The notes beneath the pieces were generated by a model, which worked only from the letters and a program-made list of their open reading frames with translations, was not told where the DNA came from and made no database searches. Position numbers and translations under genes: made by a program. 48,138 bases of DNA from Alphaproteobacteria bacterium (lineage in GTDB: Bacteria; Pseudomonadota; Alphaproteobacteria; Bin65): contig JAJFFJ010000145.1 in the NCBI GenBank assembly GCA_021776685.1, positions 1 through 48,138 on the forward strand, in the 5' to 3' direction. Shown piece by piece: positions 1 to 48,138 of this stretch (within the stretch, counting starts at the first letter, position 1; the number at the start of each line of letters is the position of its first letter).

Positions 1-945
1 GATGTGCTGTCCGGCCAGTCGGACCTCTCTCTGGCGATCGGCGTCGAGAAGATCTTCTATCCCGACGCGCCGGAGAAAACTGCCGACGCCTATGCCGGCG
101 GCATCGATGTCTATGATCCGGAGGAATGGCAGGCCTACTACGCGGCGGCGGGTGAAAAGTCCGGCAAGCCGTTCGAGCCCGGCGCGGACCGCACCATCTT
201 CATGGACACCTACGCCATGCAGGCGGCCTATCACATGAAGAAATACGGCACGACCCAACGGCAGATCGCGGCTGGCGCGGCCAAGAACCACGGCAACGGC
301 GCCAAGAACCCGAAGGCCCAGTATGCCTTTAACCTGACGCCGGAGGCGGTGATGGAAGACCGGCCGATCAGCTATCCGCTGACCCGGTCCATGTGCGCGC
401 CGGTTGGCGATGGCGCGGCCGCCTTGCTGGTCTGCTCGGAGGACTATTACAAACAGCTGCCGCAAGACGTACAGGCGCGGGCCATCAAGGTGAAAGCCAG
501 CGCGCTTTCCGGCGGCAAATTCCGTGATCTCGACGAGCCGGGACTCTCCCGCGTCGCTGCCGAAAAAGCCTACAAGATGGCCAGCATGGCGCCGGAAGAC
601 ATCGACGTGGCGGAAGTCCACGACGCTACCAGCTTTTGCGAAATCTATCAGGCGGAGATGCTCGGCTTCTGTGACGAAGGCAAAGGCGGCCCGCTGGTGG
701 AAAGCGGCGAAACCTCTATCGGCGGCCGGATTCCCATTAACACGTCTGGCGGCCTGGTCTCAAAGGGTCACCCGGTTGGCGCCACCGGTCTCAGCATGAT
801 CTACGAGCTAGCCGCCCAGCTCCGCGGCGAAGCAGGCGAGCGCCAGGTCGATGGCGCACGCATTGCACTGAGCGAAAACGGCGGCGGGGTCATCGGCTTT
901 GACGAAGCCGCAGCCAGCGTTACGATTCTGGAACGCGCCAACTAA
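1..945 (+). CDS. Thiolase family protein (lipid-transfer / SCP-x type), 5' truncated by window edge
   Basis: The reading frame is open from the first base, so the N-terminal part lies outside the window; 314 residues remain. Two C-terminal thiolase signatures are visible: HDATSFCEIYQAEMLGF, which carries the HDAF-like histidine block of SCP-x/lipid-transfer thiolases, and GGLVSKGHPVGATG, which holds the conserved catalytic His of the GHP motif. Near the end LSENGGGVIGF stands where biosynthetic thiolases carry the CxG cysteine, and a Cys-less form is usual in the SCP-x-like subfamily. Such proteins act on acyl-CoA in fatty acid, sterol or side-chain metabolism, and the exact substrate cannot be told. 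The nucleophilic Cys near residue 90 of the full protein cannot be checked here. Confidence 0.88.
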   Translation, partial: DVLSGQSDLSLAIGVEKIFYPDAPEKTADAYAGGIDVYDPEEWQAYYAAAGEKSGKPFEPGADRTIFMDTYAMQAAYHMKKYGTTQRQIAAGAAKNHGNGAKNPKAQYAFNLTPEAVMEDRPISYPLTRSMCAPVGDGAAALLVCSEDYYKQLPQDVQARAIKVKASALSGGKFRDLDEPGLSRVAAEKAYKMASMAPEDIDVAEVHDATSFCEIYQAEMLGFCDEGKGGPLVESGETSIGGRIPINTSGGLVSKGHPVGATGLSMIYELAAQLRGEAGERQVDGARIALSENGGGVIGFDEAAASVTILERAN

Positions 946-976
946 TACGGACCACGCTCTCGCTGGGAGGATCGCC

Positions 977-1453
977 ATGCCGGACGCCCTGTCCACCGAC
1001 GACAACATCATGCGCACAACGCCCCGGATCCATTACCCGGGCATCTGGAACGTCAGTACGGACCTGGTTGACTGGAAAGAAGTGGACGGCCAGCCGGGCA
1101 ACTTTATGAAGGTGCTGGCCCTGGACGACGCCAACCACCGGGTCGACTTCCTGTTCAAACAGGATCCCCACCAGCGATTTCAGCGGCACACCCATCTCTG
1201 CACTGTGGCAACCCTCACCCTTGATGGCGAGTGGGGCTATCAGGAGGGGCCCGAGCGGTTTTTCCGCGGGTGTTTCAACTATGAGATCAAAGGTTCGGCC
1301 CACACCCCGTACTCGACGGAACTGGGCATGTATCTGTTTGCCAGCTTTCAGGGCGACGGCCCCGTATTTCTGGAATTGCTGGACGACGACGATCAGGTTA
1401 CCGGCCACGTGGATATCGACTTTTTCCGTCAGTATTACGATGCGGAACTATAG
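977..1453 (+). CDS. Cupin-fold protein (acetylacetone-cleaving-enzyme-like / ChrR-like)
   Basis: The 158-residue product carries a cupin-like metal-binding pattern: RHTHLCTVATLTLDGEWGY supplies two His and is followed by a conserved Gly-rich strand, and SAHTPYS lies in the second half. The ATG at 977 was chosen because GGGAGG stands 6 bases before it and the gene then begins 31 bases after the thiolase stop, so the two are probably co-transcribed. Single-domain cupins of this type include dioxygenases and small-molecule sensors, and nothing here separates these options. The sequence is acidic at its C terminus (LLDDDDQVTGHVD). The assignment rests on motif spacing, not on a specific family match. 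Confidence 0.72.
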   Translation: MPDALSTDDNIMRTTPRIHYPGIWNVSTDLVDWKEVDGQPGNFMKVLALDDANHRVDFLFKQDPHQRFQRHTHLCTVATLTLDGEWGYQEGPERFFRGCFNYEIKGSAHTPYSTELGMYLFASFQGDGPVFLELLDDDDQVTGHVDIDFFRQYYDAEL

Positions 1454-1627
1454 ATATCGGGTTTTTCGGCCAGATAGAGTAGCGGTCGCGGCGAAAACCG
1501 CCATATTTCGTCAATTGCACCATATTTTGTAGAAAAACGCATTTCGCTACCAAATTTCGTTGACGCCACGAATCCTGCTGGATAGGGTGCTCTCGCACAG
1601 GTGCAAGACGCGGAAATTCCTGATGCC

Positions 1628-1673
1628 CACGGGCCCGGCCGCCCGGTTCTCCCAACCCTTGGCCGGGCCCGTG
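1628..1673. repeat. Perfect 13-bp GC inverted repeat
   Basis: CACGGGCCCGGCC at 1628-1640 pairs without mismatch with GGCCGGGCCCGTG at 1661-1673 around a 20-base loop that itself contains a GGTT/AACC pairing. It lies 175 bases past the cupin stop. On the plus strand it is followed by the pyrimidine run CTCTCTTCCCCC, not a clean T tract. It may be a weak terminator for the thiolase-cupin unit or a dispersed extragenic palindrome. Confidence 0.5.
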
Positions 1674-1721
1674 CTCTCTTCCCCCTGATGCTCCATCTGA
1701 TACTTTCGTCAATCGGCCCAT

Positions 1722-1749
1722 AAAAAAACGCCCACGATTGTTCGGGGCG
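1722..1749 (-). terminator. Second intrinsic terminator downstream of the structured RNA
   Basis: Read on the minus strand, CGCCCCGA pairs with TCGTGGGCG (one bulged T) around the loop ACAA and is followed at once by seven T residues. This is a standard Rho-independent terminator shape. It lies 62 bases beyond the T tract of the first terminator and would catch read-through from the minus-strand RNA at 1812-2421. Confidence 0.68.
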
Positions 1750-1811
1750 CGACGATGAAGGGCGGCTTCGCGGGGAATGGCGGCTTTGCTGGGCTATTTC
1801 TCGAGGGAAAT

Positions 1812-1886
1812 CCAAAAATAAAAAGAGGCGCCAGGTGCGTAGACGCGGAGTCCTCGCCTGTACCCGAGGGTACACCCTGACGCCTC
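1812..1886 (-). terminator. Intrinsic terminator closing the minus-strand structured RNA
   Basis: On the minus strand GAGGCGTCAGGGTG (1886-1873) pairs with the complementary arm at 1838-1825, with G-U wobbles tolerated, and is followed by TTTTTATTTTT. Inside the arms lies a nested hairpin TGTACC-CTCG-GGTACA at 1859-1874 and a smaller GC hairpin. The T tract lies only on the minus-strand side, which fixes the direction of transcription. Confidence 0.75.
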
Positions 1887-1937
1887 TCTGCCTTCAGCTT
1901 TCCAAAGCTCTCCGACCTCCGGCTGTTTCCACCAAAA

Positions 1938-2211
1938 CCCCTTGCGGGAACCCTGGCTTCCACCTCCTTCGACCGGTCCACTCCTTCCAGCGGTCCGGCG
2001 TTGCCAGTCCACCCCGAAGGGCTTTCCAGCTCCGGCTGCTCCGGCCCTTGCGGGTCCCTGCAACCGACCAGCTCCCCTCTCGGTTCACTGGCCCGCCACC
2101 TCGGCGACTCCAGCCTTGCGACCTTCGTCCACCTCGCGGCGCTACCACTCTCACCTGCCAGCTTCCCGCCGCTTCCACCTGAACCCCCTTGCGGGAACCC
2201 TGGCTTCCACC
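1938..2211. repeat. Exact 27-bp direct repeat inside the structured RNA (1938-1964 and 2185-2211)
   Basis: A 27-base block containing the CCC-GCAA-GGG hairpin and its 3' neighbour is identical at 1938-1964 and 2185-2211, 247 bases apart. Similarity continues imperfectly into TTCCACC on both sides. The shared block implies either an internal duplication or two copies of one structural or protein-binding module within the RNA. Confidence 0.8.
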
Positions 2212-2428
2212 ACATTCCACCAGCCGCTTCGCGGCTTCGGCCTTCTCCCCCTTGCGGGGAACCCGTCCGGTCCGCCTCTTTCGAAGCCTTCCTTCCGGAG
2301 CCGCCTTTGCAGGCGCCTTGACCGCCGACCGACCTACCTTCCGGGGGTGCCGACCTGCACCCTAGGCCGCCTTCCGGCCTTTCGGTCTCCGCAACCCGCT
2401 GCCTCTCGGCCACCGATTGCGTGAGCGC

Positions 2429-2479
2429 ATACTGGGACTGGGGCCTTGCAACCGCAATAAAATTAAAAAAAACTGCGGT
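2429..2479 (-). promoter_or_regulatory. Putative promoter with AT-rich upstream element for the minus-strand RNA
   Basis: On the minus strand, TTGCGG (plus 2457-2452) and CAGTAT (plus 2434-2429) are separated by 17 bases, which suits a weak sigma-70 promoter with a start near 2421. Directly upstream lies an eight-T tract followed by AATTTTA, resembling the UP elements of stable-RNA promoters. ACCGCA/TGCGGT (2451-2456 and 2474-2479) form an inverted repeat flanking the A/T tract. The hexamers match consensus poorly. The support comes from position and the A/T tract. Confidence 0.4.
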
Positions 2480-2788
2480 GGAAGACGGTGGATATATTTG
2501 CCGGTTACTCGGATTCTACCAACAAGGTTATCCACAGAAAGAAAATAGCCCCGGTGCTGAATCACAATCAGGAAACCCATAAGTAATTGGAATCCCGCCA
2601 GATTCCGATGCAAGCTAGATTCTCGGGCAAAAATGCGGTTTGCGGTTCTTTTTTCCGCGAGCTCACAGGCCCGACCAACTAAATGGTGAGCCGGGGCAAA
2701 AATCCCGTGGTGCGGCCCGGTGTCGGCTGTTCCAGACAGCGCTTGCCGCTACACTTGCCGGCCTGTTCAACCATTCTGTGCGACGCCG
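2480..2788. other. Gene-free stretch before purB with DnaA-box match and inverted repeats
   Basis: No protein gene is convincing here. The stretch is less GC-rich than its surroundings. It holds one exact DnaA-box consensus (2528-2536), a GGAATC/GATTCC inverted repeat at 2589-2606, and a GCTCAC/GTGAGC inverted repeat at 2661-2691 that could be an operator for purB. No strong promoter hexamers for purB were found. Confidence 0.5.
2528..2536 (+). promoter_or_regulatory. Single perfect DnaA-box sequence
   Basis: TTATCCACA matches the DnaA consensus exactly. I see no cluster of further boxes around it, so it is more likely chance or a regulatory or titration site than an origin. Confidence 0.4.
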
Positions 2789-4099
<1,311 letters not shown>

Positions 4100-4149
4100 G
4101 CCTGGGCCCATGCGACGGAACAGCAACGTATACTTCTAATATCGGCGAC

Positions 4150-4165
4150 GCGGCCGTTAGGCCGC
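4150..4165 (+). promoter_or_regulatory. Hairpin just upstream of a ribosome binding site
   Basis: GCGGCC-GTTA-GGCCGC is a perfect 6-bp stem that ends a few bases before the GGAGATGGAG ribosome binding site of the gene starting at 4185. No T tract follows, so it is not a terminator. It could affect translation or stabilise the 5' end of the mRNA. Confidence 0.35.
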
Positions 4166-4184
4166 GGGAGATGGAGAATTGAAC

Positions 4185-5492
4185 ATGCCCCACCTGAATC
4201 GACCCTCGCGCGCGTTCCGGCATATAGCCGTCGCTTGTGCCCTCGGATTATTCGTCACCCTTCCTGCCGCCGCCCAGGATGGCAAAGACGCCGACGGGCT
4301 GAAAAAAGAGATGACGCGGATCGCCGGGGAACGCGCCTCACGCATCCGGGATCTCCTGACGATCATTGCCATTGGCGCCCGGAAGAATACCGCCATCAGC
4401 TTTGGCCAGATTGAAGCCTCCGCTGACGGCGAAGTGGTCCGGGTTAACAATATTGTCATTGCCGAACGCAAGGCGCCGGTGGTGCAGGTCATTCGCATGA
4501 TAGAAATCCGCGACCTGGACCGCGCCCATTTCATCCCGCGCCACATGCGGGTCACCGGTGATTCGGCGACATTGGCCAGCACGTTGCCGGCGCAGGTGCA
4601 AGGTATGATCCGCCAGTTGCGGCTGCCGCACCTGCGGTTCTTCTCGTCGGTCGAGTATCGCTACGACGAACAGAAAGGCACGCTCTCGCTCAAAACAGTC
4701 TCGATCGAATGGTTGGGGCAGTTAAAGATGACTGTCTCCGCGGAGCTGGAAAATTTCCCGCGTCTGAACTTTATGCTGGAGGCCGCCGCCGCCGGCCGCA
4801 AAATCGAGCAGCGGATGCAGCAGGTACGTTTCCGGTCACTCAAAGTGACGCTCACCGGCGCTCACCTGCATACTTGGGCGGCCACCGCATTCGGCACATT
4901 TTCCGGCGCAACCCCGGCGCAGGCCAATCAGCAGCTTCTGGCAATGCTGGACCAGCGCCAGGCACAGGCCAAAAACAAGCTGGAAGCGGATATGGCAGCC
5001 GCATTGAAAGTCATGCTGGCCGGTCCTGGACGGCTCACCATCAATATTTCCGGGCGGCCAACCATTTCCGTTGCCCATCTGGGCCGAATCAAATCGCCGG
5101 AACAGGCAACCAAGATTCTCAAAATCGAGATCAAGGCGAAGAACGGCAAAGCCGGCGAGCTCCTGCCGGGCAAGCTGCCGGCAACATGGCAAAAATTGCC
5201 GACATCCGACGAGGCCGACCCTGGCCGCCACGAATGCGACCGCTATGCGGCACACCCCGCCGATGCGGCCAAGAAAACGGATGGCATTCCTGATAGCTCC
5301 GTCGACCGCCCCATGGCATTGGTTTCGTGCCGCCGGGCGACGCTGGAATATCCGAAGGCGCCGCGGTTCCAGTATCAATATGGCCGGGCGCTGTTGCTGT
5401 CACGAGTCGTGCCGGAGGCACGCAAGTGGCTCACACGGGCGGCAACCGGCGGCTACGACGCGGCCAAGGAATTGTTGAAGTCAGCAAAATAG
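4185..5492 (+). CDS. Exported protein of unknown function with Sel1/TPR-like C-terminal tail
   Basis: This 435-residue product begins with a Sec signal peptide: basic MPHLNRPSRAFR, a hydrophobic core, and a cut probably after LPAAA near residue 30. The middle (about 35-330) matches nothing I can name; it is rich in beta-prone stretches and includes a Gln/Ala-rich helical part around QQLLAMLDQRQAQAKNK. The last 90 residues (CDRYAAHPAD... YQYGRALLL... WLTRAATGGYDAAKELL) resemble the Sel1/TPR-type tail of alphaproteobacterial exported proteins, in which CDR-A-P-D and a later single Cys (VSCRRA) recur. ATG 4185 was preferred over the TTG six bases upstream. The gene stands alone between purB and a bidirectional terminator. 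Confidence 0.7.
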   Translation: MPHLNRPSRAFRHIAVACALGLFVTLPAAAQDGKDADGLKKEMTRIAGERASRIRDLLTIIAIGARKNTAISFGQIEASADGEVVRVNNIVIAERKAPVVQVIRMIEIRDLDRAHFIPRHMRVTGDSATLASTLPAQVQGMIRQLRLPHLRFFSSVEYRYDEQKGTLSLKTVSIEWLGQLKMTVSAELENFPRLNFMLEAAAAGRKIEQRMQQVRFRSLKVTLTGAHLHTWAATAFGTFSGATPAQANQQLLAMLDQRQAQAKNKLEADMAAALKVMLAGPGRLTINISGRPTISVAHLGRIKSPEQATKILKIEIKAKNGKAGELLPGKLPATWQKLPTSDEADPGRHECDRYAAHPADAAKKTDGIPDSSVDRPMALVSCRRATLEYPKAPRFQYQYGRALLLSRVVPEARKWLTRAATGGYDAAKELLKSAK

Positions 5493-5512
5493 CGGACTGA
5501 AGTCCCGGACAT

Positions 5513-5548
5513 AAAAAGGGCGGCGTCCCAGAGGGCGCCGCCCTTTTT
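5513..5548. terminator. Bidirectional intrinsic terminator
   Basis: AAAAAGGGCGGCG (5513-5525) pairs perfectly with CGCCGCCCTTTTT (5536-5548) around a 10-base loop. T tracts occur on both strands, so it can end both the gene finishing at 5492 and the convergent zeta-subunit gene ending at 5571. Confidence 0.9.
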
Positions 5549-5570
5549 CTTTGCAGATCTCGGAGAGCCG

Positions 5571-5897
5571 TTACTCGGCTTCCTTCATCACCTGTTCCAT
5601 GGCCGTGCCAAGCAGGTCATCCATCTTCTTGCGCACCAGGTGGTCGCTCATCTCAACGCCCTTGGCCTCGAAATCACCCAACACTTTGCGAATTACGTCT
5701 TCGTGGCCGGGCTCTTCAAAGTCAGACTCGACCACGGTCGCGGCATAGGCCTGCGCCTCGTCGCCGGTAATGCCCAACTGTTCTGCCGCCCACAAGCCGA
5801 CAAGCTTGTTGCGCCGCATCTCGGCCTTGAAGCGCAGTTGTTCGTCGTGCTGGAATTTGTTCTCGAAGGCTTTTTCGCGATTGTCAAAGGTGGTCAT
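5571..5897 (-). CDS. DUF1476 protein, ATP synthase F1 zeta (inhibitor) subunit family
   Basis: The 108-residue, highly charged helical protein has the family's start MTTFDNREKAFENKF and the central blocks RNKLVGLWAAEQLG and VVESDFEEPGHEDV. In Paracoccus denitrificans the DUF1476 protein is the zeta subunit, which blocks ATP hydrolysis by F1 through its N-terminal helix. The family is essentially confined to Alphaproteobacteria and is a good taxonomic marker here. ATG 5897 is preceded by GGAGG at a suitable distance. A further 25 codons lie open upstream but do not fit the family. The gene is monocistronic and converges on the terminator at 5513-5548. Confidence 0.9.
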   Translation of the reverse strand: MTTFDNREKAFENKFQHDEQLRFKAEMRRNKLVGLWAAEQLGITGDEAQAYAATVVESDFEEPGHEDVIRKVLGDFEAKGVEMSDHLVRKKMDDLLGTAMEQVMKEAE

Positions 5898-6081
5898 GAA
5901 GCCTGATCCTCCGGTGCCTGAAGCGGGGCGAATAGTTGCCTGATAGATAGGCAGGGGGCCTATTCGCCACAAGCGGCCGCAGATACGCCGCGGCTTTTCG
6001 CCCTATACTGATCGGATGGGCGCTGGCGGATATCGTGGGCTCACCTTTGTCGCCACCTGCCTTCCTTTACAGCGGTTTCAC

Positions 6082-6843
6082 ATGTGCACGCTGATCATCC
6101 TCAGACGTCCGGGTCATTCGTGGCCAACCCTGATCGCCGCCAACCGCGATGAGATGGTGTCGCGCCCGTGGCGACCGCCGGCGCGCCACTGGCCGGACCG
6201 TCCGGACACCGTTGCCGGCATTGACCTGGAGGCAGGCGGCAGCTGGCTGGGCATGAACGACCACGGTGTTGTCGCCGGAATCCTCAACCGCCCCCAATCA
6301 CTGGGGCCGGATCCGGAAAAACGCAGCCGCGGCGAAATCGTGCTCGATGCGCTCGACCATCCGGATGCCGCCGCTGCGGCTGAAGCCCTGGGTGAGCTCG
6401 AGCCAAGGGCCTATCGCCCCTTCAATCTGGTGATCGCCGACAACCGGGACGCCTGGTGGCTGCGCAGCGATGGCGACGCCGGACCCGGCCAGGTGGAGGC
6501 GTTCGAGATTCCCGATGGGCTGTCGATGTTCACGGCCCGCGATCGCAATGACACCGCATCGACCCGCATCGAACTGTATCTGCCAAAATTCCAGACCGCC
6601 GATGCCCCAGACCCTGACACCGGCGACTGGACCGCCTGGGAACAGTTGATGTCCGCAGACGAAAAAATTCCCGGCGTCGGCGAGGACGGAGCAATGCGGG
6701 TGGAAACGGGGATGGGATTTGCGACCATGTCCAGTTCGTTGATCGCCCTGCCTTCGGCAGATTCCCCAGACACCGGTGCCATCTGGCAGTTCTCCGAGCG
6801 CGCGCCGGAAGCTGGAAGCTATACCCAACTGGACCTCTCCTAG
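6082..6843 (+). CDS. NRDE (TANGO2-like) family protein
   Basis: The 253-residue protein starts MCTLIILRRPGHSWPTL and contains ANRDE, the motif that names the family. Cys2, exposed once the initiator Met is removed, suggests an N-terminal-nucleophile-hydrolase arrangement like that proposed for TANGO2 relatives, whose biochemical role is not settled. ATG 6082 was chosen so that Cys becomes residue 2; the in-frame ATG at 6016 would place 22 unrelated residues before it. The gene lies between the divergent zeta-subunit gene and purC with no evident partner. Confidence 0.85.
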   Translation: MCTLIILRRPGHSWPTLIAANRDEMVSRPWRPPARHWPDRPDTVAGIDLEAGGSWLGMNDHGVVAGILNRPQSLGPDPEKRSRGEIVLDALDHPDAAAAAEALGELEPRAYRPFNLVIADNRDAWWLRSDGDAGPGQVEAFEIPDGLSMFTARDRNDTASTRIELYLPKFQTADAPDPDTGDWTAWEQLMSADEKIPGVGEDGAMRVETGMGFATMSSSLIALPSADSPDTGAIWQFSERAPEAGSYTQLDLS

Positions 6844-6977
6844 GGCGCTATGCCCTATTCCGTCTCCGCCGATTAAGATACTAAGGTCTTCAATCCAACA
6901 CTGACGACGGCCCGCTGCCGCACTATATATGCATGATATATGGAGGCGGCGCCGCCCGCCGTTCATTGAGGTCACCC

Positions 6978-7745
6978 ATGGCCAGACGCAGACGCATCTA
7001 CGAAGGTAAGGCGAAGGTTCTTTACGAAGGGCCGGAACCGGGCACGGTCGTCCAGTATTTCAAGGATGACGCTACCGCCTTCAACAATCAGAAAAAAGGC
7101 GTCATCACCGGCAAAGGCATGCTCAACAACCGTATCTCGGAATATCTGATGCAGAAGCTTGAGGGCATCGGTATCCCCACTCATTTCGTCCGCCGGCTGA
7201 ACATGCGTGAACAGCTGGTGCGCGAAGTGGAGATCATTCCGATCGAGGTCGTGGTTCGCAACATCGCAGCGGGGTCGATCTCGCAGCGGCTGGGCATCGA
7301 GGAAGGCACACCCCTGCCCCGCTCAATCGTCGAGTTTTATTTCAAGAATGACGAGCTGGGCGACCCGATGGTCAGCGAGGAGCACATCACCGCTTTTGGA
7401 TGGGCGAGTCCCCAGGACATCGACGACATGATGGCGATGGCCTTGCGCATAAATGATTTTCTGGTCGGCCTGCTGTTGGGCGTCGGGATCCGGTTAGTGG
7501 ACTTCAAGATCGAGTATGGCCGCTGGTGGGATGAGAACGACCAGATGCGCATCATTCTGGCCGACGAAATTACCCCCGATTCCTGCCGCCTGTGGGATTC
7601 CCAAACCAACGACAAGCTGGACAAGGACCGCTTTCGCCGCGATATGGGAGGCGTCGAAGAGGCCTATCAGGAAGTCGCCCGACGGCTGGGAATTTTGCCG
7701 GAAGGCGGACCCCAGGATGTCAAAGGCCCCGTCAGCATCAACTAG
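6978..7745 (+). CDS. purC: Phosphoribosylaminoimidazole-succinocarboxamide synthase
   Basis: SAICAR synthase (255 residues) joins aspartate to CAIR with ATP in purine synthesis. The family start [20 protein letters not shown], the ATP-site [13 protein letters not shown], and [10 protein letters not shown] followed by [15 protein letters not shown] are all present. ATG 6978 gives the canonical start. It opens a plus-strand run with purS, purQ and purL whose gaps are 18 bases or less, or overlaps. A TATATATGCATGATATAT stretch about 50 bases upstream may hold the -10 region of the operon promoter. Confidence 0.97.
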
Positions 7746-7763
7746 TCAGGACGCCGTAACACC

Positions 7764-8009
7764 GTGCTAAAGGCCAAGGTACACGTGACGCTGAAAAATG
7801 GAGTGCTGGACCCGCAGGGCAAAGCCATTGGCAACGCTTTGTCGGCGCTGGGCTTCAACGGCGTCGATAACGTGCGCCAGGGAAAGTTCATCGAACTCGA
7901 CCTGGATGAGACCGATCCCGCCGCTGCGGAGGCGCGGGTGAAGGACATGTGTGAGAAGCTGCTCGCGAACACCGTCATTGAAAATTACCGGATCGACATT
8001 GCCGGCTGA
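7764..8009 (+). CDS. purS: Phosphoribosylformylglycinamidine synthase subunit PurS
   Basis: The 81-residue protein (MLKAKVHVTLKNGVLDPQGK at the start; IENYRIDI at the end) has the full PurS length and pattern. PurS joins PurQ and PurL in the three-part FGAM synthase and helps dock the ammonia-producing PurQ onto PurL. It starts with GTG 18 bases after purC. Confidence 0.95.
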   Translation: MLKAKVHVTLKNGVLDPQGKAIGNALSALGFNGVDNVRQGKFIELDLDETDPAAAEARVKDMCEKLLANTVIENYRIDIAG

Positions 8010-8280
8010 CGCAAAACCCAAGCGCCCGCGACCCTCGCTGTCGTCACGGCCCAGCGTCCTTTCCATCTGCACGGAGAAAGGCATCGTCAAGCGCGCGGCA
8101 ATCGTCGCCGCCATTGTCGGCACGATCCTGAATTTCATCGCCCAGGGGGACTTCCTGATCAAAGGCGAGCCGGTGTCGATCTGGAAAATTTGCCTGACAT
8201 ATTGTGTGCCCTATTGCGTCGCCACCTATGGCGCCCTGACAGCACGGCTGGAATCCCACAAGCGGGCGGACTGGGCATGA
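7999..8280 (+). CDS. Small NrtS-like two-helix membrane protein
   Basis: From TTG 7999 the product is 93 residues: a basic, Pro-rich N terminus ([15 protein letters not shown] if read loosely) and then two hydrophobic segments, [18 protein letters not shown] and [19 protein letters not shown]. The [12 protein letters not shown] block and the spacing recall NrtS, a small membrane protein described in nitrate uptake contexts. The start overlaps the purS end by 11 bases and the stop overlaps the purQ start (ATGA), so it is translationally coupled inside the purine operon. The start is uncertain: no ATG fits, and a shorter form starting near the first helix is possible. Any role in FGAM synthesis is unknown. 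Confidence 0.7.
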
Positions 8281-8969
8281 AGGCCGCCATTATCATCGCA
8301 CCGGGAATCAACCGCGAGCGGGATATGGCCATGGCCCTGGAGCAGGCGTCAGGCGTTGCCCCCTACATGGTCTGGCACCGGGATACCGACCTGCCCGAAG
8401 CCGACCTGATCGTGATTCCCGGCGGTTTTTCCTATGGCGACTATCTGCGGCCGGGAGCCATGGCCGCCAACTCGCCGATCCTGCGTGCCGTGGTTGAGCG
8501 GGCAAACCAGGGGGTCCCGGTGCTGGGCGTCTGCAACGGCTTTCAGGTGCTGACCGAAACCGGCCTGCTCCCGGGCGCGCTGCTGTCGAACGCGTCGCTC
8601 AAGTTTGTCTGCCGGGACGTGTACCTGCGCGTCGACAATGGCCAAACCCTCTTCGCGAGCGGCTACGAGACCGGCGAGGTGATCCGCGTGCCGGTAGCCC
8701 ACCATGACGGCAACTATTTCGCGGACGACGACACACTGGACCGCCTCGAAGCTGACGACTGCATCGCCTTCCGCTATTGCGACGCGGGTGGTGACGTTGA
8801 TCCCGCGGCCAATCCCAATGGCGCGATCCGGAACATCGCCGGCATCTATAACGAAGCCAAGACGGTGCTCGGCCTGATGCCCCATCCCGAGAATGCTGTT
8901 CGGCCGGACCAGGGCGGCACTGACGGCCGCGGCCTGTTTGACGGCATCGTCCAGGCACTGGCGGCCTGA
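8277..8969 (+). CDS. purQ: Phosphoribosylformylglycinamidine synthase subunit PurQ (glutaminase)
   Basis: The 230-residue class I glutamine amidotransferase supplies ammonia to PurL. The nucleophile is Cys86 in GVCNGFQVL, and PHPENA near the C terminus gives the catalytic His and Glu. The N terminus reads PGINRERD where PGSNC/PGSNR is commoner, a small local difference. ATG 8277 shares ATGA with the stop of the preceding small membrane protein. Confidence 0.96.
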
Positions 8970-8972
8970 TCC

Positions 8973-9656
8973 GTGGCGCGCTTCCCCGTTCATATGGGTC
9001 AGGGCACACGGCCCATCGCGACCCTGGGCATTATCGCCGTTTGTGTGCTGGTGTTCATCTACCAGCTGACGCTGGATCCGCGGATCGACCTGCCCACATT
9101 CATCGTCGAGTGGGGTCTGCTACCTGAACGCCTGTTGGGAGATTTCGCCGGATATGGCGGTACTGATCCGACCAATCCTTGGCTGACCCTCGTGACAAGC
9201 CTGTTCCTGCATGGCGGTTGGGAACACATCATTCTCAACATGATTGTCTTGCTGTCCTTCGGCTCCATCGTTGAGGACTGGATCGGCGTACCGAAATTCG
9301 TGATCGTCTATCTGATCGCCGGCATCGCCAGCGGCCTGCTCCAATCGGCGGCCTCCGTCTATATGGGCGACATTGCCGGCAGCGGCCGCATCCCGGTGGT
9401 GGGCGCCAGCGGCGCCATCGCCGGCCTGCTCGGCTACGCCATGGTCGCCCAGCCGCATATGCGCATTGTCTTTTTCATCATCCCGATGCCCATCTGGCTG
9501 GCCATCATCATCCTCGTGGTGGTGCATGCACTGGCGATCACCCTTCAATGGGGACCGGGCATCGCGTGGTGGGGGCATCTGGGCGGCCTCGTCGCCGGGA
9601 TGATCCTGGCCTTCTTTATCCGACCCGGCCGCCGGCAATTCGGCCTGCAAGACTGA
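8973..9656 (+). CDS. Rhomboid family intramembrane serine protease
   Basis: The 227-residue membrane protein has about six hydrophobic segments. Ser146 in GASGAIAG and His202 in WWGHLGGLVAG form the rhomboid dyad. The HGGWEHIILNM block, with the His and Asn typical of the second core helix, and the large first periplasmic loop are also present. It starts with GTG three bases after the purQ stop and ends about 25 bases before the purL ATG, so it is embedded in the purine operon. Rhomboids cleave substrates within the membrane. Whether the neighbouring small membrane protein is a substrate is a guess. Confidence 0.92.
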   Translation: MARFPVHMGQGTRPIATLGIIAVCVLVFIYQLTLDPRIDLPTFIVEWGLLPERLLGDFAGYGGTDPTNPWLTLVTSLFLHGGWEHIILNMIVLLSFGSIVEDWIGVPKFVIVYLIAGIASGLLQSAASVYMGDIAGSGRIPVVGASGAIAGLLGYAMVAQPHMRIVFFIIPMPIWLAIIILVVVHALAITLQWGPGIAWWGHLGGLVAGMILAFFIRPGRRQFGLQD

Positions 9657-9680
9657 CGCTTAGTGGGAGCCGCAAGGGGC

Positions 9681-11876
9681 ATGGACGGGACTGATCTGGA
9701 AATCACCGGCGAACTGGTGGCGGAACATGGCCTGAGCGGTGAGGAATATGACCTGCTGCTCAAGATCATGGGTCGGACGCCATCGCTGACCGAGCTCGGT
9801 ATTTTCTCCGCCATGTGGTCGGAACACTGTTCCTACAAGTCGTCGAAAATCCATCTGAAGACACTGCCGACCGAAGCGCCTTGGGTCATCCAGGGGCCGG
9901 GCGAGAATGCCGGCGTCATCGACATCGGTGACGGGCTGGCCGCGATTTTCAAGATCGAAAGCCACAATCATCCGTCTTTCATCGAGCCCTATCAGGGGGC
10001 AGCCACCGGCGTCGGGGGCATCCTGCGGGACGTTTTCACCATGGGCGCGCGGCCGATCGCCAACATGAACGCGCTGCGTTTTGGCGACCCGTCCCATCCC
10101 AAGACCCGTCATCTGGTCTCGGGGGTGGTCGCGGGCATCGGCGGGTACGGCAACTGCATCGGCATTCCCACTGTGGGCGGTGAAACCGAGTTTCACCCGG
10201 CCTACAACGGCAACATCCTGGTCAACGCCATGACCGTGGGCCTGGCGCCGGTGGACCGCATCTTTTATTCAGCGGCGGCCGGCATCGGCAATCCGGTGGT
10301 CTATGTGGGATCCAAAACCGGGCGGGACGGCATCCACGGCGCCACCATGGCGTCAGCCGAGTTCGACGACGACAGCGACGAGAAGCGGCCGACTGTGCAG
10401 GTGGGCGACCCCTTCACCGAAAAGCTGCTGCTGGAAGCCTGCCTCGAATTGATGGCCACCGACGCCATCGTCGCGATCCAGGACATGGGCGCCGCCGGCC
10501 TTACGTCCTCCGCGGTTGAGATGTCGTCCAAAGGTGGCGTCGGGATTGATCTGGACCTCGACCATGCGCCCTGCCGCGAGGAAGGCATGACCGCCTACGA
10601 GCTCATGCTCTCGGAAAGTCAGGAGCGCATGCTGATGGTGCTCGAACCCGGCAGGGAAGACGAGGCGCGGGCGATATTCGAGAAATGGGAGCTGGATTTC
10701 GCGGTTATCGGCACGCTCACCGACACCGGCCGGCTGGTGGTGCGCAAGGATGGCCGGGTGCAGGCTGACATCCCCGTCGACCCGCTGGTGGAGAATGCAC
10801 CGGAATATGACCGCCCCTGGGAACCGTCGCCTGCCCGCCCGGTATTGCCGCCGGAGACGGCGCCGCCGGTATCAATCGAAGACGCCCTGATTACCCTTAT
10901 GGGCCACCCCAATGTCGCGAGCAAGCGCTGGGTGTGGGAGCAGTATGACCACCTGATCGGCGGCGAAACCCTTCAGCGGCCGGGCGGCGACGCAGCGGTC
11001 GTGGGCATTCCGGACAGCCCGCGGGCCCTGGCCATCACCACCGACTGTACCCCCCGCTATTGCGTTGCGGATCCGGTGGCGGGCGGCAAACAAGCGGTGG
11101 CCGAGGCCTTTCGCAACCTGTGCGCCGTGGGCGCCAAGCCCCTGGCGGTGACCAACAATCTCAACTTCGGCAATCCCGAGAAGCCAGTAATCATGGGCCA
11201 GCTGGCCGGCTGCGTCGCCGGTATGGGCGAGGCCTGCCGCGCATTGGACTTCCCGGTCATCTCCGGCAATGTCTCCCTCTACAACGAGACCAGCGGTCAG
11301 GCCATTCTGCCGACACCTGTGATTGGCGGCGTCGGCCTGATCAACGACCGCAGTCGACAGGCGCGGGCGCATCTGGCGGGGCCCGGTCATGACATCGTCC
11401 TAATTGGCGAGACGGCTGGATGGCTGGGCGCGTCGCTCTATCTTTGGGCCATGGCCGGCAGGGAGGAAGGCGCGCCACCGCCCGTCGATCTCGAATCCGA
11501 GCGCCGCACCGGCGACTGGATCCGTGCGGAAATTGAAACTGGTGACGTCACCGCCTGCCATGACATTTCTGATGGCGGTATTCTGGTGACCCTAGCGGAG
11601 ATGGCTCTGTCGGGCGACACAGGCGCTGAAATCGCCGTACCCGACGGTGTGCCGTCTCACGCCTGGTTGTTTGGCGAGGACCAAGGCAGGTACCTTGTAG
11701 CGACAAATGACGGCGCCGCCCTGACCGAACGGGCCAAGGCTGCCGGAGTCGACGCCACAATCATTGGAAAAACAGTCGATTCCGCGACATTGACGGTGGG
11801 TGCGGCAGACCCTATATCGCTTGCGACCTTGCGGTCTGCGCATGAGGACTGGCTGCCGAATTATATGGCTGGCTAA
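9681..11876 (+). CDS. purL: Phosphoribosylformylglycinamidine synthase subunit PurL
   Basis: This is the 731-residue synthetase subunit of the PurSQL type. [14 protein letters not shown], the ATP-site block [20 protein letters not shown] (split over a strand and loop), [15 protein letters not shown] and [13 protein letters not shown] are all intact, as is the second half [18 protein letters not shown] 9681 was preferred to the upstream in-frame GTG 9663, though either is possible. It is the last purine gene of the run; a 47-base gap separates it from the BolA-type gene. Confidence 0.96.
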
Positions 11877-11923
11877 GCCCCAAAGCGCCGCCGGGGACTT
11901 GAGGAAACGCGGAGGTACTGTCC

Positions 11924-12163
11924 ATGGCGATGGACGCCACTGAAATCGAACAGCTGATCCGGGATTCCCTGCCCGACGCGCAGGTGACCATTCAGGATCT
12001 GGCGGGAGACGGTGACCATTATGCAGCGCATGTGGTTTCCGAAGATTTCCGCGGCAAGACCCGCGTTCAGCAACACCAGATGGTCTATGCCGCCCTTCAG
12101 GGACGCATGGGCAACGAACTTCACGCGCTGGCCCTGCAAACCAGCGCGCCTGACTTGAACTAA
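11924..12163 (+). CDS. BolA family protein
   Basis: The 79-residue protein shows the BolA pattern: IEQLIRDSLPDAQVTIQDL, then DHYAAHVVSEDFRGKTRVQQHQMVYAAL with a conserved FxGKxxxxxH-type motif, and a final ELHALALQTS. GGAGG precedes ATG 11924. The next gene encodes a CGFS monothiol glutaredoxin, and BolA-Grx4 pairs hold a shared 2Fe-2S cluster used in iron sensing and cluster transfer. The shorter, IbaG-like sequence fits this role. Confidence 0.92.
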   Translation: MAMDATEIEQLIRDSLPDAQVTIQDLAGDGDHYAAHVVSEDFRGKTRVQQHQMVYAALQGRMGNELHALALQTSAPDLN

Positions 12164-12185
12164 GGCGCCACTTCAACAAAACGGT

Positions 12186-12524
12186 ATGACCATGAGCGAC
12201 ACCCCGGTAAAAGACTACATCCAGAATGAGATCGACCAGAACGAAGTCACGCTGTTCATGAAAGGCAGCCCGGTCTTTCCCCAATGCGGCTTCTCTGCCG
12301 CTGTTGTGCAGATCCTTGGCCACCTGAATGTCAAATTCAAAGGCATCGACGTGCTGCAAGACGGGGACCTGCGTCAGGGAATCAAGGAATTTTCCCAATG
12401 GCCGACCGTGCCGCAGCTTTACGTGAAGGGCGAGTTTGTCGGCGGTTGCGACATCATCCGCGAGATGTTTGAGGCCGGCGAACTGCAGACCTATCTGGAG
12501 CAGAAAGAAGTCGCGACCGCCTAA
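12186..12524 (+). CDS. grxD: Monothiol glutaredoxin, Grx4 family
   Basis: The 112-residue protein carries the CGFS active site (Cys34) within GSPVFPQCGFSAAVVQIL, plus WPTVPQLYVKGEFVGGCDI, the glutathione-binding TVP and GG-D region. It serves as a carrier of a glutathione-ligated 2Fe-2S cluster, usually with BolA, whose gene lies 22 bases upstream. ATG 12186 and ATG 12192 are both possible starts. Confidence 0.95.
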   Translation: MTMSDTPVKDYIQNEIDQNEVTLFMKGSPVFPQCGFSAAVVQILGHLNVKFKGIDVLQDGDLRQGIKEFSQWPTVPQLYVKGEFVGGCDIIREMFEAGELQTYLEQKEVATA

Positions 12525-12549
12525 CATCGACCGCGGGCGGTCTGGCGTC

Positions 12550-13278
12550 TTGGTCTCCCGCCTAATCCTGTGGGTGGGCCCGTTCCTGTGGGCCGGCGCC
12601 GCGGCGGCCCAATCCCTGTGCGGGATGCCCACCGCCACCCTGTTGCGGAATTTTGGCAACATCGCCTTCGGCAACGAGCATCGTGTTTCATTTGACGAGC
12701 GTTTGGCCAAATGGCACGCGCCGATCCGCTATCGCATTGAAGACGAAGTTGGGATTGAGCCCCAAATCCGCAAGGACCTTGTTCAGCACATGGCGCTGCT
12801 GCAGCGGATCAGTGGCCATCCACTGCGCGCCGCAGGCCGTAGGCCAGCCAATTTCATCATCATATTTACCAGGCTGGCGCGATACCGGGCACATCTCGCC
12901 GCCAGTCTGAGCCGCCCCGACCCGGCGCTGGTGTCACGCCTTGCCCGGTCGGATTGCTCTGGCGTCTATCAACGCCGCCAAGACACAAACGCCATCGTCC
13001 GCGCCGTCGCGATCATTCCCGTCGACCATGCAAGGGAGCGAGGCATTCTGTATCACTGCATCGTCGAGGAGACGACGCAGCTTATGGGCCTGCCCAACGA
13101 TTCCGACAATGCAGATTTCTCCCTATTCAACGACCGTTCCAAGCGCGACGACCTGCATTGTCAGGACCGGCTGTACCTGCACCTGCTCTATCGGCCAGAA
13201 CTGAAAACGGGCATGTCGAAACCCGCAGCGCTCGCGGCGGCGCGGAGATTGCTGCCCCATCTGAAAAGCAGTCGCTAG
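12550..13278 (+). CDS. Exported DUF2927-like protein
   Basis: From TTG 12550 the 242-residue product begins with a signal peptide (LVSRLILWVGPFLWAGAAAA) cut near residue 20. The mature part contains HCIVEETTQLMGLPNDSDN, matching the Glu-Glu-x-x-Gln plus LPND block characteristic of DUF2927, whose His/Glu pattern suggests metal binding. Function is unknown. The start could instead be the GTG at 12571. It follows grxD by 25 bases and may be co-transcribed. Confidence 0.7.
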   Translation: MVSRLILWVGPFLWAGAAAAQSLCGMPTATLLRNFGNIAFGNEHRVSFDERLAKWHAPIRYRIEDEVGIEPQIRKDLVQHMALLQRISGHPLRAAGRRPANFIIIFTRLARYRAHLAASLSRPDPALVSRLARSDCSGVYQRRQDTNAIVRAVAIIPVDHARERGILYHCIVEETTQLMGLPNDSDNADFSLFNDRSKRDDLHCQDRLYLHLLYRPELKTGMSKPAALAAARRLLPHLKSSR

Positions 13279-13396
13279 CGCTCACTGTGGTTGGCCGCGA
13301 CGGCTGCGCACACCCGTGCGAAAGGCTTGCACGCACGTGCGTCTATCCTCATTTTTGCGGCCTCACAGCAACCTCCCGGGCCAAGGAACACGGGTG

Positions 13397-14650
13397 ATGC
13401 GGGCGATTCTTCTGCCACTGGCAGCACTCCTGTTGGGTACGTCGATCCTGCTGCTGGGCAATGGGTTGCTGAACCTGCTCGTGCCGATTCGTGCCGAACT
13501 TGAGAGTTTCAGCAACTTTAGCATCGGCCTGATCGGCGCCGCCTATTTTGCTGGCTTCATCGCCGGTTGCTTCCTTTGCCCGGCCTTGGTGTCGCAGGTC
13601 GGCCACATCCGCGCGTTCACCGCCTTTGCCGGGCTGGCGGCCGCAACGCCGATGCTCCACGTGCTGTGGGTCGATTCCACCCTGTGGGTGATCTATCGCG
13701 CCGTAACAGGCGCCTGTTTCGCCGGCCTCTATATGGTGATTGAAAGCTGGCTGAACGATCGTGCGACACCGGAGACCCGCGGACGCCTCGTCTCTGTCTA
13801 CGTCATGGTCAACATGGTATTTCTGGCCGCCGGTGCGCAGTTGATGAACCTCGACTCGCCATCATCCTTTCGGCTGTTCGCGATCGCGGGAATCCTGACA
13901 GCAATTGCGCTAATTCCCGTGGCGATGACCCGCTCGGACTCGCCGCCGGCACCGGTGCAGGCGCGGCCGCGCATCCGCCGGCTGATCAGGCTGTCGCCTG
14001 TAGGGTTTTTCGGCTGTATTGCGGTCGGCCTGGCCAATGGTACCTTCTGGACCATGGGGCCGGTCTACGCCCGTAGCCTCGGCTTTTCAGTTTCCGAGAT
14101 CGCGTCATTCATGAGTTTGGCGGTGATTGGCGGCGCGGTTTCCCAATGGCCCATCGGCTGGCTGTCGGACCGGTCGCGCGACCGTCGCCATATCATCATC
14201 GTCATCGGCTTTGGCGCAGCGGTAGCCGGCGTCTTTCTCACACTCGGGGATCTGTTCTCAGTCACTGGGGTATTCATTGCTGCGTACCTGTTCGGCACGA
14301 TGATTTTCCCGCTCTATGGCCTGTGTGTGGCCCATGCCAACGACTATGCTGAAACATCGGAGTTCGTTGATGTCAGTGCGGGGCTTTTGCTGGCCTATGG
14401 GATCGGCGCCACGGCCGGCCCCCTCGTGGCATCGCTGATGGTGCAGTGGACAGGCACCAGCAGCGTGTTTCTGTTTACCGCATTCACCCACGCAGGCTTC
14501 GGCGCCTATGTCCTTTACCGGCTGGGCCGTCGCGCGCCGGCGGCATTCGACGACCGGGACGCCTATATGCCGATTGCCCGAACCTCGGCAACCGTCTTCA
14601 CCCTTGACCCTCGTTCGTCAGAAGAAGAAGTGGAAGACCAACCCGGGTGA
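13397..14650 (+). CDS. MFS transporter (YcaD-like)
   Basis: The 417-residue protein has twelve predicted membrane segments. It includes IYRAVTGACFAGLYMVIESWLND, typical of the YcaD-like MFS group with its ESWLN block, and the loop motif GWLSDRSRDRRH equivalent to the MFS motif A. The acidic tail EEEVEDQPG is cytoplasmic. ATG 13397 follows an AAGGA-type site and removes a basic 27-residue leader that does not fit the family. The substrate is unknown. Confidence 0.87.
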   Translation: MRAILLPLAALLLGTSILLLGNGLLNLLVPIRAELESFSNFSIGLIGAAYFAGFIAGCFLCPALVSQVGHIRAFTAFAGLAAATPMLHVLWVDSTLWVIYRAVTGACFAGLYMVIESWLNDRATPETRGRLVSVYVMVNMVFLAAGAQLMNLDSPSSFRLFAIAGILTAIALIPVAMTRSDSPPAPVQARPRIRRLIRLSPVGFFGCIAVGLANGTFWTMGPVYARSLGFSVSEIASFMSLAVIGGAVSQWPIGWLSDRSRDRRHIIIVIGFGAAVAGVFLTLGDLFSVTGVFIAAYLFGTMIFPLYGLCVAHANDYAETSEFVDVSAGLLLAYGIGATAGPLVASLMVQWTGTSSVFLFTAFTHAGFGAYVLYRLGRRAPAAFDDRDAYMPIARTSATVFTLDPRSSEEEVEDQPG

Positions 14651-14729
14651 GTTGCGACGGCATTGACCCACGAAGCGAACAGACCCATCGTCTGACCGTT
14701 GGCCAAACGGAATATCAGGGGGACAGGCA

Positions 14730-15662
14730 GTGGCATCGGGTTCGGAGAAGGTCGTCTATGCAGGGATCGCAGCAAACGGGCTGATTGCCGTCTGCAAATT
14801 CATCGCGGCCTTCTGGACCGGCAGCTCGGCCATGCTCAGCGAAGGAGTCCACTCCGTCGTCGATACCGGCAACCAGTCCCTCCTCCTGTTAGGTATCAAG
14901 CGCTCGCGCCGGCCAGCCGACCAGACGCATCCTTTCGGCTATGGGCCGGAACTCTACTTCTGGGCGTTCATCGTCGCCATGATCCTGTTCTCGATTGGCG
15001 CCGGCGTGTCGATCTACGAGGGGATCGACAAGATCCGCCATCCCCATGTGGTCGAGGACCTGTATATCAACTTTATCGTCTTGGGGATCGCGGCCGTGTT
15101 TGAAGGCTGGGCCTTCATGATCGCCTTCCGCGAATTCCGCCGCAACCAGGGCAATCGCGGACTGATGGCCGAACTGCGCCACAGCAAGGATCCCGCTGTC
15201 TTCACCATCCTGTTCGAGGACTCCGCAGCGATCCTTGGCCTGATCGTCGCCGCAATCGGGCTGATACTTGCAGACACACTGGATATTCCGGAACTGGACG
15301 GCGTGGCCTCAATCGTCATTGGCCTGGTTCTTGCCGGCACCGCCATCTTCCTCGCGCGGGAAACCAAGGGCCTCCTGATCGGCGAGGGCGCCGGGCCGGA
15401 AATCGAGGCATCGATCCGCACCATCGTCATGAGCCACGGGGGCATCAAGGCGGTCAACGAACTGAACACCCTGCATTTCGGGCCAGCTGAAGTGCTGCTC
15501 ACCATGTCACTCGATTTCGAGGACGATCTTGGCTCTGCCGACGTCGAGGCTCTGATCTCCGACATGGAAGCGGACATCAAGGCGGCCCATTCTGAGATCA
15601 GCCGCCTGTATATCGAGGCACAGTCGATCGCAGGGCATTTGGGCAGCCTGGCGTCGGGATAA
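14730..15662 (+). CDS. Cation diffusion facilitator (metal/proton antiporter)
   Basis: The 310-residue CDF protein has HSVVDTGNQ on helix 2, supplying the metal-site His and Asp, and EDSAAILG on helix 5. There the usual HxxxD His is replaced by Glu, as in an SLC30A9-like subgroup, so metal preference may differ from Zn efflux proteins. The C-terminal cytoplasmic domain (INELNTLHFGPAEVLLTM-like) is complete. It starts with GTG 14730 after AGGGGGA. It converges on rpsD with a 35-base gap and no obvious terminator. Confidence 0.9.
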   Translation: MASGSEKVVYAGIAANGLIAVCKFIAAFWTGSSAMLSEGVHSVVDTGNQSLLLLGIKRSRRPADQTHPFGYGPELYFWAFIVAMILFSIGAGVSIYEGIDKIRHPHVVEDLYINFIVLGIAAVFEGWAFMIAFREFRRNQGNRGLMAELRHSKDPAVFTILFEDSAAILGLIVAAIGLILADTLDIPELDGVASIVIGLVLAGTAIFLARETKGLLIGEGAGPEIEASIRTIVMSHGGIKAVNELNTLHFGPAEVLLTMSLDFEDDLGSADVEALISDMEADIKAAHSEISRLYIEAQSIAGHLGSLASG

Positions 15663-15697
15663 TTCCCGCCGGCGCCAGACACGCAGCCGCAGACGCT

Positions 15698-16315
15698 TTA
15701 CCGCGAGTAGAACTCGACGACCAGGTTGGGTTCCATCTGCACGGGATAGGGGATATCGGTGAGGAGCGGGATGCGGGACATGGCGCCGCGCATGCGCTTG
15801 TGATCCACTTCCAGATAGTCCGGCACTTCGCGGTCGACGCTTTCCGTGGCATCCAGCACGAGGGCGAGTTCGCGTGACTTCTCGCGGATCTCGACGATGT
15901 CGCCTTCCTTCAGGCGATAGGACGGGATGGTGACGCGCTTGCCATTCACCAGCACGTGGCCGTGATTGACAAACTGCCGGGCGGAGAAGACCGTCGGCAC
16001 GAATTTCAGGCGATAGACCACCGCGTCCAGCCGGCGCTCGAGCAGGCCCACCAGGTTCTCACCGGTGTCGCCGCGCAGGCCATCGGCCTCCTTGTAGTAG
16101 CGGCGGAACTGCTTCTCGGTGATGTTGCCGTAATAGCCCTTGAGCTTCTGCTTGGCCTGCAGCTGAACGCCGAAGTCGCTGATCTTGCGGCGGCGGTTCT
16201 GACCGTGCTGGCCGGGGCCATATTCCCGTTTGTTGTAGGGGCTCTTTGCCCGGCCCCACAGGTTGACGCCCAGACGGCGCGAAATCTTCTCTTTCGAGGC
16301 TTGACGCTTGCTCAT
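15698..16315 (-). CDS. rpsD: 30S ribosomal protein S4
   Basis: The 205-residue protein has the typical start [20 protein letters not shown] and the S4 RNA-binding domain [20 protein letters not shown]...[19 protein letters not shown] lies 7 bases before the ATG. It stands alone rather than in the ribosomal alpha operon, as is usual in this class. S4 nucleates 30S assembly and often represses its own translation; the 5' leader was not examined for that fold. Confidence 0.97.
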
Positions 16316-16632
16316 GCAAATCTCCTAAATCTCGTCACGTCCCGGATCGCGCAATCTGCCTGTTTACGGCCGCGCCCGGTGTTGTTGGTCGCCGGTGATC
16401 CGCCCCAATCTGTCGGGTAGACCGGGATATCAGCGAGCCGGACCGCATAATCGCGCCCGACACCGATATCCACATTCTCCGGAATAAGCTGCGGACTATA
16501 GGCATTGCCGCCCGCCTGTCAATTGCGCGCCCCCGCGCATGTCTCATTAGCGCGCCCCCGCGCATGTCTCGATTGAGCGGCCCTGCGCAGCCGTCAATCG
16601 GGCGCAGGTGCGGCCAAACCACGGCGCCGAGA
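16316..16632. other. Intergenic stretch between trmJ and rpsD with a 25-bp-period tandem repeat
   Basis: The 317 bases upstream of rpsD contain no likely gene. At 16525-16545 and 16550-16570 the 21-base unit GCGCGCCCCCGCGCATGTCTC occurs twice, exactly, separated by four bases. The rpsD promoter should lie here but no clear hexamers were found. Confidence 0.6.
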
Positions 16633-17535
16633 TCACTTCATCCGCCGCCGTTCCCGGCCTTCGCTCAGTGCCTTGACCACGCCGCGCAGGGTGCGGACTT
16701 CCTGCTCGGTGAGCAGGGCGCGCTGGAACATGTTGCGAATGTTGCGCACGATTGTCGGCACCATCTCGGGCGGGTAGAGGAAACCGGCATTGTCCAGCTC
16801 CCGCTCCAGATGCTCGAACAGATTAACCAGCTCCTGCTGGGACGCAGGCAAGGCGCCATCAGGCACGTCGGCATCCGGGTCGACGGGCAAGACACCAGGC
16901 ACCCGGGCCGGCGCCTCGCCCAGCAGATTCATGCGCCATTCCCAGCCGATCAGGAAGACCGCCTGGGCCAGATTGAGCGATGTGTGGTGGGGATTGAGCG
17001 GCGCTTCAATGATCTTCTGCGCCAACGTCACATCGTCGTTGTTGAGGCCCTTTGCCTCCGGCCCGAACAGCACGCCGGTGCGTTCGCCCGCCGCCTCGGC
17101 CGTCACCAGCTCTGCCACCCCCGTGCGGGGCGGGACGACCTCCTTGTATATGTCCCGGTGCCGCGCCGTCGTCGCGTAAAGCCGGTTCAGATCAGCGGTC
17201 GCCGCTTCGGTCGTCTCATAGATCACGGCGCGATCGACAATCGCCTCGGCGCCCGAGGCCGCAGCCTCCGCCCAGGGATTGGGCCAGTCATCGCGCGGCG
17301 CAACCAGGCGCATTTCCGTCAGGCCGCAATTCATCATCGCGCGGGCCGCCGTGCCGATATTCACGCCCAGTTGCGGGCGCACCAGGATGATGACCGGGCC
17401 GCCCCCTATATCCGACAGTAAATCAGGCTGGGATTCAGACTGAGATTCCGATTGGGGATCGGTAAGGGTATCGGATGAAGAATCGGCCGGTTGATCGCCC
17501 CGGGAGTCATCTGCAGGTGCGTCGGACTCCGCCAT
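16633..17535 (-). CDS. trmJ: tRNA/rRNA methyltransferase, TrmJ-like (SpoU/SPOUT family)
   Basis: The 300-residue protein has the SPOUT blocks PVIILVRPQLGVNIGTAARA, GVLFGPEAKGLNNDD and LNPHHTSLNLAQAV, the last two forming the knotted S-adenosylmethionine site. TrmJ 2'-O-methylates position 32 of tRNA; the start LVRPQLGVNIG and the overall length favour TrmJ over other SpoU relatives, but substrate is inferred. The first 45 residues are low-complexity and Ser/Asp/Gln-rich (DPQSESQSESQPD), likely disordered. The ATG lies one base after the cimA stop, so the two form an operon. Confidence 0.85.
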   Translation of the reverse strand: MAESDAPADDSRGDQPADSSSDTLTDPQSESQSESQPDLLSDIGGGPVIILVRPQLGVNIGTAARAMMNCGLTEMRLVAPRDDWPNPWAEAAASGAEAIVDRAVIYETTEAATADLNRLYATTARHRDIYKEVVPPRTGVAELVTAEAAGERTGVLFGPEAKGLNNDDVTLAQKIIEAPLNPHHTSLNLAQAVFLIGWEWRMNLLGEAPARVPGVLPVDPDADVPDGALPASQQELVNLFEHLERELDNAGFLYPPEMVPTIVRNIRNMFQRALLTEQEVRTLRGVVKALSEGRERRRMK

Positions 17536-17536
17536 C

Positions 17537-19150
17537 CTACGCCGCCGCCGCTTCCACGCCGCCTTTCAGCAGCTTGTAATAGATCGCGTCTTTCAGGGCT
17601 TCGAACGAGGCGTCGACGATGTTGGGGGAGATGCCGACGGTGGACCAGCGCTGGCCGGTGCCGTCGCTGCTCTCCACCATCACCCGGGTCACCGCCGCCG
17701 TGCCCGCCTGGGGCGTCAGGATCCGCACCTTGAAGTCGGTCAGGCGCATGTCGGCAAGCGCCGGATACACCCGCAGCAACGCCTTGCGCATGGCGTTGTC
17801 CAGCGCCTCCACCGGGCCGTTGCCCTCGCCCGCCTCCATATAATGGTCTTTGCCCACGGTGATCTTGGCGATGGCCTGGGAGACCGTGAGCAGCTGACCG
17901 CGGGCGTTGTAGCGCCGCTCGATATCCACCCGGAAGCTGTCCATCTCGAAATAGGCCGGCACGTTGTCCAGCAGCCGCCGGGCCAGCAGCTCGAAGCTCG
18001 CCTCCGCGCCGTCATAGGCATAGCCGTCATGCTCGCGGTTCTTCACGTCGTCCACCAGGCGGTGGATCTTCGGGTCGTCGGGCGCGGCCTCGATGCCCGC
18101 CTCCTCCAGCCGTGCCAGGATGTTGGAACGGCCCGCCTGGTCGCTCACAACGATATGCCGCTTGTTGCCCACCAGATGGGGCTCGATATGCTCGTAGGTC
18201 TTCGGGTCCTTGGCGACCGCGGACACATGCAGTCCGCCCTTGTGGGCGAAGGCCGCCTCCCCCACCCAGGCCTGGTGCCGGTGTGGGCTCAGGTTCAGCA
18301 GTTCGTAAAGCGCGCGGGACACAGGGGTGATCTGGCCCAGCTGATCCGTGCTCATGCCCGTTTCCATGCCCATCTTCAGCATCAGGGATGGAATCACCGA
18401 CATCATGTTGGCGTTGCCGCACCGCTCGCCCAGGCCGTTGATGGTGCCCTGCACCTGCCGCACCCCGGCGCGCACCGCGGCCAGCGAGTTGGCGACAGCG
18501 TTTTCCGTATCGTTGTGGGCATGGATGCCCAGATGGCTGCCCGGTACGTGGGCCGAGACTTCGCGAACGATGCGGTCCACCTCGTCCGGCAGGGTGCCGC
18601 CATTGGTGTCGCACAGCACTACCCAGCGGGCGCCGTTGTCATAGGCGGCACGGGCGCATTCCAGCGCATAGTCCGGGTCGGCCTTGTAGCCATCGAAGAA
18701 ATGCTCGCAGTCGAACATCACCTCGTCCTTGCGCGCCTTGGCGTGGACGACGCTCTCGGCAATCATGTCGATGTTTTCCGACAGCTCCGCCTCAAGGGCG
18801 ACGGTGACGTGAAAGTCCCAGGTCTTGCCAACCATGCAGACCGCCGGCGCATCCACATCCAGGATCGCCGCAAGGCCGGGATCATTTTCAACGCTGCGGC
18901 CAGGCCGCCGGGTCATGCCAAAGGCGGTGAACATGGCGCGCGAAAGCCTTGGCGGACTGCGGAAGAACTCGTCGTCGGTCGGGTTCGCTCCGGGCCAGCC
19001 GCCTTCAACATAATCCACGCCCAGGTCATCCAGCATCCGGGCGATCACGGCCTTGTCGTTGGCGGAGAAATCCACCCCCTGCGTCTGGGCGCCATCGCGC
19101 AGGGTGGTGTCAAACAGGTAGACGCGGTTGGTATCTATTTCGGTGCTCAT
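17537..19150 (-). CDS. cimA: (R)-citramalate synthase
   Basis: The 537-residue protein starts VYLFDTTLRDGAQTQGVDFS, the CimA version of the homocitrate/isopropylmalate synthase signature, and has IHAHNDTENAVANSLAAVRAG with the metal-binding HxH. A C-terminal LeuA-type regulatory dimer domain (about 400-530) follows. CimA condenses pyruvate with acetyl-CoA, giving an isoleucine route independent of threonine. GGGAGG precedes the ATG. The gene is the first of the cimA-trmJ pair. Confidence 0.93.
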   Translation of the reverse strand: MSTEIDTNRVYLFDTTLRDGAQTQGVDFSANDKAVIARMLDDLGVDYVEGGWPGANPTDDEFFRSPPRLSRAMFTAFGMTRRPGRSVENDPGLAAILDVDAPAVCMVGKTWDFHVTVALEAELSENIDMIAESVVHAKARKDEVMFDCEHFFDGYKADPDYALECARAAYDNGARWVVLCDTNGGTLPDEVDRIVREVSAHVPGSHLGIHAHNDTENAVANSLAAVRAGVRQVQGTINGLGERCGNANMMSVIPSLMLKMGMETGMSTDQLGQITPVSRALYELLNLSPHRHQAWVGEAAFAHKGGLHVSAVAKDPKTYEHIEPHLVGNKRHIVVSDQAGRSNILARLEEAGIEAAPDDPKIHRLVDDVKNREHDGYAYDGAEASFELLARRLLDNVPAYFEMDSFRVDIERRYNARGQLLTVSQAIAKITVGKDHYMEAGEGNGPVEALDNAMRKALLRVYPALADMRLTDFKVRILTPQAGTAAVTRVMVESSDGTGQRWSTVGISPNIVDASFEALKDAIYYKLLKGGVEAAAA

Positions 19151-19267
19151 CTGAGCCTCCCGCCCGCAGGCGGTGAAAGGGTGCCGGTCAGGGCAGAGTT
19201 TCGGGATTTCATGGTTAGTTTTCTCTTAACAACTGACCCCACGAAACGCCGCCCCGCGCGTTGCCGC

Positions 19268-19301
19268 AGGGGAGTTCGAGCCGCCCGCCCAGGAGTTTTT
19301 T
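19268..19301 (+). other. tRNA 3'-end-like fragment
   Basis: GGGAG-TTCGAGC-CGCCC forms a T-arm-like stem-loop with four of five stem pairs and a TTCGA loop, followed by GCCCAGGAG and a run of T. The 5' part of a tRNA (D arm, anticodon arm) is not present upstream, so this is not a functional tRNA. It could be the short tRNA-derived segment left by an integrative element. Confidence 0.3.
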
Positions 19302-19305
19302 CAAA

Positions 19306-19385
19306 TGTTGCGATCTGTTGCCTTTTGTTGCGATTCGGGGCGCCGAGGTTGCTGTTTTCCAGGCAATGTTGCGATGGTGTTGCGG
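19306..19385 (+). repeat. Four TGTTGCGA-type direct repeats
   Basis: TGTTGCGA occurs at 19306-19313, 19326-19333 and 19367-19374, with TGTTGCGG at 19378-19385 and a partial TGTTGCC at 19316. All have the same orientation. The spacing (20, 41 and 11 bases) recalls arm-type integrase sites. Confidence 0.65.
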
Positions 19386-19408
19386 TGCGGTGACGACATG
19401 CTCGCCAG

Positions 19409-19450
19409 ATGTAGGGGCCAGATGTAGGGGAATGTAGGGAAATGTAGGGG
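19409..19450 (+). repeat. Four ATGTAGGG tandem repeats
   Basis: ATGTAGGGG or ATGTAGGGA stands at 19409-19417, 19422-19430, 19432-19440 and 19442-19450. The copies start 13, 10 and 10 bases apart, so the last three sit about one helical turn from each other on the same face of DNA. That suits cooperative protein binding. Confidence 0.8.
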
Positions 19451-19973
19451 ATGCCGAAGAATGGAAGCGGACCGAGTTATCCTCAGGTGATGGTTGAATA
19501 CAGAGGATTGTGGCGGCGCCAGCCCACATGGGCGAAGTTGGGACCCGGCCCGACGCTGTCCGATGCGGTACCGGCTGCCTATTCGCACGTCAAAAGCTTT
19601 GGAAAACCAGTGGAAACCCCAATACGACGCCATATCGACCGATGTCCGCTAACTACAGCCACCCCCGGATCGCTGTGTAGAAATCAATGACTTCCAGATA
19701 GGTAAATTTTCCCGAAATTCAAGACTCGTACAGTAGTAAGCGGGTTCACCCGAAGCCGGTCAACTGCCTCGAAGACCTGCAATCCATCCAAGCCTGCCTC
19801 TGGTGCATCGGCACCATTTCCGGAAGACGCCCAGGGTGCAGTACCTTGTCCCGCGCACGCATTGGAGGTTAGAGAATACTGCCGGGCGGGCCATGAATGG
19901 CGACTCCCGTCCAATTCAACACCCCCGGCCCAATCCGGGGAATATCGGTCAAGACGGCGAAGGGGCGAGTTTC

Positions 19974-21179
19974 ATGACGAACCTGCAGCAGGCCTGCGAT
20001 GCGGTGCTTGAGAGCGTGACAACGGGTGCGGAACGGGTGCCCGGCGTCGTCGCCATGGTGACCGATGAGAAGGAGAATATTTACGAGGGCGCCGCAGGCG
20101 TGCGCCGCTGGGGCGCCGATTCGGTTTCTGACGACCCCATGTCCAGCGACACGGTGTTCGCGATCCTCTCGACCTCCAAGGCGGTGGGCGCCACGGCAGC
20201 GTTGCAGTGCTGGGAGGAGGGGCTTCTGGACCTTGACGCGCCCGCAAAGGACTACGCGGCCGAGATCGGCGACCTGCAGGTGCTGGAAGGCTTTGACACC
20301 GACGGCAACCCGCGACTGCGCCCGCCCAAACGCGATATCACCACCCGCATGCTGCTGCTGCATACCGCGGGCCTCGGCTACGACATCTTCAATGAACACT
20401 ATAACCGTCTGGCCCAGGAGCATGGCCAGCCCAGTATCCTGACCTGCACCCGTGCCTCGATGACCACCCCCCTGCTGTTCGATCCCGGCGACCGGTGGGA
20501 ATATGGCACCAACATCGACTGGGCCGCCCAGGTGGTTGAAGCGATCCGCGGGAAGCGCATTGGTGAGGTGCTGCAGGAACGGGTGTTTGCCCCCCTGGGC
20601 ATGGAAGACATGGCGTTCACCCGCACCCCGGACATGAAGGCGCGCACCGCCCTCTTCCACCGGCGCGAAGAAGACGGGTCGCTGTCACCCATGGACGATT
20701 TCGCCCTGCCCGACGACCCCGAGGTGGAAATGCCCGGCCATGGGCTCTACGCGCGGATCCCCGATTACATGAAGTTCATCCGCATGTGGCTGAACGACGG
20801 CGCAGGCCCCAACGGCCAGGTCCTGAAACCCGAAACGGTCGCGTTCGCCGTGCAGGGGGCATTGCAACCGCCGCAGGCGTTGTTCGACCTGCCCGCCGTC
20901 ATCCCGACCCTGACCCATGGCACGCCCTTCTTCCCTGGCATGGCAAAGGACTTTGGCTACTCGTTCATGGTGGCTAAGGAGGAAGCGCCCACGGGCCGGC
21001 CGGCGGGCGGCATCGGCTGGCATGGTCTCGCCAACCTCTTCTTCTGGTTCGACCGGGAAAACAAGATCGGCGGATTCTGGGCGACCCAGGTGTTGCCGTT
21101 CGGCGATCCGGTGTCGTTTCCTGGCTATATGGCGTTTGAGACGGCGGTCTACGACACGCTGAAAGCGAAAAACGCTTGA
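19974..21179 (+). CDS. Serine hydrolase, beta-lactamase class C / EstB-like
   Basis: The 401-residue protein has the SxxK motif S66-T-S-K69 with the acylating Ser and its Lys, and a Tyr in WEYGTNIDW in the expected YxN region. The C-terminal GGIGWHGLANLFFWFDREN stands where KTG/HGG motifs occur; WHG suggests an esterase-type enzyme more than a true beta-lactamase. No signal peptide is seen with ATG 19974, so it is probably cytoplasmic, which also argues for an esterase. The gene is alone; the downstream nadE converges on it. Confidence 0.87.
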   Translation: MTNLQQACDAVLESVTTGAERVPGVVAMVTDEKENIYEGAAGVRRWGADSVSDDPMSSDTVFAILSTSKAVGATAALQCWEEGLLDLDAPAKDYAAEIGDLQVLEGFDTDGNPRLRPPKRDITTRMLLLHTAGLGYDIFNEHYNRLAQEHGQPSILTCTRASMTTPLLFDPGDRWEYGTNIDWAAQVVEAIRGKRIGEVLQERVFAPLGMEDMAFTRTPDMKARTALFHRREEDGSLSPMDDFALPDDPEVEMPGHGLYARIPDYMKFIRMWLNDGAGPNGQVLKPETVAFAVQGALQPPQALFDLPAVIPTLTHGTPFFPGMAKDFGYSFMVAKEEAPTGRPAGGIGWHGLANLFFWFDRENKIGGFWATQVLPFGDPVSFPGYMAFETAVYDTLKAKNA

Positions 21180-21203
21180 TTGGGAAGCGCCTAAGGACTC
21201 GGC

Positions 21204-22886
21204 CTACAACTCCCGCCGAAACCCATTCGTAATCGGATAACGCCGGTCCCGCCCAAAGGCGCGGCGGGTCAGCTTCACGCCGGGAGGTGCCTGCCGGCGC
21301 TTGTATTCCGCGAGATCCAGCATGCGCCAGATGCGTTCGACGGTTTCGCGGTCATGGCCGCGGGCGGCGATGGTCTCGATGCTTTCCTCGCCTTCGATCA
21401 GGCCGCGCAGAATATCGTCGAGCTTGTCGTAGGGCGGCAGGCTGTCTTCGTCTTTCTGGTCGGGCTTGAGTTCGGCGGACGGCGGCTTTGAGATCACGCG
21501 CTCAGGCATGACGCGGCCTTCCGGGCCGAGGGCGCCCGCGGGCTGGGTCTGGTTGCGCCATTTGCAGAGGGCGAAGACGTCCATCTTGTAGACGTCTTTC
21601 AGCACCGAATAGCCGCCGCACATATCGCCATAGAGGGTGGCGTAGCCGACCGACATTTCCGACTTGTTGCCGGTGGAGAGCACCATGTGGCCGAACTTGT
21701 TGGAGAGCGACATGAGGGTAACGCCGCGGGCGCGGGACTGGATGTTTTCTTCCGTGGTATCGGCCTCGCGCCCTTCGAACAGGCCGCCGAGCATGGTGTC
21801 GTAGGCGGCCATGGCGGGCTCGATGGAGACGGTGTCGAGGCGGCATCCGAGAAGCTCCGCGCAACCGGCGGCGTCGTCCAGGCTCTCCTGGCTGGTGTAG
21901 GGGCTGGGCATCATCACGGTCCAGACCCGTTCCGCGCCAAGCGCGTCCACGGCAACGGCGGCGGAGAGCGCCGAATCAATTCCGCCCGACAAGCCCAGTA
22001 CTACACCGGGAAAGCCATTCTTGTTCACATAGTCCCGCAGGCCGAGGACCATCGCCTGATAGAGACTGTCGAGGCCGTTGGCCACCGGCGTGACCTCCCC
22101 CACGGCGCAGGTCCAGGTGTCAGGTTGGCCATCGCCGCCCCGGGTCCAGGCGGTGGTGGTGATGGAGTCGACCCAGGCAGGGCTCTGGTGGGCCAGCGTG
22201 CGGTCCGCGTTCAGCACGAAGGACGCGCCGTCGAAGACCAGCTCGTCCTGGCCGCAGACCTGGTTGACATAGACCATGGGCAGGCCGCTCTCGGTCACCC
22301 GGCCGACCGCGTGGCCGATGCGCTCATCAGGCTTGTCGCTCTCAAAGGGGCTGCCGTTGATCACCACCAGCAGTTCCGCGCCGGTCTCCTCCAGGCATTC
22401 CGCCACGTCCGGGAACCACATGTCCTCGCAGACCATGACGCCCAGACGCACGCCGCGGAAGTTCATTGGCCCCGGCAAGGGACCGCGGTCGAACACGCGG
22501 ATCTCGTCAAAGACGCCATAGTTGGGCAGCTCGCGTTTGTGGCGAATGGCCGTGACCTCGCCGCCGTCGAGCAACAGGGCGGAGTTGAAGACCTTGTCTC
22601 CGCCAGATCCCGATTCGGCAACAGGCGCGCCGATGATCATGGCCGGGCCGTCTTTGGTGTCCGCGGCAAGGTCCTGCACAGCCTGCCACACCCGCTCCAC
22701 AAACACCGGTTTTCGCACCAGGTCCTCGGGCGGATAGCCGGAGACCACCAGCTCGGAGAAGACGGCGAGATCTGCGCCCTGGCCGGCCGCTGTCTCCCGC
22801 GCCGCGCGGATGCGGGCCAGGTTGCCGGTGATGTCGCCCACGGTGGGGTTGATCTGGCAGAGCGCGATATTGAGGCTGTCGGTCAT
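21204..22886 (-). CDS. nadE: Glutamine-hydrolysing NAD+ synthase
   Basis: The 560-residue fusion has an N-terminal nitrilase-type glutaminase with Glu45 (VFSELVVSGYPPEDL), Lys117 (RHKRELPNYGVFDE) and Cys153 (MVCEDMWFP), and a C-terminal ATP-pyrophosphatase synthetase with LGLSGGIDSAL. It converts deamido-NAD to NAD with glutamine nitrogen. Length and motif order are normal. Nicotinate phosphoribosyltransferase, which feeds the same pathway, is encoded about 6.6 kb away but in a separate unit. Confidence 0.96.
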   Translation of the reverse strand: MTDSLNIALCQINPTVGDITGNLARIRAARETAAGQGADLAVFSELVVSGYPPEDLVRKPVFVERVWQAVQDLAADTKDGPAMIIGAPVAESGSGGDKVFNSALLLDGGEVTAIRHKRELPNYGVFDEIRVFDRGPLPGPMNFRGVRLGVMVCEDMWFPDVAECLEETGAELLVVINGSPFESDKPDERIGHAVGRVTESGLPMVYVNQVCGQDELVFDGASFVLNADRTLAHQSPAWVDSITTTAWTRGGDGQPDTWTCAVGEVTPVANGLDSLYQAMVLGLRDYVNKNGFPGVVLGLSGGIDSALSAAVAVDALGAERVWTVMMPSPYTSQESLDDAAGCAELLGCRLDTVSIEPAMAAYDTMLGGLFEGREADTTEENIQSRARGVTLMSLSNKFGHMVLSTGNKSEMSVGYATLYGDMCGGYSVLKDVYKMDVFALCKWRNQTQPAGALGPEGRVMPERVISKPPSAELKPDQKDEDSLPPYDKLDDILRGLIEGEESIETIAARGHDRETVERIWRMLDLAEYKRRQAPPGVKLTRRAFGRDRRYPITNGFRREL

Positions 22887-23256
22887 TGTCTGGGCAGGTT
22901 CCGGGCTGCAGGTGCCGTATTTTCCTGCAAGCTAAGACGCCCCCGCGGATTGAGCAACGCCCCGTTTCGGCGGTGTTTCGCCGCTCCCACCGGGGAACGA
23001 AAGCCCCGCAAATCCCGTAGGAAATGCAGAACCACACCGCCGCGCGCCGGGCAGAACAGCTTTGCCGTTGGTACCGCGGGCCGGCATGGGGCAGAATTGG
23101 CAGCAGGCTGCCGGTCAAATACAAACGACAATTACTGACCGGCACACCATATAAACGCCATATTCCGCCGCTTCCGTGGTTCACCGCATAAGGCCAAGCC
23201 CGGCAATTCATGCCGGCACCGTCCGCCGGGGACACGCAACGAAAAGGCCACCGCCC
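22887..23256. other. Intergenic region between divergent nadE and the DUF3859-like array
   Basis: The 370 bases hold no clear gene. A TATAAA hexamer at 23150-23155 lies about 100 bases before the first array gene and may be its -10 element; no good -35 is seen. GGTCA/TGACC (23113-23117 and 23136-23140) is a short inverted repeat just upstream that could be an operator. Confidence 0.4.
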
Positions 23257-23796
23257 ATGCGCAAGATTATCCACCACGTGCTGGTCAGGCGAATACTGAT
23301 CACAGGTCTGGTTGCCGCCGCGGCCGCAGCCTGGACCGTCACCGGCGCACAGGCCGGCTCCAGCACAGGCCCGCGGGCCGAGTTCACGGAATTCGGCATC
23401 TTCAAAACCACCCGGGTGAAGGACGTGCCGCAGCCTGTCTCGGTCAGCGGCCGCATGAGCCTGGTGGCCAACATCAAGCTGCTGAAATCCACGCGGCTGA
23501 TCGTCGGCCAACTGGGCCGCAGCTTCGGCTTCCGCTACCGGCTGAGGGGCCTGCCGCCGGGCGCGCGGGTCAGCATCCGCACGATGCACCCGAAGCTGAC
23601 CCATCCAGTGACCGGCAAGGCAATGACCTACAGCCTGCGCAGCCGTCCGGCGTCACCCAACGGCATACTTACCTATACCGGCTACACATTCGACCACCGC
23701 TACGAACTGGCGGAAGGCATCTGGAAGTTTCAGATCATCTACAGGGGCAAGGTGATCGGCGAACAGTCCTTCAAGGTCGTCCTTTTGATGAATTGA
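23257..23796 (+). CDS. DUF3859-like exported protein, array copy 1
   Basis: The 179-residue product has a signal peptide, cut probably after TGAQA near residue 32. The mature part follows the array pattern: FTEFGIF, SLVANIKLLKSTRLI, GRSFGFRYRL, a Gly/Pro-rich strand, MHPKLTHPVTGKAM, then YELAEGIWKFQIIYRGKVIGEQSFKV to the end LLMN. The FG[FL]RxR, P-x-[TN]-P-x-T-G and [WY]E-x-A-E-G-x-W blocks resemble my recollection of DUF3859, a family of unknown function with an all-beta look. ATG 23257 is chosen because it starts the signal peptide. It is the first of five tandem genes and the most diverged at the start. Periplasmic or secreted location is predicted. Confidence 0.72.
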   Translation: MRKIIHHVLVRRILITGLVAAAAAAWTVTGAQAGSSTGPRAEFTEFGIFKTTRVKDVPQPVSVSGRMSLVANIKLLKSTRLIVGQLGRSFGFRYRLRGLPPGARVSIRTMHPKLTHPVTGKAMTYSLRSRPASPNGILTYTGYTFDHRYELAEGIWKFQIIYRGKVIGEQSFKVVLLMN

Positions 23797-23802
23797 GGCC
23801 CC

Positions 23803-24324
23803 ATGCTGATCCATACAACATTTCTGTCCCTGGCCTTCGCGGTCGCGGCGACCAGTACTGCAGCCCTGGTTACTCCGGCAGCAGCCGACGCGGGGCCCAC
23901 GATCACCGTCCGCGAGTTCGGCCGCTATGAAACCCGCCGCACCGGCATTCGCCACAAGGCGGTGCGCACGGCGTCGGGCATGGTGCATCCGGTCGCCCGG
24001 CGAAAGCTGGTGCAACGCACGGCCAAAATCTTCGGCCAGCCGGGGCGCTCCTTCGGCATCGAGATTGACCTGAACGGCTTTCCCGCCGGGCCGGTCACGC
24101 TGACCATCCGCACCGTGCATCCGCCGCTGACCAACCCCAAGACCGGCAAGACTACCCGCATCAGCGAATATGACTGGCCCGTGAGCAGCCGCCGGAAGGT
24201 CTATTTCGGATTTACCTTCGACGACGGCTGGGAAATTGCGGAAGGCGCCTGGACCATCCAGATCGTCTATCAGGGCAAGATGCTGGCGGAGAAGAAATTC
24301 CAAATCGTGGTGCCGCTGAATTGA
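23803..24324 (+). CDS. DUF3859-like exported protein, array copy 2
   Basis: The 173-residue product has a signal peptide cut probably after AAADA near residue 30, then VREFGRYE, GRSFGIEIDLNGF, HPPLTNPKTGKT, and GWEIAEGAWTIQIVYQGKMLAEKKF ending PLN. The FG-fold block reads FGIEID instead of FGFRYR, so this copy is distinct, and an extra Arg-rich stretch (RRTGIRHKAVR) lies in the first loop. It starts six bases after copy 1. Its stop overlaps the TTG start of copy 3. Confidence 0.72.
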   Translation: MLIHTTFLSLAFAVAATSTAALVTPAAADAGPTITVREFGRYETRRTGIRHKAVRTASGMVHPVARRKLVQRTAKIFGQPGRSFGIEIDLNGFPAGPVTLTIRTVHPPLTNPKTGKTTRISEYDWPVSSRRKVYFGFTFDDGWEIAEGAWTIQIVYQGKMLAEKKFQIVVPLN

Positions 24325-24860
24325 GAGGCGCCCGGCACAAATTGCTGATCGCGCTCGGCGTTGCAGTACTCGCGTCACCGGTTTCGCTGGCGGCAGCGAA
24401 GTCAAAGGCGCCGGCCGTGGGCGGCTTCACCACACGGGGCATCGAGATCATCGACCACGGCCTCTATTCGACCTCCCATGAGCGGGTGGAAAAGGCGCCG
24501 AACCAGATCGCCGGCGAGCGCGAGATCGTCTCCAACGTCCGCCTGATCCGCAAGACCCGCAAGTTTTCGGCGCAGATGGGCCGCACATTCGGCTTCCGCT
24601 ACCGGGTGCGCGACCCGGCGCTGGCCGGCGCGACCCTGACCTTCCGGTTGAAATTTCCGCGCCTGACAAACCCGAAGACGGGCAAGAGCCGCACCTGGCA
24701 GGATGTACCCCAGACCGCGCAGGTGGGCATCACCCGCTTCGAGGCCTATGGCTTCGACCACCGCTGGGAAATGGCCGAGGGCATCTGGACCATGCAGATC
24801 ATCCACAAGGGCAAGGTGCTCGCGGAACAGCGCTTCCACGTGCTGGTGCCCCTGAACTGA
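24321..24860 (+). CDS. DUF3859-like exported protein, array copy 3
   Basis: The 179-residue product begins with TTG at 24321 in a TTGA overlap with the copy 2 stop. The signal peptide is MRGARHKLLIALGVAVLA and the cut falls near residue 26. The mature part has IEIIDHGLYS, REIVSNVRLIRKTRKF, GRTFGFRYRV, FPRLTNPKTGKS and HRWEMAEGIWTMQIIHKGKVLAEQ, ending VPLN. The overlap suggests translational coupling. An in-frame ATG does not fit, so the TTG start is likely but unproven. Confidence 0.7.
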   Translation: MRGARHKLLIALGVAVLASPVSLAAAKSKAPAVGGFTTRGIEIIDHGLYSTSHERVEKAPNQIAGEREIVSNVRLIRKTRKFSAQMGRTFGFRYRVRDPALAGATLTFRLKFPRLTNPKTGKSRTWQDVPQTAQVGITRFEAYGFDHRWEMAEGIWTMQIIHKGKVLAEQRFHVLVPLN

Positions 24861-24898
24861 CAAAATGAACTGTTAGCGTGAACTGACAAAATGAACTG
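24853..24898 (+). repeat. 20-bp direct repeat at the end of array copy 3
   Basis: TGAACTGACAAAATGAACTG occurs exactly at 24853-24872 and 24879-24898, period 26. The first copy includes the last codons and stop of copy 3 (CTG AAC TGA, Leu-Asn-stop). Shorter TGAACYG echoes follow to 24924. They look like relics of repeated gene ends. Confidence 0.85.
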
Positions 24899-24956
24899 AC
24901 AACTTGAACCGGCAGCCTGAACTGGCGCCCGAAAAGATAAGGCCGAAGAGAGACCC

Positions 24957-25457
24957 ATGACCCGACTCGTGTATCTGATCCTGCTGGCGGTGCTGGTGGT
25001 GCTGGGCGCCGCCCCGGTGCTGGCGAAAAGCCCGCTGCAGGTGGTCGACTTCGGCATCTACAAGCTGAACATCAACAGCACGGTGAAGGCGCCCGGCGAC
25101 GTTAGTCTCGAGCGCAATGTGGTCTCCAACATCAAGCTGTTCCGCCAGGCCCGCAAGATCATGGCCCAGCCCGGCCGCAGCTTCGGCTTTCGCTTCCGCG
25201 TCACCGACCAGGGTCTGGTGGGCAAGCGGCTGACCCTCCGCACCATCTTTCCGCGACTGACGAACCCGAAGACCGGCCGCACCGCCACCAGCCAGGACCG
25301 CACCTTCATCGCCCAGTCGACGCAGATCACCTATTATGATGGCTACCGCTTCGACTATCGCTGGGAGATGGCGGAAGGAATCTGGCGCTTCCAGTTGCTG
25401 GACGGCGCCCGGGTGTTGTCCGAACAACGTTTCCAGATCATCGTCCCGCTTAATTGA
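24957..25457 (+). CDS. DUF3859-like exported protein, array copy 4
   Basis: The 166-residue product has the shortest mature part and a clean signal peptide (MTRLVYLILLAVLVVLGAAP, cut near residue 23). Then come VVDFGIYKL, RNVVSNIKLFRQARKIMAQP, GRSFGFRFRV, FPRLTNPKTGRT, YRWEMAEGIWRFQLLDG, and an end at PLN. It keeps the array pattern most clearly. A gap of about 96 bases containing the 20-bp repeat separates it from copy 3. Confidence 0.75.
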   Translation: MTRLVYLILLAVLVVLGAAPVLAKSPLQVVDFGIYKLNINSTVKAPGDVSLERNVVSNIKLFRQARKIMAQPGRSFGFRFRVTDQGLVGKRLTLRTIFPRLTNPKTGRTATSQDRTFIAQSTQITYYDGYRFDYRWEMAEGIWRFQLLDGARVLSEQRFQIIVPLN

Positions 25458-25498
25458 CCGCCTTCAACTGCCCCCTATCAACTGATCAGGCGCCCCTG

Positions 25499-26062
25499 AT
25501 GCTCAGACTTCTGCCCCGCCCCACTCTCCTGCTCCTGGCCGGCGCACTGGCCCTGCCCACCGCCGCTATGGCCCAGACCGCGGGCAAGACCGCCAAGCCA
25601 AACACGACCGCGCCCGGGAAAGCCACTGGACCGGCCAGAGGCCCGGTGGTGATCACCGATTTCGGTATCTATCACGTGGACGTGGCCGGCTATAGCAAGG
25701 CGCCGGGGGACGTGGCCGGCGTGCGCTTCAACGCCCGCAACATCAAGTTGATCCGCCCCAGCCACAAGATCCTGGCCCAGCCCAGCCTGGTTTTCGGCCT
25801 GCGCTTCCGCATCACCGACGCGACGATGTGGGGCCGCCGCCTGCGCTCGGTGATCGTCTTCCCGAAGATGACCAACCCCAAGACCGGCAAGTCGGCGACC
25901 ACCCTGGTCTCCACCGTTTATGGCCGCAATAGCACGGACGTTATGCTGTTCCGCTTCGACTTCAGCTGGGAGATGGCGGAAGGCCTCTGGTACTTCCGCA
26001 TCTACGACGGCAACAAGCTGGTGATGGAAAAGAAGTTCCAGGTGATCGTCGCGCTGAATTGA
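25499..26062 (+). CDS. DUF3859-like exported protein, array copy 5
   Basis: From ATG 25499 the 187-residue product has a signal peptide ending AAMAQ near residue 25, a Lys/Ala/Thr/Pro linker (GKTAKPNTTAPGKATGPARG) and then the domain: VVITDFGIYHVD, NARNIKLIRPSHKILAQP, VFGLRFRITDA, FPKMTNPKTGKS, FSWEMAEGLWYFRIYDGNKL, ending VALN. The linker marks it off from the other copies. The frame is open further upstream, but those codons lack signal-peptide features. Confidence 0.73.
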   Translation: MLRLLPRPTLLLLAGALALPTAAMAQTAGKTAKPNTTAPGKATGPARGPVVITDFGIYHVDVAGYSKAPGDVAGVRFNARNIKLIRPSHKILAQPSLVFGLRFRITDATMWGRRLRSVIVFPKMTNPKTGKSATTLVSTVYGRNSTDVMLFRFDFSWEMAEGLWYFRIYDGNKLVMEKKFQVIVALN

Positions 26063-26194
26063 CGAAGCCGCATGCCGGTGCCACGGCGCCACAACTGCCG
26101 CGCTTGACGCCAACGACCATTCTCCCCAGAAATCAGCACGCCGGTGCCGGACCGGCCGTTCAGCATGCCGATGCTGCATCAAGGGAGGAAGCCC

Positions 26195-26587
26195 ATGTCG
26201 AGAACCGGATCTTGTTTGTGCGGTGCGGTGACCTTTACCGCCGAGCCGATGCCGACCATGCAGGCCTGTCATTGCGACATGTGCCGGAAATGGGGGGGCG
26301 GGCCCTATATGTCCACGCCCTGCACCAACGCCGTGTTCGAGGGGCCCGTCACGTCCTACGCATCGTCAGAGATGGCGGACCGGGGCTTCTGCGCCACCTG
26401 CGGCAGCCACCTGTTCTATTTCGCCAAGGCGGCCGGAATTCACGCGGTGCCTATCGGCCTGTTCGACGACCAGAGCGGCCTGCCCTTCAAGGCGGAAATC
26501 TTCATCGACGACAAACCCGACTATTACGAATTCGCCAACAAGACGGCGAAGATGACCGGCGACCAGTTCCGGGCCAAATACGGCTGA
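26195..26587 (+). CDS. GFA-domain protein (glutathione-dependent formaldehyde-activating enzyme-like)
   Basis: The 130-residue protein has the zinc-binding pattern of the family: CLCGAV, ACHCDMCRKWGG and CATCGSHLFY. GGGAGG precedes ATG 26195. GFA-domain proteins bind one or two zinc ions and act on glutathione adducts or centromere-related substrates; most bacterial members have no known substrate. It follows the array by about 130 bases and precedes a GST gene. Confidence 0.92.
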   Translation: MSRTGSCLCGAVTFTAEPMPTMQACHCDMCRKWGGGPYMSTPCTNAVFEGPVTSYASSEMADRGFCATCGSHLFYFAKAAGIHAVPIGLFDDQSGLPFKAEIFIDDKPDYYEFANKTAKMTGDQFRAKYG

Positions 26588-26678
26588 AGGTGATCCCCGG
26601 GTTCATCGGGAACATCGACAATACCGCTGGTTAGCAAGGGCGCCAGAAACCAGGAACCTACAACATGATCCTCGCCCC

Positions 26679-27293
26679 ATGATTCTTGTTGGCCAACTCG
26701 ATTCCCCCTACGTCCGCCGGGTGGCGGTGTCGCTGAGGCTCCTCGGCTATGCGTACGAGTCCGACGAGCGCTCGGTGTTCGGCGACTTCGACAGCATGCG
26801 CGAGACCAATCCCCTGGGCCGCATTCCGTCCCTGGTGCTGGACAGTGGTGAAACCCTGATCGATTCCCACGCGATCCTCGACTGGCTGGACGACGAGGCC
26901 GGGAACCGGGCGCTGCTGCCCCGCACCGGAGAGGCACGCCGGCAGGCGCTGCAGCGGGTCGCGCTCGCCACCGGCGCCATCGACAAGATCGGCGCTGCTG
27001 TCTACGAGCGCATCATCAGGCCCGGCGAATTTTTCTGGCAGGACTGGTACGACCGCTGCCGCACTCAAGGTGTCGGCGCCATCGAGGCCCTCGCCCGGCT
27101 GGAATGGGACGACGCTATCGCCCAGCCGGCGATCACCACCGTCTGCATGCTCCGTTTCGTGGAGATTGCAATGCCAGAGATCGTCCCCGCGGGCCGCTAC
27201 CCATCGCTCGACGTGTTGCGGGAACGGTGCGAAGCCCTGCCAGCTTTCCAAGCGACCTTTCCGCCCGACTATGTGGTGCCGTCAAATGACTGA
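26679..27293 (+). CDS. Glutathione S-transferase family protein
   Basis: The 204-residue protein has an N-terminal thioredoxin-like domain (MILVGQLDSPYVRRVAVSLR; ETNPLGRIPSLVLDSGETLIDSHAIL, with the cis-Pro and ES-like DS motif that hold glutathione) and a helical C-terminal domain. Ser9-Pro10 replaces a Cys or Tyr nucleophile. The adjacent GFA gene suggests shared glutathione chemistry, though they may be transcribed separately. Confidence 0.92.
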   Translation: MILVGQLDSPYVRRVAVSLRLLGYAYESDERSVFGDFDSMRETNPLGRIPSLVLDSGETLIDSHAILDWLDDEAGNRALLPRTGEARRQALQRVALATGAIDKIGAAVYERIIRPGEFFWQDWYDRCRTQGVGAIEALARLEWDDAIAQPAITTVCMLRFVEIAMPEIVPAGRYPSLDVLRERCEALPAFQATFPPDYVVPSND

Positions 27294-27461
27294 CAGGTCT
27301 CCCTGGCGCGGCGGTGAACAGCGCGGGCAGCCTCTGAACCAAGACATTTTGCATAACGTTCAGACATATCGGCACAGGCTTGTCCGTCAACTGTTGCCCC
27401 GGGTCGCGGGCTCGCACAGCTTGGTCATCAATTTCACCCCTGCTGGAGGACACGTATTCCA

Positions 27462-28085
27462 ATGATCCGCGCGAAAATTGTTCTGCCCGCCCTGCTGACA
27501 GCAGGCCTGCTGCTGACCCCGAACATGGCCGCCGCCGACAAGATCAGCGATGCAATAAAGACTGCTGCCGAGGCCTACAAGGACGGCAAGCTCGGAAAAG
27601 CCGCGCAGGAACTGCAATACGCCGTCACCAAGATCGGCGAGCGCCTGTCCAAGGCCTATCGTGCCACTTTTCCGCCGACACCGGACGGCTGGCGCGCTCG
27701 AAAAATCAGGTCATCCAGTGGCGGTGGCATCGTGCGGATGAACGGCCAGATTCTGAATCGGCGTTACAATCAGAAGGACGGCAGGGGACGCATGACCGCC
27801 CAGTTGATCGTCGACAGCCCGGCGATGCAGGCCTACGCGACTCTTTTCGCCAATCCTGCCTATGCGCGCCAGGCCGGCTTTGACCGGGAAAAGATCGACG
27901 GCGTGCCCGAAACGGCAATGGTCAAGTTCAATGAGGACCGGAAACGCGGCGAGGCTGTCCTGTTAATGGCGGGCCGTATCCTGATCCGCATCTCGGCTTC
28001 CGGCATTGAAAACGCCAGCGCCATAGTCAAGCTGCTCAAGAGCTGGAAAATCGCCGAAGTGCGGAAAATCGCCGGACTGAAATAG
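27462..28085 (+). CDS. Exported protein of unknown function
   Basis: The 207-residue product has a signal peptide cut probably after NMAAA near residue 25. It continues DKISDAIKTAAEAYKDGKLGKAAQELQYAVTKIG, a helical, TPR-like pair, then a beta-rich part with GIVRMNGQILNRRYNQKDG and a final AEVRKIAGLK. GGAGGA precedes the ATG. I do not recognise the family. The helical tetratricopeptide-like opening suggests a periplasmic scaffold. Confidence 0.65.
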   Translation: MIRAKIVLPALLTAGLLLTPNMAAADKISDAIKTAAEAYKDGKLGKAAQELQYAVTKIGERLSKAYRATFPPTPDGWRARKIRSSSGGGIVRMNGQILNRRYNQKDGRGRMTAQLIVDSPAMQAYATLFANPAYARQAGFDREKIDGVPETAMVKFNEDRKRGEAVLLMAGRILIRISASGIENASAIVKLLKSWKIAEVRKIAGLK

Positions 28086-28196
28086 TCAGGCGCAACGCCG
28101 GTTCCAGTCTATCGGCGGGCGCTTGCGCATTCGAGGCGGAGCACCGACCAGACGAAGTGGTGCTGCCATACCACTGAAGACGATTCGGGCAGCCTG

Positions 28197-28571
28197 CTAG
28201 GGCTTGCGGTATTGCGGCCGTGCAGGGTGGGGACTTTGTCGGCGATGCTGCGAGAGTGGCCTGATACGGCACGGCCGCGCCCGGGCGACGCAGGACCAGG
28301 GCAAGGTGCCCGGCACCGGCTTGTAATTGCAAAGAAGGCTTCGCGCCACAGCCCGAGACCATCTGGCATAGACGGCGCCATGAGCAGCAGTGACCCGGGT
28401 GTACCAGTCCTTCAGCGCATGGTTCCGGGCAACGGGCCGGGTCTTGTGACGCGCCCTGCCTTCAATAGCCGACGGCTTACACGTCAAACCCGGTAGCGCC
28501 GCCTGGACATTGGGGACGCCGGCGAAGGAAGCCATCAGCAGCCCCGCGAACCCGATGCCGGCCATTTTCAT
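28197..28571 (-). CDS. Small exported Cys/Arg-rich protein of unknown function
   Basis: The 124-residue product begins MKMAGIGFAGLLMASFAGVP, a signal peptide cut near VQAA. It continues CKPSAIEGRARHKTRPVARNHALKDWYTRV and a basic region, with CVARARPC late. The Trp-containing RNHALKDWYTRVTAAHGAVYARW block and the terminal Cys-x-Ala-x-Ala-x-Pro-Cys pattern recur, from memory, in small exported alphaproteobacterial proteins. The gene lies 61 bases downstream of the minus-strand gene at 28633-29505 and may be the last of that operon. The C-terminal Arg/Pro-rich tail may be non-native. No strong ribosome binding site is seen. Confidence 0.5.
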   Translation of the reverse strand: MKMAGIGFAGLLMASFAGVPNVQAALPGLTCKPSAIEGRARHKTRPVARNHALKDWYTRVTAAHGAVYARWSRAVARSLLCNYKPVPGTLPWSCVARARPCRIRPLSQHRRQSPHPARPQYRKP

Positions 28572-28632
28572 GTGCCCGCCAGATCGCAACTCCCAATTCC
28601 CGCCGGATCTCATTGTTGCACCTCTTATTGGC

Positions 28633-29505
28633 TCAACCGTATTTGCACTGCTGCAGCTTGTCGGAAAGGATTTTCGTCTGGCCGCCCTTGATGCGGCGCA
28701 GGGCTGTGCCGACCTGATGGCTATAGCCGCGGTAGCGGTGGCGTTTGCTGAGAAAGGCCTGCAAGCGGGTGAGGTCTGCCACCACCGTGCCGGGCGCGCC
28801 GCAGGTGCAGATATCTTGGTTTTTCGCCCACAGGCCAATGGTGTGTTTCATGTCGGCGTGAAACTCGCCCAGCCGCCGCTTGTACCAGCCGTTCAGCCGG
28901 GCCCGCAATCCGTCCACCTTGCGGATATTGCCGGCCCAGTCATATTTGCCGAACAAGGTACAGCCGCCATAGTCCCAGGTGCGGCGCACCCATGGGTGGG
29001 ACTTCTCGTCGGTTCCGAAGATCTTGCGCTCCTCAGCAAAGAACAGCTTGTCCTGTGTGTCACCCCATTTTGCATAGCGGTGGATCACCCACATCTGCGC
29101 GCGGAAAAACTCGAATTCGATGATCGATCCCATGAAAGCCGGCACGAAGCTGGGCCAGCGTTTCTGAAGATCATCATGGGCGCGGTCGCCATTCTTGCCC
29201 GCCAGCCGCCTCACCTTGTGCGCGGCACTTATGGCGCGATCAACGCCTTCCTCAATTCGTTTTGCCATGGTCAGAAGCTTGTTGATCGACCCGCTTTTGT
29301 TGGCACAGAACGTCTTCCAGGCCTGCCTGTAAGCGATGATCGCCCGATGCGTCGCCACGCTCGGCCGGATCAGCTTGCCGTAGTCAATTCTGCCGTTCGC
29401 AGCCTGGCATGGCCGCGCCACAGGCGGCTGGGGTTTCTTGGCAATGGCCGGCGCCGTCATGGCAACCAAGGGCAGGGCGATCAGCAGGGTTTTGACGGGG
29501 CTCAT
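28633..29505 (-). CDS. Exported protein of unknown function
   Basis: The 290-residue product has a signal peptide (MSPVKTLLIALPLVAMTAPAIA, cut near residue 22). It contains several Cys (PCQAANG, FCANKSG, YGGCTLFG, DICTCGAPG, QQCKYG) that may form disulfides, and aromatic-rich helical stretches such as IEFEFFRAQMWVIHRY and RLGEFHADMKHTIGLW. I do not recognise the family. Its ATG overlaps the stop of the nicotinate phosphoribosyltransferase gene (ATGA), so it is translationally coupled, although a functional link is not obvious. Confidence 0.65.
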   Translation of the reverse strand: MSPVKTLLIALPLVAMTAPAIAKKPQPPVARPCQAANGRIDYGKLIRPSVATHRAIIAYRQAWKTFCANKSGSINKLLTMAKRIEEGVDRAISAAHKVRRLAGKNGDRAHDDLQKRWPSFVPAFMGSIIEFEFFRAQMWVIHRYAKWGDTQDKLFFAEERKIFGTDEKSHPWVRRTWDYGGCTLFGKYDWAGNIRKVDGLRARLNGWYKRRLGEFHADMKHTIGLWAKNQDICTCGAPGTVVADLTRLQAFLSKRHRYRGYSHQVGTALRRIKGGQTKILSDKLQQCKYG

Positions 29506-30680
29506 GCAGGGCTCTCCTTGCGGAACAGGAATTCACGGCCGACCTTGACGCTCTTGCGGCCGCCATACTCGATTATATCGGCGGTGGCGTAGGTTTCGTG
29601 CCAGTCGGCTGGCAGAAAAGACCCGGTGCCGACGACGTCCAGCGGCGCCTCGGCAATGGCCATCACCCGGCATTTCTCGGGCCCGAAACCGGACGAGCCG
29701 ACAATCTTCACTTTTGAAAAGCCCGCCTTGTCCAGGGACTCGCGCAGGAACCAGATGGCCGAGGCCGAGACGCCCGCGCCAACAAGGTGCCGCAACTCCG
29801 CCTCGGTGCGGTATCCGCGGATCGAATCAGGCGCATTCCGGTCCAACACCTGATAGGCGACGGTCGGGTCGAGCCCCTCCATATAGCGGCTGCCCGGCGT
29901 GTCGAGGCGCACCGCCAGCCGGCCTTCCGCGGCCAGCACGGGAAAGCGGCGGCAGACTTCCAGGGTATCGCTCACCTCCCGGCCGTAATAGTCGACCAGC
30001 ACGGTCAGGTCTTCTTCCGGATAGGCTTCGTGGAACATCTCCGCCGCGCGTACGGTGGAGCCGGCATAGCCGATGATTGCGTGGGGCATGGTGCCCAGGC
30101 CCTTTGTCTGGCCGAAATAGTGTGCGGTGGCGTTGGTGGCGTTGCCCACAAATCCCAACGCGCCGACCTTCCGCTGCGCCCGCGCTGAACCGACCGAAGC
30201 GGCGTAGGCCATCAACTCGGCCATGCCGACAGAAGCGCAATGCCGTGCGTCGAATGCCAGGAAAGCGACCTTGGGCAGCTCCACGCACATGGTGAAGGCG
30301 TTGTAGGCAGCCACGCAGGCGGCGCCCAGTTTTTGCAGAATCAGAGTCTCAAGATCGACCAAGTGCTCGAACGAGCCGGTCAGATAGAGGATCGGCTCGC
30401 CCGCGCCCACCCAGCGGCCTTCCTGATGCACCAGGTCGATGCCAAAGGTGACGCCCCGTGCGGCGGCGACCTGTTCGATCCACTGCACCATCAGCCCCGG
30501 CGCGCTGACCACCGGCCGGCGCATGAAGATCGCGTAGGTCACCGGCGTGTCGCCAAAGCGCTGGACGATGCCTTTGGAGCGGGAGAAATATTTGTCAGTC
30601 CAGTCCCCCACATCCGGCTCGCCGGGCAGGAGGCTTACTGGATTGGCGGCGCGTTTTGGATCTGTGCTCGAGTCAGGCAT
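29502..30680 (-). CDS. Nicotinate phosphoribosyltransferase family enzyme
   Basis: The 392-residue protein starts DVGDWTDKYFSRSKGIVQRFGDTPVTYAIFMRRP if read through (shown here in outline). TDKYF is a family block; HALIGYAGST-like MPHAIIGYAGST and TVLVDYYGRE, KIVGSSGFG and DVVGTGSFLP match the phosphoribosyl-binding barrel. It makes nicotinate mononucleotide in NAD salvage. Whether it uses nicotinate or nicotinamide is not settled by sequence alone; the overall pattern favours nicotinate. It heads a unit with the exported protein at 28633. Confidence 0.85.
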   Translation of the reverse strand: MPDSSTDPKRAANPVSLLPGEPDVGDWTDKYFSRSKGIVQRFGDTPVTYAIFMRRPVVSAPGLMVQWIEQVAAARGVTFGIDLVHQEGRWVGAGEPILYLTGSFEHLVDLETLILQKLGAACVAAYNAFTMCVELPKVAFLAFDARHCASVGMAELMAYAASVGSARAQRKVGALGFVGNATNATAHYFGQTKGLGTMPHAIIGYAGSTVRAAEMFHEAYPEEDLTVLVDYYGREVSDTLEVCRRFPVLAAEGRLAVRLDTPGSRYMEGLDPTVAYQVLDRNAPDSIRGYRTEAELRHLVGAGVSASAIWFLRESLDKAGFSKVKIVGSSGFGPEKCRVMAIAEAPLDVVGTGSFLPADWHETYATADIIEYGGRKSVKVGREFLFRKESPA

Positions 30681-30753
30681 GGTCTAACCTTGCTCTCTTG
30701 TAACACTGGCCCCCGGTCTGCCTCTTCCGCGCCCGCAGATGGGCGGAAAGCGA

Positions 30754-32127
30754 CTATTCCGCGGCTTCGCGCAGGACGCCGTTGCGGCGATGGCGCAGTG
30801 ATTCTGCGATCAGGAAGGCCAGTTCCAGGGACTGGTTGGCGTTCAGCCGCGGGTCGCAATGGGTGTGATAGCGGTCGCCCAGGCGTTCCTCAGTAATCTC
30901 CTGCGCGCCGCCCAGGCACTCGGTGACATCCTGGCCGGTCATCTCGAAATGGACGCCGCCCACATGAGTGCCTTCGGCCTGGTGGACAGCGAAAAAGCCC
31001 TGCACTTCGGCGAGGATGCGGTCGACCGCGCGGGTCTTGTAGCCGGTGCCGGACGTATGGGTGTTGCCATGCATCGGGTCGCAGGACCAGACGACAGAAC
31101 GGCCTTCCTGTTTCACCTTCCGCACCAACGGCGGCAACCCTTGGCCGACGCTGTCCGCGCCCATGCGCGAGATCAGGGTCAGGCGACCCGGGATGTTGTC
31201 CGGGTTGAGAATATCAATCAGCCGGATCAATTCGTCCGGGTCCAGGGAGGGGCCGCATTTGAGGCCCAGCGGGTTGCCCACGCCACGGAGGAATTCCACA
31301 TGGGCGCCGTCAGGCTGGCGGGTTCGGTCGCCAATCCACAACATATGGGCGGAGCAGTCGTACCAGTCTCCGGTCAGGCTGTCCTGACGGGTCAGGGATT
31401 GTTCGTAGGGCAGCAACAGCGCCTCGTGGGAGGTGAAGAAGCTGGCCTCGCGCACATGGGGGGAGGTATTGGCGTCCACGCCGCAGGCTTCCATGAAGCG
31501 CAGCGCATCGTCGATCCTGTCCGCCAGTTCGCTATAGCGCTGGCCGGCCGGGCTGTCGGTAACGAAGTCCTGGGTCCAGCGATGCACCTTGTGCAGATCG
31601 GCAAAGCCGCCGAGGGCGAAGGCGCACAGCAGGTTCAGGGTCGACGCCGCCTGGTTGTAGGCCCGAACCATACGCTGGGGGTCGGGTACCCGGGCGGCGA
31701 TGTCAAATTCGATCTGATTGACGATGTCACCGCGGTAGGACGGCAGTTCCACGTCGCCCTGCTTTTCCATGTCAGACGAGCGCGGCTTGGCGAACTGGCC
31801 CGCAAGGCGGCCCACCTTCACCACCGGCGTGCCGGCGGCATACATCAGCACCACGGTCATCTGCAGCAGCACCTTGAAGGTGTCGCGAATATTGTCCGCG
31901 TGGAACTCGGCGAAACTCTCCGCACAGTCGCCGCCCTGCAGGACGAAAGCCTTGCCCTCGGCAGCCATTGCAAGCTGTTTGGTCAGGGCCCGCGCTTCGC
32001 CGGCAAAGACCAGCGGCGGGTAGCCGGAAAGCTGCGCCTCCACGTCGGCGACGGCGGTGGAATCCGGATAATTCGGCATCTGCACGGCGGGCTTTTCCCG
32101 CCAGCTTGCCGGGCTCCAGCTGGACAT
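30754..32127 (-). CDS. 3-deoxy-7-phosphoheptulonate synthase, class II
   Basis: The 457-residue enzyme makes DAHP from phosphoenolpyruvate and erythrose 4-phosphate, the first shikimate step. Blocks typical of class II are [58 protein letters not shown] and [15 protein letters not shown]. Length is normal for the plant-type class. It stands between two minus-strand genes without overlap, and no regulatory site was identified. Confidence 0.95.
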
Positions 32128-32235
32128 GGGTGAATTCCTGTTTTCGGTCTGTCGATTTATCTACGCTATAGGACGTTCGTTCGCCCATTGCCAGTATCCT
32201 GACACCCCCGGCAGCGCCGCAGGGTTAAGGCGCAA

Positions 32236-33447
32236 TCAGGGTCGGCCCAGGGTGCGGCGTGCAAAGACTTCGCCACAAAGGGTGCGTGCCGTCAGCCGGC
32301 GGGTCGGGCCGATGCGTCGCGCGAGCGGAAAGCTCAGGTCGCGCAGCCAGCCTGCGGTCCGCGAGCGGCTTTGGAAAAAGGGCGTCAGGGCGCGGCTGAG
32401 CCATTGATTATACCGCCAGTGGGGCCGCCGGCGTTTTTCATAGGCTCGGAGTGCGGCCGGGATTTCGCCCGGACCATCTTTCATCCGTGCGATCTCCTGG
32501 GCCAGCACCATGCCGTCCAGTAAAGCCAGATTGGCGCCCTGCCCCAGTTGCGGACTCATGGAGTGGGCGGCGTCGCCCAGCAAACCGATCCGCTGCCCGG
32601 CCACCGGTCGCACCGCGGCGTCGCGATAGCGTGCCAGGGTCAGGTCGTCATGGTTGCGAAAGGCATCAATGACCGGCGCGATCTCAGGCCACCATCGGGT
32701 CACTTCCGCCTTCCAGTCGGAGAACGGCCGGGCCCGGTGCTGTTCCCATTCCGCCACCGGCAGACTCCAGAAAAAGGTCAGGCGATCACCCTCAGGACCC
32801 TGCCCCGGCAACCTGCCAACCGGGAGTGCGCCGATCATCACGCCAGCGCCGACGTAGCGGTTAAGCAGCCGATCCATCGGCCAGCCAGGCGGAGGTGGCG
32901 CGACACCCCAGACGGCGCCCCACTTGTAAGGCCGATCCCGGCGCACCTGACCGGATGCGTCGCGCAAGCGGGTATCGCTGCCATTCGCGACCAGGACCAG
33001 ATCGGCAGTATGCTCTTCCTGCGCCGTTCGCAGGGTTGCACCTTCTGCGCCATCGTTGACGCTTTCGACGGCCGCGCCGGTGCGGATCTCCACATCCTCG
33101 GCCTGTATCGCGTCATAAAGGATCTGAAACAGCGCGCCCCGCTGAATGCCCACCCCGAATGCGTCGGGGCGATGGTCGGTGTAGTTCAGATCCATCACGG
33201 CGCGGCCTGCCGGGGTGTCGCCATAGAGCTGCCGAAGCCGCGCGCCATTGGCGAGGACCGCGTCTTCCAAGCCCAGCGCCCTAAGTGCGACCTGGCCCGA
33301 TGGTTGCAGGGTCAGGCCCGCGCCGAGCGGCCGGGGCGATTCAAATTCCTCAAAGATTGTAACCGTGTGGCCGGCACGCCGAAGAAACAGCGCTGCCGCC
33401 ATGCCCGCAACGCCGCAACCGGCAATGGCGATAGACAGGGGCGTCAT
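32236..33447 (-). CDS. FAD-dependent monooxygenase
   Basis: From ATG 33447 the 403-residue protein has the Rossmann GCGVAGMAAALFLRRAGH (GxGxxG) at residue 8, VLVANGSDTRLR, and GLLGDAAHSMSPQLGQGANLALLDG, the second FAD site with GD. It belongs to the group of single-component flavin hydroxylases that act on aromatic compounds. The gene lies 36 bases after gor and may share its mRNA. TTG 33474 would add nine residues and was not preferred. Confidence 0.88.
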   Translation of the reverse strand: MTPLSIAIAGCGVAGMAAALFLRRAGHTVTIFEEFESPRPLGAGLTLQPSGQVALRALGLEDAVLANGARLRQLYGDTPAGRAVMDLNYTDHRPDAFGVGIQRGALFQILYDAIQAEDVEIRTGAAVESVNDGAEGATLRTAQEEHTADLVLVANGSDTRLRDASGQVRRDRPYKWGAVWGVAPPPPGWPMDRLLNRYVGAGVMIGALPVGRLPGQGPEGDRLTFFWSLPVAEWEQHRARPFSDWKAEVTRWWPEIAPVIDAFRNHDDLTLARYRDAAVRPVAGQRIGLLGDAAHSMSPQLGQGANLALLDGMVLAQEIARMKDGPGEIPAALRAYEKRRRPHWRYNQWLSRALTPFFQSRSRTAGWLRDLSFPLARRIGPTRRLTARTLCGEVFARRTLGRP

Positions 33448-33483
33448 CGCCGGTCGTCCAGTGCGATCGCCCAACCCGGCTCC

Positions 33484-34890
33484 CTACTCTGCAGCTTGCG
33501 CCTGTTCGGGTTCGGGCACCGGCTCGCGCATGGTGACGAATTCTTCCGCGGCCGTGGGATGAATGCCGATGGTGGCGTCGAAGTCAGCCTTGGTCGCGCC
33601 CGCCTTCATGGCAACGGCAAAGCCCTGGGTGATCTCGCCGGCGTCGAGCCCGACCATGTGCAGGCCGACCACCCGGTCGCTGGCGCGGTCAACGATCATC
33701 TTCATCATCGTGCGCTCTTCCCGGCCGGACAGCGTGTGCTTCATGGGCCGGAAGGTTGAGCGGTAGATATCGACGGCGCCGAACTTTGCGCGGGCCTCAT
33801 CTTCGGTATAGCCGACGGTGCCGACGGGAGGCTGACTGAAGACCGCCGTCGGAATGTATTCGTAGCCCACATTCCGGCCGCTGGGATTGAACAGCCGGTC
33901 CGCCAGGGCATGGCCTTCCGCAATCGCAATCGGCGTCAGCTGGATGCGGTCCGTGACATCGCCGATGGCGAAGATGTTTTCCACGCTGGTATGCCAATGG
34001 TCGTCCACCTTGATCGCGCCATTGGCGCCGGTCTCGATTCCTGCGGCCTCCAGGCCCAGACCGTCGATCTTTGGCGCGCGGCCGGTGGCATACATGACCA
34101 GGTCCGCCTCAATGGTCTCCGCGTCGTCCAGATCGACCAGCAAGGAGCCGTCCGCCTGTTTGGTGACGCATTCCACATTGCTGTTGAAACGCAGGTCGAC
34201 GCCCTTCTTGACCATCTCCTCCGCCACCACCATGCGCACGTCGATGTCAAACCCGCGCAGGAACAGGTCGCTGCGGTAGAGCTGGGTCACTTTTGAGCCA
34301 AGGCCGGCGAAGATGCCGGCGAACTCCACAGCGATATAGCCGCCGCCTACGATGACAATGCGTTTCGGCAGGTCTTCGAGATAGAAGGCTTCGTTGGAGG
34401 TGATGACATGTTCGCTGCCCATGAATTCCGGCACCACCGGCCAGCCACCCACAGCCACCAGGATCTTGTCTGCGGTCACCACCTCGGCCGGACCATTCGG
34501 CTGCCCGGGATCGCGCAGTTCGATGGTATGGGCGTCCCGGAGCGTGGCGCGCTTATCATATAAGGTGGCGCCCGCGCCTTTGATCAGCCGTTCGTAGATC
34601 CCGTTCAGGCGCACGATCTCGGTATTCTTGTTCTCAATAAGCTTTTTCCAGGCGTGGCTGCGTTCACCCACGGTCCAGCCAAAGCCCTCCGCATCCTCGA
34701 AATCCTCAGCAAAGTGAGAGGCGTAGACGAACAGTTTTTTCGGCACGCAGCCCACATTTACGCAGGTGCCCCCGAGATAGCGTTCTTCCGCCACGCCCAC
34801 CCGCGCGCCGTGACCTGCCGCAATGCGCGACGCCCGAGTGCCGCCTGAGCCGGCGCCGATAACAAAGAAATCGAAATCATAGTCTGCCAT
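33484..34890 (-). CDS. gor: Glutathione-disulfide reductase
   Basis: The 468-residue flavoprotein has [11 protein letters not shown] (FAD), the redox-active disulfide Cys43 and Cys48 in [13 protein letters not shown], a central NADPH-binding [13 protein letters not shown], and the C-terminal dimer domain with [14 protein letters not shown], whose His and Glu form the catalytic pair. ATG 34890 was chosen because GGGGAAC sits before it; an ATG at 34902 is also in frame. It maintains reduced glutathione for the GST and GFA proteins nearby. Confidence 0.94.
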
Positions 34891-34986
34891 TTTGTTCCCC
34901 ATCGGCGCCGTTCGCCCCGGTTTTCGGTCTTCCGGCTAGATTGGTTTTTTCACGCCCAAGGCAAGGCGTCATGTTGTGCGCCGCTT

Positions 34987-35048
34987 TTGGTCCGCCCTTG
35001 GTCCGCCTGTCGCCCGCCTGTGGCCCGCCCATGGCCCGCCTGTGGTCT
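34987..35048. repeat. Imperfect ~11-bp tandem repeat between gor and the kinase gene
   Basis: Five to six copies of a unit near GGCCCGCCTGT (variants TTGGTCCGCCC, TCGCCCGCCTG, ATGGCCCGCCTG) run from 34987 to 35048, ending just before the stop of the kinase gene. It is probably simple slippage sequence. Confidence 0.7.
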
Positions 35049-35054
35049 GCGTGG

Positions 35055-36944
35055 CTATTGCACCAGCCGCCTCAAGGCCTCCCGCGCGCGGCTGTAGCCC
35101 TTGTCCGCGGATTGCCGGTACCAATGCAACGCTTGGGCCCGGTTGCGCTGCACGCCGGCGCCGGTTTCGTAAGCCCGCCCCAGCTCGAACATGCACCAGC
35201 GGTCACGCTTGTTCGCCCCCGCCCGGAAATACTTGAAGGCCTCGGTATCGCTTTTGGGCACGCCAAGGCCGTTGCGGTGCAGATTGCCCAGATGGCACCA
35301 GCCGCGAACGCTGCCGGCGACAACCGCGCGGCCTGCCCAGATAATCGCCAGGGCATAATCTTTTCGGGTTCCGTGGCCCACGGTGTAGAGGTGCGCCAGA
35401 GTCGTCTTGGCCGACGCGTTGCCCAGTTCCGCCGAGCGGCGATTCCAGAGGAATGCCTGTTCGAGATTCCGGCCCACCCCTTGCCCGATATAATACATAT
35501 AGGCCGTGACGCTCTGTGCCTCCGCATGGCCCATACGGGCTGCGGCCAGATACAGCCGGTGCGCCGCCTTGTAGTCGCGCCGGTCGAAATAGTAACGCTG
35601 CGCTTCCTTGTGCAGCTTGATCGCTTCGTCCTTCCTGGTTCGGATCGATTCGGCATGCCGGATCAATTCCGATGCCGCCAGCATGTTGCGCTTCGCCCGC
35701 AGCGCGCGGGCATCCATCAGTCCCTTGAGTTGCGTTCGCGTGCTGGCGAGCGCCTTTGTAGAGCGGTCGTGACTCGCCGACATACTGGTAAGCTGCGCCC
35801 GCAACGTCTCTGCGGCGCCGCCACCTTCCATCTGCTGATAGACGCCATAGCCAATACCGCCGATGGCGAGCAGTCCCGCGAGACCGGCGGCAATCGGCCA
35901 ACCAGCCCCGCGCCGTGCGGGTGCATTGCCGGCGGCGCGTTCGCCCATGCGGCCTTCGGCCTGAGCACCCGTGCGGCCTTCTGCGTGGGCTGCCAGTGAT
36001 CTGGACGCGCCCAGGATGCGGGTCGCTTCCGGCGCATCGCCCTCACGGAAGCAGCGCCGCCACTCAGCGACGGTCTGCGGCCGGTCCTCCTGCAACAGCC
36101 GGGTGGCATAGCTCACCGCTTCCTTGAAATTGTCGTCGTATTTCTTGCCCAGCGCCTTTGGCGGCGGCTTCATCGGGTCTTCGCGCCCGGCCATCACGGC
36201 GTTGGAGCGCGCCATGGCGTCCGGCGGATCCACGTTGGTGGCGCACACCACCAGCGTCATGCCAAGGGCATAGATATCAGTCCACGGGCCCAGAGGCTCA
36301 CCGCGGGAATATTGCTCCATTGGTGCGAAGGGCGGGGTCAGCACCACGTTCAGGCTGTGGCTGCGCTCCCCCAGGGCTTCCTTTGCGGCGCCGAAGTCGA
36401 GGAGCACAGGCGAGCCGTCGCGGCGGATATAGATGTTGGACGGTTTGATGTCCCGGTGCAGGAAGCCCTTCTCGTGCACCTCCTCCAGTGCACCCAACAG
36501 AGGGAAAAGCACTTCTTCCATCTCATCCTGGTCGAGGGTGCCGGTGTCGCGCAGAATGTTGCCGAGGCTCTCGCCCTCCTCATAGGTCATCACCATGTAG
36601 GCGGTGGCATTGGCTTCAAAGAAGCGCAGCACGCTGACCACATTGTCGTGGCGGAAGTTGACCAGCGTTTCCGCCTCGCGCTGAAAGCTGTTGCGGCCCC
36701 AACTCAGGGTCTGGGTGTCCATATCGCTGATGGCGTGGACGGTGTGGTCGGCGCTGTCCCGCCAGGCCATGCCGGCAGGCAGGAATTCCTTGATCGCCAC
36801 CGTCCGGTTGATGGTCAGCTCGGTCGCCTTGTAGGTGATGCCGAAGCCGCCCGAGCCGAGAACCGACTCGATGCGATAGCCATCGAATTCATAACCGACC
36901 GGCAACGCGTTGCGCTGGTCATTGCTCGTAGGGATATCCGTCAT
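35055..36944 (-). CDS. Membrane Ser/Thr protein kinase with extracytoplasmic Sel1 repeats
   Basis: The 629-residue protein has a Hanks kinase domain (about 20-290): Gly loop GSGGFG, Lys52 in VAIKEF, HRDIKPSN with Asp165, and DFGAAK with Asp183. A linker rich in Ala/Arg/Gly follows, then one membrane segment (AAGLAGLLAIGGIGYGVY, near 350). The C-terminal outer part has a helical stretch and at least three Sel1 repeats (AHRLYLAAARMGHAEAQ, AFLWNRRSAELGNASAK, ALHWYRQSADKGYSRAR). The Sel1 part may sense or bind a partner outside the membrane. No adjacent phosphatase or dedicated target is seen. Confidence 0.93.
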   Translation of the reverse strand: MTDIPTSNDQRNALPVGYEFDGYRIESVLGSGGFGITYKATELTINRTVAIKEFLPAGMAWRDSADHTVHAISDMDTQTLSWGRNSFQREAETLVNFRHDNVVSVLRFFEANATAYMVMTYEEGESLGNILRDTGTLDQDEMEEVLFPLLGALEEVHEKGFLHRDIKPSNIYIRRDGSPVLLDFGAAKEALGERSHSLNVVLTPPFAPMEQYSRGEPLGPWTDIYALGMTLVVCATNVDPPDAMARSNAVMAGREDPMKPPPKALGKKYDDNFKEAVSYATRLLQEDRPQTVAEWRRCFREGDAPEATRILGASRSLAAHAEGRTGAQAEGRMGERAAGNAPARRGAGWPIAAGLAGLLAIGGIGYGVYQQMEGGGAAETLRAQLTSMSASHDRSTKALASTRTQLKGLMDARALRAKRNMLAASELIRHAESIRTRKDEAIKLHKEAQRYYFDRRDYKAAHRLYLAAARMGHAEAQSVTAYMYYIGQGVGRNLEQAFLWNRRSAELGNASAKTTLAHLYTVGHGTRKDYALAIIWAGRAVVAGSVRGWCHLGNLHRNGLGVPKSDTEAFKYFRAGANKRDRWCMFELGRAYETGAGVQRNRAQALHWYRQSADKGYSRAREALRRLVQ

Positions 36945-37081
36945 GGGATCGGATCGCAGGTTGTGATCATCTGGGCAGGCGCCGCAGCAAGCTTCCGGGC
37001 ACTCTGCCTTATTTTACGGCGAAAGTGGGGTGGAAATGGCCGGACGTTCGTGAAAAACCTCGTTGCCCCCTGTTCACCTCC

Positions 37082-38101
37082 CTACCCCAGTGCTGGCATC
37101 ACCTCTCCGGCGAACAGGTTCAATGCGCGAGTGATCTGGTCGACCGTCAAGGTTCCAAAGGCAAACTGCAGAACCGCATAATTGTAGCCGGTGGCCTCAC
37201 GCTCCGCGACGATGGCGTCGCGCACGGTTGTCGGACTGCCGACGATGACGGCGCCATTCTCCACGCCGGTCTTCAGGTCCGGCGCCAGGTTCGACGACGC
37301 ATTGGTGCCGTGTTCGACCCACAGCCAGTTCAGCGCGTCGTACCAGTGCTGATAGGCGGGACCAGCTTCCGCCCAGGCTTGCTCGTCCGTCTCGGCCACA
37401 TGGATCTGGCGAAGCGCACCGATCATCGGCTCCCGGGTCGGCGAGAAGGCGCGCATGGCATCGCCCGCCACCGCGGTCCACGCTTCCCGGTAATACTCGA
37501 CGATATGCCTGATCCGCTGGGTCGGCCCCAGGCCCATGGCATTCATGCCGTGGCGGGCAGCGAAGGTCATGCCTTCGTCGCTGCCGACACCGGCCCACAA
37601 GGGTGGCATCGGCTGCTGCGCAGGTTTCAGGATCATCGGCACGTTGGCAAATTGATGATGCGCGCCCTCGTGATTGAGGCGTTCTTCCGTGAGGCCCTTG
37701 ATCAATACCTCTAGCGTCTCGCGGTAAACCTCGTGCTTGTCTTCGCCGACGCCGTAGTAGCCGACCTCGTAGGGCGAGACCCCGGCGCCGACGCCAAGTT
37801 CCAACCGGCCATCACTCATCTGATCGAGCATGCAGATCTCTTCGATCAGGCGAAGCGGATGGTAGAGCGGCAACAGATAAACCAATGGACCCAGGCGGAT
37901 TGTGCTGGTGTGCTGGATCACCGCCGAGAGGTAGACGCTGGGCGACGGCGCGAGACCCAGAGGAGTCATGTGATGCTCGGCCACGTGATAGCCGCGAAAT
38001 CCTGCAGCTTCCGCGGCCTGGACGATGGCGATCCGGTCCCGATAAAGCTGTGCGTCGGGCCGATCATTCCGGTCCAGATGGTCGAAGAGGCCGAATTCCA
38101 T
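37082..38101 (-). CDS. LLM-class flavin-dependent oxidoreductase
   Basis: The 339-residue protein begins MEFGLFDHLDRND and has YHVAEHHMTPLGLAPSPSVYLSA, then LVYLLPLYHPLRLIEEICMLDQMSDGRLELGVGAG, the luciferase-like monooxygenase core. It uses reduced flavin supplied by a partner not seen here. It lies divergent from the GntR gene with a 176-base gap, so it may be under the same control, but no palindrome copy was found between them. Confidence 0.92.
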   Translation of the reverse strand: MEFGLFDHLDRNDRPDAQLYRDRIAIVQAAEAAGFRGYHVAEHHMTPLGLAPSPSVYLSAVIQHTSTIRLGPLVYLLPLYHPLRLIEEICMLDQMSDGRLELGVGAGVSPYEVGYYGVGEDKHEVYRETLEVLIKGLTEERLNHEGAHHQFANVPMILKPAQQPMPPLWAGVGSDEGMTFAARHGMNAMGLGPTQRIRHIVEYYREAWTAVAGDAMRAFSPTREPMIGALRQIHVAETDEQAWAEAGPAYQHWYDALNWLWVEHGTNASSNLAPDLKTGVENGAVIVGSPTTVRDAIVAEREATGYNYAVLQFAFGTLTVDQITRALNLFAGEVMPALG

Positions 38102-38277
38102 GGGCGTGTGTTCCGTTGGCAGACTGGAAGACTTGTCAGCCTGTTTTCCGCCGCGCCGCCGCGCCTGTCAATCTGCGGCGCCTGATTGGCTTTCGGACGT
38201 CTCACAATTTCTGGTTCAGTCGCGCCGAAACCGGGATAAACTGCGCAGCCTGTTTCACCGGGCAGGGAGATCTATCC

Positions 38278-38940
38278 GTGTCGCGGTCCGCCGACAAAGC
38301 CTATCATTTCATTCACAATGCCATCATCAACGCCGACTATGCACCGGGGGTGCACCTCAAGGAGGAGGAGCTCTCGGCGACGGTGGGGGTGAGCCGGACG
38401 CCGATCCGTGAAGCCTTGCGGCGGCTGGCAAATGAGGGGCTTGTCGCCTTCTCCCAGAACCAGGGCACATTCGTCGAGCGCTTCGGCGCAGAGGATGTGG
38501 ACGAGATCTTCCACTTGCGCGCGATGCTCGAATCCTATGGTGCCCGCCGGTCAGCCATGCGCATCACCGACGAGCAGATCGGCCGGCTGGAAGTGTTGAC
38601 GGAAAATCTGGAGGGATTGCGCCCTGCAACCAAGGACGCGGACTACGTGCCGCGCTTCAACCAGCTGAATGCGGATTTCCACCGGGTGATCCTGGACGCG
38701 GCGGGCAGCCGCCGGTTGGAAGCCATGCTCGATACCATCATCGACATCCCGCTGATCCTCATGAAGCACTATAACTGGCAGGGCTTTGTCGATCTCGACC
38801 GCAGCTGCCAGCAGCATTGGGAGCTCATTGGGGCCCTGAAATCCAGGGACGCAGATTGGGCGGGCTCGCTGATGCACGCCCATGTGCTCGGCGCCCGCGG
38901 CAGCGTGCCCTTCGACGGCGGCGACGAAACTTCCACCTGA
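38278..38940 (+). CDS. GntR family transcriptional regulator, FCD (FadR-like) subfamily
   Basis: From GTG 38278, preceded by AGGGAGA, the 220-residue protein has an N-terminal winged helix (LKEEELSATVGVSRTPIREALRRLANEGLV, typical R-PIREAL recognition helix) and a C-terminal all-helical FCD domain. In the latter, Asp and several His (FHRVILDAA, HYNWQGF) may bind a metal and ligand. It lies directly upstream of the palindrome at 38993 and the SDR gene, and the same palindrome recurs 4.1 kb further. I infer it controls both. Confidence 0.92.
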   Translation: MSRSADKAYHFIHNAIINADYAPGVHLKEEELSATVGVSRTPIREALRRLANEGLVAFSQNQGTFVERFGAEDVDEIFHLRAMLESYGARRSAMRITDEQIGRLEVLTENLEGLRPATKDADYVPRFNQLNADFHRVILDAAGSRRLEAMLDTIIDIPLILMKHYNWQGFVDLDRSCQQHWELIGALKSRDADWAGSLMHAHVLGARGSVPFDGGDETST

Positions 38941-38992
38941 TTACATTCTATTCTTCGACCAGGGGCATGCGGTTGGCAGGCCTCACTCTTGC

Positions 38993-39004
38993 ATTGTATA
39001 CAAT
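38993..39004. promoter_or_regulatory. 12-bp palindromic operator ATTGTATACAAT (copy 1)
   Basis: A perfect palindrome lies 31 bases before the SDR ATG and 52 bases after the GntR stop. The right half (TACAAT) doubles as a -10 element. Flanking bases CATTGTATACAATCSGCGCC are shared with copy 2 at 43131. I recall the same core reported for MdcY-type GntR regulators of malonate genes. Confidence 0.78.
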
Positions 39005-39035
39005 CGGCGCCCCAGCAATCGCACGGACACGCCCG

Positions 39036-39890
39036 ATGAACAGTTCTTCAGACACTTCGATCTATCCGTCCCTCAAAGACCGGGTTGCAATCATCACCGG
39101 TGGCGGGCGCGGCCTGGGCTACGAGATGGCCATGTCACTTGTTGGTGCCGGGGCCAAGGTGGCAATCACCAGCGCGCGTGAAGCGGGTGAACTCAAATCG
39201 GTCGAAGAGGAAGCGGCGGAGACCGCTGGCCCCGGACGGCTGATTGCACTGCAGGCCGATGTACGCAGCTATGCCGACTGCGAGCGGGTGGTGGCGGCAA
39301 CGCTGAAGCAGTTGGGCGGCCTGCACTGCCTGGTCAACAATGCCGGGCGCGGCATGGGCCTGATCCACCCGAACTATGTGGAGGAGCGCCCGCGGTTCTG
39401 GGAAGCGCCGCTGGAGGGCTGGGAAGAAGTTGTCGACACCAACCTGAACGGCGTCTTCCGCATGACCCGGGCCGCCGCCCCGCACATGATCGCCCAGGGC
39501 TTCGGCAAAATCATCAATGTCTCCACCAGCGACGTGACCATCGTCCGCGTGGGCTACTCCCCCTACGGCCCCACCAAGGCAGCGCTCGAAGCGATGACCC
39601 GCATCTGGGCCCAGGATCTGGAGGGGACCGGCGTCACCGCCAATGTCTTCCTGCCGGGCGGGGCAACGGACACAAAAATCCTGCCGGTAATGGCAAACAA
39701 GCGCGGCGCCGACGGCGGGCTGCTACAACCGGACATCATGCGCGCGCCGATCCTGTGGCTCTGCGCCGATCAGTCCAACGAGCACAGCTCAGAGCGATAC
39801 ATCGCGCGCCTGTGGGACGATTCGTTGGCGCCGGACGACGCCGCCACTGCCATGCGCGACCAGCACCACGAGAAGCCGGGAATTTTATAG
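39036..39890 (+). CDS. Short-chain dehydrogenase/reductase
   Basis: The 284-residue protein has TGGGRGLGYEMA (NAD(P) site TGxxxGxG), VNNAGRG, and YGPTK in SPYGPTKAALEAM supplying the catalytic Tyr and Lys; the Ser lies in NVSTSD. It oxidises or reduces an alcohol/ketone pair of unknown structure. ATG 39036 follows the palindromic operator and was preferred over a longer form that would run into the GntR gene. The YdhR-like gene follows 75 bases later. Confidence 0.92.
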   Translation: MNSSSDTSIYPSLKDRVAIITGGGRGLGYEMAMSLVGAGAKVAITSAREAGELKSVEEEAAETAGPGRLIALQADVRSYADCERVVAATLKQLGGLHCLVNNAGRGMGLIHPNYVEERPRFWEAPLEGWEEVVDTNLNGVFRMTRAAAPHMIAQGFGKIINVSTSDVTIVRVGYSPYGPTKAALEAMTRIWAQDLEGTGVTANVFLPGGATDTKILPVMANKRGADGGLLQPDIMRAPILWLCADQSNEHSSERYIARLWDDSLAPDDAATAMRDQHHEKPGIL

Positions 39891-39965
39891 TCCGCTGGGA
39901 TATACTTCCGGCAATCGCGCCTTCGCCGTTTTGTGCAGCGGACCATCCAGATGTGAGCAAAAATC

Positions 39966-40316
39966 ATGATTATTGCATTCGTTCAGATTCCGATCGATGG
40001 TCCCAAGCGGGATCACCAATTCGTCATCGATCAATCCGTTGAGGCGACCAAGATTTTCCACAAGGTCAAAGGCCTTCGGCGCAAATACTTCCTAAACAGT
40101 GAGGCAGGTGGCGGTGGCATCTATGAATTCGCCACAAAGGAAGACGCTGAAGCGTGGTTCCACGACGGCTGGGCCGACTGGATGGAAAGCCGTTTTGGCG
40201 TCCGGCCAACGCTGACGCTCTTCGACAACCCGGTTGTCCTGGACAACGAAAAGGAAGAGGTGAGGGTCGACGGCCTGGCGGTGCCACCTCCGTGGTTCGC
40301 CGACGCCGCGGAGTAA
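39966..40316 (+). CDS. YdhR-like / dimeric alpha-beta barrel protein
   Basis: The 116-residue protein opens MIIAFVQIPIDGPK and has VKGLRRKYFLNSEAGGGGIYEFATKEDAEAWF if read loosely, a pattern of YdhR-type putative monooxygenases: a short strand, then G-L-x-x-K-x-F and GG-Y-x-F. Such proteins are small dimeric ferredoxin-like barrels and often assist degradation pathways. It may be co-transcribed with the SDR gene. Confidence 0.78.
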   Translation: MIIAFVQIPIDGPKRDHQFVIDQSVEATKIFHKVKGLRRKYFLNSEAGGGGIYEFATKEDAEAWFHDGWADWMESRFGVRPTLTLFDNPVVLDNEKEEVRVDGLAVPPPWFADAAE

Positions 40317-40414
40317 TTGGTCCCGGACATCCGCCAGATGGTACGGCCAGGTTTCTGGCCGATCCCAATTTCCAGTTTATCCAGCGCCGGCGATGTGCAC
40401 GCGAAGACGGCGGC

Positions 40415-41161
40415 TCAGTGTTCCATCAACAGTGAGCCCCAGCCGGGGATTTTGTCTTCGATGCCGGCCTGGCGGAGAGACCACCAGTAGGTCGCCGTAT
40501 TGATGGCGATGACAGGTTTGTCGAGCCAGAATTCGGCAATGCCGGCGACACGGGCCATGGCCAGGTTGGTGCCCACCTGGACAATCGCTTCAACCTGGGT
40601 GTCATTGACCTCGTTAATCGCATCCCGCAGCTCTTTCTCGGAGACATGGGCAATCAACTGCGGACTGGCGCATTTGAGACCCTTGAGGGTCACGACCTCG
40701 AACCCGCACTCCGTGAAAAACTTGATGACGTTGCCGTCACCCACCGGCATGTAGGGCGTAATGACGGCGATTTTCTTGATGTCGCCATAGCAGCGAAGTG
40801 CCCGCTGGCAAGCATCAGAGCCCATGGAAACCACGGTTCCCGCGCGCTCCTCACAATTCTTTTGAAACTCAATCGAGCCCTCAAGTCCGTCCCAGAAGGT
40901 CTCCGCCGACATGCCCATGACAACACGATCCGGCGAGCAGGTCATGACCCGGTCGATCGCGGTCATCAGTTCGGCGCGGATATCTACCATCAACTGGTTG
41001 AAATCGTCGTCGTCCTCAATCGTGTTGTCAGGAATGTGAATGCGGGCGAAATGATTGGTCACCCCCCACGGCCGCATGCTGTCGAACTCGGGCTGGACCG
41101 AGGTGTTGGTAGACGGCGCGATGACGCCGAATTTCATCCGGTGACCAATTGAATCAACCAT
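40415..41161 (-). CDS. Asp/Glu-racemase superfamily protein (arylmalonate decarboxylase / maleate isomerase-like), catalytic Cys apparently absent
   Basis: The 248-residue protein has FGVIAPSTNTSVQPEFD, like the maleate isomerase start, and MGMSAETFWDGLEG (82-95), which I align with the MGTS region of arylmalonate decarboxylase. The block that carries the single catalytic Cys of arylmalonate decarboxylase, or the second Cys of racemases, reads IVQVGTNL (194-200) with Val196 at the Cys position. The first-Cys region reads MGMS. So the usual cysteine chemistry seems lost, suggesting a different reaction or a non-enzymatic role. It is the last gene of the operon with the amidohydrolase and FAD hydroxylase. 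Confidence 0.75.
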   Translation of the reverse strand: MVDSIGHRMKFGVIAPSTNTSVQPEFDSMRPWGVTNHFARIHIPDNTIEDDDDFNQLMVDIRAELMTAIDRVMTCSPDRVVMGMSAETFWDGLEGSIEFQKNCEERAGTVVSMGSDACQRALRCYGDIKKIAVITPYMPVGDGNVIKFFTECGFEVVTLKGLKCASPQLIAHVSEKELRDAINEVNDTQVEAIVQVGTNLAMARVAGIAEFWLDKPVIAINTATYWWSLRQAGIEDKIPGWGSLLMEH

Positions 41162-41191
41162 GTGGTTTTTCTCCCTTTGCTGCCCGCATCT

Positions 41192-41839
41192 CTACTCGGC
41201 TGCCTGGGCGGGCGCCGCCTTGATATGTGTCAAAGCAGCGATGATCTCCTGGCACGTCAGCAGGTCGGCATACTTCTGGCCCATGTCGAACAGGTTCGCT
41301 TCATGGGGGCCGATCGCCCGGTCGCCAACGCCGTCGATGGCGACAATGTTGCGGTAGTTGTAGCTGAGCCCGTCGATCACCGAGGCGCGCACGCAGCCCG
41401 AAGTCGTACAACCTGTTTGGATGATTGTATCGACGCCCTGCATGGTCAGCCAGGAATGCAGGCTGGTGCCGAAGAAGGCGGAGGGCTGCTGCTTTCGCAC
41501 AATATATTCCCCCGCAACAGGCGTCAGTTCCGGCACCACGTGGCTGTCCGGATTGTCTTCGGTCAGGGTGGCAAGGCCCGGCGCCTTGAGGCAGAAAACG
41601 CCATTATCCGCGCCGTCATCCGCATAGACCACCCGGGTAAAGGCGACGGGAATGCTGCGCTCGCGGCAGGCGTCCAGCAGCCCGCGGGTGTTGTCGATGG
41701 CCTCTGCAATGTTGCCGCCGCCGAACTTGTCCGGGTCGTTAAAGCCGTTGACGAAATCGACCACCAGCAATGCCGGGTTTCTCCCCCAGCCGCTCTGGTT
41801 ACCCATATTCTGCTTCTTGTAGACGTCAAGCTCGCTCAT
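41192..41839 (-). CDS. Isochorismatase-fold cysteine hydrolase (N-carbamoylsarcosine / maleamate amidohydrolase-like)
   Basis: The 215-residue protein has Asp28 (LLVVDFVNGF), Lys116 (VRKQQPSAFFGT) and Cys149 (TGCTTSGCVRAS), the three catalytic residues of the fold, in normal order. The start DVYKKQNMGNQSGWGRNPALL matches the N-carbamoylsarcosine amidase/NicF-like branch. It hydrolyses an amide or ureido group; the substrate is not readable. It sits between the FAD hydroxylase and the racemase-like gene on one strand, with gaps of 23 and 30 bases. Confidence 0.9.
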   Translation of the reverse strand: MSELDVYKKQNMGNQSGWGRNPALLVVDFVNGFNDPDKFGGGNIAEAIDNTRGLLDACRERSIPVAFTRVVYADDGADNGVFCLKAPGLATLTEDNPDSHVVPELTPVAGEYIVRKQQPSAFFGTSLHSWLTMQGVDTIIQTGCTTSGCVRASVIDGLSYNYRNIVAIDGVGDRAIGPHEANLFDMGQKYADLLTCQEIIAALTHIKAAPAQAAE

Positions 41840-41862
41840 GGCTTTCTCCTCAGACTGGCCGC

Positions 41863-43074
41863 TCAGGCGGCTTCCTGCTCCTCATACTCGCGCAACGCGG
41901 CAATCATGGAAACCTTCAACAGATACTCCCGCGTGCGCGCAGGATCGTCGGCGATACGGCGCAGGTCGTCGTGGCGCTCCTGGCGAATTTTCGAGTCGGT
42001 CTCCTTGAGCATCTCGCGGTTGCGGATGGTGCTCTCCTGCACAAATCCGATCGCCATGGCCCGGCGCTGCTCTTCATAAAGATCCAGCAGGCTGTCGTCC
42101 GCCTCGCCGCGCCAGATGACGGCCAGTTTTTCCGCCAGATTGAAGGCGTCCTGGATGCCGCCGTTCATGCCCATGCCGCCGAGCGGGTTGTTGATGTGGG
42201 CGCTGTCACCGGCGAGCAGGATATTGCCCTCGCGATAACGGGTGGCGACACGCTGGTGCACGCCATAGTGGGTGCGGTGGATCACGTCGAATTCCACGCC
42301 GGGATCGCACACGGTCCGCAGGCGGGCCTGCACCATCTCGTCACTCAATGCCTTTTCGCGGTCCTCGTCCAGCGATGTTGGGAACAGCACCCGCCACGCG
42401 TCGACCACGCGCAGGAGCACGAGCCACTCATCGGGGTCGGCGATATAATTGACGTAGGTAAGATCCGACCAAACGTCCTTGTATTCAAAGGTGGTGGAAA
42501 TCGACAAGAACAGCTCCGGGAAGGTCAGACCTTCATAGTCGATTCCCAGCCCCTGCCTCACCTGGCTGTTGGCGCCGTCTGCACCGATCAGATAGCGCCC
42601 TTCAATCTCGACCTTGTCGCCGTCGGGGGTCTCCACGGTCACTGCGGCCGCACCGTCTTTGGGTGTCGCGCCGACAACCTTGTGGCCAAAGCGGAGTTCC
42701 GCATGAGGAAATGCCGCAAGCCGGCTCTGGATCAGCCGGGTCAGCTTCCACTGTTCGGTCTGCAGCCTGTAAGGATGATTTGTGTCGTCCCGGAGCACAT
42801 CCATGTCCCAGGTGACTATCGCGCCTTCCTGCCGGTCGCGATATTGCCAGTGCCGGGCGCGAAGGCCCTGGGCCTCAAGCTCGCTGGGAATGCCGGCAAA
42901 CTGGTCAAGGAGATCAAGGGTCGGCGGATGGAATGTTGACGCACGCAGGTCGATGGCCAGATCGTCCCCGGCCTCGAGCACCAACACAGGAATATCCCGC
43001 GTGGCCAGGTAAAGCGCGGCGCACAGGCCCACTGGCCCCGCCCCGGCGATGACCACCCTGTCGGTTTCAGCCAT
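41863..43074 (-). CDS. FAD-dependent aromatic-ring hydroxylase (PheA/TfdB-type)
   Basis: The 403-residue protein has GAGPVGLCAALYLATRDI (GxGxxG), GRYLIGADGANSQVR (the DG motif), and ILLAGDSAHINNPLGGMGMNGGIQDAFNL with GD and the substrate-side Pro. This is a class A flavoprotein hydroxylase of the phenol/2,4-dichlorophenol type, using NAD(P)H and O2. It is the first gene of a minus-strand operon, divergent from the deacetylase operon; the shared region holds palindrome copy 2. Confidence 0.92.
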   Translation of the reverse strand: MAETDRVVIAGAGPVGLCAALYLATRDIPVLVLEAGDDLAIDLRASTFHPPTLDLLDQFAGIPSELEAQGLRARHWQYRDRQEGAIVTWDMDVLRDDTNHPYRLQTEQWKLTRLIQSRLAAFPHAELRFGHKVVGATPKDGAAAVTVETPDGDKVEIEGRYLIGADGANSQVRQGLGIDYEGLTFPELFLSISTTFEYKDVWSDLTYVNYIADPDEWLVLLRVVDAWRVLFPTSLDEDREKALSDEMVQARLRTVCDPGVEFDVIHRTHYGVHQRVATRYREGNILLAGDSAHINNPLGGMGMNGGIQDAFNLAEKLAVIWRGEADDSLLDLYEEQRRAMAIGFVQESTIRNREMLKETDSKIRQERHDDLRRIADDPARTREYLLKVSMIAALREYEEQEAA

Positions 43075-43114
43075 ATCTACTCCCGAAAATGCTGTGACCG
43101 GCAGCAGGCCTTCG

Positions 43115-43142
43115 TTGACTGCCTATTTCCATTGTATACAAT
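43115..43142 (+). promoter_or_regulatory. Sigma-70-like promoter for the deacetylase/transporter operon
   Basis: TTGACT (43115-43120) and TACAAT (43137-43142) are 16 bases apart, a near-consensus pair. The -10 element is the right half of the palindrome at 43131-43142, so a bound regulator would block RNA polymerase. The first gene starts about 89 bases downstream. Confidence 0.65.
43131..43142. promoter_or_regulatory. 12-bp palindromic operator ATTGTATACAAT (copy 2)
   Basis: This is identical to copy 1 at 38993, again followed by TCSGCGCC. It lies in the 156-base divergent region between the hydroxylase (start 43074) and the deacetylase (start 43231), so one site could control both directions. 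Confidence 0.78.
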
Positions 43143-43230
43143 CCGCGCCAACCGATCACAAGAAGCCTGCCGTGGGCGCCGCCAGCCCGTATGACGGAAC
43201 CAGGCCAGATTGACGACGCTGGGGAGTTAG

Positions 43231-44136
43231 ATGAAGTACGACTATGTACCGCTGCCCGAACGGCAGCCGCTGAAGTGGCCTGATGGCAAGCGGCTGGCGC
43301 TGATCATGACGATCAACCTGGAATATTGGGATCTGCTCAAGGACACGACCGATCCGTACTATGCGGGCGGTCCGCCGGTGATCCCGGACTCTTTGCCGGG
43401 CAATGTCCCTGACTACCCCAACTTTTCCTGGCGGGAATATGGCCAGCGCGTGGGCGTCTGGCGGATGATCGACACATTCGACGAAATCGGCGTGCCGGCA
43501 AGCTGCACCATGAACGCGAAGATGGGCCTGGAACGGCAACAGACCATCCAGGCCGCCCTCGACCGGGGCTGGGAACTGGTCGCCCACAATTACGAGCAGG
43601 GCGATCTGATGACCAACTATCAGTTCGACCGGCCGGCGGAACAGTCGCTGATCCGGGAAACCCTGCGGGTTTACGAGGACGTAGTTGGCCGCAAGGCGAA
43701 GGGCTGGCTGTCGTCGTCCCTTCGCAGCACCACGCAGACTGTCGATATCATCGCCGAGGAAGGCCTGATCTTCTTCTGTGATCTGATGAACGACGAACAG
43801 CCTTATCTCATTCAAACCCCCACAAAGCCCGTGGTCGCGACCCCCTACTCCGTCGAGATCAACGATTTCACCTTCTTCCACCGCCGGGGCATGAGCACCA
43901 GCGATGCGCTTGATGTGCTGAAAGAGCAGTTCGATCAGCTCTACCGGGAGGGCGAGACCACCGGCATGCTCATGAATGTGGGCCTGCACCCGCACATCGC
44001 CGGCCACCCCTACCGCATCCGCGCGCTCCGCGAATTCCTCGCTTATGCCAAGGGATTTGATGACGTATGGTGGACGACGCGGGAGGAAATCGCCGAGTGG
44101 TATCTGGACAATCACCAGAACCACATACCGGCGTAG
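43231..44136 (+). CDS. Polysaccharide-deacetylase-fold amidohydrolase, allantoinase PuuE-like
   Basis: The 301-residue protein has the NodB-like barrel: LALIMTINLEYWD at strand 1, CTMNAKMGLERQ, WELVAHNYEQGDL (metal His), and NVGLHPHIAGHPYRI (the late His motif). In PuuE this fold opens the allantoin ring, and relatives deacylate or deformylate amides. The specific substrate is unknown. GGGGAG precedes ATG 43231. It leads an operon with four transporter genes, 21 bases before the first permease. Confidence 0.85.
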   Translation: MKYDYVPLPERQPLKWPDGKRLALIMTINLEYWDLLKDTTDPYYAGGPPVIPDSLPGNVPDYPNFSWREYGQRVGVWRMIDTFDEIGVPASCTMNAKMGLERQQTIQAALDRGWELVAHNYEQGDLMTNYQFDRPAEQSLIRETLRVYEDVVGRKAKGWLSSSLRSTTQTVDIIAEEGLIFFCDLMNDEQPYLIQTPTKPVVATPYSVEINDFTFFHRRGMSTSDALDVLKEQFDQLYREGETTGMLMNVGLHPHIAGHPYRIRALREFLAYAKGFDDVWWTTREEIAEWYLDNHQNHIPA

Positions 44137-44157
44137 GACGGGTAGCGGACCTCAGAC

Positions 44158-45102
44158 ATGGAAGTTCTTCTTCAGCAGATTGTAAACGGGCTGATGCTGG
44201 GCGGCGTCTACGTGATGGTCGCCGTGGCCTTCACGCTCGTCATCGGCATGTTGAACTTTCTCAATTTCACCATCCCGGCGCTCTTCATGGTCGGTGCGGT
44301 GATGATCTGGGCGGTGATGCAGAAGGGCTTCGGGCCCGGCGTCGACACCTTCCTCAACGACACCGTCGGCGCGCAGAACAAGTGGATCGTGGGCGTCGTG
44401 GTGGCCCTCGTCGTCGTCTCACTGCTGTCGCTGGTAATTGAGCGTTTCACCTATCGCTACATGAAAGCCAAGTATGGCGACGCGACCGAGCATGCCCTGC
44501 CGCTGGTCAGCTCCCTCGGCTTCCTGATCATTTTCGAGCATTTTGTCATCGGCCGCTGGGGCTCGGACCCGCTGACCATGGACTCGCCATTCGGCAACGC
44601 CAGCTTTTACGTCGGCACGGTCCAGTTCAGTACACCCCAGACAATCAGCCTCGCCCTGTCGCTCGCCATCGTGTTCAGCATCAGCCTGATGCTGAAGAAG
44701 ACCAAGCTCGGCCGCGCCTTGCGCAGCATTGCAGAGCGGCCGGACACGGCGACCCTGATGGGGGTCGACGTCAACCGCATTGTGCCGCTGGTCTACGTAA
44801 TCGCCGGCCTGCTCTGCGGCATTGCGGGTGTCCTCTTCGCGATCAACTACACAACGCTGGACGCCTATATCGGCGACAAGGTTGCGACCATTGCGATTGC
44901 CGGCATGGTCCTGGGCGGCCTGGGCAATGTCTGGGGCGCTGTTGTGGGCGGCTTGTTTGTGGGGCTGCTGGAAGTGCTGTCGATCCACTGGCTCGGCGCC
45001 TCCATCGTCAAAGTGCCGATCTGGGGCATGCTGCTTCTGATCCTCATCATCAAGCCGACCGGCCTGTTCGGGCATTCGGCCATTGGCAAGGGCAAGTTCT
45101 GA
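44158..45102 (+). CDS. Branched-chain-type (HAAT) ABC transporter permease, LivH-like
   Basis: The 314-residue protein has eight or so hydrophobic segments. It includes GLMLGGVYVMVAVAFTLVIGMLNFLNF, typical of LivH, and GVDVNRIVPLVYVIAGLLCGIAGVL with the loop that contacts the ATPase. It is the first of the five-gene transport set and likely imports the small amide or acid used by the cluster. Confidence 0.92.
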   Translation: MEVLLQQIVNGLMLGGVYVMVAVAFTLVIGMLNFLNFTIPALFMVGAVMIWAVMQKGFGPGVDTFLNDTVGAQNKWIVGVVVALVVVSLLSLVIERFTYRYMKAKYGDATEHALPLVSSLGFLIIFEHFVIGRWGSDPLTMDSPFGNASFYVGTVQFSTPQTISLALSLAIVFSISLMLKKTKLGRALRSIAERPDTATLMGVDVNRIVPLVYVIAGLLCGIAGVLFAINYTTLDAYIGDKVATIAIAGMVLGGLGNVWGAVVGGLFVGLLEVLSIHWLGASIVKVPIWGMLLLILIIKPTGLFGHSAIGKGKF

Positions 45103-45103
45103 G

Positions 45104-46015
45104 ATGGGCGGCGAAATCGAAGGCCTGCTGGTCATTCTGTGCCTGAACACGATCTACGCCTACGGCATTTTCCTGCCCGCAGCATCGGGCCAGCTCAACC
45201 TGGGCGCTGCGGGATTTATCACGCTTGGCGCCTACGCCGCCGCCTGGCTCAACATGTCGCCGGATAGCGAACCGGGCGGCTTGGGTCTGCCTATGGTGCT
45301 CAGTATTCCCAGCGCCGTCCTCTTTGCAGCCGCCGTCGGCTTTGTGATCTCCGTCCCCATCCTGCGTACCCGCGGCGTCTACATGGTGCTCGCTACATTC
45401 GCGTTCGCCGAAGTGGTGAGCGGCCTGGTCATCAATCTGGAGTTCGTCGGCGCCGCCGCCGGCATGCCCGCCGAAGATCATGTGGACTTCACCGGCCTGC
45501 TGATCATCACAATCTGCGTGGTCGCCTTTTGCTACTACCTCATGTCGACACGCTTCGGCCTGGCCATGCGGTCTGTTCATGATGACGAGAGCGTGGCGAC
45601 GCTGTTCGGCGTTAACGTGCGCGCCACCCGCGTGGCCGCCTTCACCATCGGCGCAGCGATTGTCGGTCTGGGCGGCGCACTCTACGGCCACCACTTCAAC
45701 TATGTGGAAGCGCAGGGTTTCAATGTCCTGCTGAGCATCTTCATCCTGCTCTACGTGCTGCTGGGAGGCACGCAGACGGCATGGGGGCCTTTGGTCGGCG
45801 CCGCGTTCTTTACTTTCATTCCTGAGACGATCCGCTGGTTGGGCCGCTGGGTCGGCGGGGAATTTGGCAAAGAGCTGATTGAGTATCGCCTGGTCGCCTT
45901 CGGCATCATCATTGTCATGATGATGGTGCTGCGGCCCGAAGGGGTGGTGACGCGCACCCTCCTTGAACGAGTCTTCACCTTAAGGCGCCGGGCTGCACCG
46001 GCCGCGGCGGAATAG
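45104..46015 (+). CDS. Branched-chain-type ABC transporter permease, LivM-like
   Basis: The 303-residue protein starts at ATG 45104, one base after the LivH-like stop. It has YGIFLPAASGQLNLGAAGFITLGAYAAAW, the LivM signature, and MRSVHDDESVATLFGVNV, the coupling loop. The family's usual length is met. Confidence 0.92.
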   Translation: MGGEIEGLLVILCLNTIYAYGIFLPAASGQLNLGAAGFITLGAYAAAWLNMSPDSEPGGLGLPMVLSIPSAVLFAAAVGFVISVPILRTRGVYMVLATFAFAEVVSGLVINLEFVGAAAGMPAEDHVDFTGLLIITICVVAFCYYLMSTRFGLAMRSVHDDESVATLFGVNVRATRVAAFTIGAAIVGLGGALYGHHFNYVEAQGFNVLLSIFILLYVLLGGTQTAWGPLVGAAFFTFIPETIRWLGRWVGGEFGKELIEYRLVAFGIIIVMMMVLRPEGVVTRTLLERVFTLRRRAAPAAAE

Positions 46016-46024
46016 GCGCGGCTG

Positions 46025-46813
46025 ATGAGTGACGCAGTCCTCACCATTACCGAATTGAACAAGAGCTTCGGCGGCCTTCAGGTCATCGACGATGTGTCGT
46101 TCGATGTGGCCCGGGGCAGCCGTACGGCGCTGATCGGCCCGAACGGCGCGGGCAAAACCACGGTCTTCAATCTGCTAACCGGCGTTTATCCCATCGACGA
46201 CGGCCGGACCGTTCTGGACGGCGTCGACGTGACCAATATCCCGGCCAAGGACCGGGTTATCGCGGGCATGTCGCGGAGTTTCCAGAACATCCGGCTGATG
46301 CCCCACTTGAGCACTGTTGAGAATGTCATGCTGGGTCAGCATGCCCGCGCCCGCGGATTGGCCCAGCAGCTGTTTCCTTTGGGCCTGCTGCGCCGCAACC
46401 GGTGGGCGGAAGAAGCGCGGGCGGCACTGGAACAAGCCGGTCTTGACACCTATCCGGGACAGGTGGTCGCCGACCTGCCCTATGGCATCCAGAAGCGTAT
46501 CGAGGTCGTGCGCGCCATGGTCGCCAACCCGAAGATCCTGCTGCTGGACGAACCGGCGGCCGGCCTTAATTCCGAAGAAACGGAAGAGCTGCAGCTGCTG
46601 CTGCGCCAGATCAATGACCGCGGTACGACGCTGCTGGTGGTCGAGCATGACATGCACTTCGTGCGCACCTTGTGCCAGCAGGTGGTGGTGCTGAACTTCG
46701 GCAAGAAAATCTTCGAAGGTACGCCCGATGAAGTGCACCGCGACCCGGCCGTAAAGCAGGCCTATCTGGGCACGGACAGCACTGCACCCGAGGAGGCCGG
46801 CAATGCTGCTTGA
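46025..46813 (+). CDS. HAAT ABC transporter ATP-binding protein, LivG-like
   Basis: The 262-residue ATPase has Walker A GPNGAGKTT, signature LPYGIQKRIEV and Walker B ILLLDEPAAGLNSEE. The LPYG signature replaces the LSGGQ form, as is normal for LivG. Its end overlaps the next gene by 11 bases. Confidence 0.93.
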   Translation: MSDAVLTITELNKSFGGLQVIDDVSFDVARGSRTALIGPNGAGKTTVFNLLTGVYPIDDGRTVLDGVDVTNIPAKDRVIAGMSRSFQNIRLMPHLSTVENVMLGQHARARGLAQQLFPLGLLRRNRWAEEARAALEQAGLDTYPGQVVADLPYGIQKRIEVVRAMVANPKILLLDEPAAGLNSEETEELQLLLRQINDRGTTLLVVEHDMHFVRTLCQQVVVLNFGKKIFEGTPDEVHRDPAVKQAYLGTDSTAPEEAGNAA

Positions 46814-47510
46814 GGTCTCAGGTCTGGATGTCCGCTACGGCCGCAACCACGCGGTCAAATCGATGGATCTGACCATCGGCGAGGGCGAAGTCGTGACCGT
46901 GCTGGGCGCCAATGGCGCAGGCAAGAGTTCCCTGCTGAAGGCCATTCAGGGCACGGTCAAGCCAAGCGGAGGCCGGGTACGCCTCGGCGGGCGCGACGTC
47001 ACTGGATGGAGCGCACCGCGCCGGGTGCGCGATGGCCTGGTGCTGGTGCCCGAAGGCCGGCAGATCTTTGTCAGCCTGACCGTGCACGAAAACCTGCAGA
47101 TGGGCGCCTATTCCCGCCGGGAGCCGGTGGAGGCGGAAATATCCGATATCTACGAACGCTTCCCCAATCTGGCGCAGCGACGCGATATGCCAGCGTCGGT
47201 CCTGTCCGGTGGCGAACAACAGATGCTGGCGATTGGCCGCGCGCTGCTCGCCAAACCCAAATTGATGATGCTGGACGAGCCGTCGCTCGGCCTGAGCCCG
47301 ATCCTGGTGCAGCAACTGTTCCAGTTGATCGACCAGCTCAACCGCGATGGCCTGGCGATCCTTCTGGTCGAACAAAACACCTTTATGGCGCTACAATCGG
47401 CGCACCGGGCCTATGTGCTGGAATTGGGCGAAACCGTGCTGCAGGGCACACCCGAGCAACTGGCCGAAGAAGAAAAGAAACTGGAGGCAGCCTATTTGGG
47501 CGCATCATAG
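46803..47510 (+). CDS. HAAT ABC transporter ATP-binding protein, LivF-like
   Basis: The 235-residue ATPase has Walker A GANGAGKSS, signature LSGGEQQML and Walker B LMMLDEPSLGLSP. The LVPEGRQIFVSLTVHENL block is typical of LivF. It overlaps the LivG gene and is followed by a terminator-like hairpin. Confidence 0.93.
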   Translation: MLLEVSGLDVRYGRNHAVKSMDLTIGEGEVVTVLGANGAGKSSLLKAIQGTVKPSGGRVRLGGRDVTGWSAPRRVRDGLVLVPEGRQIFVSLTVHENLQMGAYSRREPVEAEISDIYERFPNLAQRRDMPASVLSGGEQQMLAIGRALLAKPKLMMLDEPSLGLSPILVQQLFQLIDQLNRDGLAILLVEQNTFMALQSAHRAYVLELGETVLQGTPEQLAEEEKKLEAAYLGAS

Positions 47511-47521
47511 ACGCGCCCGCC

Positions 47522-47557
47522 ACCGCTTCGGCATCTGCCAGAGCCGAAGCGGTTTTC
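47522..47557 (+). terminator. Terminator or attenuator hairpin between ATPase and binding-protein genes
   Basis: ACCGCTTCGGC (47522-47532) pairs perfectly over 11 bp with GCCGAAGCGGT (47543-47553), followed by a short T run (TTTTC). It lies before the binding-protein gene, so it may end part of the transcripts or protect the upstream mRNA. Confidence 0.6.
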
Positions 47558-47595
47558 AATGCGAAACTTTAAGCAACATGAGGGAGACTTCGACG

Positions 47596-48138
47596 ATGAA
47601 ACGACATCTGGCCCTGACCACCGCGGCAGCCGCTGCGGCGGTAATGGCGCTCTCGCCCATGGCGGCGGAAGCGCGTGACCTGATCCTGGGGCTTAGCTTC
47701 GGCAAGACCGGACGCTATTCCTCGATCAACAAGACCACGGAAACCGCCGTGGACATCGCCGTCAAGGAAATCAACGACGCCGGCGGCGTCAACGGCATGA
47801 AGATCAAGGTCGTCAAGTTCGACACCGGCGGCGACCCGAAGCAGGCCGTGGTTGCCGTGCGCAAGTTCGCGCGGGACGACAAGGCGCTGGCCGTGATTGG
47901 CCCGTTCGCGTCGGCCGAAGCCCGCATCGCCTTCCCGGCGGGCGAGCGTGAAGGCATCGTGCAGATCCCGAATGCCTCGTCGGCACCTAAACTCGCCGAC
48001 CGCTTCTCCTACGCGTTCCGTTATACGGAGAGTGAGTTCCTTCAGTTCATCCGCGTGGTGAAGTCGCTGAAGAAACTCGGCATGATGAAAAAGAACACGG
48101 TCATCCTCTACGGCACTGACGATTTCGTTTCGAAGGTG
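47596..48138 (+). CDS. ABC transporter periplasmic substrate-binding protein (Liv/urea-type), 3' truncated by window edge
   Basis: The reading frame runs from ATG 47596 without a stop to the window end, giving 181 residues. The start MKRHLALTTAAAAAAVMALS is a signal peptide with a cut near AAEA (residue 26). The mature part DLILGLSFGKTGRYSSINKT, EINDAGGVNGMKIKVV and DTGGDPKQAVVAVRKF, then AVIGPFASAEA, is the type I periplasmic binding fold of branched-chain amino acid and amide transporters. AGGGAG precedes the ATG. It completes the transport set; the ligand is unknown. Confidence 0.9.
   Translation, partial: MKRHLALTTAAAAAAVMALSPMAAEARDLILGLSFGKTGRYSSINKTTETAVDIAVKEINDAGGVNGMKIKVVKFDTGGDPKQAVVAVRKFARDDKALAVIGPFASAEARIAFPAGEREGIVQIPNASSAPKLADRFSYAFRYTESEFLQFIRVVKSLKKLGMMKKNTVILYGTDDFVSKV

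Follow-up and report, generated by a model that had tools for sequence, protein, structure and literature searches.

The stretch of DNA analysed here (the window, 48,138 nt of an alphaproteobacterial contig, JAJFFJ010000145.1) probably carries a two-RNA module, in which a large structured RNA linked to DnaA-box-like sites is controlled at its 3′ end by a dedicated small antisense RNA. We put the probability of this reading at roughly 0.6. The features of the module are listed by their position in the window.

1560 to 1588, plus strand: predicted sRNA promoter, (CCAAATTTCG)TTGACG at 1560-1565, 17 bp, TAGGGT at 1583-1588, then 6 bp to +1.
1595 to 1680, plus strand: small antisense RNA (sRNA), ~85 nt, convergent with the large RNA and just downstream of it.
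1598 to 1625, plus strand: antisense blocks of the sRNA, CAGGTGC (1598-1604), GACGCGG (1607-1613) and CCTGATG (1619-1625).
1628 to 1680, plus strand: sRNA terminator hairpin, arms 1628-1640 and 1661-1673 (a 13-nt inverted repeat, 100% complementary), with a weak T-run.
1722 to 1750, minus strand: second terminator-like hairpin, read from the sequence; it has seven U, lies downstream of the large RNA and is a putative back-up terminator.
1816 to 2422, minus strand: large structured non-coding RNA (lRNA), ~607 nt, recognised by strand-specific GNRA/UUCG hairpins and folding energy.
About 1824 to 1814, minus strand: terminal hairpin and U-run of the lRNA, marking its predicted 3′ end.
1820 to 1888, minus strand: 3′ domain of the lRNA, comprising stem P1, hairpin A (CUCG/UUCG loop), hairpin B (loop UCCGC) and the U-run.
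1832 to 1848, minus strand: target blocks of the sRNA, CCGCGUC (1848-1842) and GCACCUG (1838-1832), complementary to 1598-1613 of the plus strand.
1876 to 1882, minus strand: third target block, CGUCAGG, the 5′ strand of P1, which pairs with CCUGAUG of the sRNA with one G-U.
2390 to 2421, minus strand: 5′ hairpin of the lRNA, CGCAAUC..GGCC-GAGA-GGC..GGUUGCG, from the fold.
2429 to 2457, minus strand: predicted lRNA promoter, TTGCGG (2457-2452), 17 bp, CAGTAT (2434-2429), read from the sequence.
2487 to 2495: degenerate second DnaA-box-like site, GGTGGATAT, 41 bp from the perfect box.
2528 to 2536, plus strand: perfect DnaA-box sequence, TTATCCACA, upstream of the lRNA.

The promoter and terminator were used to place the ends of the lRNA, and alignment with loci of a sister genus shows sharp borders of conservation. 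The original prediction, made from the letters alone, had put a large RNA at 1812-2421 of the minus strand, which matches almost exactly the ~607 nt delimited by the promoter and the terminal hairpin with its U-run. Transcription would start near 2422 from TTGCGG-17-CAGTAT. This plausible promoter lines up with TTGCCA-17-CAGTAT of related genomes (the g3 loci) and is absent from a scan for the strict sigma-70 consensus. The 5′ hairpin also has a counterpart in the g3 genomes, with a compensated stem (CGCGA..UCGCG, against CGCAA..UUGCG in the window) and a GCAA loop. Two terminators had been predicted downstream. One is in fact the 3′ hairpin of the RNA itself, and the other is the terminator-like hairpin at 1750-1722 of the minus strand; the account was incomplete in that it overlooked the convergent sRNA gene and the DnaA-box-like site at 2528-2536. 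The U-run at the 3′ end is weak in Rhodobacteraceae-type loci. The flanking genes on the plus strand encode a thiolase and a small cupin protein before the locus and adenylosuccinate lyase (purB) after it. purB lies near the lRNA in the window (2792-4099) and in locus L002. In another genus the lRNA is found close to rpsB, a glyoxalase-like gene or both, and the neighbours are apparently conserved only within families (window, L002, L005, L008).

The predicted array of GNRA-capped hairpins on one strand is present. When stems of 3 bp or longer are counted, 14 hairpins on the minus strand of 1812-2422 are closed by GNRA (GAGA, GGAA, GCAA, GAAA, GCGA) and two by UUCG/CUCG, while the plus strand contains none closed by GNRA. 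With stems of at least 4 bp there are six GNRA and two YYCG loops in the window, compared with 0.17 and 0.08 in dinucleotide shuffles. The 607 nt of the minus strand fold at -288 kcal/mol (z = -3.65, or -4.05 by a second estimate) and no shuffle folds as well, an excess of stability that had been proposed as a check on the prediction. Over the wider region 1722-2479, z is -2.3 on the minus strand and -1.3 on the plus strand. Across 34 loci, the mean folding z is -4.25 on the RNA strand compared with -1.69 on the opposite strand. RNA-strand loops in these loci number 54 for GNRA (7.5 expected) and 73 for YYCG (6.1 expected), which is 7-12 times chance, whereas those of the opposite strand are at chance (GNRA, 5 against 4.4; YYCG, 4 against 6.5). 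UUCG and GNRA hairpins swap for one another between lineages. The body of the lRNA has no common alignment across families and was assessed by loop statistics only.

When relatives were searched at the DNA level, conservation across genera was confined to the final ~70 nt of the lRNA. The 3′ domain, which is predicted to double as a terminator, has covariance-model matches in 15 families. Nearly every tail folds as one three-way junction of P1 (11-13 bp), hairpin A with a stable loop, and hairpin B, although the shortest variants (e.g. L161-L164) are without hairpin A. In 54 tail sequences 98% of cells are paired and double-sided changes occur at 16 of 24 pairs, compared with 5.6 in shuffles, in an alignment that was fitted to the model and hence leans toward the structure, with slid controls and shuffles far below. 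Double-change cells number 97, against 22 in shuffles; none of 500 shuffles reaches 16/24, and sliding the partners destroys the signal. Covariation among homologues, a further check named beforehand, is therefore strong in this domain. The strand-biased GNRA/UUCG loops and the covariation show that selection acts on the RNA. Tails from family f60 (L041, L042, L068, L212, L214) have in common a long, conserved loop on hairpin B that resembles GACCTTCCCTTCCAAGC. No partner was detected for them; it may be encoded elsewhere or have been replaced.

Searches with a covariance model built on the 3′ domain found the lRNA in 18 of 289 alphaproteobacterial genomes, and a broader model found it in 40 of 385 (~10%), from 15 families. 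Within single families it was found in 28 of 198 genomes (f23) and 17 of 23 (f128). Family f23 is probably Rhodobacteraceae, since named Frigidibacter (L043) and Dinoroseobacter (L052) records carry a related form; the named lRNA records are mostly Rhodospirillales-type MAGs. A search of 299 genomes across the phylum gave one match outside the Alphaproteobacteria (L202, from another proteobacterial class). This match and one in Flaviaesturariibacter (L049) are weak and were rejected as chance, having repeat-like hairpins, no partner and no DnaA array. Across lineages the lRNA ranges from ~0.15 to 1.2 kb (0.6 kb in the window), and the DnaA-box-like sites lie about 140 to 1280 nt from its tail. 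Some genomes contain two lRNA loci, namely G193 (L016, L029), G017 (L013, L030), G800 and G857; in G193 one copy has a linked sRNA and the other apparently has none. No similar DNA was found in the plasmid collection or the phage collection, leaving a plasmid or phage origin of the locus unsupported.

The sRNA would be transcribed towards the lRNA from a promoter whose layout, together with that of the 5′ end and the terminator, is shared at many loci. Its predicted 5′ end is CACAGGUGC. The order of the molecule is GCACAGGUGC-AA-GACGCGG...CCUGAUG, followed by a 13-bp GC terminator hairpin, and it folds with a z of -4.1. The promoter element ACAAAATTTnGTTGAC-N17-TAnnnn-N6 recurs in other loci, with an upstream ACAAAATTTnG element and with the antisense blocks at the very start of the RNA, and the window's copy was not among the promoters listed by a strict sigma-70 scan. 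Convergent sRNAs with this fixed promoter geometry were found in families f1, f8, f23, f65, f102 and f128 and in the Frigidibacter and Dinoroseobacter records. A scan for the longest match did not suffice by itself to recognise partners, which were instead assessed by their seeds, by their promoters and by permutation. The two RNAs co-occur in 48 analysed loci, where they are convergent and usually ~60-400 nt apart, and additional loci outside this set show the same pair. Six of the seven genomes with an sRNA match also carry the lRNA, and the seventh match is marginal. Several lineages (e.g. f60, f67) have the lRNA but no detectable sRNA, linked or unlinked, and seed searches for an unlinked sRNA in partnerless lineages gave matches only in apparent coding sequence.

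In the window the sRNA gene is bracketed by a 19-nt direct repeat, TTTCGTCAATTGCACCATA / TTTCGTCAATCGGCCCATA (84%), at 1506-1524 and 1704-1722. In one genus a small lipoprotein-like inserted gene (L006, about 560-1530) splits the pair, so that the sRNA is almost 1 kb from its target, and a similar gene adjoins the lRNA in L009. In L200 (f23), DnaA-box-like sites are also found beside the sRNA promoter, at 1682-1705.

The 5′ half of the sRNA is antisense, block by block, to the 3′ domain of the lRNA. The target blocks CCGCGUC and GCACCUG are kept in most of the 48 loci, pairing of the third block is predicted in the complex, and a fourth block (GCAU/AUGC) is added in Rhodobacteraceae-type loci. 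Cognate duplexes have a mean energy of -61.9 kcal/mol, compared with -51.4 (s.d. 1.0) for permuted pairs and -55.5 for the best of 10,000 permutations, an overall figure that includes group effects; within-group permutation tests (P = 5e-5 and 1.5e-4) lessen, and do not eliminate, the influence of relatedness. Changes in the blocks are matched between the two RNAs: UCCGCGUC/GACGCGGA in the window becomes ACCGCGUC/GACGCGGU in L044, CCCGCGUC/GACGCGGG in L060, GCAUCUG/CAGAUGC in L163 and CGGGCUCCGCGUCCA/UGGAUGCGGAGCCCG, a 15-bp shifted block, in L218. A single position shows U-A, A-U and C-G pairs among lineages. In f128 both RNAs are of unrelated sequence, UGUCCCGCCCGGACAAC, and are perfectly complementary over 17 nt. 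Complementarity survives sequence change, as would be expected of an antisense RNA with a dedicated target. In the predicted complexes P1 is replaced by intermolecular helices while hairpin A and the sRNA terminator remain; of 13 complexes examined, 11 have a net gain of -9 to -20 kcal/mol, and the gain is small in L003 (-0.9) and L060 (-4.4).

The region upstream of the lRNA is rich in DnaA-box-like sites. Exact TTATCCACA occurs 37 times upstream of lRNA tails and twice elsewhere in 368 kb of loci, a 54-fold difference in density. Sites like TGTGGATAA and TTATCCACA are most commonly 40 bp apart (20 cases), then 52 bp (8 cases), and at no more than one mismatch a spacing of 39-41 bp is found in only 24 of 85 loci. 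Perfect or near-perfect boxes with conserved spacing by a promoter are what is expected of DnaA-regulated promoters. On the strength of these motifs, binding by DnaA and DnaA control of the lRNA would be the natural interpretation.

We propose that the lRNA is transcribed from a promoter just downstream of the ordered DnaA-box-like group, and that it would be built of a 5′ hairpin, a variable array of tetraloop hairpins and a conserved 3′ three-way junction at which transcription would end. The ~85-nt sRNA would be made from a strong-looking promoter directly downstream on the other strand, and its 5′ half would pair with three blocks of the 3′ junction. The resulting duplex would take the place of P1, so that a protective or terminating 3′ hairpin would be removed, and pairing would most likely trigger turnover or inactivation of the lRNA. 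The lRNA itself would be the effector, as a structural or scaffold RNA, and is probably made in step with DnaA activity or the replication cycle. We infer that the sRNA serves the lRNA, and hence that control runs in this direction, because the lRNA occurs without the sRNA while sRNA matches come with the lRNA (with one marginal exception). A more specific version of this reading is tentative, and we would give it rather worse than even odds: here a replication-coupled, DnaA-controlled lRNA would be ended by antisense unzipping, and its array would be a multivalent scaffold, possibly forming particles like those of GOLLD or ROOL.

The same complementarity would be seen if control ran the other way. 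The sRNA would then regulate mRNAs elsewhere, and the lRNA would be a sponge, its 3′ domain removing the sRNA and its hairpin array providing stability. RNA sponges and CsrB-type titrating RNAs are hairpin arrays, or RNAs that bind an sRNA; the sRNA described here, with its exposed 5′ end, resembles a trans-acting sRNA, and the genome encodes Hfq. However, the occurrence of the lRNA in lineages with no detectable sRNA, while sRNA matches come with the lRNA, argues against a sponge, and a single binding site per lRNA would make a poor one. Moreover, the window's genome contains the split seed CAGGTGC-n-GACGCGG exactly at only one other place, in apparent coding sequence. The locus also differs from sponges and CsrB-type RNAs in that the window's genome is without CsrA and the sRNA gene is linked to the lRNA and appears dedicated to it. 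We therefore regard a sponge as unlikely.

Rather less likely again is an explanation in which the matching blocks are an inverted duplication maintained by gene conversion and the functional part is the DNA element itself, composed of DnaA boxes and an inverted repeat, which might for instance be a DARS-like site or one that titrates DnaA. The fixed-spacing DnaA-box-like array would fit such an element, and the sRNA does look as though part of the lRNA tail had been copied in reverse; the complementarity could partly reflect a shared origin of the two elements. Mere gene conversion is disfavoured because the spacers between the pairing blocks differ between sRNA and lRNA while identity is confined to the blocks. 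The selection on RNA seen in the strand-biased loops and the covariation also counts against it, as does the sRNA's retention of its own promoter geometry and terminator.

An array of short hairpins with GGA-containing linkers is also reminiscent of CsrB, and the linkers might bind CsrA/RsmA. The linkers give little encouragement to a titrating role of this kind, GGA being only 1.17 times the shuffled expectation, and no CsrA gene was found in the window's genome by a search that detected its positive controls. A CsrA sponge was dropped for these reasons as very improbable.

The cluster of DnaA-box-like sites, next to a structured RNA of ~0.6 kb and a small antisense RNA, could equally suggest a replication origin with a primer-like RNA in the manner of ColE1 RNAII/RNAI. 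GC skew shows no sign switch at the locus in either of two 400-kb stretches, one from a contig and one from a complete genome. The locus is thus not oriC, as the skew keeps its sign in two genomes, and a chromosomal origin suggested by the boxes was ruled out. Some genomes carry two copies, which also speaks against an origin, and we consider that reading highly improbable. In ColE1, RNA I and RNA II are a small antisense RNA and a structured RNA of ~0.5-0.6 kb that meet through hairpin loops. The likeness lies in the size of the structured RNA and in its having a small antisense partner. The sRNA (1595-1680, plus strand), however, is encoded at a separate downstream site outside the lRNA (1816-2422, minus strand) and not opposite its target, the 3′ end of the lRNA. 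In addition, the locus is chromosomal and has no origin, and no similar plasmid was found.

That the region instead encodes a Gly/Pro-rich protein on either strand can be dismissed as scarcely credible, for although overlapping ORFs of up to 234 aa are present, they match no Pfam family, the tetraloop bias is restricted to one strand, and the indel pattern refutes coding. Between sister species of a single genus, conservation of the whole lRNA is 94% and its borders are sharp, yet the indels are of 1 and 2 nt, and it is because of such indels amid whole-length conservation that the lRNA is judged not to be coding. Codon-periodic conservation inside the lRNA was absent from the same sister-species comparison and no ORF is conserved, in line with the earlier view that no frame here looks like a protein.

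The lRNA belongs to no known family either, as had also been foreseen. Rfam 15 covariance models, which cover RNase P, tmRNA, group II introns, GOLLD, ROOL and OLE, gave no match in the window at the gathering score and none credible at E up to 10, and in 20 homologous loci they matched nothing but tRNAs. Folding, covariation, and the Rfam and coding tests together support the original prediction of a new large structured RNA in an alphaproteobacterium. The lRNA resembles GOLLD, ROOL and OLE in being large, structured and non-coding, with many tetraloop-capped helices and no ORF (PMC12286853). It differs from them in having no Rfam relation and in a body whose length and sequence vary widely between lineages, so that the comparison first drawn with these RNAs is apt for general appearance while no relation was found. 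We know of no adjacent, dedicated antisense RNA gene for GOLLD, ROOL or OLE. The lRNA is a new RNA family, though large structured RNAs and antisense pairs are each already known kinds; the two-RNA whole may merit a class of its own.

Non-coding RNAs tied to the replication or cell-cycle circuit are known from the same class. CcnA is encoded at the origin, is presumably activated by CtrA and acts on ctrA and gcrA mRNA (PMC8959179), and EcpR1 is a trans-encoded sRNA that modulates the cell cycle (PMC4414408). Neither abstract describes its RNA as a large array of hairpins that is paired with a specific antisense RNA (PMC8959179, PMC4414408). A prior description of the RNA pair was not found in the literature searched, from which subscription journals were largely absent. 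To our knowledge, a large RNA with a linked antisense RNA aimed at its 3′ terminator junction, behind a DnaA-box-like promoter, has not previously been met.

Bacteria have few large structured RNAs that lack an ORF, and for most of these neither a role nor a regulator is known. Three features make the function of the lRNA accessible: its dedicated antisense RNA has a seed that can be defined, its promoter region has conserved DnaA-box-like sites, and its carriers span 15 families, which include at least one cultured Rhodobacteraceae-type strain. Frigidibacter sp. ROC022 is a cultured carrier. Targeting of the 3′ terminator junction, and not of a ribosome site, would be a distinct mode of antisense action. 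If DnaA control is true, replication initiation would be tied to a non-coding RNA across much of the class. Those Alphaproteobacteria that carry both RNAs appear to hold an uncharacterised two-RNA control device.
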